Assembly (NCBI GenBank): GCA_016873805.1
Contig: VGVZ01000025.1
Coordinates: 1-46,815 of the forward strand
Length of the DNA stretch: 46,815 nucleotides
Source of the DNA: Ignavibacteria bacterium
GTDB taxonomy: Bacteria > Bacteroidota > Ignavibacteria > UBA10030
Reading direction: 5' to 3'
Shown: positions 1-46,815 of the stretch, piece after piece
Position numbering within the stretch: the first letter of the stretch is position 1
Layout: each line of letters starts with the position of its first letter
Notes under the pieces: generated by a model
Databases searched by the model: none
What the model was told of the DNA's origin: nothing
The model's input: the letters and a program-made list of their open reading frames with translations, nothing else
Translations under genes and position numbers: made by a program

Positions 1-123
1 GGTTACGAAGTCACCCTGAGGCCTCGACCATCGGACCTTCTGAGGTTCAGAAAGTCTCTTAGCCATGTTTCAAAATCATTTCCTTGCAAAACACTTCAGT
101 GATAACCGTTTTTCAGCATCCTG

Positions 124-1281
124 CTAGATACCGCCGATGCGAATCACCTTCTTTCCAAATTTGCGACGGAGTGCATCCACCGCCGTCAGCATTTCTTTCT
201 TCTTGTCTTCGGAGGGGAAGAGGGGGAGGTCGGGTGGCGATGCATCCGTGAAATTCGTAATGTGAACACCCACGAGGCGGAGCGGTTTATCGCCGCGATA
301 GTTGTGGTTGAACAGCTCTTTGACCGCCGCGAAGACATCGGGGTCGTGGTCGGTCGGTTCGATGGTTTTCGAGCGTGTGATCGTCTTGAACCCTGAATCC
401 CGAAGCTTCAGCGTCACCGTTCGTGTTTTCCACTTGCGCTTCCTCAAGGTGGAGCAGACGCTCTCGACTTGGGAAAAGAGAATCTTCAGAAGGAGTTGAT
501 GGTCGCGTGTGTCGGAGCCAAACGTCTCCGCCTGAGAAATGCTTTTCCGAACGTGTTCGATCGCAAGAACGTCGCGACCGGCACCCTGGGAGACGCGGTG
601 AAGCCATGAGCCGTGCTTTCCGAGCAGATTCACGAGGGAATCTTCGGACACTGCCTGAAGATCTTTGATGAGACGAAATCCGTGCTCCTTGAGGAGTTGC
701 TCCGTCTTCGCTCCTACACCGGGAATGGCGCCAACCGGCAACGGGGCAAGGAATTCCTTTTCCTTTCCATGCTCCACGTAGCAAAGTCCCTGCGGCTTCA
801 CGGTATCCGTGGCAATCTTCGCAACCGTCCTGTTGGATGCGAGCGCGATCGTGCAGGGGAGATTATACTCATCACGCACGACAAGCTGAAGAGTCGCCAC
901 AAACCTGAAGAGATCGCCATAGAGCCGCTCACAACCGGTGAGATCGAGGTACATCTCATCGATCGACGATTGCTCCACGACCGGAACGAGTTCACACAGC
1001 CTGCTGTAGATCTTGCGCGAGTACTCGGAGTACGATCCATGACTCCCGCGCACCACGATCAGCGCGGGACAGAGCTTCAGCGCTTGGCCCGTCGGCATCG
1101 CCGAGCGGACACCGAACTTCCGTGCTTCGTATGATGCAGAGGTGACAACCCCGCGTCCGTCCGGACTTCCTCCGATAACGACGGGCTTGCCGATCAGAGC
1201 AGGATTCTTGATGCGTTCAACCGAGACGAAAAAACAGTCGAGATCGAGATGCGCAATGTAATGTTTGAGAGGCTGGTCCAT
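124..1281 (-). CDS. dinB: DNA polymerase IV (Y-family translesion polymerase)
   Basis: Error-prone Y-family polymerase that copies past damaged template bases. The 385-residue protein has the usual family length. The N-terminal catalytic motif HLDLDCFFVSVE (about residues 11-22) holds the first metal-binding Asp, and SSIDEMYLD (about 105-113) holds the Asp/Glu pair of the palm domain. A helix-hairpin-helix thumb ('AIPGVGAKTEQLLKEHG') and the little-finger domain follow. The ATG start gives the expected N terminus directly before the first motif, though no strong ribosome binding site is seen. It is transcribed leftward and appears monocistronic, with the beta-helix gene on the same strand upstream. 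No SOS box was recognised in the short upstream region. Confidence 0.96.
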   Translation of the reverse strand: MDQPLKHYIAHLDLDCFFVSVERIKNPALIGKPVVIGGSPDGRGVVTSASYEARKFGVRSAMPTGQALKLCPALIVVRGSHGSYSEYSRKIYSRLCELVPVVEQSSIDEMYLDLTGCERLYGDLFRFVATLQLVVRDEYNLPCTIALASNRTVAKIATDTVKPQGLCYVEHGKEKEFLAPLPVGAIPGVGAKTEQLLKEHGFRLIKDLQAVSEDSLVNLLGKHGSWLHRVSQGAGRDVLAIEHVRKSISQAETFGSDTRDHQLLLKILFSQVESVCSTLRKRKWKTRTVTLKLRDSGFKTITRSKTIEPTDHDPDVFAAVKELFNHNYRGDKPLRLVGVHITNFTDASPPDLPLFPSEDKKKEMLTAVDALRRKFGKKVIRIGGI

Positions 1282-1453
1282 GGTGAATTCGCGTTTGAAG
1301 CTGATGGAATAGAACTCTCAGTCCGCGCGCCTCACACTATTCCCTCTGCACTCGTCGTCCCTGTATCGATATAAACAAAATACGAAAGGATTCCGACCTC
1401 CTCCACCACGACCGAATTGCGCCCGTGCATGAACTGTTGTGCGGAGGGTTCTG

Positions 1454-2665
1454 TTATCGAAAGTCCCGGACAAAATCGGAGGATTTTAGTATTCGATCTG
1501 ATTCAAGAAGCGACATCCGCGGGCGAATTGCGGTGCGAAACGCTTCAATGGGGATGTCGGCATCCGGGAGGTCGGGCGTGGCCCTCCGATTGTTGGTGAA
1601 CACGTTATCGGCGATGAGAAAGTTCGGCGGAATGCGTTCGAGGGCCAAAGCGCATTGCGTGCAATAGTAGTCGGGGGAGTCGTAACGCGGATTCTGTGCG
1701 GTTTTGGTGAGAATGTTACCGCGGAATGAACCCGGATCCCCCTGCTCCGATGCGCGTGTGATTGCCGCGCCGCAGGCCCCGGTATTGTAGATAACATTCT
1801 GTTCGATGTGCGCGGAAGGAATCCCCCTTTCCGCATCCCACAATTGAATTCCCCACGTGACGATATCTTCGACAATATTCTCTCGGACTGTCGCTCGGGC
1901 ATCGACGAAAATCCCGATTCCTTTCCAATATCGTTTCACGAGATTGCGCCGAATGTCCGCGGCGGCGTTCCAGGAGAGGCCGATCCCGACGCCTCGTCCT
2001 CCGCCGATATCTCCTCCGGTTGCCTTGTCAATGCCATCGATGATGTTCCCTTCAATCGAGGCCCGAGCATCGCGATAGAGCGCGATACCGTCCCATGAGT
2101 TCCGGACGATCTCGTTGTTGACAATCGTCATTGTAGAATGTTCCCGTCCGGCGATTCCGATGATCCCGACAATGCGCTTTGTGACAAGTGCGGAGTCCCC
2201 GATATTTCCCACAATCCGATTGTTTCGAACGACTGCTGAACTCCGTCTGACGACAACAGCGGCATCGGTCGCCATCCCTGATGTGTCGCGTTCGCCGCCG
2301 GTAATCGTCAGATTTTCGAGAATCGCTTCATTGCAGTCCTCGATGAAGATCCCGTAGCCGGCGTGAGTATGGATAGTCGCAGAACGATTGGGAGGACCTG
2401 AGATTACCACGGACCTGCCTCGGATATGGAGTCCGACTGTTGCATGCACCGATGTGGGAGGGCCTTCACAATTGCCGCACGATTCATCGATGAAATGCGT
2501 AGGAACGAGGTGATACGTTCCCGGCGCGAGCTCAACCCGAATTGAATCGACAGGATTCCTGAACAGATCCTGGAGCTCGTGAGCAGTGGAGATACGACGG
2601 ACCTCTTGACCACAAAGGGAAGAGAGGTAAAGGAGCACCAGGGGAGAAATTGATGAGAATCGCAT
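1454..2665 (-). CDS. Exported right-handed parallel beta-helix repeat protein
   Basis: Probable secreted or periplasmic protein. The chosen ATG (2665) begins with MRFSSISPLVLLYLSSLCGQ, a signal-peptide-like stretch; the frame is open further upstream to 2743 but that part does not look like protein. After an N-terminal segment with 'ELAPGTYHL', residues of about 100-330 repeat short units such as 'ENLTITGG', 'VVRNNRIVGN', 'TIVNNEIVRNSWDGIALYRDA', 'SIEGNIIDGI' and 'TVRENIVEDI'. This is the N-rich coil pattern of NosD/pectate-lyase-like beta-helices. Such folds bind or process polysaccharides or act in surface and periplasmic roles, but no catalytic residues can be assigned here. The Cys pair 'ESCGNCEG' and 'YYCTQC' could form disulfides. 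Function unknown. Confidence 0.8.
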   Translation of the reverse strand: MRFSSISPLVLLYLSSLCGQEVRRISTAHELQDLFRNPVDSIRVELAPGTYHLVPTHFIDESCGNCEGPPTSVHATVGLHIRGRSVVISGPPNRSATIHTHAGYGIFIEDCNEAILENLTITGGERDTSGMATDAAVVVRRSSAVVRNNRIVGNIGDSALVTKRIVGIIGIAGREHSTMTIVNNEIVRNSWDGIALYRDARASIEGNIIDGIDKATGGDIGGGRGVGIGLSWNAAADIRRNLVKRYWKGIGIFVDARATVRENIVEDIVTWGIQLWDAERGIPSAHIEQNVIYNTGACGAAITRASEQGDPGSFRGNILTKTAQNPRYDSPDYYCTQCALALERIPPNFLIADNVFTNNRRATPDLPDADIPIEAFRTAIRPRMSLLESDRILKSSDFVRDFR

Positions 2666-2947
2666 GGATCCTGTAGCCTTTTTCGGTCGAAACCTGCCGG
2701 AACAATTCACGTAAATAGTCCTCAGCATCTTCATGCTTGACAAGTCTCAGCCGAATCTTCTTTCCAACCGCGGGTGAGGGTCCGTTCGTGGAGGTGATTG
2801 ATTGGGCGCGTAGAGCATAGTACTCACTTCATGCCGCTCAATCAAGAATCACGTTGCTATAGTCATGAGACTTTCGTTACTTTGAACACATCCATCCAAA
2901 AGAACTTCGCTCCAACTCTTCTCACAGCACCTATGGAGGTAGGAACA

Positions 2948-5629
2948 ATGCGTCGATTTCTGTGGCTTGTTGTGCTTGTTTTCGTGCTGGCGCTCCCCTC
3001 GCTGGCACAACTTCCCCCGCTGATTGACCGGGATTTGTTTTTCGGCGATCCCGAAATCTCCGGGGCCCAAATCTCACCTGATGGCAAGTACATTTCGTTC
3101 CTCAAACCCTTCATGAATGTACGAAACATCTGGGTGAAAGAGCGTCACGAACCGTTCGAGAAAGCCCGGCCGATTACCGCCGATACGACGAGACCGGTGA
3201 TGATCTATTTCTGGTCCCATGACAGTCGGTATGTGCTGTATGCCCAGGACAAGGGGGGAGATGAAAACTACAGGGTCTATGCTGTGAATCCCGGGGAAAA
3301 GGGAGATCCGGTGCCGCCGGCACGCGATCTCACGCCGTACAAAGGCGTGCGCGCGATGATTATCGCTGTGCCGAAGAAGACCCCCAACACGATCGTCGTC
3401 GGATTGAATGACCGTCGGGCGGATTTGCACGATGTGTACACCGTCGATCTTTCGACCGGTGAGCGAACACTGGTCCGGAAAAACGACGACAACATCGCCG
3501 GGTGGTCAACCGATCTTGACGGCAAGCTCCGGCTTGGTATCCGCGTCACCGCAGATGGAGGAAACGAGATTCTCCAGATCGAGGGGGAGTCGTTGAAGCA
3601 GATCTATGCTGTCTCGCCGTATGAATCTGCCGGACCGTCACGCTTCACGCCGGACGGGAAGAAATTCTATATGGTGACGAACAAGGGAGAAGATCGGGAT
3701 AAGATCCAGCTTGAGCTCTTTGATCTGGCGACCGGAAGAACAACCCTGGTTGAGAAAGATCCTCTCAATGAAGTTGATTTTGCCGGAGCTCTGTTCTCCG
3801 ATGTCACAGAAGAAATCCTTGCGACGTATTACATCGGGGAAAGGATTCGGATATATCCGAAGCAGAAGAAGTTTGCCGAAACGTACGAAAAGATGAAGAA
3901 GGCTCTGCCCGAGGGAGAGATCTCTTTTGGAAGTACAACGGCCGATGAAACCCTCTGGATGGTTGCCGTGTCCAGCGATGTAGATCCGGGCTCCCGCTAC
4001 CTCTTTGATGTCAAGACCGGAAAGACAGAGTTTTTGTACAAATCGCGCCCGAAACTCCCGAGCGAGAATCTCGCCCCGATGAAGCCTGTACGCTACACTG
4101 CGAGAGACGGAATGACGATCCACGCGTATCTCACTCTTCCGAAAGGCATCGCAGGAAAGAGTCTTCCCACAATCATGCTTATCCATGGAGGCCCCTGGGC
4201 ACGTGACATTTGGGGATACAATGCCGAGGCCCAATTCCTGGCCAACCGCGGATATGCCGTGCTGCAGCCCAACTTCCGCGGTTCGACCGGCTATGGCAAG
4301 AAGTACCTCAACGCGGGGAACAAGCAGTGGGGAACGGGATCCATGCAGCACGACATCTCCGACGCTGTACAGTACTTGATCAAAGAAGGTATCGCAGACC
4401 CGAAGAGGGTGGGTATCTATGGCGGTTCCTACGGCGGGTATGCCACGCTCGCGGGGCTCGCGTTCACGCCTGATCTCTATGCCGCGGGGGTCTCCTACGT
4501 GGGCCCCTCGAACATCATCACACTGCTGAACTCCATCCCGCCGTACTGGGCGCCGATCAAAAAGATCTTCAACGTCCGCGTTGGCGACATTGACAACTCC
4601 GAGGATGTGAAGCGACTCGAGACCCAGTCTCCGCTCAATTCCGCGAAGCAAATCAAAGCACCGCTTCAGGTGGTTCAGGGCGCTAACGATCCGCGCGTCA
4701 AGAAGGCGGAATCCGACCAGATCGTTGTCGCGATGCGTGAGTTGAACAGGCCCGTCGAGTATCTCGTTGCGCCTGACGAGGGTCACGGATTTGCAGGGAA
4801 AGAAAATCGTCTCGCCTTCTACACGGCCATGGAGACGTTTCTTGCGAAACATCTCAAGGGGCGGTTCCAGGATTCGATGACGCCGGAAGTGAAGAAGAAA
4901 CTGAATGATCTCACCGTCGACATTAAGACCGTTACTATGCCGGAAAAACCGTCGGCCGAGGAAATGAGTCCGGTCCCGAGCTTCACCGGCACGGGTGTGA
5001 AGCCGTTCACGGCCGAATACTCGGCGAAGATGAAAATGATGGGCCAGGAATTCACCGTCACCTCGAAGCGAATCGTCTCGCAAGCGCAATGGAACGGAAA
5101 GAAGATCTGGCGGCTCATTGAGGAATCTTCGACGCCGATGGGGGCTGCAGTCGATACGGTCGATCTGGTGTTCGAAACTCTTCAACCCGCACGTCGATCC
5201 CTCCGTCAGGGTCCAGCCACGATAAATATGGTGTTTACGGCAGATGCGGTGAAAGGAAAGATCCAAGCGGGTCCGCAGGAAATGCCTCTGGACATCAAGT
5301 ATACAGGACCGATTGTCCTCGACGGCGCATCGATGGAGCTCTGCGTCGGCACGTTGCCTCTCGCACCCGGCTATTCCGCGACCCTCACGACGGTCGAAAT
5401 CATGCGCGGGAAGTCCAAACAACTCGGTCTCAAGGTCACCGGCGCCGAGAGTGTGACAGTCGCGGCCGGAACATTCGATGCCTTTGTCGTGGAGGTGAAA
5501 CCGCTTGATGACAATTCCGGAGGTTCCAAGATCTGGATTGCCAAGAACGACAAGCGCACGGTGAAAACCGAGACCAAACTCCCCGCGACTATGGGAGGTG
5601 GCACGGTCGTCAGCGAGCTGTCGAAATAG
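2948..5629 (+). CDS. S9-family prolyl oligopeptidase with extra C-terminal domain
   Basis: Exported serine peptidase of the prolyl oligopeptidase / acylaminoacyl-peptidase family, likely degrading peptides outside the cytoplasm. The start at 2948 is chosen because a GGAGG site lies just upstream and the protein then begins with a clear signal peptide ([21 protein letters not shown]). Residues of about 25-390 form the WD40-like beta-propeller; the alpha/beta-hydrolase domain follows. The predicted catalytic triad is Ser494 (GGSYGGYA), Asp581 (GANDPRV) and His613 (DEGHGF). From about residue 660 there is a further segment of some 230 residues, not part of S9 enzymes, that resembles DUF3108-like lipoprotein beta-barrel domains ('[12 protein letters not shown]'). 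Total 893 residues, long for the family. A strong terminator follows at 5650. Confidence 0.93.
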
Positions 5630-5649
5630 AAAGGTGAACAAGCCGGGAG

Positions 5650-5688
5650 AAGCGGTGCCGATTGTTTTGGTACCGCTTTTTCTTTTTG
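5650..5688 (+). terminator. Rho-independent terminator after the S9 peptidase gene
   Basis: A 10-bp stem (AAGCGGTGCC with GGTACCGCTT, one G-T pair) closes a 9-nt loop and is followed by TTTCTTTTT. It lies 21 bp after the S9 peptidase stop codon. Confidence 0.85.
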
Positions 5689-5729
5689 TGAAGAGAGAGG
5701 GGATCTCTCCCGAAAAAGGGCGTTGGGGG

Positions 5730-5760
5730 TTGCATTTCAACGCGAAAAGCCGTTAGATTG
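5730..5760 (+). promoter_or_regulatory. Putative promoter for the thioredoxin-like/YjbQ operon
   Basis: TTGCAT at 5730-5735 and TAGATTG from 5754 are separated by 18 bp. The right half resembles the Bacteroidota TAnnTTTG element. It lies about 95 bp before the thioredoxin-like gene, just after a terminator. Prediction by eye only. Confidence 0.4.
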
Positions 5761-5855
5761 AGACGGAGCGTCGAACATCGCTCCATCGTGTCCACAAAAC
5801 CAGGGGAGTAGGGGATCCTCCAGAATTTCTCATATCAGACAGAAGGAGTCTTGCG

Positions 5856-6407
5856 ATGGCTGTCGAATCCATAGATCTCGCACTTGGGAAACGAATGCCG
5901 GCATTCCAACTCAAGGATCCGCTCGGAAAAGTCTATCACAGTGACAAACTCCTCGGCGAAAAAGGTCTCCTGGTCGTGTTCACCTGCAACCACTGCCCCT
6001 ATGCTCTTGCCGTCTGGCCCCGGGTGATTCGCTTATCGGAGTATGCGAAGGGAATCGGCATCAATACGGTTGCCATCAATCCTAACATCAATCCTGACTA
6101 TCCCGAAGACGCTCCGGAGCGGATGAAGGAAAAAATCGAGGAATGGGGAATCCCGTTTCCGTATCTCATCGACGAGACGCAGAATGTCGCGCGCGAATTT
6201 GACGCGCAGTGTACGCCCGACATCTATCTTTTTGACGCGAATCAGAAGCTCGTCTATCATGGACGGATTGATGATTCGTGGCAGGATGAGAAGAAGGTCA
6301 CGAGTGAGGAGCTGAAAGCCGCAATAACCAATCTGGCGGACGGCAAGCCGATCGCCGCGCAGCAGTGCCATTCGCTCGGTTGTTCAATCAAATGGAGAAA
6401 GAGCTGA
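5856..6407 (+). CDS. Thioredoxin-fold redox protein (AhpC/TSA-like)
   Basis: Soluble thioredoxin-fold protein of 183 residues. It has the pattern of the 'thioredoxin family / redoxin' proteins common in Bacteroidota and Cyanobacteria: MPAFQLKDPLGKVY leads into the first strand, and the active-site motif TCNHCPYA puts two Cys at 44 and 47. 'FDAQCTPDIYLFDANQKLVYHGRIDD' is the typical cis-Pro loop and following strand (cis-Pro in CTPDIYLFD). The likely role is thiol-disulfide exchange or peroxide reduction; the substrate is unknown. The start is supported by AGAAGGAG upstream. No signal peptide is visible, so a cytoplasmic site is inferred. The YjbQ gene follows 15 bp downstream, probably in one transcript. 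Confidence 0.88.
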   Translation: MAVESIDLALGKRMPAFQLKDPLGKVYHSDKLLGEKGLLVVFTCNHCPYALAVWPRVIRLSEYAKGIGINTVAINPNINPDYPEDAPERMKEKIEEWGIPFPYLIDETQNVAREFDAQCTPDIYLFDANQKLVYHGRIDDSWQDEKKVTSEELKAAITNLADGKPIAAQQCHSLGCSIKWRKS

Positions 6408-6422
6408 GATCTCTTTGGTGCA

Positions 6423-6839
6423 ATGGTTTATCAGTCCGAATTCTCGCTCTCAACTTCCGGTAACGGTGATATGCACGATATCACCGAAAAGGTCGTCTCA
6501 ATTGTCGGGAAATCAAGAATCAAGACGGGCATTGCACATGTGTTTGCCGTCGGAAGCACGGCCGGCATCGGGGTGATCGAATTCGAGCCGGGTCTGCGGA
6601 AGGACCTTCCGACGATGATGAACAGGCTCATTCCGCCGAGTCGGGAGTACGGTCACGAGAAAGCGTGGCACGACGGCAACGGACATTCCCATCTTCAGGC
6701 GACGCTCCTCGGTCCAGATCTCACCGTGCCGGTGCGCAACGGGGAGCTGGTGGTGGGAACGTGGCAACAGATTGTCCATCTTGATTTTGATGTGCGGGGG
6801 AGAGAGCGTCAGATCGCAGTTACCGTGTACGGAGAGTAG
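6423..6839 (+). CDS. YjbQ/UPF0047 family protein (secondary thiamine-phosphate synthase type)
   Basis: Small soluble protein (138 residues, normal length) of the YjbQ/UPF0047 family. E. coli YjbQ has weak thiamine-phosphate synthase activity; the physiological role is uncertain. Recognisable segments are HDITEKV near residue 18, 'STAGIGVIEFEPGL', the conserved 'HDGNGHSHLQATLLGP' with its clustered histidines, and the closing 'GTWQQIVHLDFDVRGRERQIAVTVYGE'. The histidines probably bind a metal. Translation starts 15 bp after the thioredoxin-like gene, with no strong ribosome binding site, so translational coupling is likely. A long hairpin between this gene and the convergent serpin gene may end both transcripts. 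Confidence 0.92.
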   Translation: MVYQSEFSLSTSGNGDMHDITEKVVSIVGKSRIKTGIAHVFAVGSTAGIGVIEFEPGLRKDLPTMMNRLIPPSREYGHEKAWHDGNGHSHLQATLLGPDLTVPVRNGELVVGTWQQIVHLDFDVRGRERQIAVTVYGE

Positions 6840-6875
6840 TCACTGATCGACGCAGGTAAACGTAACGGAAATTGA

Positions 6876-6920
6876 AATCCCGCCGTCACCCTTCGGCTGC
6901 GCTCAGGGTGCGGCGGGATT
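6876..6920. terminator. Long hairpin between convergent genes (bidirectional terminator or REP-like element)
   Basis: AATCCCGCCG and CGGCGGGATT, together with CACCC/GGGTG nearer the loop and one bulged T, form a stem of about 15 bp around a loop reading 'TTCGGCTGCGCTCA'. It lies in the 110 bp between the YjbQ and serpin stop codons. There is no long T run, so it may be a repeat element that also works as a terminator. Confidence 0.55.
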
Positions 6921-6949
6921 CGAAGTTCTTGTCCCTTCCGCGTTGAATC

Positions 6950-8176
6950 CTATCCGCGGGGATCAACTACCTTTCCCACGAAGAGAATCGCTCCCGAGGT
7001 CCGTTCACGGATCAGGAACACGAAGGGGCGATCGACAACCATCGTGGGCGGCAGTGATACGATGCCAATCCCGATTGATGTCACGGCCGCCGCTTCCGTC
7101 CCCTCCTCATTGACTTCAACAAATGCCTTGTGATCGGCCTGGCTGATAAAGAGCTCTCCTCTTTTATTGATTCCCCTGAAATCCGCCCTCAGCTTGTCGA
7201 ACGCGATCCCCATCCCCAGTGCCGTGAGCGATTCTTTAAGAGAATTCTTGTATTCGAGTTTGAATCGTGGCAACGAGAGGTGGAGTTGGATTTCCCGGAA
7301 CCCCTTGACGATGGAATCCCATTCGCCGGGCTCCAGACCGGTGACGAACGCGTCAATGTCCATTCCCGGCGAGGGGAGGATGAGCGACATGCTGAAGTAC
7401 CCGGCACCATAGGGGAGGTCGATTGCCTGATAGTTTTCCGTCTGGTGGTACCGGAATTTCGTGTTCATCGTCATCAGTTTGCATGGGACCTTCGATCCGG
7501 AGAGCAGCGTGAATTCCCCATCGCGGGTCTCCTTTGGATCAAACTGTGTGGTCCATTTCCCCTTGAAATAAATGGCGTTGATCAGATACATCACAATTTC
7601 TTCCGGGATCGGCTCGTCGAGGATGGTGGGGATTTTTCCCTTTGTTTGGGTCTTGACCCACGAGTTGATTGTCTCAACCGCCGAGGGCTTGGAAAAATCG
7701 AGCGTTGCGACCTGAGCGTTGAAGAATGTCTTGTTCGTGTTGATGAAGGGTTCCTCGACGGCAAATCCGAGCCGGGACCAGATGGAGTTGGCGATATTCA
7801 TCGTTACGCCCGGGTCGACGCCGGTCAGGAGTTCGGTGAGAGATTTGGAGCCCTGATTGATTTCTTCTAGCGAGAGGTTCTGGAATTCGAGCGTGGCCAC
7901 CATGGAATCGTATGTCGTTCCCTGAGCGCCGTTCAGGGTCATGCCGAGGGCGGTAGAGATGGAGAGGGGAGAGATGAAGATGTTCTTTCGCTGCTCCTCC
8001 TTGTTCATTTCCTTGAAGATCTTGAGCCAGAACTTACTGTTGGATTGCGTCAATTTCTTTTCGGCGAGGGTCAATTCCCGCATTTCCTGAGGGATTGGCT
8101 CGGTTCCCCGATCGGAACAACTCATGTGCGGAGTCATGAAGAGACAGAGTATTGAGATGAGAATGTGGGATTTCAT
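6950..8176 (-). CDS. Serpin-family serine protease inhibitor, probable lipoprotein
   Basis: Bacterial serpin of 408 residues. Serpins trap target proteases through cleavage of an exposed reactive-centre loop. The N terminus MKSHILISILCLFMTPHMSC has a lipobox-like end with Cys20, suggesting membrane anchoring facing the periplasm or outside. Core signatures are 'FISPLSISTALGMTLNGAQG', 'NAIYFKGKWTTQFDP' and 'DRPFVFLIRERTSGAILFVGKVVDP'. The hinge 'EEGTEAAA' has the small residues needed for loop insertion, so it is probably inhibitory. Aligning the loop with alpha-1-antitrypsin, with equal hinge-to-PFVF spacing, puts P1-P1' at Val373-Ser374, which would suit elastase-like targets. The start has AAAGGA upstream and a promoter at 8207-8237. 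Confidence 0.95.
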   Translation of the reverse strand: MKSHILISILCLFMTPHMSCSDRGTEPIPQEMRELTLAEKKLTQSNSKFWLKIFKEMNKEEQRKNIFISPLSISTALGMTLNGAQGTTYDSMVATLEFQNLSLEEINQGSKSLTELLTGVDPGVTMNIANSIWSRLGFAVEEPFINTNKTFFNAQVATLDFSKPSAVETINSWVKTQTKGKIPTILDEPIPEEIVMYLINAIYFKGKWTTQFDPKETRDGEFTLLSGSKVPCKLMTMNTKFRYHQTENYQAIDLPYGAGYFSMSLILPSPGMDIDAFVTGLEPGEWDSIVKGFREIQLHLSLPRFKLEYKNSLKESLTALGMGIAFDKLRADFRGINKRGELFISQADHKAFVEVNEEGTEAAAVTSIGIGIVSLPPTMVVDRPFVFLIRERTSGAILFVGKVVDPRG

Positions 8177-8206
8177 GTTCGGAATCCTTTGATTGCGACC
8201 GCTACT

Positions 8207-8237
8207 GAAAGCTAGATGGCTTAAGAGAAAGAATCAA
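8207..8237 (-). promoter_or_regulatory. Putative promoter of the serpin gene
   Basis: On the minus strand, TTGATT (8232-8237) and TAGCTTTC (8207-8214) are separated by 17 bp, close to the Bacteroidota TTG / TAnnTTTG arrangement. It lies about 30 bp before the serpin start codon. Confidence 0.5.
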
Positions 8238-8409
8238 GGAGAAAAGAGAGGAGTTGCAGCCGGAATGTCGGTGACCTGGGAAATTGCTTGACAGTAGATG
8301 GAGCATTTCGCAGTTTCTTCCTGGAGATGTAGTCGAGTCACCGCTGCGGCGCTTCCTGACGATATCGACAGTTGAACGATCATCCATCCATACCTGAAAG
8401 GATCGTGGA

Positions 8410-8601
8410 GTGTCAATCTTTTATGCCGGCGTGATCGTCATTGTCTTGGGCGCTGCGTCCCTGATCCTTCAACTCTTGATCGATCCGAACAGGCCCGAGT
8501 TGCCCGACCGGCGAACGGCGAAACAGGAAAAGAACTGGATGGTGATGGCGGGGATTGTCGGTATTATGATCGGAACGCTTTTGATGATATTGAGCAGGTG
8601 A
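8410..8601 (+). CDS. Small two-helix membrane protein, unknown function
   Basis: A 63-residue protein with two hydrophobic segments, 'FYAGVIVIVLGAASLILQLLI' and 'WMVMAGIVGIMIGTLLMIL', joined by a charged linker (DPNRPELPDRRTAKQEKN). This is the layout of a helical hairpin in the inner membrane. It starts with GTG, with AAAGGA about 12 bp upstream. It is divergent from the serpin gene and has no obvious partner. No family was recognised; the well-formed membrane segments separated by a polar loop are the main reason to call it a gene. Confidence 0.6.
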   Translation: MSIFYAGVIVIVLGAASLILQLLIDPNRPELPDRRTAKQEKNWMVMAGIVGIMIGTLLMILSR

Positions 8602-8896
8602 TCATGGGCGTTCTGAGACAGAGGTGTCCCTCTTCACAAGGGAGAAAAGCTAATCGAAACCGATGAGAGATCGGGTAGGACAGGTGTCCTCACCTCCGGG
8701 AGATCAATGGAGGGAAAAGAAAATGTCCCGAAATCAGAACCCACACGGGACATCTTCGCTCATACCGCGATTTCGGTCAGGAGCTTTCTGAATTTGGTAC
8801 ACACTGAGGGGCTCTTCGGAAACCGAGGTTTCCCCTCCTGTCAAGGAGGAGATCAAGGGGCGGTCGGATCTATAGAGGCACTGTCTGACAGAGTGT
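8602..8896. other. Intergenic region with short hairpins
   Basis: No gene was recognised in this stretch between the small membrane protein and the 3' end of valS. It contains a 7-bp hairpin GGAAACC-GA-GGTTTCC (8818-8833), directly followed by CCTCCT-GTCA-AGGAGG (8834-8849), and a near-palindrome CACTGTCTGACAGAGTG close to the valS stop. These could act as a weak terminator or be REP-like remnants. Confidence 0.5.
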
Positions 8897-11632
8897 TCAC
8901 GAGGCCTCGACGAGCGCGGCGAGGTTGGTCTCGAGCTTCTGAAGACTCAACTTGAAGTTTTCGAGTTTCTCGCGTTCACGCGCGACGATTTCTTTGGGCG
9001 CGCGGTCGGCGAAGCTCGGATTCGAGAGCTTCGCAGTTGTACTCCCCACGGACTGTCGGAGCCGCACGATCTCTTTCTCAATCCTCTTCTTCTCTGCCTC
9101 GATGTCGATTAATCCTTCCAGCAGCACAGAGATTTCCGCACCATCCACGATCGAGCTGGCAGAAAGCCGCGGTTTGTAGTCTGAAGGAATCACCTCAATC
9201 TTCTCCACGCGACCCAACTTGCGGAGATATCCCTGGTATTGCTCGGCGACGGCCTCCTGATCGGCTATCGCGGGCTTCATGTAGACCCTGATTTCTTTCG
9301 ACGGCGGGATGTTGTTTTCCCCTCTGATATTCCGCACCGCGTTGATCACGTTCTGGACGAAGGCCATCTCGCTCTCGGTCTGCTCGTTGATCCACTTCGC
9401 TTCGCCTGCCGGAAACGCCGCGCGCATGATGCTCGCGCCGTTTCGTTCAGTCAGATGCTGCCACAATTCCTCGGTCACGAAGGGCATATGTGGATGAAGC
9501 ATTCTCAGAGCGCGGTCGAAGATCCACAACGCGCGTGTAAGAACAGTCTTCTTTGTTTCAGGCGATTCGTCCCCGTAGAATCGGGTCTTCACGAGTTCGA
9601 CGTACCAGTCGCAGAAATCACGCCAGATGAATTCATAGAGAATCTTGTTGGATTCATTGATCTGGAATTCCGACAGCGCGCGGTTGAAATCCCGCGCGGC
9701 ATGATTCAGGCGAGAGAGAATCCACCGGTCTGCCAGATCGAGGTGTTCCTCCGGCAATCCCTCAAGATCGAGCGGTTTGCTGCCCGTGATCTCTTTCCTG
9801 TTCATCAACAAAAATCGCCCGGCATTCCAGATCTTGTTGGCAAAATTTCGCCCGAGCTCACACTTGTCGGCAGAAAAGAGAACATCCTGTCCGAGAGGCG
9901 CTAGATATGTCACCGTAAACCGCAATCCGTCCGCTCCATATTCCTGAATGACGTCAAGCGGATCGGGGGAGTTGCCGAGCGACTTGCTCATCTTGCGTCC
10001 CTGCGCGTCACGGATGATGCTCGTGAAGTACACATCGCGGAACGGAACCAGGTCTTCGTCTTTCCGGCGCGGCGAACCGTCGGATCCCTGCATATCCCTC
10101 ATGAACTCAAGATTTGCCATCACCATCCTTGCCACCCAGAAGAAAATAATATCCGGACCGGTCACGAGTGTGTCGGTTGGATTGAAATAGCGCAGGTCTT
10201 CGTTGTTCTCGGGCCACCCGAGAATCGAGAACGGCCAGAGCCACGATGAGAACCAGGTATCCAGAACATGTTCATCCTGGGTGAGGGAGACGTTGCCTCC
10301 GATCCCCAGTTTCTGACGCGCCTCTTGTTCATTCCGGGCAGCAACAAACGATCCGTCCGGAGCATAGTAGACAGGAATCCTGTGGCCCCACCAGATCTGC
10401 CGCGAGATGCACCAATCACGTATGTTCGTCATCCAATGTTCGTACACTTTCGTCCATCGCTCGGGATGAAACCTGATCTTCCCCTCTTGCACCACCCGAA
10501 GCGCCGGTTCAGCCAGAGGCCTCATCTTCACGAACCATTGATCGGAGAGATACGGCTCCACCACGGTGTTACAGCGGTAGCAGCGCCCCACATTGTGAGC
10601 GTGCTGTTCGACCTTCACGAGGAATCCCTGTTCTTCCAGGTCTTTAGCGAGCAGCTTGCGGCATTCAAATCGATCCATCCCGACATACTGCGGCGGGACA
10701 GAGTCATTGAGCTTCGCCTCTTCAGTGAAGATGTTGACCTGCGGAAGTCCGTGGCGCTGTCCCATAAGGAAATCGTTCGGATCGTGGGCCGGAGTCACCT
10801 TCACCATCCCGGTGCCGAATTCTGAATCGACAAAATCATCCGCGATGATCGGTATCTTTCGACCGACGATAGGGAGAATGGCGGTCTCGCCAATCAGATG
10901 TTTGTACCTCTCATCGCGGGGATTGACAGCGACGGCAGTATCGCCCAGCATTGTCTCGGGCCTCGTCGTGGCAACAACGGCATGCTGATCAGTTCCCTCG
11001 ATGGGATAGCGAACGTGCCAGAGGCTTCCCTGAGTTTCCAGATGATCCACCTCGTCGTCACTTAACGCGGTGTGATGGAACGGGCACCAATTGACGATAT
11101 ACTTTCCGCGATAAACCAATCCCTTGTCGAAGAGGCGGATGAATACCTCTTTCACTGCTTCCGATAATCCTTGGTCCATTGTGAACCGTTCGCGCTCCCA
11201 GTCGCAGGAGACTCCAAGCTTCCGCAGCTGCCGAACGATCGTATTGCCGTATTCCTTCTTCCATTCCCATACCCGATCGAGGAATTCCTCCCGTCCCAAC
11301 TGATGCCGGTTCGTTCCCTCTCTTGCAAGCGCTTTTTCGACCGCGTTTTGTGTTGCAATCCCTGCGTGATCTGTTCCGGGAATCCAGCATGCCTCGTACC
11401 CCTGCATGCGCTTCCACCGGATGAGGATATCCTGAATGGTGTTGTTGAGCACGTGCCCCATCGTGAGGATGCCGGTGATGTTTGGAGGCGGGATAACGAT
11501 GGTGTACGGGAGTCGTTGCTTGTTCACCGAGGCGTGAAACAACCTGTGAGATTCCCAATAGGCATACCACTTGTCCTCAACCTCAAGCGGATTGTAGATC
11601 TTCGAGAGATCGTTGTGGGACTGCTCTGTCAT
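8897..11632 (-). CDS. valS: Valyl-tRNA synthetase
   Basis: Class I aminoacyl-tRNA synthetase that charges tRNA-Val and edits mischarged threonine. The 911 residues carry the HIGH signature as PPPNITGILTMGH, the ATP-binding KMSKSLGNSPDP, the valine-specific editing domain ('ATTRPETMLGDTAVAVNPRD'), an anticodon-binding domain, and a C-terminal coiled-coil arm ('IEKEIVRLRQSVGSTTAKLSNPSF'). The start at 11632 (MTEQSHNDLSKIYNP) is preferred over one six codons earlier because AAAGGA lies 7 bp before it. A terminator-like hairpin lies in its leader, about 40 bp before the start codon. Confidence 0.98.
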   Translation of the reverse strand: MTEQSHNDLSKIYNPLEVEDKWYAYWESHRLFHASVNKQRLPYTIVIPPPNITGILTMGHVLNNTIQDILIRWKRMQGYEACWIPGTDHAGIATQNAVEKALAREGTNRHQLGREEFLDRVWEWKKEYGNTIVRQLRKLGVSCDWERERFTMDQGLSEAVKEVFIRLFDKGLVYRGKYIVNWCPFHHTALSDDEVDHLETQGSLWHVRYPIEGTDQHAVVATTRPETMLGDTAVAVNPRDERYKHLIGETAILPIVGRKIPIIADDFVDSEFGTGMVKVTPAHDPNDFLMGQRHGLPQVNIFTEEAKLNDSVPPQYVGMDRFECRKLLAKDLEEQGFLVKVEQHAHNVGRCYRCNTVVEPYLSDQWFVKMRPLAEPALRVVQEGKIRFHPERWTKVYEHWMTNIRDWCISRQIWWGHRIPVYYAPDGSFVAARNEQEARQKLGIGGNVSLTQDEHVLDTWFSSWLWPFSILGWPENNEDLRYFNPTDTLVTGPDIIFFWVARMVMANLEFMRDMQGSDGSPRRKDEDLVPFRDVYFTSIIRDAQGRKMSKSLGNSPDPLDVIQEYGADGLRFTVTYLAPLGQDVLFSADKCELGRNFANKIWNAGRFLLMNRKEITGSKPLDLEGLPEEHLDLADRWILSRLNHAARDFNRALSEFQINESNKILYEFIWRDFCDWYVELVKTRFYGDESPETKKTVLTRALWIFDRALRMLHPHMPFVTEELWQHLTERNGASIMRAAFPAGEAKWINEQTESEMAFVQNVINAVRNIRGENNIPPSKEIRVYMKPAIADQEAVAEQYQGYLRKLGRVEKIEVIPSDYKPRLSASSIVDGAEISVLLEGLIDIEAEKKRIEKEIVRLRQSVGSTTAKLSNPSFADRAPKEIVAREREKLENFKLSLQKLETNLAALVEAS

Positions 11633-11668
11633 TCTGGATCCTTTGATCACATCGGGCAGTTGGTAATG

Positions 11669-11694
11669 AAAAAAGGTAGCTGTGACGAGCTACC
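11669..11694 (-). terminator. Terminator-like hairpin in the valS leader
   Basis: On the minus strand, GGTAGCT-CGTCAC-AGCTACC is followed at once by TTTTTT. It lies 37 bp upstream of the valS start codon and only about 27 bp after a putative promoter. It may be an attenuator or the terminator of transcripts from the upstream M23 peptidase gene. The leader is too short for a standard T-box, and no T-box AGGGTGGNACCGCG motif is visible. Confidence 0.6.
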
Positions 11695-11720
11695 CTCAAA
11701 GGGAGACATTCCACCTGCGA

Positions 11721-11752
11721 CGAAGATACGGAAAATTAGGGAAGGAATGCAA
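11721..11752 (-). promoter_or_regulatory. Putative valS promoter
   Basis: Minus strand TTGCAT (11747-11752), 18-bp spacer, TATCTTCG (11721-11728), close to TAnnTTTG. Same -33 hexamer as the candidate before the thioredoxin-like gene. Confidence 0.45.
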
Positions 11753-11793
11753 TTGGGGCGGAGCGTTCCATCGTGCTGTCAGGAGTAGGAGTT

Positions 11794-11823
11794 GTGTTGT
11801 CAGGAGTTAACTCCTGACAACAC
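11794..11823. repeat. Perfect 30-bp palindrome
   Basis: A 13-bp arm reading GTGTTGTCAGGAG is followed by TTAA and its exact reverse complement. The core TGTCAGGAGT also occurs once more just upstream (around 11777). It lies 45 bp after the M23 peptidase stop codon and lacks a T run, so a REP-like element or a binding site fits as well as a terminator. Confidence 0.8.
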
Positions 11824-11836
11824 TGTAACCATCGGT

Positions 11837-11857
11837 TGTCGACCAGACTGGTCGACA
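11837..11857. repeat. Inverted repeat TGTCGACCAG / CTGGTCGACA
   Basis: Two 10-bp arms separated by a single A. It begins 14 bp after the 30-bp palindrome and ends 11 bp before the end of the M23 peptidase gene. Possible operator or REP-like element. Confidence 0.75.
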
Positions 11858-11867
11858 TGCTCACGTG

Positions 11868-14168
11868 CTAGCGGGGGATTGAGAACGATCGCTTCACGGC
11901 GGCCGCGTTTCCGAGTCGATCGGTCGCGTGGACGGAAAGCTGGTGTGTCCCCGGATCGAGAGAGTGCTTCCCCTCATAATGAACGAGTCGTTTGTACGGA
12001 TCGTATTCTGCAATGACGACTTCTTCCCCCACGCTGATTCGGAATCCGTTTGGATCGACACCGGCCCGGTCATCCGAAATGCGGAAGCTGAATCGCAAGT
12101 GCGATCGGGTTGCGGAAACGCGAAGAGAAGAAAGGGACGGCGGAACGGTATCCCTCATGAGCCAGACATCTCCCAACAGGCGAGTTGATTCGCCTGTGAT
12201 GAATTCGGGATTACCCGGATCCCAACGTCCGATCAGTCGTTTCTCACCATCATCCCTTAGGAAGAGCCCGGTGTTGTCGGCGCGGCGATCCGCCGGTACC
12301 TGGTGATGAACGCGTATGCCCCTTTTGAGCAGAACATCTTTCGGGAAGAGCGAGTAGCTATCGTCGTCCTTGTGAATCTGGAAATAGAGCGTATCGTAAA
12401 CCGACTCGGGAGCGAAAAAGACGACGATCGTGCTGTCATCGTACGAGATTGTCCGCTCATCGGAGGGGGTCACCCGAAAGAGCGTGAGCCGATCGGTTGT
12501 CGACGTGCTTGTGCCGCCCGTCTCTGCTTCTGCGTAGAGCGTCAGGCGATCTCCCGCAAGTTGCGAGAGCGGAAATGTTCCCACAACGCTCCGTTCGTTC
12601 AGCGCATACGTCTCCACCTTGTGGCGGCGTCCCGACTCGACGATCGACAGTTCCGGTGACGAGGCGAACGGCTGTGGAGAAAACAATTGCACGATCAGAT
12701 AGTTTCTGGCGATTTCTCTCTCCAGATCGAGAGACGCGTGTTTTCCCTTGGCAGCGTTTGAAATCAGAAATCGGGGATCGGAAGAGATCCCGTGGCGGTT
12801 TCCGGCGATGACCCTGACGTCGACGTCCGCACGGTTGGTGAATGGGAGGCGGTACCCGCCGGCGAAAGGTTCAAGATCTGACAATCGATACGACCTGTCA
12901 TTCCATTTCGTTTGCAAGGGTGTCCGAGTCGCAACAGTCAGCGTTTCGATTGCCCCCGAGGTGTCGGTGTGCACAACAAGCCCTTGACTGTCCGATGCAA
13001 GAGTGATCTCCGGGATGCGCGAGCAGACAACCGGCACATCAAGCTCAGATCTGTTCCCCCGGATATCGAGGGCGACAACGCGCAGCATGTGTTTCCCCTC
13101 GGGAAGCGACCGCGTGTCGATGATCCCGAATCCTTCGGGTTGACGATCGTATAACGGGAGCCGGTTCCCCTTTTCCACGAAGAGTTTTTGGAACCGTCCA
13201 TCTCCCCCCAGGAGAGAGGGCCAATCGTAGTAGAGGGCGATCTGACGCGATTCGATCGCAGAGACCTGATCAAGCCGCGATCGATAGATCAACGAATCGT
13301 TGAGATACAGCTCAAGTTGATAAATACCGCTCCGATGATACGATCCGGTGACCCGATCAGATCCTTTGATGACCATCCCGAACGCTCCGTCAAGATGGAT
13401 GCGCTTCGAGATTGTGAACCTGTCTGAACTGTGCCGCGCGACTGCGCTGTTCCACGGACGAGGACTGCGGTTGACGCGGGAGCGATAATCGAGAGGAATG
13501 AATCCCACCCGGTGAAACTCCGGCGCGACGTTATCAGTGATCGCGCGTGATACTGCTGCCAGACGGAATGGATTGATCGGGTTGAGGTGTCTGTCTCTTA
13601 CTTCAAAATGGAGGTGGGGCGCTCCAATCCCGGTGTCGCCCGTGTACGCGATGACATCCCCTCTTCGAACTGGCAGCAGGTCCCGATCCGGTGCAACATC
13701 AATGGCGTATCGTCCCTTGGCATACTGGATTCCCCTGGCGAATGCTTCGATGGCCGTACTGAAGCGTTGGAGATGGGCATACGTTGTGACAAATCCATCC
13801 GCGTGCGTCACGTGGAGCATCTTGCCGTAGCCATAGGGATTGGTGTGGATGCGGGAAATGTATCCGTCTCGTGCCGCGTAGACACGGTACCCGCGCTGTC
13901 CGTTCGTGCTGATGTCGATGCCGGCGTGAAAGTGCGTGCGCCGATATTCCGCAAATCCGGAACTCATGCGAACGCTCGCATCGGTCGGCCAGAGGTAATC
14001 GTCCGGATCGGTGCCCAGTGAATCGAAAGGTGCGTAGACCTCTTCGATCCAATCATGATCGCGGATGGGAAGATCGCCGGGAGTTGTGGGAGTCACAGGG
14101 AGGGCCAGAACGACAACCACGCATGCTGTCGCCAGTAATCCGAATAATACCTGCTTTCCTCTCTTCAT
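11868..14168 (-). CDS. M23-family metallopeptidase, exported, with large C-terminal region
   Basis: Probable cell-wall endopeptidase or LytM-type protein acting in the periplasm. The N terminus MKRGKQVLFGLLATACVVVVLALP is a signal peptide or anchor. The M23 domain spans about residues 60-210: 'HFHAGIDIS' supplies the His81/Asp85 zinc ligands and 'GAPHLHFEVRD' the later His-x-His. A loop insertion ('AFARGIQYAKGRYAIDVAPDRD') separates the halves. The remaining 550 or so residues are beta-rich with Ig-like stretches ('LPEGKHMLRVVALDIRGN', 'LDPGTHQLSVHATDRLGN') and may bind partners or wall. At 766 residues it is much longer than simple LytM proteins, as is common in this phylum group. No close operon partner; valS follows 235 bp downstream. 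Confidence 0.92.
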   Translation of the reverse strand: MKRGKQVLFGLLATACVVVVLALPVTPTTPGDLPIRDHDWIEEVYAPFDSLGTDPDDYLWPTDASVRMSSGFAEYRRTHFHAGIDISTNGQRGYRVYAARDGYISRIHTNPYGYGKMLHVTHADGFVTTYAHLQRFSTAIEAFARGIQYAKGRYAIDVAPDRDLLPVRRGDVIAYTGDTGIGAPHLHFEVRDRHLNPINPFRLAAVSRAITDNVAPEFHRVGFIPLDYRSRVNRSPRPWNSAVARHSSDRFTISKRIHLDGAFGMVIKGSDRVTGSYHRSGIYQLELYLNDSLIYRSRLDQVSAIESRQIALYYDWPSLLGGDGRFQKLFVEKGNRLPLYDRQPEGFGIIDTRSLPEGKHMLRVVALDIRGNRSELDVPVVCSRIPEITLASDSQGLVVHTDTSGAIETLTVATRTPLQTKWNDRSYRLSDLEPFAGGYRLPFTNRADVDVRVIAGNRHGISSDPRFLISNAAKGKHASLDLEREIARNYLIVQLFSPQPFASSPELSIVESGRRHKVETYALNERSVVGTFPLSQLAGDRLTLYAEAETGGTSTSTTDRLTLFRVTPSDERTISYDDSTIVVFFAPESVYDTLYFQIHKDDDSYSLFPKDVLLKRGIRVHHQVPADRRADNTGLFLRDDGEKRLIGRWDPGNPEFITGESTRLLGDVWLMRDTVPPSLSSLRVSATRSHLRFSFRISDDRAGVDPNGFRISVGEEVVIAEYDPYKRLVHYEGKHSLDPGTHQLSVHATDRLGNAAAVKRSFSIPR

Positions 14169-14301
14169 CAGCTCCTGTTCTTACCGTACTATCGCGTGTG
14201 TCGCCTGTTGGGTAGATTCAATGAATACAAAATAACCTCTCGTTTCAAAAAATGCAAAAGGGGGTGAGTGGAATCACGGTATGGAGCCGAGACGTGAAAC
14301 G

Positions 14302-14679
14302 CTAGATCAGTTTCCCGAGAATGTATCCGATCGTTACTCCGACAAGCAGGACGATCGTGAGGATGCGGTAGTTCAGGACGTCTCGCGTGAAGCCCTGCCT
14401 AATTGCGACGATCGACGCGAGATATCCGATGCCATTGAGTATCCAAAAAAAAGGGAGGGCGAGAACTTTTGCAATGAATGGTCCGATAAGCGGAACGAGT
14501 CCGATCCACGCCAGGAGCGCCGCAAATGCCTGACCGAGAAGACCAACCAACACGACGGCAATACCGATCAGCGTCTCGTCGACACCCAGGGACACACCGA
14601 TTACGATCAGAAGCGCCATGATAATCCATGCAAGGATGGCGTTCCGGTAGTTGTAAAGGAAGTGTTTGATTCGGGACAT
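14302..14679 (-). CDS. Small polytopic membrane protein, unknown function
   Basis: A 125-residue protein that is almost entirely hydrophobic, with about three or four membrane spans: 'AILAWIIMALLIVIGVSLGV', 'LIGIAVVLVGLLGQAFAALLAWIGLVPLIG', 'VLALPFFWILNGIGYLASIVAI' and 'ILTIVLLVGVTIGYILG'. The N terminus is basic (MSRIKHFLYNYRN), suggesting a cytoplasmic start. It begins 10 bp after the stop of the FAH-family gene on the same strand, so the two are probably co-transcribed. No family recognised and no catalytic motif seen. Confidence 0.75.
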   Translation of the reverse strand: MSRIKHFLYNYRNAILAWIIMALLIVIGVSLGVDETLIGIAVVLVGLLGQAFAALLAWIGLVPLIGPFIAKVLALPFFWILNGIGYLASIVAIRQGFTRDVLNYRILTIVLLVGVTIGYILGKLI

Positions 14680-14689
14680 ATCGGTATGC

Positions 14690-15361
14690 TCAGCGAATGC
14701 CGACGCTGAGTGATGTGAGAACCATTCCGTCCGCGGTTCGAAGTTCTGCAGTCAGTCGATCTCCGGGAACGACTCGATTCACCCCTTGCGGTGTTCCTGT
14801 CATAATGATGTCGCCCGGCTCCAATGAGAAGTATCGTGAGATCGTCGAGATCAAATCATCAACGAGGAAAATACAATCCTTCGTGTTCCCGAGTTGCCGT
14901 AGCTCGTTGTTCACTGTCAATCGAACCTCAATCTGATGCGGATCTTGCACGGCTGACGCGGGGACGAACTCGGACAACGGAGCCGAGGTGTCGAATCCCT
15001 TTGCGAGGGCCCATGGCAATCCCTTCTTCTTTGCCTCGTCCTGCACATCACGAAGCGTCATGTCGAGTCCGATTCCGTACCCGGCGACATACTCGGGTGC
15101 CCGTTCCCGTGGAATGCCGCTCCCGCCTTTGCCGATCAGTATAGTCATTTCCACTTCATGATGGAGGTTATTCGAGATGTCGGGAATCACTACGGTACCA
15201 CGGTCACCGATAACGGCCGTCGACGGTTTGAGGAAGAGCACGGGAAAGGTCGGGACCTCGGCACGCATCTCTTTGGCGTGTTCGGCATAATTCCGGCCAA
15301 CGCAGATGATCTTTCCGACCGCGACGGGAGATGGCGAATTTCTCAGACGAACAAAAACCAT
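14690..15361 (-). CDS. Fumarylacetoacetate hydrolase (FAH) family protein
   Basis: Soluble FAH-fold enzyme of 223 residues. The family covers fumarylpyruvate hydrolase, acylpyruvases, oxaloacetate decarboxylases and related enzymes of aromatic degradation or metabolite repair; the substrate cannot be told from sequence. Visible motifs are 'GKIICVGRNYAEHAKE' at the N terminus, 'PVLFLKPSTAV', the metal-binding 'HHEVEMTILIG', 'YGIGLDMTLRD' and the C-terminal 'PGDIIMTGTPQGV'. These match the short, single-domain FAHD1-like group. A candidate promoter lies at 15402-15432, divergent from purM. The downstream membrane protein gene is only 10 bp away. Confidence 0.95.
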   Translation of the reverse strand: MVFVRLRNSPSPVAVGKIICVGRNYAEHAKEMRAEVPTFPVLFLKPSTAVIGDRGTVVIPDISNNLHHEVEMTILIGKGGSGIPRERAPEYVAGYGIGLDMTLRDVQDEAKKKGLPWALAKGFDTSAPLSEFVPASAVQDPHQIEVRLTVNNELRQLGNTKDCIFLVDDLISTISRYFSLEPGDIIMTGTPQGVNRVVPGDRLTAELRTADGMVLTSLSVGIR

Positions 15362-15401
15362 GGCAGGGGAGATCCTCGGTCTTGAATTTCAACTTGTTTT
15401 A

Positions 15402-15432
15402 TAAATATAGACAAGCGATGCTCGTGAATCAA
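15402..15432 (-). promoter_or_regulatory. Putative promoter of the FAH-family operon
   Basis: Minus strand TTGATT (15427-15432), 17-bp spacer, TATATTTA (15402-15409), near the Bacteroidota TAnnTTTG pattern, about 40 bp before the start codon. Confidence 0.5.
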
Positions 15433-15538
15433 GAAACGTCGGTACCCTTCCGGCCTCCCTCGATCCATACAGAGGAGGTGCGGCCGACTTCTTGTTCGAC
15501 CGTACAAAAAAGGGTATCTTCGAGGCAGAGGATGACAC

Positions 15539-16561
15539 GTGACTCCAGAGAAGATGACATATAAGGATTCCGGCGTCGATATCGACGCGGGGGATGAACT
15601 CGTACGACGGATCAAGAGGGGTGTCCGATCCACGTTTGATGCCAACGTGCTTGCCGACATCGGAATGTTCGGCGCGTTCTATCGGGCACAGTTCCGTTCG
15701 ATGAAGAAGCCGGTGCTCGTGAGCAGCGTCGACGGCGTCGGGACCAAGTTGATGATTGCCTTCTTGATGAATCGTCACGACACCATCGGTCAGGATCTTG
15801 TGAACCATTGCGCCAATGACATTCTCGCCTGCGGGGCACGTCCTCTCTTCTTTCTCGACTACTTTGCGACGGGAAAACTGAATCCACAGGTCGGGGAATC
15901 GATTGTTTCCGGTTTCGTGAAGGCATGCAGGGAAAATTCGTGCGCGTTGATCGGTGGGGAAACCGCCGAAATGCCCGGCATGTATCGGGACAACGAATAC
16001 GATCTCGCAGGAATGATGGTCGGGGTGGTGGATGAAAAGAAGATCGTCAGCGGAACGACAATCCGAAAGGGAGATATCCTGATCGGTCTTCCTTCAACCG
16101 GCCTTCATACAAACGGCTATTCCCTCGCGCGGCGCGTCCTTCTGCAAAAGCATTCCGCAAACGACTATATCGACGACCTTGGGGCGACACTCGGCGATGA
16201 ACTTCTGAAGATTCATCGGTCGTATGTGAAGAGCATCCTTCCGTTGCTCGGAACGAAGATCGTCAAAGGACTGTCGCACATCACGGGGGGTGGGATCATC
16301 GGCAATACGATGCGAATCATTCCGTCCGCACTGGATATCAAGATTGACTGGCAGAGTTGGGATCGTCCGGGAATCTTCGAAATGATCCAGCGGCTCGGTA
16401 ATGTACCGGAAGACGATATGCGCCGGACATTCAATCTGGGGATCGGCTTGGTTCTTGTTGTCCCCCCTGTGGAGACCGATAGGGTAGTGCGCGCGCTGCG
16501 CCACAAGAAAGAGCGTCCGTTCATCATCGGCGAAGTTGTCAGAAGGGCGTCCTCCCGCTAG
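15539..16561 (+). CDS. purM: Phosphoribosylformylglycinamidine cyclo-ligase (AIR synthetase)
   Basis: Catalyses the ATP-dependent ring closure of FGAM to aminoimidazole ribonucleotide, step five of purine synthesis. The 340-residue protein shows the family opening 'TYKDSGVDIDAGDELVRRIK', the 'SSVDGVGTK' loop, 'VNHCANDILACGARPLFFLDYFA', 'GGETAEMPGMY' and 'LSHITGGGIIGN'. Two starts are possible: GTG at 15539 with AGAGG 9 bp upstream, used here, or ATG at 15554, which begins directly at MTYKDSGVD. It is divergent from the FAH operon and the PmbA-like gene follows 90 bp later. No other pur genes are in the window. Confidence 0.97.
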   Translation: MTPEKMTYKDSGVDIDAGDELVRRIKRGVRSTFDANVLADIGMFGAFYRAQFRSMKKPVLVSSVDGVGTKLMIAFLMNRHDTIGQDLVNHCANDILACGARPLFFLDYFATGKLNPQVGESIVSGFVKACRENSCALIGGETAEMPGMYRDNEYDLAGMMVGVVDEKKIVSGTTIRKGDILIGLPSTGLHTNGYSLARRVLLQKHSANDYIDDLGATLGDELLKIHRSYVKSILPLLGTKIVKGLSHITGGGIIGNTMRIIPSALDIKIDWQSWDRPGIFEMIQRLGNVPEDDMRRTFNLGIGLVLVVPPVETDRVVRALRHKKERPFIIGEVVRRASSR

Positions 16562-16651
16562 CGTGATGAGCGGCAGAGGATCTCGATCAGCGGTTGGACA
16601 TCGAGCCTCACCGGCCGGGGGAACGACCGGAGAACCCCGCACAGCAATCAC

Positions 16652-18031
16652 ATGACTCCTCAGCAACCCGACGTTTCAGAGAAAGACCTCGTTACCCTGG
16701 CGCTGCGCGCCGTCGATGAGGCACGCCGTGCCGGCGCAGACGAGGCCGAGGCGTACCTCGAATTCGGCAAGACCTTCGAAGTCACCATCCGAGGTGGTGA
16801 GATAGAAATCCTCAAACAGGCGCGACCGCGTGGACTGGGATTGCGCGTCGTTTGCGATCAGCGCCTCGGTTTTTCCCACACTAATGATGTCGGAGAACCG
16901 ACTCTTTGCTCCCTCGCTCGCCAAACCGTTGCCATCGCGAAACATGCGGCGAAAGACGAATTCCTGGGCTTGCCGGACAACAAACAGATTGACCCGACTT
17001 CCACGGTCGGCCGGCTCGATCTTGTCGATTACGCGTTAATCGAACTGACGACGGATCGAAAGATCGCCCTGGCCCGCGAGATGGAGCAGGCGTCCCTTTC
17101 CGTCGATCCCCGGGTGAAACTCGTCGAGGGAGCAACGGTGGCAGACAGCGATGAATGCGTGGTCATTGCGAATTCTACTGGTCTTGCAGGTTCATATCGC
17201 GCAACTGCGAGCATGCTTTCTTGTTCCGTAGTCGCCGAAGCGGACGGCATGAAGCAGGTGAACTACTGGTACTCCAACAAGAGACATTTCGATGAGCATG
17301 AGACGGTTGCGGAGGTGGGGAGGAAAGCTGCAGAGAGGGCGCTGCAGATGTTGAATGCCCGAAAGATTGCGTCGGGGAAATTCCCAGTGGTTTTTGATCC
17401 TCTCAGTGCATCATCGCTGATCAGTACGCTCGCAGGGGCTCTCAGCGGTGAGTCTGTCTACCGCAATATGTCGTTTCTCACCGACAAACGTCACGAAAGA
17501 GTCGGACCCGAACAGTTCACGCTGGTGGACGACGGCTTGTTGCCGCGTGGAAATGCGTCCCGGCCGTTCGACGCAGAGGGGGTGGCGTCAAAGACAACAC
17601 CGGTTGTTGATCGCGGCATTCTCAAATCCTTTCTCTATGACTCGTACACGGCGCGCAAAGTCAATGGGATATCGACAGCGAATGCCAGTCGCACCTACGC
17701 GACGACGCCTCACATTAGCCCATCCAATCTCTATGTCGTGCGGGGAGAGCATGATCCTCAGGCAATCATCCGTTCCATCCACGATGGATTCTATGTGACG
17801 GGAATGATAGGATTCGGCGTCGACCTCGTCTCGGGGCAGTTCTCGCGCGGTGCAAGCGGCGTCTGGATCAGTCGCGGAGAACTCGCATTTCCCGTTCAGG
17901 AGGTCACGATTGCCGGCACACTGCTGGAGATGCTTTCAAACATCGAAATGATCGGGAACGATTTGTCTTTCCTCGGCGCCATATCGAGTCCAACGCTGAA
18001 GATGAGCGAGATGACAATCAGCGGAGAATAG
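16652..18031 (+). CDS. PmbA/TldE-like member of the TldD/PmbA protease family
   Basis: The 459-residue protein belongs to the TldD/PmbA family. TldD and TldE form a heterodimeric protease that trims modified peptides such as microcin B17 and degrades unfolded peptides; only TldD carries the zinc HExxxH site. No HExxxH is present here, so this is the TldE (PmbA) type. Family features: 'AEAYLEFGKTFEVTIRGGEIEILKQA' near the N terminus, 'GLGLRVVCDQRLGFSHTNDV', 'FDPLSASSLISTLAGALSGESVYR' and 'GIGFGVDLVSGQFSRGASGVWISRGELAFPVQEVTIAGTLLEML' (written here in pieces of the C-terminal domain). No tldD lies nearby, unlike the usual pair arrangement. Confidence 0.92.
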   Translation: MTPQQPDVSEKDLVTLALRAVDEARRAGADEAEAYLEFGKTFEVTIRGGEIEILKQARPRGLGLRVVCDQRLGFSHTNDVGEPTLCSLARQTVAIAKHAAKDEFLGLPDNKQIDPTSTVGRLDLVDYALIELTTDRKIALAREMEQASLSVDPRVKLVEGATVADSDECVVIANSTGLAGSYRATASMLSCSVVAEADGMKQVNYWYSNKRHFDEHETVAEVGRKAAERALQMLNARKIASGKFPVVFDPLSASSLISTLAGALSGESVYRNMSFLTDKRHERVGPEQFTLVDDGLLPRGNASRPFDAEGVASKTTPVVDRGILKSFLYDSYTARKVNGISTANASRTYATTPHISPSNLYVVRGEHDPQAIIRSIHDGFYVTGMIGFGVDLVSGQFSRGASGVWISRGELAFPVQEVTIAGTLLEMLSNIEMIGNDLSFLGAISSPTLKMSEMTISGE

Positions 18032-18071
18032 ATTCTGCGGGGAGAGGGAGCCCGCAAGGAGGGACATAACG

Positions 18072-18407
18072 ATGCAGACGCGTGATGATGTCGGCTATCA
18101 GCCGACAACGGAATCGGATTTCGAGCGGAAGTCGGATTTCATCCGTGCCAATTTCGCAAAGAAAGTCGGGACACTTGATCGGACGATGAGGTTCGTGAGG
18201 GATCTTCTGGCGCTCTTCGCCTATATGACGGACGGTAGAGTTCACTGGGGAAAGAAGGCGATCGTCATCGGCGCGCTCCTCTATTTCATCATCCCGATCG
18301 ACTCGGTACCCGACATCATACCGGTCGTAGGATTCCTCGACGACATGGGAGTCGCGGCCGCCGCGGTCAAGTTTCTGGCTGGGGAGTTGAAGGAGTACTA
18401 CGGCTAG
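18072..18407 (+). CDS. DUF1232 (YkvA-like) membrane protein
   Basis: Small protein of 111 residues with a DUF1232 domain. The N-terminal half is soluble and charged. The conserved core 'GKKAIVIGALLYFIIPIDSVPD' continues into 'IIPVVGFLDDMGVAAAAVKFLAGEL', with the family's diagnostic IDxVPDxIPVxGFLDD pattern, about residues 60-103. Function in the family is unknown. A weak Shine-Dalgarno (AAGGAGGG) lies 9 bp before the ATG. It starts 41 bp after the PmbA-like gene and may be co-transcribed with it. The 51-bp repeat array begins 14 bp after its stop. Confidence 0.92.
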   Translation: MQTRDDVGYQPTTESDFERKSDFIRANFAKKVGTLDRTMRFVRDLLALFAYMTDGRVHWGKKAIVIGALLYFIIPIDSVPDIIPVVGFLDDMGVAAAAVKFLAGELKEYYG

Positions 18408-18420
18408 CCAGCGGGAAGGG

Positions 18421-18577
18421 GGGATCTACGAGTCGTCACGGTATGGACCGTGACGATCAGCCGGGGAGCGGGGGATCTACGAGTCGTCACGGTATGGACC
18501 GTGACGATCAGCCGGGAATGGGGGGATCTACGCGTCGTCACGGTATGGACCGTGACGATCAGCCGGGAATGGAGGGA
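18421..18577. repeat. Left array of 51-bp REP-like repeats (3 units)
   Basis: Three direct units with an exact 51-bp period. Each holds a hairpin with a 10-bp stem, TCGTCACGGT and ACCGTGACGA, around an ATGG loop, at 18433-18456, 18484-18507 and 18535-18558. Spacers are nearly identical (TCAGCCGGGAATGGAGGG type), with the first two units slightly diverged. Because 51 is a multiple of three, the array reads through in all frames without being a gene. Confidence 0.95.
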
Positions 18578-18595
18578 GATCGAGGTGAAATCTCA

Positions 18596-18631
18596 CCCTG
18601 CTGGTCATGGACCAATCCGTAGCCAGCAGGG
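18596..18631. repeat. Inverted repeat with a degenerate REP core in the RAYT leader
   Basis: CCCTGCTGG (18596-18604) and CCAGCAGGG (18623-18631) can pair. Between and overlapping them is TGGTCATGGACCA, which resembles the GGTATGGACC centre of the flanking repeats. It covers an alternative upstream ATG of the transposase and lies about 20 bp before the preferred start, so it could affect translation. Confidence 0.5.
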
Positions 18632-18651
18632 AGGCACTCCAGGGGAATCAA

Positions 18652-19200
18652 ATGAGTCGACGTGGAAGACTTCGATTCAAATCTGCTCAAACCTTCTTTG
18701 TGACCACAACGGTCGTGAATTTCGCTGCCGTCTTCAGAGAAGATCGGTACTGCGAAATCCTTGTTCGCAACATCAAGCACTATCAGCAGCGATATCGATT
18801 CAGAATTCTGGCGTATGTCATTATGCCTTCCCATTTTCATTGGGTCGTCCATACAGATCCGAAGATTGGGACGATTTCTGACATCATGAGGGATATCAAG
18901 AAGTACAGCGCGTGGGATATCATGAGCGAGTTGGAATCGGCGGGCCAATCGAACTTGATTCGCATGTTCGAGGCGGAGGCGGGCGACATCACTGATCAAA
19001 GACGCAAATTCTGGATGCGTCGATTCGACGATCGGATCATCAGGAGTACCCGTATGCTTCGAACGGTGATTGAGTACATTCATCGCAATCCTGTCAAGGC
19101 TGGACTCGTGGATGGAGTTACGGACTACAAGTACTCGAGCGCGCGTAACTATCTTCTGAATGATCATTCTATGCTTGAAGTAATCACAGATTGGATCTGA
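18652..19200 (+). CDS. REP-associated tyrosine transposase (RAYT), Y1_Tnp family
   Basis: Single-copy IS200/IS605-like Y1 transposase domesticated in the RAYT group, thought to nick and move REP palindromes through single-stranded intermediates. The HUH motif is 'PSHFHWVVH', and the nucleophilic Tyr is predicted in 'VIEYIHRNPVKAGLV', a hallmark of RAYTs. The typical ending 'YKYSSARNYL' follows. The ATG at 18652 gives 182 residues and has AGGGG 6 bp upstream; an in-frame ATG at 18607 would add 15 residues of poor similarity. It is flanked on both sides by arrays of the same 51-bp repeat, the classic genetic context of such enzymes. No terminal inverted repeats of a complete insertion sequence are seen. 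Confidence 0.93.
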   Translation: MSRRGRLRFKSAQTFFVTTTVVNFAAVFREDRYCEILVRNIKHYQQRYRFRILAYVIMPSHFHWVVHTDPKIGTISDIMRDIKKYSAWDIMSELESAGQSNLIRMFEAEAGDITDQRRKFWMRRFDDRIIRSTRMLRTVIEYIHRNPVKAGLVDGVTDYKYSSARNYLLNDHSMLEVITDWI

Positions 19201-19218
19201 TCGAACAGATCGACTCGG

Positions 19219-19402
19219 TTACGCGTCGTCACGGTATGGACCGTGACGATCAGCCGGGAATGGAGGGATCTACGAGTCGTCACGGTATGGACCGTGACGA
19301 TCAGCCGGGAATGGAGGGATCTACGCGTCGTCACGGTATGGACCGTGACGATCAGCCGGGAATGGAGGGATCTACGAGTCGTCACGGTATGGACCGTGAC
19401 GA
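19219..19402. repeat. Right array of 51-bp REP-like repeats (4 hairpins)
   Basis: Four hairpins identical to those of the left array, at 19226-19249, 19277-19300, 19328-19351 and 19379-19402, each exactly 51 bp apart and in the same orientation. The first lacks the usual upstream GGAGGGATC part and the last stops right after its hairpin. The base before GTCG alternates C, A, C, A between units. Confidence 0.95.
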
Positions 19403-19424
19403 AGGGGCGAAGCTGGGGATACAT

Positions 19425-19775
19425 CTATCGCTCCTGTGCCTCGATCTGGCGGCGACGAAGTTCACGTATGGCGGCCTCGGTGCTGTCGAAGAGGGGTTTG
19501 GCCTTCCGCGGCGATTGAGAAAGCTTCAAAAACTCCCCTTCAAACTCTCTCCACTCGAATCCAAGGCGTGCCAGCACGGAATCAACGCTCCGGGCGTAGA
19601 TGAGTGAATCATCCATTCCGTTTGTGCGATGGCGCTCGTTCAGAACAAGAACTTCGGCGTATGCCTTGGCAACCCTCTGTTCCTGCTGTGTGAGAGGAAC
19701 TGACTGCTGGTCTGAACACGATGAGGACGCGAACAGAACCAATATGATGAAGGGTATTGACTGTCGGAATTTCAT
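19425..19775 (-). CDS. Small putative lipoprotein, unknown function
   Basis: A 116-residue protein starting MKFRQSIPFIILVLFASSSC, a clear lipoprotein signal with lipobox ASSSC. The frame is open further upstream but the lipoprotein start is more convincing. The mature part is charged and probably helical ('TQQEQRVAKAYAEVLVLNERHR', 'AAIRELRRRQIEAQER'). The pattern resembles short DUF4296-like lipoproteins of Bacteroidota, an inference only. It is divergent from uvrB, and its 3' end lies 22 bp from the last unit of the right repeat array. Confidence 0.7.
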   Translation of the reverse strand: MKFRQSIPFIILVLFASSSCSDQQSVPLTQQEQRVAKAYAEVLVLNERHRTNGMDDSLIYARSVDSVLARLGFEWREFEGEFLKLSQSPRKAKPLFDSTEAAIRELRRRQIEAQER

Positions 19776-19828
19776 AGGCAAATCCAAAATACAGAACATC
19801 GATAGGGGATGCAACTCGCGCAGGCCGG

Positions 19829-19859
19829 TTGATAAATGTCGGGGACGCGAGTATATTGA
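19829..19859 (+). promoter_or_regulatory. Putative uvrB promoter
   Basis: TTGATA (19829-19834), 17-bp spacer, TATATTGA (19852-19859), about 58 bp before the uvrB start. It fits both a sigma-70 and a Bacteroidota-like reading. Confidence 0.55.
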
Positions 19860-19916
19860 GTCGAACCACGGGGGAACTCGCATAGGACAAACTGGAGCCG
19901 GTCAGACAAATCATCC

Positions 19917-21947
19917 ATGCCGTATCAACTTGTGACACATCTGAAGCCGTCGGGAGATCAGCCGCAGGCCATCCGCGAGCTGACGGAGGGCCTCCAGCGC
20001 GGCGATTCGCATCAGACGCTGCTCGGCGTAACAGGGAGCGGGAAGACGTTTACGATTTCCAACGTCATCTCAGCGCTGAACAAACCGGTGCTCGTGATGT
20101 CGCACAACAAGACGCTCGCGGCTCAGCTCTATGCCGAGTTCAAGGGATTCTTTCCGAAGGACCGCGTCGAGTTCTTCATAAGCTACTACGACTACTACCA
20201 ACCCGAAGCGTATGTTCCTGTGTCGGATACCTACATCGAAAAAGATTCTTCCATCAACGACGAAATCGATCGGCTTCGACTCCGAGCGACGAGCGCGTTG
20301 CTGAGCGGCGATCCAAATGTCATTGTCGTGGCGTCGGTGAGCTGTATCTACGGCATCGGGGCTCCCGAGGAGTGGATTGACCAGACGATTGTCGTGCGCA
20401 AGGGGGATCGCCTTCCGCGAAACGATTTGCTGAAGAAGCTCCTCGATCTGTACTATACGCGAAACGATTACGAGTTCACCCGCGGATCGTTTCGGGTTCG
20501 TGGTGACGTCATCGAGGTGATCCCCGCCTATGAAAATGAGGAGGCGGTGCGGATCGAACTGTTCGGCGATGAAGTGGAAAAACTTTCCTCCATCCGAAAA
20601 ACCGACGGACGGATCCTTGGCACAACTGACTTCGAAATCATCTATCCGGCAAAACAGTTCGTCACGTCGCGGCGAACGATCGAACGCGCCGTCAAGGACA
20701 TCGAAGAAGAACTTCATCAACGTGTCGGAGAATTGCGCGATGCGGGTAAGCTCCTGGAAGCCCAGCGTCTCGACCAGCGAACCCGTTTCGACATCGAAAT
20801 GATGAAAGAGATCGGCTATTGCTCGGGGATTGAGAACTACTCGCGCCACCTCGCCGGGCGGCTCCCCGGCTCGAGACCGTATTGCCTTCTCGACTATTTC
20901 CCCGATGATTTTTTGACAATCGTCGACGAATCGCACGTCACCATTCCCCAGATCGGAGGGATGTTTCATGGTGATCGCTCGCGAAAGCAAACGCTCGTCG
21001 AGTACGGTTTCCGTCTTCCCTCTGCGCTCGACAACCGTCCTCTCACGTTTGCGGAATGGGAACAAATGGTCAATCAGGTGATCTTCGTCAGCGCGACGCC
21101 GGGAGACTACGAGCTGGAGAAATCGAAAGGGGTCGTCGTCGAGCAGGTCATTCGACCAACGGGCCTGGTTGATCCGGAGGTGGAAGTGCGGCCCAGCAAG
21201 CATCAAATCGATGATCTCCTGGTGGAAATTCGCGCGCGTGCCGAACAAAAGGAACGTGTGCTCGTGACCACCCTTACGAAGCGCATGGCTGAAGATCTCA
21301 CGGAGTATCTCGTCAACATCGGTGTGAAGGTTCGGTATATTCACTCCGAAGTGGATGCGCTCGAGCGCGTGGAGATCCTCCGGGATCTGCGACTGGGAGA
21401 ATTCGACGTGCTGGTTGGCGTGAATCTTCTTCGCGAAGGACTCGATCTCCCCGAGGTTTCCCTGGTCGCGATTATCGATGCCGACAAGGAGGGATTCCTG
21501 AGATCGGAACGGTCGCTCATTCAGACGGCGGGACGAACGGCGCGCAACGTGAATGGAAAGGTCATCCTATATGCCGATGCCGTGACCGGATCGATGCGGC
21601 GGATGATCGAAGAGACAAATCGGCGGCGAAGTAAACAGATGCAGTTTAATACCGACCACGATATTACTCCATCGACCATCTACAAATCGGTTGATGAGGT
21701 CCTCGCGGCCACTGCAGTTGCCGATGTCAAGATGAAGCGAGATGCACGGGCCGAAATGCAGGCCACGAAACGACTGTCGGATCATGTGGCCAAATACCTG
21801 ACGAAGGACCAAAAACAGGATCTCATCGAGGAGATGAGACTCGAAATGCGCAAGGCGGCGAAGGATCTGGAATTTGAACGCGCGGCCGAGCTCAGAGACG
21901 AAATCAGCCGCGTCGAAAAAGAGCTCGGTCTGCGGTCGAAACCGTAG
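19917..21947 (+). CDS. uvrB: Excinuclease ABC subunit B
   Basis: Damage-verification helicase of nucleotide excision repair; it works with UvrA and UvrC in the cytoplasm. The 676-residue length is typical. Walker A GVTGSGKT lies at residues 37-44. The beta-hairpin that clamps DNA is '[12 protein letters not shown]', the Walker B-like '[11 protein letters not shown]' follows, and helicase motifs include 'VSATPGDYE' and '[16 protein letters not shown]'. The C-terminal UVR motif ('[20 protein letters not shown]'-like, about 640-660) contacts UvrC. It begins with [19 protein letters not shown], as expected. comF follows 63 bp downstream. Confidence 0.98.
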
Positions 21948-22010
21948 CCCTGCTGCAAATCAATCCCACAATGCATCGATGGAGAACTCCCCGGCTCCAT
22001 CGCAGCGACC

Positions 22011-22733
22011 ATGAGCCTACTCTCGGGGAGTGCCCGTCAATGTGTTGCCCTCGTTATTGAACCCCTGCTAGAGTTCCTTTATCCGTCGTGGTGTCTCTTC
22101 TGTCGCGTGCGGATTCCTCCGGCTCAGAGGCATCTCTGCCGACCGTGCTGGGACTCCATGCCCCGATTGTCGCCATCCGATTCGCTCTTCGAGGAAACGA
22201 GGGGGAAGATCTGCGTCGATGGAATCGTTGATGATCTGGTTAGTGTCTTTGTCTTCGAAGATCAGGGCGTGATTCGATCGCTGGTGCATGCGATGAAGTA
22301 TCAGAGCCGTGCCTCGGCCGGCGTTATGCTCGGAGCCGAAGTAGGGATGAACATGATCACGCGCGGGATCGACGGAGAGATCATCGTTCCCATCCCGTTG
22401 CACCGGATCAAAGAACGCGAACGGGGCTACAACCAGGCCGAGATGATTGCCCGCGGCGTGTCGAAGATGACCGGCATTCCGTGCGTCCCTCGAGCAGTCG
22501 TGAGGACGAAACAGACGCAAACACAGACAATGCTCACCATCGACCAGCGACGAGAGAACATGGAGGGGGCGTTCGATATCGGGAGGAAGTACGCCGCATC
22601 GATGAAGAACGCAACATGCATACTCGTGGATGATGTGATCACGACGGGATCGACCATTGTGGCATGTGCGTCGGTGTTGAAGGGGGCAGGAGCACAACGG
22701 GTGGTTGCCGCCTCGGTCGCGCTGGCTAGGTAA
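22011..22733 (+). CDS. ComF-family phosphoribosyltransferase-like protein
   Basis: The 240-residue protein has the ComF layout: an N-terminal zinc-ribbon-like part with 'CLFC' and 'CRPC', then a type I phosphoribosyltransferase fold ending in 'CILVDDVITTGSTI', the PRPP-binding loop. The central 'VPIPLHRIKERERGYNQAEMIA' is diagnostic. ComF proteins support DNA uptake in naturally competent bacteria; in others the role is unclear. The substrate is unknown. It lies downstream of uvrB on the same strand and converges with cydB. Confidence 0.93.
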   Translation: MSLLSGSARQCVALVIEPLLEFLYPSWCLFCRVRIPPAQRHLCRPCWDSMPRLSPSDSLFEETRGKICVDGIVDDLVSVFVFEDQGVIRSLVHAMKYQSRASAGVMLGAEVGMNMITRGIDGEIIVPIPLHRIKERERGYNQAEMIARGVSKMTGIPCVPRAVVRTKQTQTQTMLTIDQRRENMEGAFDIGRKYAASMKNATCILVDDVITTGSTIVACASVLKGAGAQRVVAASVALAR

Positions 22734-22810
22734 GGCCCGGCCTCTCGGGTCCTCCGCACCTCGTCAGCGTTCCCGCCCAGTTGACGTTCGCACGGTTTCC
22801 AGCGGGGGAG

Positions 22811-23836
22811 CTAATAGCTGTCTTTCGTGAGAACGGTCTTTCCCCGGAAGGAGACATAGAGGATCACCTTCCATAGGATCGCAATCGGCATGCCGATCAG
22901 CGCGATCCAGAATATTACCATCAGGGTATATCTGCTGGAAGAGTGCGCAAAGGCCGTGAGACTTTGCGCCGGATCGATGGTTGACGGAACCAGCATGGGG
23001 AAGAGACTTGCGGCGGCAACACCGATCATTCCAGCGATCATGATTGAAGAAGCGATAAACGAGAGCAGAAGTCTTCGCTTCACGATCAAGACCGGGATGA
23101 ACGCCATTGCGAAGATCACCGCGAGAAGCGAAATCCACCAGAACATGTTTCCGTCGACATCCGTGAACAATCCGCGATTGGTGACAACCGTAATCACCGA
23201 CGCAATCATATAGACGGCTGTGACGACGATCCACATGCGATGCGCGGTCAGGATCATCCTTGCCTGAAGGTCTCCCTCGCACTTGAGCGCAAGCCACAAC
23301 GCACCATGCAGGGTGAAAAGGAGGACGGTCAGTATCCCGATCAGAACGGCGTAGGGATTGAGGAGGGTCCAGAACGTTCCGGCAAATTCTCCGCGAGCAT
23401 CGATCGGGATTCCATGCAGGATATTTCCGAATGCCACGCCGAGGAGAAGAGCGATGAGTCCGCTTCCCGCGCCGAAACACCAGTCAAAGAACTGCCTCCA
23501 GCGCGCGCGTTCAACTTTTGCGCGGTAGTCAAACGCCACAGCGCGTGCGAGGAGAGCCACGAGGAGGAGGATGAGCGCGACGTAGAATCCGCTCCAGATT
23601 GCGGCATACACGGGGGCGAACGCGGCGAATACCGCACCCCCTGCCGCAATCAACCACACTTCATTTCCATCCCAAAACGGTCCGACAGAATTCATCGTGA
23701 GGCGCTTTTCTTCCTCACTACGGGCGAAGAGATGCAACATGCCCACTCCAAGATCGAATCCATCCATCACCGCATACCCGATGAAGAGGATCGTCACCAG
23801 ACCAAACCAGATCGTCTGCAAAAGTTCAAGTTCCAT
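22811..23836 (-). CDS. cydB: Cytochrome bd ubiquinol oxidase subunit II
   Basis: Membrane subunit of the high-affinity quinol oxidase. The chosen start gives MELELLQTIWFGLVTILFIGYAVMDGFDLG, the standard family N terminus, with GGAG 6 bp before the ATG; an alternative ATG four codons earlier (23848) overlaps the cydA stop. About eight membrane helices follow, with 'NSVGPFWDGNEVWLI' and 'PVYAAIWSGFY'. The 341 residues are complete. It is translationally coupled to cydA, which is broken in this sequence, so a working oxidase depends on whether those lesions are real. Confidence 0.96.
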   Translation of the reverse strand: MELELLQTIWFGLVTILFIGYAVMDGFDLGVGMLHLFARSEEEKRLTMNSVGPFWDGNEVWLIAAGGAVFAAFAPVYAAIWSGFYVALILLLVALLARAVAFDYRAKVERARWRQFFDWCFGAGSGLIALLLGVAFGNILHGIPIDARGEFAGTFWTLLNPYAVLIGILTVLLFTLHGALWLALKCEGDLQARMILTAHRMWIVVTAVYMIASVITVVTNRGLFTDVDGNMFWWISLLAVIFAMAFIPVLIVKRRLLLSFIASSIMIAGMIGVAAASLFPMLVPSTIDPAQSLTAFAHSSSRYTLMVIFWIALIGMPIAILWKVILYVSFRGKTVLTKDSY

Positions 23837-23847
23837 AATTCGCTCCA

Positions 23848-25166
23848 TTATGCGCCTGTAGGTTCCGGACCCTGTTTCACTTTCTTAGCCACCAGATAGA
23901 GGTAGGTGAATCCCATGGCCGCGTAAATCACAAAGAACACGATAATCGCAAACAACACGGTTTCAGCCGACACAGTGACGGAGACCGAATGCTCGGTGCG
24001 AAGCAACCGGTAGACAGTCCACGGTTGTCTTCCCACCTCTGCGGCGATCCAACCGAGCTGTGAGGCCAGGACGGGCAGGGGAATGGACCACAGGAGGGCC
24101 TTGAGCAACCAGTTCCTCTCCCACAGGGTGTCTTTCCAGAGGAAAAACGCGGCAAGGCCCATGACGAGGATGAACCACATACCGAGAACAACCATGTTGT
24201 GGTACGACACGAAGGTCAGAAACAGCGGAGGGACCTCATCCCGGTGAAACTCGTCCAGCCCTTTGATGGGCGCGTTGACGTCGCCAAATGCGAGCCAGCT
24301 TAACAGTCCGGGGATCTGGATGCGCGCCTTCAGCTCCGGCGGCTTATCAACAGGAACGGCAAAGAGGACGACGGGGGCTTTCGTCTCTGTGGAATAGATG
24401 CCCATGATCGCGGCAAATTTCTCGGGTTGTGTTGCGGCGACCTGCTGTCCGTGCCAGTGCCCAAACGGGAACACCTGGATCACCGATGCGAACAAACCAA
24501 GAATCACAGCGAGCTTCATCGCTTTCCGGCCGAAGAGATGGGAAGAATTCTTCAGGAGATAGTATGTAGCGATGCCCGCCACGAAGAATGCGCCGGCGAT
24601 GAGTGTTGCGGTGAGTGTGTGGAAGAAACGCGGGAGAGTAGATGGATTGAAGACCGCGGCCCAGAAATCTACCAGTTCCGCTCTGCCGTTGACAACGATG
24701 TGTCCGGCCGGTGTCTGTTGCCAGCTGTTTGCCACGAGGATCCAGAACGCGGAGATCGTCGCGCCCAACGCAACCATGAGATGGAAAACACATGCAAACG
24801 TTTGGAGATTCGATTCCGACCAAAGAGATATAGCCCAAGAAACGTCGATTCCATGAAAAACGCGAAGACTGCTTCGGCGGCGAGTGGAGGGCCGAAAACA
24901 TCGCCAACAAATCGGGAGTACTGCGACCAGTTGGTGCCGAATTGAAACACCATGACCAGTCCGCTCGCGACACCGATCGCGAACGTCAATCCGAACAGCT
25001 TCCCGAAAAATCTCCCGATCTGCTCGTAGACAGGATCCTTGCGTTTCCACCCCAATCATTCGGCCGCGACGAGAAGCCACGCGAGGCCGAGCGTGATGGT
25101 CGGAAAAACAAAATGAAAGGCGATAGTCATGAAGAACTTGATGCGCGCGAGGAGAATGACGTCCAT
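23848..25166 (-). pseudogene. cydA: Cytochrome bd ubiquinol oxidase subunit I, disrupted by a stop codon and a frameshift
   Basis: The gene would encode the haem-bearing subunit that oxidises quinol. The start at 25166 (ATGGACGTC, AGGA 7 bp upstream) opens with 'FHFVFPTITLGLAWLLVAAE', including the expected haem-ligand His. Codon 37 is then TGA (25056-25058), where the family usually has Trp. The frame continues ('LGWKRKDPVYEQ', 'FQFGTNWSQYSRFVGDV', 'ESTFLGLYLFGRNRISKRLHVFS') to about 24785, where one missing base shifts it. The rest is intact: 'HLMVALGATISAFWILVANSW', 'FPFGHWHGQQVAATQPEK', the short Q-loop and 'GRQPWTVYRLLRT'. Total length is 1319 bp, one base short of 440 codons. Sequencing error or recent decay. 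Confidence 0.88.
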
Positions 25167-25349
25167 GGCAGATTCCTATGAGTCGATGTGAGGAGGGAAG
25201 ACGGTCGAAAAGTAATTGGCAAATTCCTCACAGTCAATCATGGAACAGCGCAGCGTTCCGAGAATTGCGATTCCCCCTTACCTTCTCGACGGCACCATCC
25301 GTGCGCGGAACTTGATCCTCCTCCCGCGATTGCAAACCAGTATCGTTTC

Positions 25350-25380
25350 TTGACATTAGATCGAATTGTGGGTACCTTTG
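25350..25380 (+). promoter_or_regulatory. Putative gap promoter, perfect TAnnTTTG
   Basis: TTGACA (25350-25355), 17-bp spacer, TACCTTTG (25373-25380), matching the Bacteroidota -33/-7 consensus fully. It lies 54 bp before the gap start codon. Confidence 0.7.
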
Positions 25381-25401
25381 ACCGCTTCACATGAGCCCTG
25401 A

Positions 25402-26442
<1,041 letters not shown>

Positions 26443-26530
26443 TTGGATACAAATCAACGACACCGTCTCATCATCCGGGCTGTCGACTGTTCCAGGGTCA
26501 CAGCCCGTTCTTGTTTCGGAGAATACGACG

Positions 26531-27730
26531 ATGCAAAAAATGAGTATTGACGACGTTCAGATCAAAGGCAAGAATGTTCTCGTTCGCGTCGATTTCAACG
26601 TTCCGCTCGACAATCAACAGAGCGTGACGGACGATACGCGCATCGTGGAATCGCTGCCGACCATCAAGAAAATTATTGCCGAGGGGGGACGTGCGATTCT
26701 CATGAGCCATCTCGGGCGCCCGAAAGGAAAACCGAAGATGGAATTCAGTCTCAGGCCGGTCGCTGATCGTCTCTCGGCGTTGCTCGGAAAGCCGGTGCAT
26801 TTCGCTCCTGACTGTATCGGATCCGAAGTTCAGGCGATGGCCGCCGGTCTTCAGGACGGCGAGTGCCTGCTCCTCGAAAATCTTCGCTTCCATGCGGAAG
26901 AGGAGGCAAACGATCCGGCATTTGCTCAGGCGCTTGCCTCGCTCGGCAGCGTCTACGTCAATGATGCGTTCGGATCGGCCCATCGGGCGCACGCGTCGAC
27001 CGAGGGCATCACCAAACACCTCCCGGTATCCGTTGCCGGCTATCTGATGCAGAAGGAGATGAACTATCTCGGAACCGCCGTTGGAAAACCGGCACGACCG
27101 TATGTGGCAATTCTCGGCGGCGCGAAGATCTCCGGGAAGATCGATGTCATTCAGAACCTCCTCACCATTGTCGATACGCTTCTGGTCGGCGGCGGAATGA
27201 TGTTCACCTTCTACAAAGCCCAGGGACTCGAAATCGGTTCTTCGCTTCTTGAGGCGGACAAAGTAGACCTCGCCAAAGAGATTCTTGCCGAGGCCGAGAA
27301 GAAGCGGAAGCGATTCATCCTCCCGACCGACTGTGTCATCGCTGCGTCGCTCGATGCCACGGCGGAAACGCAGACCGTTGCTGCAAATGCCATCCCTGCG
27401 AAATGGAGCGGCGTCGATATCGGTCCGAAAACGATTGCCGATTTCAAAAAGGAAATCCTCGGGGCAAAGACTATTGTGTGGAACGGTCCGATGGGGATCT
27501 TTGAGATCGACAAGTTCGCGCAGGGAACATTCGGCGTCGCACGGGCCCTTGCCGATGCAACCCAACGAGGGGCAGTCACCATTGTGGGAGGCGGCGATTC
27601 CGCTGCGGCCATCGTGAAGGCCGGACTCCAGTCAGAAGTTTCCCATGTGTCGACGGGGGGCGGTGCTTCGCTCGAACTCCTCGAGGGGAAGGTGCTCCCG
27701 GGGATTGCGGCCCTGACCGACAAGAAGTGA
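26531..27730 (+). CDS. pgk: Phosphoglycerate kinase
   Basis: Transfers phosphate from 1,3-bisphosphoglycerate to ADP. The 399 residues starting at 26531 match the bacterial length; the open frame extends 35 codons upstream without similarity. Motifs are '[16 protein letters not shown]', '[17 protein letters not shown]', '[14 protein letters not shown]', '[18 protein letters not shown]' and the nucleotide-binding '[12 protein letters not shown]' followed by '[14 protein letters not shown]'. GGAG lies 10 bp before the ATG. It is probably co-transcribed with gap. Confidence 0.97.
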
Positions 27731-27794
27731 ACGATTCAGGCGCCGATGTTGTTACAGGAATAGCTCACTCAACTCACACACGTTACGAAGTTCA

Positions 27795-28730
27795 ATGCCG
27801 TATCAAGGCAACTACTATCGCCCGTCCAAATTCGGCGGATTCTCGTTGTTTCCTCCGGTCATCAAGTGGCTCCTGATTACGAATGCCGCGATCTTCGTCC
27901 TCGTTCGGTTCTTCGGTTCGTTTTCGCTCGATGGAATCCGCTTAGGGGATGTTCTGCATTTCTATCTGGGTCTCATGCCTCTGGCGCAGGGATTCCTCCC
28001 CTGGCAGCTCTTCACCTATCAATTCATGCATGCGGATTTCTGGCACCTCTTCTTCAACATGTTTTTCGGACTCTGGATGTTCGGCATGGAGATCGAAAAC
28101 CTGTGGGGTCCGAGAAAGTTTCTCTTCTACTACCTGATGTGCGGAGTTGCGGCCGGTGTAGTGCAGCTCGTCCTGGCTCCGGTTTTTGAACCGGGATCGA
28201 TGATCGATCTGTATGGAAGAGGCATCCCGACAGTCGGGGCGTCGGGAGCGGTGTATGGCGTCCTGATTGCCTTCGGGATGATGTTCCCGGATCGATATAT
28301 CTATCTCTACTTCCTCATTCCTGTCAAGGCCAAGTATTTGATTGCTGGACTCATCCTGCTGGGCGTGGTGGCGATTGGCGGTCCCGGAAACGTCGCAAAT
28401 CTCGCGCATCTGGGAGGTGCATTCGCCGGCTACGTATACATCATGATGACTCGCCGGAGAGTTCCGCACTCGGGACTGTTCGATCGGTTGAGCTACTGGA
28501 TCCACTCCAAGACCGGATCACGCGCTTCGCGGAGGGATGAAGACGTCGTCGATGCGACCGTGTACGACATCCGCGACGGAAAAGAACGACGCGATGAAAA
28601 GCGAGATGAAACAATCGCGACACAGAAGCAGGTTGACGAAATTCTTGACAAGATCAGCCGCGGCGGGTATCAAAGTCTGACCGACGAAGAAAAGAAGATC
28701 CTCTTTGAGGCAAGCAAGAAGCTCAATTAG
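27795..28730 (+). CDS. Rhomboid-family intramembrane serine protease
   Basis: Polytopic protease that cleaves substrates within the membrane. The 311-residue protein has about six membrane helices. The catalytic Ser lies in 'GASGAVYGVLIAFG' and the His in 'NVANLAHLGGAFAGY'. 'FMHADFWHLFFNMFFGLWMFG' carries the conserved HxxxHxxxN region. The C-terminal 90 residues are a charged cytoplasmic tail with 'EILDKISRGGYQSLTDEEKKILFEAS', the tail found in many Bacteroidota rhomboids. It lies between pgk and ispG on the same strand. Confidence 0.95.
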   Translation: MPYQGNYYRPSKFGGFSLFPPVIKWLLITNAAIFVLVRFFGSFSLDGIRLGDVLHFYLGLMPLAQGFLPWQLFTYQFMHADFWHLFFNMFFGLWMFGMEIENLWGPRKFLFYYLMCGVAAGVVQLVLAPVFEPGSMIDLYGRGIPTVGASGAVYGVLIAFGMMFPDRYIYLYFLIPVKAKYLIAGLILLGVVAIGGPGNVANLAHLGGAFAGYVYIMMTRRRVPHSGLFDRLSYWIHSKTGSRASRRDEDVVDATVYDIRDGKERRDEKRDETIATQKQVDEILDKISRGGYQSLTDEEKKILFEASKKLN

Positions 28731-28792
28731 CCCGCGATCGAGCCATCGTGGGCAAGCGCTTCGTCGACGTGTGCGAACGAACGGAAAGCATC

Positions 28793-29917
28793 ATGGACGG
28801 GAGCGATTCGCGTAACGTGAAGATGGAACCACAAGTGCACAAGACATACCGGGTGGGCGTGAGAAGGCAAACCCGGCAGGTCAATGTCGGCGGCATCATG
28901 GTCGGCGGGGATGCGCCCATTTCCGTGCAGACCATGACGAAGACCAAGACGCACGACGTTGCGGGGACGGTTGGACAGATCCGTGCTGCCGCGGAGGCGG
29001 GATGCGATATCGTTCGGGTCACGGTCAACGACAAAGAGGCGGCCGAGGCGATGAAGGAAATCGTTCGGCAGTCGCCGATTCCGGTAGTGGCAGATATTCA
29101 TTTCAACCATGTTCTTGCTCTGCGCGCCATCGAAGCGGGAGTCGCGAAGGTCCGGATCAATCCCGGCAACATCGGTGCCAAAGACCGCATTCGCCAGGTG
29201 TTGACGGCGGCAAAGGACCGGGGAATTCCGATCCGTATCGGAGTTAACTCTGGCTCGCTCGAGGAGGATATCCTGGCGAAGCACGGATATCCAACCCCCG
29301 AGGCGTTGTTCGAAAGTGCAATGCGTCATGTGGAAATCTGCGACGAGTTCGATTTCAAGGATGTCGTCATCTCGGTCAAGTCGACCGACGTCAAACTCAT
29401 GATCGAAGCATACCGGCTCGTTGCCCAGCAGACCGACCTTCCGCTTCACCTCGGCGTGACGGAAGCCGGAACGACGAGAGTGGGAACGATCAAGTCGGCA
29501 GTCGGGATCGGGACTCTGCTGGCCGAGGGGATCGGCGATACCATTCGCGTCTCTCTGACGGACGATCCTGTCAAGGAAGTCGAAGTGGGGAAGGAAATTC
29601 TCCGCTCCCTCGCGCTTGCTTCCCGAAATGTGGAACTCATCGCTTGTCCCACGTGCGGACGGCTGGAAGTCGATTTGTTCGGAATCATGGGCCAGCTCGA
29701 AGAGAAGCTCGCCGGCGTCAAGAAACCGGTGAAGGTTGCTGTCCTTGGTTGCGTCGTCAATGGTCCGGGGGAAGCGAGCGAAGCCGATATCGGTATCGCG
29801 GCGGGAAAGGGTGTTGCGATTCTCTACCGCAAGGGAGAGATGATCAAGCGGGTGAAGGAAGAGGAAATTGTGAGCACCGTGATCGAGGAGATCGATCGGT
29901 TTCAGCCCGAATATTGA
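28793..29917 (+). CDS. ispG: 4-hydroxy-3-methylbut-2-en-1-yl diphosphate synthase
   Basis: Iron-sulfur enzyme of the MEP isoprenoid pathway (GcpE). The 374 residues from 28793 hold 'VNVGGIMVGGDAPISVQTMTKT', 'VADIHFNH', 'KVRINPGNIG' and the three cluster Cys in 'ACPTCGRLEVDL' and 'LGCVVNGPGEASEADIGIA'. It is the short bacterial form without the TIM-barrel insert seen in chlamydiae, Bacteroidetes and plants. Other in-frame starts exist at 28748 (GTG) and 28823 (ATG). A strong terminator follows at 29945. Confidence 0.97.
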   Translation: MDGSDSRNVKMEPQVHKTYRVGVRRQTRQVNVGGIMVGGDAPISVQTMTKTKTHDVAGTVGQIRAAAEAGCDIVRVTVNDKEAAEAMKEIVRQSPIPVVADIHFNHVLALRAIEAGVAKVRINPGNIGAKDRIRQVLTAAKDRGIPIRIGVNSGSLEEDILAKHGYPTPEALFESAMRHVEICDEFDFKDVVISVKSTDVKLMIEAYRLVAQQTDLPLHLGVTEAGTTRVGTIKSAVGIGTLLAEGIGDTIRVSLTDDPVKEVEVGKEILRSLALASRNVELIACPTCGRLEVDLFGIMGQLEEKLAGVKKPVKVAVLGCVVNGPGEASEADIGIAAGKGVAILYRKGEMIKRVKEEEIVSTVIEEIDRFQPEY

Positions 29918-29944
29918 GGCGAGCACACGCAGTGTCACTTGGAG

Positions 29945-29974
29945 AAAGCCGGAGATGTTCCGGCTTTTTTGTTT
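29945..29974 (+). terminator. Rho-independent terminator after ispG
   Basis: A 9-bp stem AAAGCCGGA / TCCGGCTTT with a 5-nt loop (GATGT) is followed by a T-rich tract. It closes the transcript that includes ispG. Confidence 0.9.
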
Positions 29975-30031
29975 CTCGCTGATGCATCGATCCGGTCGGC
30001 ACACGTCGCGGATTCATTCTTACCCGCTCGT

Positions 30032-30059
30032 TTGAAATTCCCAATCCATTCCGTATCTT
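30032..30059 (+). promoter_or_regulatory. Putative promoter of the aldolase/aminotransferase operon
   Basis: TTGAAA (30032-30037), 16-bp spacer, TATCTT (30054-30059), about 35 bp before the aldolase start and after the ispG terminator. Confidence 0.45.
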
Positions 30060-30093
30060 ACCGTCCCTACCAAACTTCCAGCAGGACTCGAAC

Positions 30094-30900
30094 ATGCCTG
30101 AAACGATCATTCCCCCGAACAGACTGAAAAAGATCCTGGCGGAGGGCAAGTGTGCCGTTGGCACGATGGTTGTCGAACTGCGTCAACCCGCAGTCACCCA
30201 GATGCTCTCGAATGCCGGTTTCGATTTCATTATCATCGACAACGAGCATGGGGCGTTCAACATCGAGACGATTGCGGACTTGAGTCGCGCCGCGAGGCTG
30301 GTGAGTGTGACACCGATCGTGCGCGTTCCTGAATCGACGTATACCTCCATCGCACAATCGCTCGATGCGGGGGCTCAAGGGATCATGATCCCTCGCATCA
30401 CGAAGGCATCGGAAGTCCAGGATGTCGTTCAGATTCTGAAATATCCGCCGCTCGGCCGCCGCGGATGCGTCGTCGCGCGCGGACATACCGATTTCAAGAG
30501 CGGTCCGCTCGCCGAGACCTTTGAACGCGCCAACGAGGAATCAATGCTCGTCGTTCAGATCGAAACCGCAGAGGCGCTGGAAAATCTGGAGGAACTACTC
30601 TCTGTTCGGGGCGTCGATGTCGCTTTTGTCGGCCCCACCGATCTCTCGATGGCGCTCGGGATCCCCGGGGAAATGGACAATCCGAAGCTCCATGCGGCCA
30701 TTTTCCAGATGATTGATATTGCCCGTCGACAAGCCATCTATCCTGCGATTCAAATGAACGTTCTTGCGCATGGCCTGTTCTGGGCCGAACGAGGGATGCG
30801 CATGGTCAGCTACAATTCCGAAGTCGGAATGCTGATCCGGGCAGGAGCGGATGCAACCGCATCACTCAAAGAGGCATTCAACCGCCGCGAGGCAAAATAA
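30094..30900 (+). CDS. HpcH/HpaI-family aldolase
   Basis: Class II pyruvate-type aldolase of 268 residues, related to 2-dehydro-3-deoxyglucarate aldolase and 4-hydroxy-2-oxoheptanedioate aldolase. Such enzymes split 2-keto-3-deoxy acids to pyruvate and an aldehyde using a divalent metal. Visible features: 'DFIIIDNEHGAFN' (conserved EHG), 'IVRVPESTYTSIAQSLDAGAQGIMIPRI', 'PPLGRRGC', 'QIETAEALENLEELL' with the metal-binding Glu, and 'VDVAFVGPTDLSMALGIPG' with the metal-binding Asp. The substrate is not predictable. It is 32 bp from the aminotransferase gene on the same strand, so a shared two-carbon or three-carbon keto-acid pathway is plausible. Confidence 0.93.
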   Translation: MPETIIPPNRLKKILAEGKCAVGTMVVELRQPAVTQMLSNAGFDFIIIDNEHGAFNIETIADLSRAARLVSVTPIVRVPESTYTSIAQSLDAGAQGIMIPRITKASEVQDVVQILKYPPLGRRGCVVARGHTDFKSGPLAETFERANEESMLVVQIETAEALENLEELLSVRGVDVAFVGPTDLSMALGIPGEMDNPKLHAAIFQMIDIARRQAIYPAIQMNVLAHGLFWAERGMRMVSYNSEVGMLIRAGADATASLKEAFNRREAK

Positions 30901-30932
30901 GTGCGACGCGAGCATAGGAAAGATCTCACTCC

Positions 30933-32096
30933 ATGAAGAATAGAAAGCTTCTCATGATTCCGGGCCCTATCGAATTCACCCCGGAAGTCCTTGGGGCGAT
31001 GGGACTCCCCACAACAAGCCATGTCGCACCCAATTTTATCAACGTGTGCGGGGAAGCGCTGGAGCTGATGCGACAGGTGTTTCTCTCACCCACTGGCCAG
31101 CCGTTCATCATGGCCGGTTCGGGTACGCTTGCGATGGATATGGCGGCGGCCAATCTGATCGAAGAAGGAGATGGGGTGCTCGTCGTGAACACCGGATATT
31201 TCAGCGACCGCTTTGCAAAGATCGCTCAGCGCTACGGGGCGAAGGTCACCGAGGTCCGGGCATCGGTTGTGGGTGATGTTCCTTCGGCTGACGATGTGGA
31301 AAAGGCACTGAAGAGCGGATCGTTCAAGATAATGACGCTGACACATGTCGATACTTCGACGGCGGTCTGCGTTGATATCAAGAAGCTCGCGCACATCGCA
31401 CGGAGCTACGGTGTGCTGAGCGTTGTCGACGGCGTCTGTTCGGTTGCCGGAGAGGAGTTGCGGCAGGATGAGTGGGGCGTCGACATTGCCCTTACGGCAT
31501 CTCAGAAAGCGATCGGCGTTCCGCCCGGTCTCGCTCTTGTGATGGCCAGTCCGAAAGCGATGGAGGCATTTCGAAACCGAACATCTCCGGTAAGAAACTT
31601 CTACGCTGACTGGAACGAATGGCTCCCAATCATGAAGGCGTACGAAGAGCGGCGGCCCAGTTACTTCGGGACGCCGGCGGTCAATCTCGTGTGGGCGCTC
31701 AATGTCAGTTTGAAGCAGATTGGTGAAGAAGGGATGGAGAAGCGAGTGGCGCGGCACAAACGCATCAGCCGGGCCTTCAAGGATGCGATGCGCGCCCTGG
31801 GACTGAAACAGGTACCTCTCAGCGATGAGAAATCCGCCACCACACTCAGCGGAGTGTATTATCCCGACGGAACGGACAGCTCTCTGCTCAAGCATATCGG
31901 TGATGCCGGCGTCATTGTTGCCGGAGGACTCCATCCGCAGATCAAAGACAAGTATTTTCGCGTGGGTCATATGGGGGCTGTGAACGGCTCCGATATACTC
32001 TCAACCATCGGCGCAATTGAGACTGCGCTGGTGAAGAGCAACTACAAATTCGATAAGGGAAGGGGTCTTCAGGCCGCCGCGGCGATTCTCGAGTAG
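30933..32096 (+). CDS. Class V aminotransferase (alanine-glyoxylate / serine-pyruvate type)
   Basis: PLP enzyme of 387 residues. Family opening 'LMIPGPIEFTPEVLGAMG', the 'MAGSGTLAMDMAAANLI' PLP-phosphate loop, 'LTHVDTSTAVCVDIKKLAHIA', 'VVDGVCSVAGEEL' with the PLP-binding Asp, and the Schiff-base Lys in 'LTASQKAIGVPPGLALV'. This set is typical of alanine-glyoxylate or serine-pyruvate aminotransferases. The preceding aldolase, 32 bp upstream, may supply or use the keto acid; this is inferred from position only. Confidence 0.93.
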   Translation: MKNRKLLMIPGPIEFTPEVLGAMGLPTTSHVAPNFINVCGEALELMRQVFLSPTGQPFIMAGSGTLAMDMAAANLIEEGDGVLVVNTGYFSDRFAKIAQRYGAKVTEVRASVVGDVPSADDVEKALKSGSFKIMTLTHVDTSTAVCVDIKKLAHIARSYGVLSVVDGVCSVAGEELRQDEWGVDIALTASQKAIGVPPGLALVMASPKAMEAFRNRTSPVRNFYADWNEWLPIMKAYEERRPSYFGTPAVNLVWALNVSLKQIGEEGMEKRVARHKRISRAFKDAMRALGLKQVPLSDEKSATTLSGVYYPDGTDSSLLKHIGDAGVIVAGGLHPQIKDKYFRVGHMGAVNGSDILSTIGAIETALVKSNYKFDKGRGLQAAAAILE

Positions 32097-32198
32097 GTCC
32101 ATTCCGCGGCCGCGCGGTTGAGTTTGGATGGTGAATGAGGTAGATTGAATCGGTTGTTGCGTTTCTTCACATGACACCGCGAACGAAAGGAGGAACGT

Positions 32199-32495
32199 AT
32201 GCCGACGTTCGTTCTTGTTACCAAACTTTCCACGCAGGGACTCGGCGAGCCCGACAAGCGCGAGAACGTGGGGCGGAAATGGCTCGAGGCCGTCAAAACG
32301 AAATGTCCCGAGGTCAAATGGCTGCATCACTATGCGCTGCTCGGACCGTACGACTTCATCGACATCTATGAGGCGCCAAATGAGGAGGTTGCGGCCAAAG
32401 TATCGATGATCACAATGTCGCTCGGCGCGGTGAAGGCCGAGAGCTGGGCCGCGATTCCCTACAAGAGGTTTCTCGAAATTGCAAGAGAATTGTAG
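32199..32495 (+). CDS. GYD-domain protein
   Basis: Small protein of 98 residues with a GYD domain (ferredoxin-like alpha/beta). 'FVLVTKLSTQGL' starts the first strand, and 'LLGPYDFIDIYEAPNEEVAAKVSMITMSLG' is the family hallmark (GPYD). Function in the family is unknown. An AAGGAGG site 8 bp before the ATG sets the start firmly. It lies 100 bp after the aminotransferase gene, possibly in the same transcript. Confidence 0.92.
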   Translation: MPTFVLVTKLSTQGLGEPDKRENVGRKWLEAVKTKCPEVKWLHHYALLGPYDFIDIYEAPNEEVAAKVSMITMSLGAVKAESWAAIPYKRFLEIAREL

Positions 32496-32851
32496 CGAAC
32501 TCTTTCGCGCGCAGATTTCAAACAGGTCGAAGGTGAGAATTTGTTCATCTCCCGCGGCCCGTCTGCATCCCCGTCACATCCTCCCCTTGATTATTTCCTC
32601 GAACTGTCTAAATTGTTCGACGAGGAAAGCTCCCATCGGAGAACTTCCGTTCTTCGTCCTTCCTCAATCCTACCCTCGCAGAGGAGGAGATCTGTGGCGA
32701 CAGTGCGAGATGATTTCTCCCGCGTCCATTTGGATACGGGATGTGCTCGAGATGAGCCACGGTGCTGACCACCCCTCCCGCGGCACCCGCCCTTTCCAAT
32801 CATATTGATTGTGTGCTGTGCTCGTTATTCACCTTCAAAAGTGGAGTCCAT
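32496..32851. other. Intergenic region before the PPC-repeat protein gene
   Basis: No gene recognised. A possible promoter, TTGATT (32587-32592) with TAAATTGT (32609-32616) after 16 bp, would leave a leader of about 235 nt before the next gene. No terminator with a T run is visible. Confidence 0.4.
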
Positions 32852-34683
32852 ATGAAACGTCTGATAGCGGTTGTTGTGCTGACAGTAGTTCATGTATGTT
32901 TCTCACTCGGGCAGGGCTCCTCCCCTGCGACCGCCGCCGCACTGGCGCTCAATTCGAACGGATCAAGCACGATCACGATTACGTCACCAAACCAGTACTG
33001 GAAAATCACGACAACGACGAATGGTTATCTCAAAGTTGAAACGAATTCGTCCTCCTCAATCGATGTCGATCTTGCACTCTATGATGTCGATGGAACGTCG
33101 GTGATTCACTCAGATGGTCGTCGGGTACGTACTCTGAAGTCTTCGGTTTTCTCAAACCAGGGACATACTACGTACGAGTCAATCCGTGGTCAGGGACTTC
33201 GGGCACATATACGATCGTGAACACGTTTCAAACTCCGCCACGGGACGCCGACCAGGAGCCGAACGACAACTATACAACGGCCGTTGCGCTGAGTCCCACT
33301 GGCACCTTGACGGGGCACCTCGGGTTCTATGGGAGCGGAGCGACAGATACTCAAGATTTCTGGAAGATTACAACCTCATCCAACGGGTGGCTGCGCGTGC
33401 AGGTACGATCCGATTCTCTTGACTTGCGTGGGAGCCTCGCCCTTGACCTCGATGCAGCGCTTCTGGATATCAACGGAAGCTCGACTATCCAAGGTGATGG
33501 CAGAGCCGGCACCTTCTCGCAGGTGGCGGCGTTTTTGCGGCCGGGAACGTACTACGTTCGGGTTTATCGTTGGGCCGGGAGGGCAGGAAGCTATGAAATC
33601 AAATCCGAATTCTTCGCGCCTCCATTGGGAAATGATGTCGACGGGAACGACACGTACCAAACTGCTTCGACCGCCGTTGTCAACGGGACCGTCACGGGTC
33701 ATATCGGGTACTACAGCGACGGGACATCAGACACGCAGGACTTCTGGAAGTTTGCGGTTCCCGGGAACGGCAAGGTCGTCGTCCAGGTGACAAGTGATTC
33801 CCTGGATCGTTCGGGTACGCCACTTGACCTTGACCTTGCCACGTACGATGCGAACGGAACATCGTCCATGGCCTCGGACGGACGATCAGGGAACTTCTCC
33901 GAGGTCACGCTCTATCTTCGACCCGGAACATTCTACATCCGCGTCTACCGCTGGAGCGGCAACGCAGGAAGTTATTCATTGAAGATCACTCATACCTCTC
34001 CACCAAGAGCGAACGATGGAGAAGGGAACGATGCATACACCTCGGCCACGATGCTCACCTACGGCGTTCAGAATTCCGGACACATCGGCTACTTCGCGGA
34101 TGGATTCACGGACACACAAGACTACTGGAGGATAGTCGCACCTTCGTCCGACTCCATTTATGTCCATGTGACGTCGGACTCGACGTTGGAGCTCGACCTT
34201 GCTGCATACGGTTCGTCCGGGACGAATCATTTGGCCAGCGACGGCCGGTTGGGAATCTATTCGCGCGTCGGCATCAACGCGGTTTCCGGCACCACCTATT
34301 ACCTCCGCGTCTATCGTTGGTCGGGATCAGCCGGTTCGTATTCGATCCTCGCGTCGCGATCAAGCGTCGTGAGCGTTGAAACTCAAGACGTTCCTTCCAT
34401 CCCCCTCGTCTTTGCCGTGCATCAAAACTATCCCAATCCCTTCAATCCCAGCACGACCATCCAATTTGACCTCCCCGGCGTCTCAGATGTCCAGCTGAAG
34501 ATCTTCAATCTGATGGGACAGGAAATTCGGGGGTACGACTATGGTTCTCTGGGAGCCGGGTTCCATCGAATCGTGTGGGATGGGAGAGATCGGCAGGGGG
34601 GTATTGTTCCGAGTGGAGTCTATATCTATCGGCTTGAATCTGCTTTCGGTGTGATGAATCGCCGGATGATCTTGGTACGATAG
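32852..34683 (+). pseudogene. Secreted PPC-repeat protein with C-terminal sorting domain, one frameshift
   Basis: Exported protein starting MKRLIAVVVLTVVHVCFSLGQ (signal peptide; GGAG upstream). Four related beta-sandwich repeats follow, each with 'TDTQDFWKI', 'LDLDLATYDANG' and 'LRPGTYYVRVYRWSG' type segments, as in bacterial pre-peptidase C-terminal (PPC) domains. The end ('HQNYPNPFNPSTTIQFDLP' to 'GVYIYRLESAFGVMNRRMILVR') is the sorting/FlgD-like domain of type IX secretion cargo in this phylum group. Within repeat 1, near the GGG at 33123-33125, one base is missing: adding one G restores 'TYSEVFGFLKPGTYYVRVNPWSGTSG' across the break. Span 1832 bp, one short of 611 codons. Real frameshift or sequencing error. 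Confidence 0.85.
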
Positions 34684-35100
34684 AACTGACGATTTCGAAT
34701 GAATTTGCGGTTTTTCGGCATGGAGATGATCTCTGAAAAAAAAGTTCGGCAGAAGGAACTTGTTTGATACTTGACTGCGTTCTAGTCTCAGTCTGCACGA
34801 CATCGCCTCAGGGTAATGAGCTTCTCCCGAGGAGGAAGTACAAGAGCTGGTGGGAAGGGAGAAAGACGGGTGAGATTGTGGGGATTTCCCCCGAGGGGAT
34901 GAGGTCAGACTGCGGGCATTGGCTCCTTGGCAGGGTTGAGCGTCGTAAAAAGGAGGCAAACCGCTCACATATCTGCGTGAGGGAGGAATTGTGCAGAGGA
35001 TGATGCAGATGTGGAGTGAGAACAGATCTTTGCGACCCCTGAAGCGATTCAGGATGTGAAGTTGGTGTGGGGGCAGTCAAGGCCCGCTGAATTCTAGAGG
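34684..35100. ncRNA. Unexplained region before a strong terminator; possible non-coding RNA
   Basis: No convincing protein gene is present in these roughly 420 bp. The sequence is purine-rich, contains GCGGGC near 34914 that could pair with GCCCGC near 35085, local stems such as CTCAC/GTGAG around 34965-34985, and ends at a strong rho-independent terminator. A weak promoter could lie near 34760-34790 (TTGTTT, 17 bp, TAGTCT). It does not show the conserved motifs of RNase P RNA, tmRNA or SRP RNA. It could also be a long untranslated tail of the preceding gene. Confidence 0.3.
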
Positions 35101-35138
35101 AAGCCCGTTCTGACGATGTTGGAACGGGCTTTTTCTTT
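35101..35138 (+). terminator. Rho-independent terminator
   Basis: A 10-bp perfect stem AAGCCCGTTC / GAACGGGCTT with an 11-nt loop, followed by TTTTTCTTT. It lies over 400 bp from the preceding stop codon. Confidence 0.92.
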
Positions 35139-35215
35139 GTACCTGCGCGACCCGAAAGATGTCATTTTTGAGACTTCCGCAATCGAAAAGAGTCGAATCG
35201 CGACTTTCTAATCGA

Positions 35216-35223
35216 TATATTTG
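35216..35223 (+). promoter_or_regulatory. Putative -7 element of glnA promoter
   Basis: TATATTTG matches TAnnTTTG exactly, 50 bp before the glnA start. No clear TTG lies at the right distance; instead an inverted repeat AGTCG-AATCG-CGACT (35191-35205) sits there and could be an operator for a regulator. Confidence 0.4.
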
Positions 35224-35272
35224 AAATGCATCCAAATCCTCCGAACACAATCTCGCAGGCAGCGCCAACCAA

Positions 35273-36655
35273 ATGAATGCCACTCACCTTAAAGCAAGCA
35301 ACCAACTGATTAAGCAGCACAAGATCGAGATGATCGATCTCAAGTGCATCGATCTCACCGGGTATCTCCATCACATTTCTCTGCCCGTTGTTCCCGGTAT
35401 CCTCGAGCGGCTTGTCGCGGAAGGAGTGGGGTTCGACGGCTCGAGCTACGGATTTCGGAAGGTCGAAAACAGCGACATGATTCTTGTCCCCGATCTCTCG
35501 ACCGCCGTGATCGATCCGTTTCGCGAAACCCGAACGCTCAGCTTCTATGCACACATCTATTTGACCGACGAGCATCGTACCCCCTTTTCTCAGGATGGGC
35601 GGTATATTGCACGTCAGGCGCAAAGCCTGCTGAAGGAGCACGTCGGTGCGGATACGTCGTGGTGGGGACCGGAATTTGAATTCTACATCTTCTCGAACGT
35701 GGCCTTTGATACGCGCACATCGTCATCCTACTACAAAATCGAGCATGTCGAAGAATTCTTCCGCAATGCCTATCATGCCGCCAATCCGTTCGATATCTAT
35801 GACGATTTCCGGGACGAAGCATGTAAGCTCCTCAAGAGATTCAACATTGACGTCAAGTACCATCACCACGAGGTCGGGGAACGTGCGCAACAGGAAATCG
35901 AAACGTACTTCACGGATCTCCTCACGACCGCGGATCACATCGTCACAACGAAGTATGCGCTGTTCAACCTGGCGCGCTCGAAGAATCTCTTCATCACCTT
36001 CATGCCGAAGCCGATGTATCATCAGCCCGGCAACGGCATGCACCTTCACCTCTACCTGACGAAGAACGGGAAGAACGTCTTCTACAAAAAGGGGGAGTAC
36101 GGCAACATGAGCAAGCTCGCTCAGCATTTCATAGGAGGAGTGCTGAAGCATGGGGCCGCCATCTCGGCGTTCTCGAATCCGAGCACGAATTCGTACAAAC
36201 GCCTCGTCCCCGGTTTCGAAGCTCCCGTCGCGCTGACCTACGGACAGGCGAATCGTTCATCGGCCATCCGGATCCCGAAATACGTGAACAATCCCGACGA
36301 AGCGCGGTTCGAGTTCCGCCCCCCCGACGCGACGGCTAATCCGTACCTCTGCCTGAGCGCGATTCTTCTCGCAGGGATCGATGGAGTGGTCAACCGGATT
36401 GATCCGGTCGCGGAGGGATTCGGTCCGTTCGATCGGAATGTTCATGATGAGTCGATGAAGAACAACATCCATTTCCTCCCTCGAAATCTCGAAGAAGCGC
36501 TCGACGCCCTGACGGCGGACAACGAGTTTCTCCGACGCGGAAGGATCTTCACGGATGAGCTGATCGAGCAGTGGATCACGATCAAGAAGCGGGAAATCAG
36601 CTCGATTATGACTATGCCCCATCCCTATGAGTACAAACTCTACTTCAATCTCTAG
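35273..36655 (+). CDS. glnA: Type I glutamine synthetase
   Basis: Makes glutamine from glutamate, ammonia and ATP in a dodecamer. The 460-residue protein shows 'GVGFDGSSYGF', the catalytic 'GPEFEFYIFSN', 'HHEVGERAQQEIE', 'FMPKPMYHQPGNGMHLHLYL', and 'NSYKRLVPGFEAPVALTYGQANRSSAIRIP'. At the site where E. coli GlnA has the adenylylated Tyr (NLYDLPPEE), this protein reads 'KNNIHFLPRNLEEAL', with no Tyr. Control by adenylylation is therefore unlikely, and it belongs with the feedback-controlled forms. No PII gene nearby. Confidence 0.96.
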   Translation: MNATHLKASNQLIKQHKIEMIDLKCIDLTGYLHHISLPVVPGILERLVAEGVGFDGSSYGFRKVENSDMILVPDLSTAVIDPFRETRTLSFYAHIYLTDEHRTPFSQDGRYIARQAQSLLKEHVGADTSWWGPEFEFYIFSNVAFDTRTSSSYYKIEHVEEFFRNAYHAANPFDIYDDFRDEACKLLKRFNIDVKYHHHEVGERAQQEIETYFTDLLTTADHIVTTKYALFNLARSKNLFITFMPKPMYHQPGNGMHLHLYLTKNGKNVFYKKGEYGNMSKLAQHFIGGVLKHGAAISAFSNPSTNSYKRLVPGFEAPVALTYGQANRSSAIRIPKYVNNPDEARFEFRPPDATANPYLCLSAILLAGIDGVVNRIDPVAEGFGPFDRNVHDESMKNNIHFLPRNLEEALDALTADNEFLRRGRIFTDELIEQWITIKKREISSIMTMPHPYEYKLYFNL

Positions 36656-36678
36656 AAGCGGAGGGGAGGAATGGGACG

Positions 36679-36861
36679 ATGCTCCGCAAGATGATCGTAG
36701 CCGCCATTGGGGGAACGTTTCTGGTGGTGGGCGTCTTGATGGTTCTGCTTCCCGGTCCGGCGCTGATCTTCATTCCGCTCGGTATTGGGATTCTGGCGAT
36801 AGAGTTTGAATGGGCGCGGAGGTTGTGGAAGTGGGCGAAGGAGAAAATCCGAGGCAAATAG
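36679..36861 (+). CDS. PGPGW-type small membrane protein
   Basis: A 60-residue protein with two hydrophobic segments and the 'LLPGPALIFIPLGIGILAIEFEWARRLWKW' core resembling the PGPGW family of putative transmembrane proteins. The C terminus is basic (AKEKIRGK), so it probably faces the cytoplasm. AGGGGAGG lies upstream of the ATG. It starts 23 bp after glnA and may be on the same transcript. Function unknown. Confidence 0.8.
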   Translation: MLRKMIVAAIGGTFLVVGVLMVLLPGPALIFIPLGIGILAIEFEWARRLWKWAKEKIRGK

Positions 36862-36949
36862 GAGGCTGAACGTCCAAGCAACGGTTGAACGGCGACCCGT
36901 GGTGAGGTGCATTCCCGCTATGTGGCTGCCGTATTTTTTTCGCTGTGTG

Positions 36950-37207
36950 TCATTCGGATTGTTTTTTCGAAGCCATCAGATAGAACTGCACGAGGGCCAG
37001 ACCGCCGAAAATACGCATGCTTCCGAAGTAGAGAGGCTCTTCGAGCATGAAGATCTGATCGAGCAGTATCGCGACGACGAGCCCAATTCCCACAAACATC
37101 GTGAGCAATCGCCACTTCAAGTTGTTCAGCGGACTCGACTTGAAGAACTCGCCGATCGATATCCCTTTGAGGTCGGCCGCGTTCAAGCCTTTTTCGATCA
37201 TCGCCAT
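36950..37207 (-). CDS. Small membrane protein with IEKGL motif (DUF6249-like), unknown function
   Basis: A protein of 85 residues if started at 37207 (MAMIEKGLNAADLKG), chosen because GTAGGAT lies about 9 bp upstream. Earlier in-frame starts at 37249 or 37255 would overlap the start of the gene on the other strand. The 'MAMIEKGL' stretch followed by two membrane spans ('LLTMFVGIGLVVAILLDQIFML' and 'MRIFGGLALVQFYLMAS') resembles the DUF6249 group seen in Bacteroidota, often near sigma factors; none is here. Convergent with the PGPGW gene. Confidence 0.65.
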   Translation of the reverse strand: MAMIEKGLNAADLKGISIGEFFKSSPLNNLKWRLLTMFVGIGLVVAILLDQIFMLEEPLYFGSMRIFGGLALVQFYLMASKKQSE

Positions 37208-37253
37208 CCGCAAATATCCTACCGCGTCGAAGCAACGCGAATCGCGCATCTCC

Positions 37254-37853
37254 ATGGTGCTTCGGGCGATCGGTATTGTTCTGCCGATGATCCTCGTCAT
37301 CGCCGGCGCACTCTACATCTTCTCCGCAATTTCTCCGCAGGAAATCCGTGATACGAAAACTCGCGCCGTCGGGAGTGTCTCCGCATTGTCGGAACCGTAC
37401 GCCGACACCATGGAACTGATCCGGAAAGGGTTTGATGCATTCGACCGCGGTGTTATTCGCGCGATCGCCGAGAAGGTTCCGTCCAGCGTCCTTCTGGTGC
37501 TCGCGGCGTTCGGCTTTCTCCTGGCATTCAATCGACTCTTTCTTGTGCGCTTCTCACGGATGAAACTATACGACCGACGAAATCGCACGCCATCCCGACC
37601 GGCATCCGATCCTCCCCGCCGAGATTTTCGCGCGGTGCTCTCGTCCCATTCTCGACCTTGGGGAGAGCGGTTCACAGCAGGCTTTTCTTTCCCCCCAATT
37701 TCCCATATATTCCCTCTGCATTTTCAAACAGCTTCGGCGGATCGTCGTGTCAGACTTGATCAATATTCTCTTTGTTGGCGATGTCGTGGGACGCCCCGGA
37801 TTGTCGCTCGTCGAAAAACTCCTCAAGCAGTATATCCAGAAGTACCACGTTGA
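37254..37853 (+). CDS. Possible two-helix membrane protein, unknown function
   Basis: From the ATG at 37254 the frame reads MVLRAIGIVLPMILVIAGALYIF (first span), a charged middle with 'ISPQEIRDTKTRAVGSVSALSEPYADTMELIRKGFDAFDRG', then 'VPSSVLLVLAAFGFLLAFNRLFLV' (second span). Codon choice looks like that of neighbouring genes up to about 37600. After that the frame is Pro/Arg-rich and overlaps the phosphodiesterase gene by 107 bp, so the true end may be earlier through a frameshift. No Shine-Dalgarno is seen. Moderate support. Confidence 0.45.
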   Translation: MVLRAIGIVLPMILVIAGALYIFSAISPQEIRDTKTRAVGSVSALSEPYADTMELIRKGFDAFDRGVIRAIAEKVPSSVLLVLAAFGFLLAFNRLFLVRFSRMKLYDRRNRTPSRPASDPPRRDFRAVLSSHSRPWGERFTAGFSFPPISHIFPLHFQTASADRRVRLDQYSLCWRCRGTPRIVARRKTPQAVYPEVPR

Positions 37854-38544
37854 TCTCTGTATCGTCAACGGCGAAAACGTCACCGAGGGAAAGGGCGTGT
37901 CGCAGGACGATGCAAGAATGCTCTTCGAGCTCGGCGTGCATGTGATTACGACGGGAAATCATCTCTGGGACCGGTGGCAGACGAAACAACTTCTCGCAAA
38001 AGAACGGAATATCCTGCGACCCCTCAACTATCCGAAGGACAATCCCGGCTACGGATTTACTTTGTACGACCTCAAAGAAAAAGGAGAGGTCGGAATCATC
38101 AACCTGCAGGGTCGGACATACATGCAGCCGATCGACGATCCATTCCGAGCAGCCGATTGGGCAATCAGCAAAATCGCGAACGACACGAAGGTGATCTTCA
38201 TCGACATGCATGCCGAGACGACATCGGAAAAACTCGCGCTCGCGTGGTATCTTGACGGCCGCGTCAGCGCGGTTGTCGGGACACATACGCACGTCCCCAC
38301 ATCCGATGCGCGTATTCTGACAAATGGAACGGCCTATATCAGCGATGTGGGAATGACGGGACCGTACGATTCGGTCATCGGCATGAAGAAAGAGATCGCG
38401 ATCAAGCGATTTCTGACGCAAACGCCGCACAAGTTCGAAATGGCATCGGACGACGTCCATTTCTGTGCGGTCCACATTCAGGTGAATCGCGAAACGGGAA
38501 AAGCCAAAAAGATCGAGCAAATCATTTTTCCGGGTTTCGCCTGA
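37747..38544 (+). CDS. YmdB-type metallophosphoesterase (TIGR00282 family)
   Basis: Two-metal phosphodiesterase of 265 residues; Bacillus YmdB cleaves 2',3'-cyclic nucleotides and affects biofilm choice. Metal-binding motifs in order: 'LFVGDVVGRPG', 'CIVNGENVTEG', 'VITTGNHLWDR', 'FIDMHAETTSEK' and 'VVGTHTHVPTSD'. It starts with GTG, consistent with the usual N terminus; GGCGG lies upstream. folD follows 37 bp later, and ymdB-like genes are often near folD or rny in this phylum group. Confidence 0.95.
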   Translation: MSDLINILFVGDVVGRPGLSLVEKLLKQYIQKYHVDLCIVNGENVTEGKGVSQDDARMLFELGVHVITTGNHLWDRWQTKQLLAKERNILRPLNYPKDNPGYGFTLYDLKEKGEVGIINLQGRTYMQPIDDPFRAADWAISKIANDTKVIFIDMHAETTSEKLALAWYLDGRVSAVVGTHTHVPTSDARILTNGTAYISDVGMTGPYDSVIGMKKEIAIKRFLTQTPHKFEMASDDVHFCAVHIQVNRETGKAKKIEQIIFPGFA

Positions 38545-38581
38545 TCGAAGTCGAACATCCTTCCACGCACCCGAAAAACGT

Positions 38582-39469
38582 ATGCCCGCACAGCTCATCG
38601 ACGGCAAACTGATCGCATCCGACATCATACGGGAAGTCACGGACCAGACCCGCACGTTCATCGGCCGTCACGGCTTTCCTCCCGGGTTGGCGTTCATCCT
38701 CGTCGGGAGCAATCCGGGCTCCGAGATCTACGTGAAGATGAAAGGAAAGGCGTGTGAGGAGGTTGGATTTCATTCGGTGACCGATACCTATCCGGAAAGC
38801 GTGGACCAGCGAACGATTGTCGAGAGAATTCGCGTCCTGAATGCCGATCGTCGGATTCACGGGATTCTTGTTCAGCTTCCTTTGCCGAAGCAGATCGATG
38901 AGCCGAGCGTGATCGAATCGATCGATCCGGCAAAAGATGTCGATGGTTTTCATCCCTACAACGTTGGCCGACTGGTGATCGGGTTGCCGACGCTTCGTCC
39001 CTGCACGCCGGCCGGTGTGCAGGAACTCCTGATCCGGAGCGGATACGATCCTTCGGGAAAACACGTTGTGGTCGTGGGGCGAAGCAACATCGTCGGAAAA
39101 CCTGTTGCGAACATCCTCCTTCAGAAACAGGCCGGCGCGAACGGCATCGTGACCGTTGTGCACACCGGCGCCAGCGATCTCGAACGATACATTGCGACCG
39201 CGGATATCCTGATTGCATCGATGGGGAAGGCGGGTTCGATCAACGGCGGGATGCTCAAACCCGGGGCCGTGGTGATCGACGTGGGGATCAATAGGGTGGA
39301 AGATCCGTCTGCGAAGAACGGCTACCGCATCGTGGGAGATGTCGATTTTGAATCGGCTTCAGAAGTTGCATCGGCGATCACTCCGGTACCGGGGGGAGTC
39401 GGGCCGATGACGATCGCGATGCTTCTCCGGAATACCCTTCAGGCCGCTCGGTCGATTGCGCGGGCGTAA
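38582..39469 (+). CDS. folD: Bifunctional methylenetetrahydrofolate dehydrogenase / cyclohydrolase
   Basis: One-carbon enzyme that converts methylene-THF to formyl-THF with NADP. The 295 residues contain 'GSNPGSEIYVKMKGKACEEVG' with the catalytic Lys, 'ILVQLPLPKQID', 'KDVDGFHPYNVGRL', 'PCTPAGVQELL', the Rossmann 'VVVVGRSNIVGKPVANIL' and 'ITPVPGGVGPMTIAML'. All key motifs are intact. It is the last gene before the 137-bp repeat region. Confidence 0.97.
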   Translation: MPAQLIDGKLIASDIIREVTDQTRTFIGRHGFPPGLAFILVGSNPGSEIYVKMKGKACEEVGFHSVTDTYPESVDQRTIVERIRVLNADRRIHGILVQLPLPKQIDEPSVIESIDPAKDVDGFHPYNVGRLVIGLPTLRPCTPAGVQELLIRSGYDPSGKHVVVVGRSNIVGKPVANILLQKQAGANGIVTVVHTGASDLERYIATADILIASMGKAGSINGGMLKPGAVVIDVGINRVEDPSAKNGYRIVGDVDFESASEVASAITPVPGGVGPMTIAMLLRNTLQAARSIARA

Positions 39470-39778
39470 GTTGCACGTTCGCTTCCCAATTCCATTTTTC
39501 CCTCCTCACTCCGCTCGATCCTCCTTCCTTTGGACGAAGATCTGTGGCGTCATGACAGCGCCGTGTTCTGTGAAGGCATACGGAAGTGTGCGTTGGCCGC
39601 CACGACCTTTGTTTGATGTCGCAATTTGCGATGTCAAAACTCGGTGTTGTCCTGAGTGGATCGGATCCCGACTCTCGTCGGGATGACATTTCCCTTGTTG
39701 CGCATTCCTGCGTATCTCCGCGATCTGGGCGGTTATTTCTCTTTTTGCTGGGGTGGTGTTTGTTCTGGTTGACGTGTT
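39470..39778. other. Intergenic region with a REP-like hairpin
   Basis: No gene recognised between folD and the tandem repeats. It holds the 20-nt palindrome listed separately and low-complexity pyrimidine-rich DNA. Confidence 0.5.
39665..39684. repeat. 20-nt REP-like hairpin ATCCCGAC-TCTC-GTCGGGAT
   Basis: Perfect 8-bp stem with a 4-nt loop, 195 bp downstream of folD. No T run follows. Same stem/loop size as other palindromes in the window but a different sequence. Confidence 0.75.
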
Positions 39779-40082
39779 GGACGGGAGAGGACTCCCGTCC
39801 TACCGGAATTGTTTTCAATGACGTGTCGGCGAAGTGCGGATAGATCCGGGTACGTAATCCGCGTTCATCCGCTTCTTCTCTACCTATCCGCGGCTATTGC
39901 TCTTGGTTTACATTCGGACGGGAGAGGACTCCCGTCCCACCGGAATTGTTTTCAACGACGTGTCGGCGAAGTGCGGATAGATCCGGGTACGTAATCCGCG
40001 TTCATCCGCTTCTTCTGTGCCTATCCGCGGCTATTGCTCGTGGTTCACATTCGGACGGGAGAGGACTCCGTACTACCGGAGT
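39779..40082. repeat. 137-bp tandem repeat (2 full copies and a partial third)
   Basis: Copies begin at 39779, 39916 and 40053, an exact 137-bp period. Each of the first two opens with the hairpin GACGGGAG-AGGA-CTCCCGTC (39780-39799, 39917-39936), and carries AATCCGCGTTCATCCGC (39856-39872, 39993-40009). The third copy is degraded within its hairpin. The copies differ at only a few bases. Confidence 0.95.
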
Positions 40083-40186
40083 TGTTCAGGAACCTCCCGA
40101 GGGCTTCCATCGATTCTTCCCTGAATCATTCGGAAGGTTGCGCAGAGTTTGGAACAATCTTCGGTAGGACGCTTCGCGGAAGGGAT

Positions 40187-41077
40187 TCACTTCCAGAACA
40201 CTTCGATTGCCTGAGGAAGACATTCTACATCGACGGGCGTGATGCCGAGAAGCTCGCCGTCGGGTGTGAGGATCTTCGAGAGGTCGCTTTCGATCGAAAT
40301 CTTCCTGACCTGAAACGTCTCCACTTCCTTCAGGAGAATATGCTCTCCGGTGAAGATCTTGGGAAAGCTCTGTAGGAGCCGGCGTCTGCTCATGTCTCCG
40401 ACGAGCGTCACGTCGAGCAGACCATCGTCGATCTTTGCACCGGGGGCCATGAGGAAGTTCGACGTGTAGCGGGTGTTCGAGATTTCGATGAAGATACTGT
40501 CGCGCTCGATGGTTGCTCCATCGATCGTGATTCGCAGAGGCGTTGGTTTAAGGAAAACCGTGCGGTAGAGGACGCCAAGCGTGTACGAAAAATTGCCGAA
40601 CATCTTCAGCTTGTGCGCGATTTCACCGACATCAGCCACGAATCCCAACCCGAGGATGTTGAGATAATAGTACGTCTGGCCGTGTGTACGAAAAAGACCG
40701 ACATCGACTTTCCTTGGCTTGTTCTGTCCGATGATTCCTACCGCCTCTTGCCATCGGGAGTTCTCCAGATCGAGATCGCGCGCGAACGCGTTGCCGGTGC
40801 CGACCGGAACAACGCCGATCGGGATTCGCTTCGGGGACCGATTCGCGAAGTAACCGTTGACGACTTCGAAGAGCGTCCCGTCTCCGCCGTCGGCAATGAC
40901 GCCGTCGTATCCTGTGAGATCGGCTTGGCGAACGAGTTCCGTCGCATGACCGCGGTAGTCGGTGAGGGGAAGATCGAATGCAACGCTCAACCTATTGAAT
41001 TCAGACTCGATGGCCGGCAGAAGTTTTGCGGCACGTTTGTGTCCCGCGTTTGGATTGTAGACAAGGAGAATCTTCAT
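40187..41077 (-). CDS. Diacylglycerol kinase-family lipid kinase (YegS/BmrU type)
   Basis: Soluble or membrane-associated lipid kinase of 296 residues. The start at 41077 gives MKILLVYNPNAGHKRAAKLLP, the usual beginning; the frame is open 31 codons further but without similarity. 'DGVIADGGDGTLFEVVNG' binds ATP, and 'IPIGVVPVGTGNAFARDL' is the second signature. The C-terminal half has 'FIEISNTRYTSNFLMAPGAKIDDGLLDV'. The lipid substrate is unknown. The gene is monocistronic as far as seen; its 3' end is about 100 bp from the tandem repeats. Confidence 0.95.
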   Translation of the reverse strand: MKILLVYNPNAGHKRAAKLLPAIESEFNRLSVAFDLPLTDYRGHATELVRQADLTGYDGVIADGGDGTLFEVVNGYFANRSPKRIPIGVVPVGTGNAFARDLDLENSRWQEAVGIIGQNKPRKVDVGLFRTHGQTYYYLNILGLGFVADVGEIAHKLKMFGNFSYTLGVLYRTVFLKPTPLRITIDGATIERDSIFIEISNTRYTSNFLMAPGAKIDDGLLDVTLVGDMSRRRLLQSFPKIFTGEHILLKEVETFQVRKISIESDLSKILTPDGELLGITPVDVECLPQAIEVFWK

Positions 41078-41281
41078 TGATTGTCGTTCCGGATCGTAAC
41101 GTTGGATGCATTTGGGACCGGGGCATGCGTCAGAAAAACCAAGATCGGAAAAAAGAGGTGATTCCCTCAATAGAGACCTTCCCCTGAAGCGCCTGTGAAC
41201 GAAGGTCGGCTCGCGTGAGTCATGATCTCAACGAAGCTGACCGCCCCTCCATCCCGTCCTTCAGTAAAGAGGGGACACCCT

Positions 41282-41299
41282 GGATTCGATTCCGAATCC
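41282..41299 (-). terminator. Hairpin after the small membrane protein gene
   Basis: GGATTCG-ATTC-CGAATCC, a 7-bp stem with a 4-nt loop, 30 bp past the stop codon of the 41330-41707 gene. No T run, so either a weak terminator or a REP-like element. Confidence 0.4.
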
Positions 41300-41329
41300 T
41301 CGGGAGGTTGCTGAGGAAGTTCCGACCAG

Positions 41330-41707
41330 TTACGTTTGCGGAGGTCGTCCTCCGGTCGCGAAGAGCTTCACCGTCTCATCCTGGATGAGTACCCAGAACG
41401 TGTAAATTGCCAGAGCGGTCCCAAAAGGAATGTTGAACAGGTCGAAGACCGAAAGGATGAGAATCATGATCCTTGCCCAGTTGCGGTAGGCAAGAAGTCC
41501 AAACGCGCCCACGATGCTAAGGACCGAGAGGAGGAGCACCAAACCCCCTGTGAAGATGGCGATGCCGGTGAGGAGAATGGCGACGTCGGGCTCGTCGATC
41601 AGCGCAACAACCCAGCCAAGTCCGAACAGGATGAGCAGTCCGAGCAGGATGCCGAGAATGCTGAACCCGATTTGGAGGGCAGCGACGGCGGTGATGTGTT
41701 TCTGCAT
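41330..41707 (-). CDS. Polytopic membrane protein, unknown function
   Basis: A 125-residue protein with about four membrane spans ('ALQIGFSILGILLGLLILFGLGWVV', 'VAILLTGIAIFTGGLVLLLSVLSIVGAFGLL', 'IMILILSVFDLFNIPFGTALAIYTFWVL'). The end 'ALAIYTFWVLIQDETVKLF' resembles small DUF4870/DUF2127-like proteins, an inference only. The start at 41707 is set by AAAGGA 7 bp upstream. It lies 32 bp after another membrane protein gene on the same strand, so the two form a small operon. Confidence 0.8.
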   Translation of the reverse strand: MQKHITAVAALQIGFSILGILLGLLILFGLGWVVALIDEPDVAILLTGIAIFTGGLVLLLSVLSIVGAFGLLAYRNWARIMILILSVFDLFNIPFGTALAIYTFWVLIQDETVKLFATGGRPPQT

Positions 41708-41739
41708 GTGGGTTCCTTTCAAGTAGATGGAGAGAAGAC

Positions 41740-42297
41740 CTATCGTTGTTCAAGCATCATCGCATAGACGTGCTCAAACCGATCTCGTGTTGGAAATGTT
41801 GCCACCACATAGGCGACCATCACGAGCGTACTGAGGCCGTTGATCCACACCCAATCAAGCGCATGAAGTGCGCCCGAAACGGCGGCAATCATGATGATGG
41901 CCAGTCCGAAAAACGCTGCCCCCTCAAAGAGGGCAACGCGGACAATGAGCGATTCACGAATGCGAGCCACAACGGCTTCTACGTCGGAATTGGTCTGAGG
42001 TTGCTCCGCTGGGGTCTCTGTTTCTGCGAGACGCGCCCCAAGCCGCTTTCGCGCCAGCAGTGGTCCTGCTACGAGTGTGGTGATGAAAAACAGAAGATGG
42101 AAAAGGCTCAGGATTTCAAGCAACTCCGCGTCGTCCGGAGTTGAGAGGCGCGGTTCGGATCCCGAATAGATCAAAAGAACGACAGCCAGGAAGACGAGCG
42201 GGCCGGCGGCGAGCGCACCATGGATGATCTTCTGCGTCATCACATGCTGGGAGGTGAGCCCGGCTTTGAATGCTTCGAGTGGAAGTGGTGTTGTCAT
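41740..42297 (-). CDS. Membrane protein, unknown function
   Basis: A 185-residue protein starting MTTPLPLEAFKAGLTSQHVMTQKII, with AAAGGA 6 bp before the ATG. About four spans: 'GALAAGPLVFLAVVLLIYSG', 'LLEILSLFHLLFFITTLVAGPLLA', 'ALFEGAAFFGLAIIMIAAVSGAL' and 'INGLSTLVMVAYVVATFPT'. The motif 'RDRFEHVYAM' closes the chain. No family recognised with certainty. It precedes the 41330-41707 gene in the direction of transcription. Confidence 0.78.
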   Translation of the reverse strand: MTTPLPLEAFKAGLTSQHVMTQKIIHGALAAGPLVFLAVVLLIYSGSEPRLSTPDDAELLEILSLFHLLFFITTLVAGPLLARKRLGARLAETETPAEQPQTNSDVEAVVARIRESLIVRVALFEGAAFFGLAIIMIAAVSGALHALDWVWINGLSTLVMVAYVVATFPTRDRFEHVYAMMLEQR

Positions 42298-42311
42298 AGG
42301 TTTTCCTTTTC

Positions 42312-42380
42312 GATTCACCGCGGATGCACGCGAAGAGACACAGATTTACGTGGATCGAAAATCCGCGATCATTCGCGTTG
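42312..42380. repeat. Repeat-like insert with AATCCGCGATCATTCGC
   Basis: The sequence 42360-42376 differs at only two positions from a motif in the 137-bp tandem repeats (39856 and 39993), and following bases are also similar. It lies exactly where the coding similarity of the truncated hydrolase ends. Confidence 0.55.
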
Positions 42381-42385
42381 TTTCT

Positions 42386-42625
42386 CTCGCCCCCGCCGTG
42401 AAGCATGATCACAAGAGGAACCGGATGAGCGGCATCATAGTCCCGCGGGATGTGGACGAGGTAATCCCGATCTGTCGATCGAATCGTCAGCTGGAACTTG
42501 TGCAGACCGGGTCCGGGATCGTTCGCTCCGCCACTCGCGGGAAGAAGAACAGCGAAGAGCAGAATCGCGATGCACACCGTCCCGGTCAATCGACCCATAT
42601 CATTTTTCGTCAAAGCTCTTTTCAC
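42386..42625 (-). pseudogene. Truncated alpha/beta hydrolase (PHB-depolymerase/LpqC-like esterase), N-terminal part only
   Basis: About 80 codons look like a real exported esterase: hydrophobic segment 'CIAILLFAVLLPASGG', then 'HKFQLTIRSTDRDYLVHIPRDYDAAHPVPLVIMLHGGGE', the start of the alpha/beta-hydrolase fold with its oxyanion-loop HGGG. Past 42386 the reading frame runs into repeat-like DNA and nothing resembling the nucleophile (GxSxG), Asp or His follows. The GTG at 42625 overlaps the stop of the GNAT gene by four bases, so it was once translationally coupled to it. Broken by loss of the 3' part. Confidence 0.75.
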
Positions 42626-43386
42626 TTGGCCAGATCGTCCACGAATTTCTCAAATCGTCCTTCCGTCATCAATTCGTGCAGTTTCAATTCTCCGTTGTAA
42701 TAGATGCCGAGTGTGCCGAAGGGACTCCCCATCTTCTGTGCTTCTTTGCAGCTCTTGAGTTTCTGAATCGTGCACGGGACCTTCTTCTTCCTCGCAATCC
42801 CGGCCATCAGTTCCACATATTCATCCATAAACGGGCACTGGTTCGAGTAGATGAAGGTTAATCCTTTTTTCCTTTCACACGTTCCTTTCTTCGCGTGATC
42901 GGCAAATCGGGGATTCGGCGCGTTCTTGTTGAATTTCATCACCAGCAATTCGAAATACGGGGGCGCCGTGTCGATGCTCTCGAACCCGTTCTTCAGAAAA
43001 AAATTCTTGTCGGTCAGAAATGGTCTCACCTTCGTGCTCGTCACCACCGCGATTCCATCTTTCTTCTCCTTCTTCGCGTCTTGAATGCATTCTTCCAGCA
43101 GACGCGTCGACAATCCCTTCCCCTTAAACTGTCCCGACACCCAGAGGCAATTGATCACCAAAAAATTCTTCCCCACAACCGGTTTCCACGCCGTCTCGAT
43201 CGGCATGTACTCGATCAGCACTTTCCCGCGCTGGTCGAGACGCTTGAAGACCAATCCCTCCTCAAACCTCTTCTTCATCCACTCCTTCTTCGAAAGAGAT
43301 CTCCGCTGATTCTTTTTGTCGCTCCCGATGGCACAGCAGATATGCTCGCTGTCGAGATTGTGCCGATCAATCGTGATGATCTTCAT
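42622..43386 (-). CDS. GNAT acetyltransferase with YoaP-like C-terminal domain
   Basis: The 254-residue protein has a GNAT fold at the N terminus ('FLVINCLWVSGQFKGKGLSTRLLEECIQDAK', the acetyl-CoA loop, listed here across the QFKGKG site) and a C-terminal thioredoxin-like YoaP domain ('FIYSNQCPFMDEYVELMAGIA', with 'FGTLGIYYNGELKLHELMTEGRFEKFV'). This two-domain arrangement is that of YoaP-family proteins. The substrate is unknown. It is rich in Lys compared with its neighbours, which may point to horizontal acquisition. It was followed by the now truncated hydrolase. Confidence 0.9.
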   Translation of the reverse strand: MKIITIDRHNLDSEHICCAIGSDKKNQRRSLSKKEWMKKRFEEGLVFKRLDQRGKVLIEYMPIETAWKPVVGKNFLVINCLWVSGQFKGKGLSTRLLEECIQDAKKEKKDGIAVVTSTKVRPFLTDKNFFLKNGFESIDTAPPYFELLVMKFNKNAPNPRFADHAKKGTCERKKGLTFIYSNQCPFMDEYVELMAGIARKKKVPCTIQKLKSCKEAQKMGSPFGTLGIYYNGELKLHELMTEGRFEKFVDDLAK

Positions 43387-43489
43387 GTGAATCGTTCAAT
43401 GTGAGGAAGGAGCGGGGGTGTTCTGAGAACATCTTCTCAAAGATGGGAGAACGCGGTTAAGGAATCAAGTTGCATCTTAATGCCGCCGG

Positions 43490-44890
43490 CTATCTCCCCA
43501 GTGCTTTTTCGAGTACCGAGACAATCCACTCTGCTTCGTTTCGGTCGCGGACCCCTGTTCCAAGCGTGATCCGCGTTCCTCTCTTCGTTTCAAGACGCAC
43601 GACGTGGTAGATGCTCGAACCGACCTGCATCCCTCTGTCGACGACGATCTTTGCGACATCCGGATTTGAGACACTCTTCGTACGGGTGATGCCCAAGATC
43701 CACCGGGTGGATGTGAGCTGATGCGATTCGATGAGAAGGTGCGACGTGCCGAACGTGATCTGCAGAAGTCCGGCGATCATCGCGAGATCGATTGCTCCCC
43801 AAACAATCTGAAAAAACAGCGGGGCGTCGGACTTCACCATCAAAACAAGAAAGAAGGACCAGAAGAGGATGAAGAGGAAGAGTCCCAGGGATGCCGTCGG
43901 ATTTCTCATCGGAGGGAACACGATTTCCGTTGCCCCCGAGGGGGTCGATGTGACGGTCACTTTGTATTCGCCGGATGGTTGTGCCGGACGCTGTGTGAGG
44001 GGTGATGCCGACGCTTCTTCCAATCGTCCATAGACCGGTATCTCGAACGACGTGGAAAAATCGACGCCGGGAATATCTGCACGCGCGTTGACTGTCCAGT
44101 GAATTGTCCGATAGCCGCCGGCGATATCCGATTCGTCTCCTTCGTGCGGCAAAGCAAGCTCGACGGGAATCATGATGCCGTCGTGCGTGTGGCTAAACGA
44201 GGAGCGATCGATGCGCGTTTCCCGCTGGAAGAGGATCGCTGTGGTGTTGTGCTTTCCACTGCGAGTGACGCTCGTGCAGTTGAGTGTCAAGCGAACCGTC
44301 GAGGCCTCGCCGACGGGGGATGGGACGACAAGGGAACCGGTGAGCGATCCGCCGAGAGGAATCGGGGCGGATGAAAGTCGGAGTACGGAGTTCCCGAATG
44401 TCATCCAGTGGAGCGTCTTTCGAATTGCCCAAACAAGGAGAACGATGCCGACCGCGGGAAAGAGGAGTACTGCCAGGACTTCCATGCCGAGCGGCATTCC
44501 GGTGATCTGATCCCACATGACGATGAAGAGAATCGTGACGAGGCCGTTCCAGAAAAGCGCAAAGGCCCAGATTCCGACGAGGTCGGATTTGCCGCTCGAT
44601 GGAATCTCGCGCGTGACCCATTCTTCGCGCCACATCCATTGCTGATCGGGGTACGTTTCTTTTGCCCTCGCCTGCGAACGGACCGCGTCGCGGATGCGCG
44701 GGAGATTCAGGAGCCCGGCGAGGCCGATGGCGGTAAGAACCGTTCCGATAAATGCTGTGATGATCAGCGGCTCGTTCTCTCCCGATTCATAGAATTTGTA
44801 CGCGACGACGAGAAAGAAAAGACCGCCCGCGAGACATGCGAGTCCGGCAATCACGATGATGATGAGGGGGATGCGCTGGCGGAAGTTCAT
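43490..44890 (-). CDS. DUF3592-like membrane protein, unknown function
   Basis: The 466-residue protein begins with two spans ('IPLIIIVIAGLACLAGGLFFLVVAY', 'PLIITAFIGTVLTAIGLAGLL'), then 'WMWREEWVTREIPSSGKSDLVGIWAFALFWNGLVTILF', a feature of DUF3592-type proteins. A beta-rich domain in the middle ('LGGSLTGSLVVPSPVGEASTVRLTLNC') and further membrane spans near 340-390 follow. Function unknown. It is the last gene of a leftward cluster that starts at terC, with 23 bp to the gene before it. Confidence 0.8.
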   Translation of the reverse strand: MNFRQRIPLIIIVIAGLACLAGGLFFLVVAYKFYESGENEPLIITAFIGTVLTAIGLAGLLNLPRIRDAVRSQARAKETYPDQQWMWREEWVTREIPSSGKSDLVGIWAFALFWNGLVTILFIVMWDQITGMPLGMEVLAVLLFPAVGIVLLVWAIRKTLHWMTFGNSVLRLSSAPIPLGGSLTGSLVVPSPVGEASTVRLTLNCTSVTRSGKHNTTAILFQRETRIDRSSFSHTHDGIMIPVELALPHEGDESDIAGGYRTIHWTVNARADIPGVDFSTSFEIPVYGRLEEASASPLTQRPAQPSGEYKVTVTSTPSGATEIVFPPMRNPTASLGLFLFILFWSFFLVLMVKSDAPLFFQIVWGAIDLAMIAGLLQITFGTSHLLIESHQLTSTRWILGITRTKSVSNPDVAKIVVDRGMQVGSSIYHVVRLETKRGTRITLGTGVRDRNEAEWIVSVLEKALGR

Positions 44891-44913
44891 ATCGGTCTCA
44901 TCCGTTTCTGATG

Positions 44914-45240
44914 TTACGCGGGAGCGAAGAATTCATCGAGCTTCTCGCTCAGGGCGTCGACGATCCGCTCTTCGGGAATGAAAGTGGTGACGATGGGAGG
45001 CAGATCGGATTCGAGTGTGACGGTGTGATCATCGACGAAGATTTTTCCGGTGATCGTTGTCCCGAAAATTCCTTTCCGGGCTCTGAACGAGAGGTGGAGC
45101 CATTCGTGTTCCCATTCGGTCGAGACGTTATCGATTTCGACTCCCGAGGGGAGGGGGAGGGTGTGGAGATTCTCGATGAATCGGTTGAGGCGGGCGATGG
45201 CCTCTTCTTTTCCGAGTGTGTGGTTGCGTGTGATGCGCAT
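44914..45240 (-). CDS. PHA-granule-type protein (polyhydroxyalkanoic acid system family)
   Basis: Small soluble protein of 108 residues. 'HTLGKEEAIARLNRFIENL' (about 7-25), 'WEHEWLHLSFRARKGIFGTTITGKIFVDDHTVTLES' and 'IPEERIVDALSEKLDEFFA' follow the layout of PF09650 proteins: N-terminal helix, beta-sheet core, C-terminal helix. Members were named for association with polyhydroxyalkanoate clusters, but none of the other pha genes is here and many homologues have no such link. Probable co-transcription with the neighbouring genes on this strand. Confidence 0.75.
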   Translation of the reverse strand: MRITRNHTLGKEEAIARLNRFIENLHTLPLPSGVEIDNVSTEWEHEWLHLSFRARKGIFGTTITGKIFVDDHTVTLESDLPPIVTTFIPEERIVDALSEKLDEFFAPA

Positions 45241-45266
45241 GGGGCGTTCCTTTGTGACGCTCAGAA

Positions 45267-45314
45267 AACCTTCCGAAGGGTTCGCAGAATGATCTCAGGA
45301 ACCTTCGGAAAGTT
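45267..45314. repeat. Pair of imperfect AACCTTC palindromes
   Basis: AACCTTCCGAAGGGTT (45267-45282) and AACCTTCGGAAAGTT (45300-45314) lie 17 bp apart between two minus-strand genes. Each nearly matches its own reverse complement. REP-like or a weak terminator. Confidence 0.5.
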
Positions 45315-45320
45315 GGCCGG

Positions 45321-45539
45321 CTAGAAATACCGCGCGAGGAGAATGGGAAGGATGAAGTACACGAAGCTCACCGCCGAAAAGATGAATCCCCCCATCCCGA
45401 GAATCGTCCAGCTGATCATCTTCATTTCCTGATCTCCCTTGCGCGCGTGCTTCATGGCAATCCGGAACGAGAGGGCCCCCAGGGTCAATCCACCGATCGA
45501 CAGAATCCCCACGACCAGAAGAATAATGTCATCGAGCAT
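45321..45539 (-). CDS. Small two-helix membrane protein, unknown function
   Basis: A 72-residue protein with spans 'ILLVVGILSIGGLTLGALSFRIAM' and 'TILGMGGFIFSAVSFVYFILPILL' joined by a charged loop (KHARKGDQEMKMIS). It starts 6 bp after the terC stop codon, so it is very likely co-translated with terC. It could be a small accessory subunit, but that is a guess from position. No family recognised. Confidence 0.72.
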   Translation of the reverse strand: MLDDIILLVVGILSIGGLTLGALSFRIAMKHARKGDQEMKMISWTILGMGGFIFSAVSFVYFILPILLARYF

Positions 45540-45545
45540 ACGGAC

Positions 45546-46523
45546 TCATTCCGACGACGCCTCGGTGTTGGTGGATGATGGCGTGCCGTCCGAATCCGCG
45601 CGTGCTTTCGGCCGAACAAGGGAGGCAATAACCGAGACGGTCAGAATTGCGATCACGACCCCAAGTGCGATCCCGGTGGGGAGATGATAAATGTCGATGA
45701 GCAACATCTTCACGCCGATGAACGCGAGAATGATCGAGAGTCCCAGCTTCAGATAGCGGAAAAGTCCCATCATCCCGGCCAGCGCAAAGTAGAGGGCACG
45801 GAGTCCAAGAATGGCAAAGACGTTTGAGGTGTAGACGATAAACGGATCGAGCGTGATGGCGAAAATAGCCGGAATCGAATCGATCGCGAAAACGAGATCG
45901 GTCGTCTCGACGACGATCAGCACAATGAACATCAGCGTCGCGTACAGTTTGCCATCCACCTTCACGAAGAACTTTCCTTCATGATAGCCGGCAGTGACGG
46001 GAAGAACGATTTTCGCGAGACGCACAAGGAAGTTCCGCTCCGGCTGAATCTGCGCGTCGTGCCGCTGAAACGCCATCTTGATGCCGGTGAAGACGAGGAA
46101 GAGGCCGAAGACATAGAGAATCCAGTGGAACTCCTGGATCAATGCGACACCGACAAAGATCATGAGCCCGCGCATGACGAGTGCCCCGAGAATTCCGTAA
46201 AAGAGAACGCGGTGCTGGTACTTTGCCGGAACCTTGAAGTACGAGAAGATCATGAGGAAAACGAAGAGATTGTCGACGCTCAGCGACTTCTCGATGAGAT
46301 AGCCGGTGAAGAACTCGAGGGCAACTTTTGACCCCTCGTAGTAATAGATCCCTACGTTGAACACAAGAGCCAGGAGAATCCAGAACGCACTCCAGAGGAG
46401 CGCTTCCTTGATTTTGACTTCATGCGCCTTTCGATGGAAGACGAGGAGGTCCAGCACGAGCATGAGGACCACAAATCCATTGAAGGCGATCCAGAGCCAG
46501 GTCGAGTGTTCAGGGATGTTCAT
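45546..46523 (-). CDS. TerC-family membrane protein (Alx/TerC type)
   Basis: Integral membrane protein of 325 residues with about nine spans. The start at 46523 gives MNIPEHSTWLWIAFNGFVV; an earlier in-frame codon at 46583 adds a stretch without similarity. Family signatures: 'FFTGYLIEKSLSVDNLFVFLMIFSYF', and 'TDLVFAIDSIPAIFAITLDPFIVYTSNVFAILGLRALYF' later in the chain. Members are linked to manganese export and to tellurite resistance operons; no ter genes are nearby, so metal efflux is more likely. First gene of a leftward cluster. Confidence 0.94.
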   Translation of the reverse strand: MNIPEHSTWLWIAFNGFVVLMLVLDLLVFHRKAHEVKIKEALLWSAFWILLALVFNVGIYYYEGSKVALEFFTGYLIEKSLSVDNLFVFLMIFSYFKVPAKYQHRVLFYGILGALVMRGLMIFVGVALIQEFHWILYVFGLFLVFTGIKMAFQRHDAQIQPERNFLVRLAKIVLPVTAGYHEGKFFVKVDGKLYATLMFIVLIVVETTDLVFAIDSIPAIFAITLDPFIVYTSNVFAILGLRALYFALAGMMGLFRYLKLGLSIILAFIGVKMLLIDIYHLPTGIALGVVIAILTVSVIASLVRPKARADSDGTPSSTNTEASSE

Positions 46524-46659
46524 GGTTGATGAAATGGGAAGTGGGAATGTGGAACAGGCCGAAACATTGTTCCCAAGATACATATTTTTCCAATGGAATC
46601 ACTGTGGATCAGAGATGGCCGGTTACGGTCATAAAAAACAGTTGAGGTCGACAAGAATG

Positions 46660-46679
46660 CCTGCCTGATGGAAGGCAGG
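46660..46679. repeat. Hairpin CCTGCCT-GATGGA-AGGCAGG
   Basis: 7-bp stem with a 6-nt loop, upstream of terC and just left of the presumed insertion-sequence end. REP-like, no T run. Confidence 0.6.
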
Positions 46680-46712
46680 TCTGACCCACTAGTGTTATGT
46701 GTCATAAATACG

Positions 46713-46743
46713 TTTACTAAGGCTAGGGTATTTCGTATCTTGG
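46713..46743 (+). promoter_or_regulatory. Putative promoter of the edge transposase gene
   Basis: TTTACT (46713-46718), 17-bp spacer, TATCTTGG (46736-46743), 28 bp before the start codon. Confidence 0.35.
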
Positions 46744-46770
46744 GTTTATCACCTATTATGGAGGAAACCC

Positions 46771-46815
46771 ATGATAACCGGACGCCCCAAGAAGCCCATA
46801 GTTTTGAATGACGAA
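46771..46815 (+). CDS. Probable IS630-family transposase, first 15 codons only
   Basis: ATG with GGAGG 6 bp upstream, reading MITGRPKKPIVLNDE. The GRPKKPIVL stretch is like the N terminus of IS630-type transposases ('GRPKxPLxLTxEE'). Only 15 codons are in the window, so the call rests on this motif and the strong ribosome binding site. Confidence 0.5.
   Translation, partial: MITGRPKKPIVLNDE

Follow-up and report, generated by a model that had tools for sequence, protein, structure and literature searches.

A RAYT transposase gene between two blocks of a tandem hairpin array in an Ignavibacteria bacterium, with direct local duplications around related genes

Background

In the available portions of the description by Nunvar et al. 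(2010, PMC2817692), a RAYT gene lies between two inverted REPs, some genomes have REPs gathered around the gene, a third of the RAYT genes examined adjoin modular BIMEs, the 3' ends of RAYT genes are captured in BIMEs, and insertion sequences use REPs as targets. The model given there has the RAYT cut two REPs of the same direction and circularise the piece, which is copied as a rolling circle and reinserted. In Pseudomonas fluorescens SBW25, according to the accessible part of Bertels and Rainey (2011, PMC3116915), a REPIN cluster lies beside each of three RAYTs, and tandem repeats consist of near-identical REPIN units with their flanks. The tetranucleotide GTAG matters to the enzymes of E. 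coli and Stenotrophomonas, as stated in the portion of PMC8266576 consulted. The origin of REP arrays has been debated since the 2010 description of RAYTs, with no settled answer in the literature examined.

The window analysed here is the whole stretch of 46,815 nucleotides of contig VGVZ01000025.1, in which an earlier note, made from the sequence alone, had pointed out a RAYT gene lodged inside an array of seven hairpins. The array locus is a very simple substrate, with one hairpin, one spacer, one direction and one enzyme.

Anatomy of the array locus

The array occupies the space between a DUF1232 gene and a convergent open reading frame with no Pfam match, and the features of the locus are as follows.

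18072..18407, + strand: DUF1232 gene, upstream (PF06803)
18412..18577, + strand: left array of three hairpins (18433-18456, 18484-18507, 18535-18558) with 27-nt spacers, 51-bp unit (sequence and TRF)
18596..18631, + strand: left-end (LE) type hairpin, loop CCAA (fold; place and type in relatives)
18652..19200, + strand: intact RAYT gene (TnpAREP-type Y1 transposase; NF047646, PF01797, 4er8)
19220..19402, + strand: right array of four hairpins (19226-19249, 19277-19300, 19328-19351, 19379-19402), 51-bp unit (sequence and TRF)
19425..19883, - strand: convergent 152-aa open reading frame, downstream (no Pfam match)

As the earlier note had described, the seven hairpins (TCGTCACGGT-ATGG-ACCGTGACGA, 24 nt each, with a 10-bp stem and loop ATGG) stand head to tail in a single orientation, three to the left of the gene and four to the right, and are spaced exactly 51 bp apart within each block (a 24-nt hairpin and a 27-nt spacer); TRF counts 3.3 units at 18412-18577 and 3.6 at 19220-19402. 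Folded as DNA with their flanks, two of the seven (one of them on both strands) gave -12.1 to -12.2 kcal/mol (z -4.5 to -5.0, none of 200 shuffles equal), and the other five share the same 24 letters. The stem pattern occurs at seven places in the 3.2-Mb genome, and its reversed control at none. The hairpin has no variable column among 24 (seven copies), compared with 5 of 27 in the spacer (five full spacers; Fisher p = 0.052), which faintly suggests the recent amplification that the earlier note had put forward. The idea of amplification or copying is itself not new, because publications already describe REP modules in tandem next to RAYTs, as well as a rolling-circle model.

The triplets GCG and GAG alternate before the hairpin in the right block, and by eye the 3' flank of the DUF1232 gene is similar to the first array spacer. 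The assembly consists of 60 contigs, and units of 51 bp can be miscounted from short reads, so that copy number or phase might be an artefact of assembly; against this, the spacer variants differ from unit to unit and the outer ends of the two blocks are unlike, and we consider an artefact highly improbable.

The left block ends in ...GGAGGGA (18577) and the right block restarts with TACGCG (19220), TC alone being missing between them, which bears out the 2-bp gap first noted. When the fourth hairpin is counted as the right end of an inserted element (18578-19270), the split is exact and without loss; the sequence fits both counts equally. Taken alone, this near-rejoining is weak evidence, because a phase within 2 of 51 bp has by our arithmetic a chance of about 1 in 10. 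The sequence is compatible with three readings, among them insertion of the gene into a pre-existing array, as the word 'lodged' had implied. A match between the DUF1232 gene and the right end of the insert (18283-18307 compared with 19195-19219, 76%), possibly a relic of that gene, was rejected as short enough for chance.

On sequence similarity the gene is a RAYT, as had been recognised: read in its 197-aa form, it scores 122.7 bits against NCBIfam NF047646 (cut-off 80) and 35.8 bits against PF01797. The start adopted here is the ATG at 18652 (182 aa), by our choice; the longest open reading frame starts at 18607. The sole solved relative found by sequence is the TnpAREP chain 4er8 (E=1e-7, 182-aa form), called 'TnpArep' by its depositors, which we take to be the E. 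coli protein. Residues H61-F-H63 and Y142 align with HMH (the HuH motif) and Tyr115 of 4er8, the numbers being counted by hand. Y115F is a named catalytic mutant of TnpAREP in the part of PMC8266576 available.

Between the left array and the gene stands a hairpin of inverted type that the earlier note did not mention (18596-18631; 10 + 5 bp, -12.8 kcal/mol, z -3.9, 1 of 200 shuffles equal). This LE copy is degenerate, and was recognised by its fold, place and core letters rather than by an exact match. The first hairpin of the right array occupies the place of the right-end (RE) hairpin of relatives, and the RAYT gene is therefore flanked by two inverted palindromes, LE at 18596-18631 and RE at 19226-19249. 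The locus is thus a REPtron (LE hairpin - RAYT - RE hairpin) in which the RE and its 27-nt spacer have been multiplied one way. By comparison with relatives all seven array hairpins are of right-end type, hence the order (RE-s)x3 - LE - RAYT - (RE-s)x3 - RE, where s is the spacer. The array hairpin, of a kind on which such enzymes act, is likely to be the partner of this RAYT.

Several known classes do not describe the array. GTAG, the mark of GTAG-type REPs, is absent from the 5' foot of the array hairpins on either strand, and its complement CTAC lies 5' of six of the seven; CGTC is paired within the stem, not an unpaired tag as in CGTC-type REPs; all seven hairpins have the same direction, not the alternating or inverted pairs of BIMEs and REPINs; and the full stem is found in seven copies at a single locus, not dispersed as in a REP family. 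A CRISPR, which the regular hairpin array might suggest, was rejected on account of the near-identical spacers and the RAYT gene inside.

End hairpins of related RAYT genes

Close relatives of the RAYT are found mostly in records of Ignavibacteria, Cloacimonadota and Bacteroidetes. The plan LE-RAYT-RE is present among them, and their left and right hairpins are mostly the same palindrome in opposite orientation. A script picked the hairpin closest to the gene on either side in 22 relatives (20 left, 22 right). Loops CCAT or CCAC were found in 10 of the 20 left picks (on the gene strand) and 15 of the 22 right picks (on the other strand), and GG at most 5 nt from the 5' foot in 11 left and 12 right picks, as opposed to 0 and 3 on the other side; these counts are approximate, because several left picks are RE-type copies and not the true left end. 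GTAG was found within 10 nt 5' of none of the 42 hairpins. In several relatives (e.g. L049, L071, L025) an RE-type hairpin stands upstream of LE, the same order as at the array locus. At one locus (L070, about 474-717 after the start of the RAYT match) a 123-bp stretch that takes in the RAYT 3' end and the right-end hairpin is duplicated in tandem almost exactly (2.0 copies, 98% match).

Occurrence of the hairpin elsewhere

A hairpin widespread in genomes lacking the transposase had been named as grounds for abandoning the first interpretation. With up to one mismatch, the array hairpin was found in one of 98 genomes of the order, at the array locus only, and a dispersed REP family was accordingly rejected. 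The core GTCACGG-N6-CCGTGAC, with up to one mismatch, occurs at 14 places in the host genome (7 at the array locus, 2 each on contigs C20 and C1, and 1 each on C3, C8 and C27) and its reversed control at none; the matches on C8 and C27 may be due to chance. The three further loci with related hairpins (C1, C20, C3) include two of direct repeats with other spacers. One is a head-to-tail array of 5-7 units, mostly 72/73 bp apart (C1:14500-17700; L108 1297-1790), each unit of which has a hairpin like that of the array locus (loop CCAT, + strand) and a second hairpin of GCGAAGC type; the other (C20) has two units of a 100-bp direct repeat at a spacing of 170 bp. By eye, the spacers of both look unrelated to those of the array locus. 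No RAYT or RAYT remnant was detected in the 2.9-3.5 kb examined at each of the three loci. Proximity to a RAYT is thus not needed for such repeats, since those on C1 and C20 have none in the 3.2-3.5 kb examined; the hairpins on C1 and C20 are assigned to the array-locus RAYT by similarity alone, in a host genome (3.2 Mb, 60 contigs) with 11 RAYT profile matches (E <= 0.001).

These repeats bear on a rival explanation, by which slippage during replication, together with unequal recombination of short direct repeats, would have built the array, hairpins stalling replication and the RAYT being a passive neighbour. Its case consists of the repeats of same-type hairpins without an adjoining RAYT on C1 and C20, the GCG/GAG alternation of the right block, as a two-unit duplication would give, and another hairpin-bearing tandem repeat on the contig of the array locus, on which no second RAYT was found by protein search. 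That repeat (39779-40086, by TRF) has 2.3 copies of a 137-bp unit with the hairpin GGACGGGAG-AGGA-CTCCCGTCC, the stem of which, when up to one mismatch is allowed, is found five times in the genome. Slippage alone gives no account of the unit being in phase across the 642-bp insert (a weak objection, at about 1 in 10 by chance), nor of the gathering of duplications at RAYT genes reported below, and we judge it somewhat unlikely.

In a 400-kb sample of the host genome, TRF found no tandem repeat with at least three copies and a period of at least 20, and five repeats with a period of at least 20, all of about two copies, the best unit stems being 7 and 5 bp. Searches for a home on mobile elements gave no blastn match of 18400-19420 among 50,697 phage records, and distant RAYTs in 9 of 72,556 plasmid records, all below 60% identity; both homes were rejected.

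Arrays around other RAYT genes

A census was drawn from a pool of 180 RAYT matches in 163 loci, of which 136 rows were kept (distinct, E <= 1e-10 to the profile built in this analysis, at least 300 bp on both sides; 131 after merging of duplicates). The sample is not random, many loci being best matches or chosen by hand. Both flanks of the gene hold an array of roughly three units or more at the array locus, at L083 (identical to L043; 53-bp units, 4.4 and 6.5 copies) and, loosely, at L155 (2.6 and 2.8 copies). With two clear cases and one looser one, an array that is uniform, runs in one direction and flanks the gene on both sides is rare, as had been supposed. Four loci have an array mainly on one side (L066, L149, L160, L166). 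The closest relatives of the RAYT (51-63% identity) lack such an array within 1.5 kb upstream and downstream, the maximum among them being a 2.7-copy 27-bp repeat upstream at L066.

At L083 (890-2377) a distant RAYT (224 aa) stands in a 53-bp array with two alternating hairpins, about four to five units to the left and six to the right; here too one unit is interrupted by the gene, with a loss by eye of about 3 bases. Since this RAYT is distant from that of the array locus (28.8% identity over 139 residues) and the hairpins differ, the arrangement of a RAYT in an array probably arose more than once, to judge from the sequences.

The gene neighbourhood in related genomes

Relatives of the DUF1232 gene are present in 9 of 32 genomes, the host genome included. 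The order AIRS-DUF1232 is kept at three loci (L205-L207) in two other genera of the family, and neither a RAYT match nor an array was found in 1.5 kb downstream; at one of them (in one other genus) a relative of the convergent reading frame follows DUF1232 with no RAYT or array between. The array and RAYT were either gained in the lineage of the host or lost at these three loci.

The position of the array between convergent reading frames, together with identical hairpins and variable spacers (p = 0.052), would suit an array kept for a job of its own as terminator, mRNA stabiliser, or gyrase or regulator sites; its absence from the same neighbourhood at the three loci examined speaks against this, and such a role seems very unlikely.

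The same loci bear on the clean insertion, in the style of IS200/IS605, of a 693-bp element (18578-19270: LE - RAYT - RE + tail) between units 3 and 5 of an existing array. The chemistry of IS200/IS605 predicts insertion without loss or duplication, and with the fourth hairpin as the RE of the element the two parts of the array fit together at exactly 51 bp and show neither; the element tail GGAATGGAGGGA is identical to the sequence on the left of the target, an unrelated unit at L083 is divided in a comparable way (by eye, about 3 bp are lost), and insertion sequences that target REPs are known, a further paper reportedly likewise concerning insertion sequences with REP targets. However, no genome was found with the array but without the gene, L205-L207 have neither in the 1.5 kb downstream, and the closest relatives (51-63% identity) lack such an array, although many have local duplications. 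Since these closest relatives show none, the insertion may have preceded the array. Clean insertion into an older array is, in our estimate, unlikely.

Local duplications around RAYT genes

The 700 bp upstream of each gene were aligned directly to the 700 bp downstream. Of 35 loci listed in a clade set, 3 were dropped for too little flank; 19 of the remaining 32 scored at least 60, compared with 1 of 64 control reading frames in the same loci. Among the merged census loci 52 of 131 did so (79 scored below 60), compared with 1 of 259 reading frames in the 400-kb sample of the host genome; here the test is uneven, the upstream flank being taken from the start of the profile match for census loci and from the start of the reading frame for controls. 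With a threshold of 40 the counts are 27 of 32 clade loci (5 scoring below) compared with 2 of 64 controls, and 72 of 136 census rows compared with 2 of 259; the counts at 60 are preferred, because those at 40 are probably fed in part by the palindromes themselves. Both clade controls that reach 40 are at L065, whose repeats stand away from its RAYT. Thus, direct local duplication on both sides is common around RAYT genes, and breaks in the assembly of metagenome-assembled genomes probably bias the counts downward.

The 52 duplications have a median length of 83 bp and a maximum of 332 bp, and a hairpin lies inside 34 of them and none inside 18. Among 57 loci compared with one another, 25 scored at least 60, and 24 of these exceed their own best cross-locus score; the duplicated stretch is locus-specific. 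The exception is L057 (221, compared with 229 with L056), which fails because it shares its gene neighbourhood with L056. For several loci with low scores of their own, a comparison with another locus scores higher (e.g. L024, 29 compared with 124).

At three loci (L059, L067, L075) host DNA is present as direct duplications that contain no end hairpin and lie 6-17 nt beyond the end hairpins: 6 nt separate the upstream copy from the left hairpin at each locus, and 17, 7 and 6 nt, respectively, separate the right hairpin from the downstream copy. These duplications resemble very long target duplications, which are unexpected for chemistry of the IS200/IS605 type. Elsewhere in the host genome (C1:46500-51500; L077 1795-3276) a second RAYT of the array-locus type is bracketed by a 330/332-bp direct duplication, one copy of which holds the 3' end of an adjacent, different RAYT-like gene.

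Possible origin of the array

The reading that we prefer, while placing it somewhat short of an even chance, is that the locus is a REPtron whose RE hairpin, together with short local DNA, was copied head to tail by RAYT action. By this account the RAYT would nick single-stranded DNA at neighbouring hairpins of the same direction and join the ends; the unit of hairpin and spacer would be copied from the product, either a small circle or a 3'-OH primer, and the copy would then be put back beside a hairpin, as in the BIME model of Nunvar et al. (2010). Repeated rounds on a 51-bp unit would yield the array, and rounds on longer units the flanking duplications seen in relatives. One process on the model of Nunvar et al. 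could thus fit both. The account draws on the inverted end hairpins and the upstream RE-type hairpins of relatives, the excess of direct duplications at RAYTs, the same-core hairpins repeated with different spacers on C1 and C20, the absence of tandem repeats of at least three copies from the 400-kb sample, and the comparable position of the L083 gene in its 53-bp array. Evidence on the other side is that the C1 and C20 repeats have no neighbouring RAYT in the DNA examined, that their hairpins are assigned by similarity in a genome with 11 RAYT profile matches, that GTAG is absent 5' of the 42 hairpins of relatives, and that 79 of the 131 census loci score below 60 and 5 of the 32 clade loci below 40.

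A more general proposal, which we regard as fairly unlikely, is that RAYTs of this lineage copy hairpin-bounded local DNA in place: each event would leave a direct duplication of tens to hundreds of host bases beside the end hairpins, a short unit would through repetition become a satellite array, and the 51-bp array would be a frozen product. The locus points to frequent local copying of DNA beside RAYT genes, and the excess of local duplications at RAYTs in the phylum is a signature that lends itself to counting and to a test against slippage.

Comparison with known systems

Among the open-access papers that the literature searches listed, no report was found of RAYT arrays in Ignavibacteria or of long flanking duplications at RAYTs. 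The array locus is like the REPtron in the available portions of Nunvar et al. (PMC2817692), with a RAYT between inverted hairpins and hairpins gathered near the gene. The REPs described there alternate in direction in BIMEs, usually number more than 100 copies per genome and belong to gammaproteobacteria, whereas the hairpins of the array locus have one direction, are nearly confined to one locus and lack GTAG, in a host near Ignavibacteria. The REPINs of SBW25 likewise form tandem near-identical units with flanks next to RAYTs; their unit, as given in the accessible part of PMC3116915, is a pair of REPs forming a hairpin, whereas that of the array locus is a single hairpin with a spacer, repeated to the left and to the right of the gene in almost the same phase.

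The HuH motif and catalytic tyrosine of the RAYT align with those of E. coli TnpAREP, which in the portion of PMC8266576 consulted needs GTAG and a bulged stem, whereas the array hairpins have no GTAG and a perfect 10-bp stem. The CGTC-tagged REPs of Di Nocera et al. (2013, PMC3733652) are, like the array hairpin, short palindromes that include CGTC, but as far as the available text goes their CGTC is unpaired and no transposase is linked to them, whereas at the array locus CGTC lies in the stem and a RAYT is present. The array locus is thus a clean and unusually tidy case of the known partnership of hairpins and RAYTs, of which tandem modules were already published in 2010-2011.
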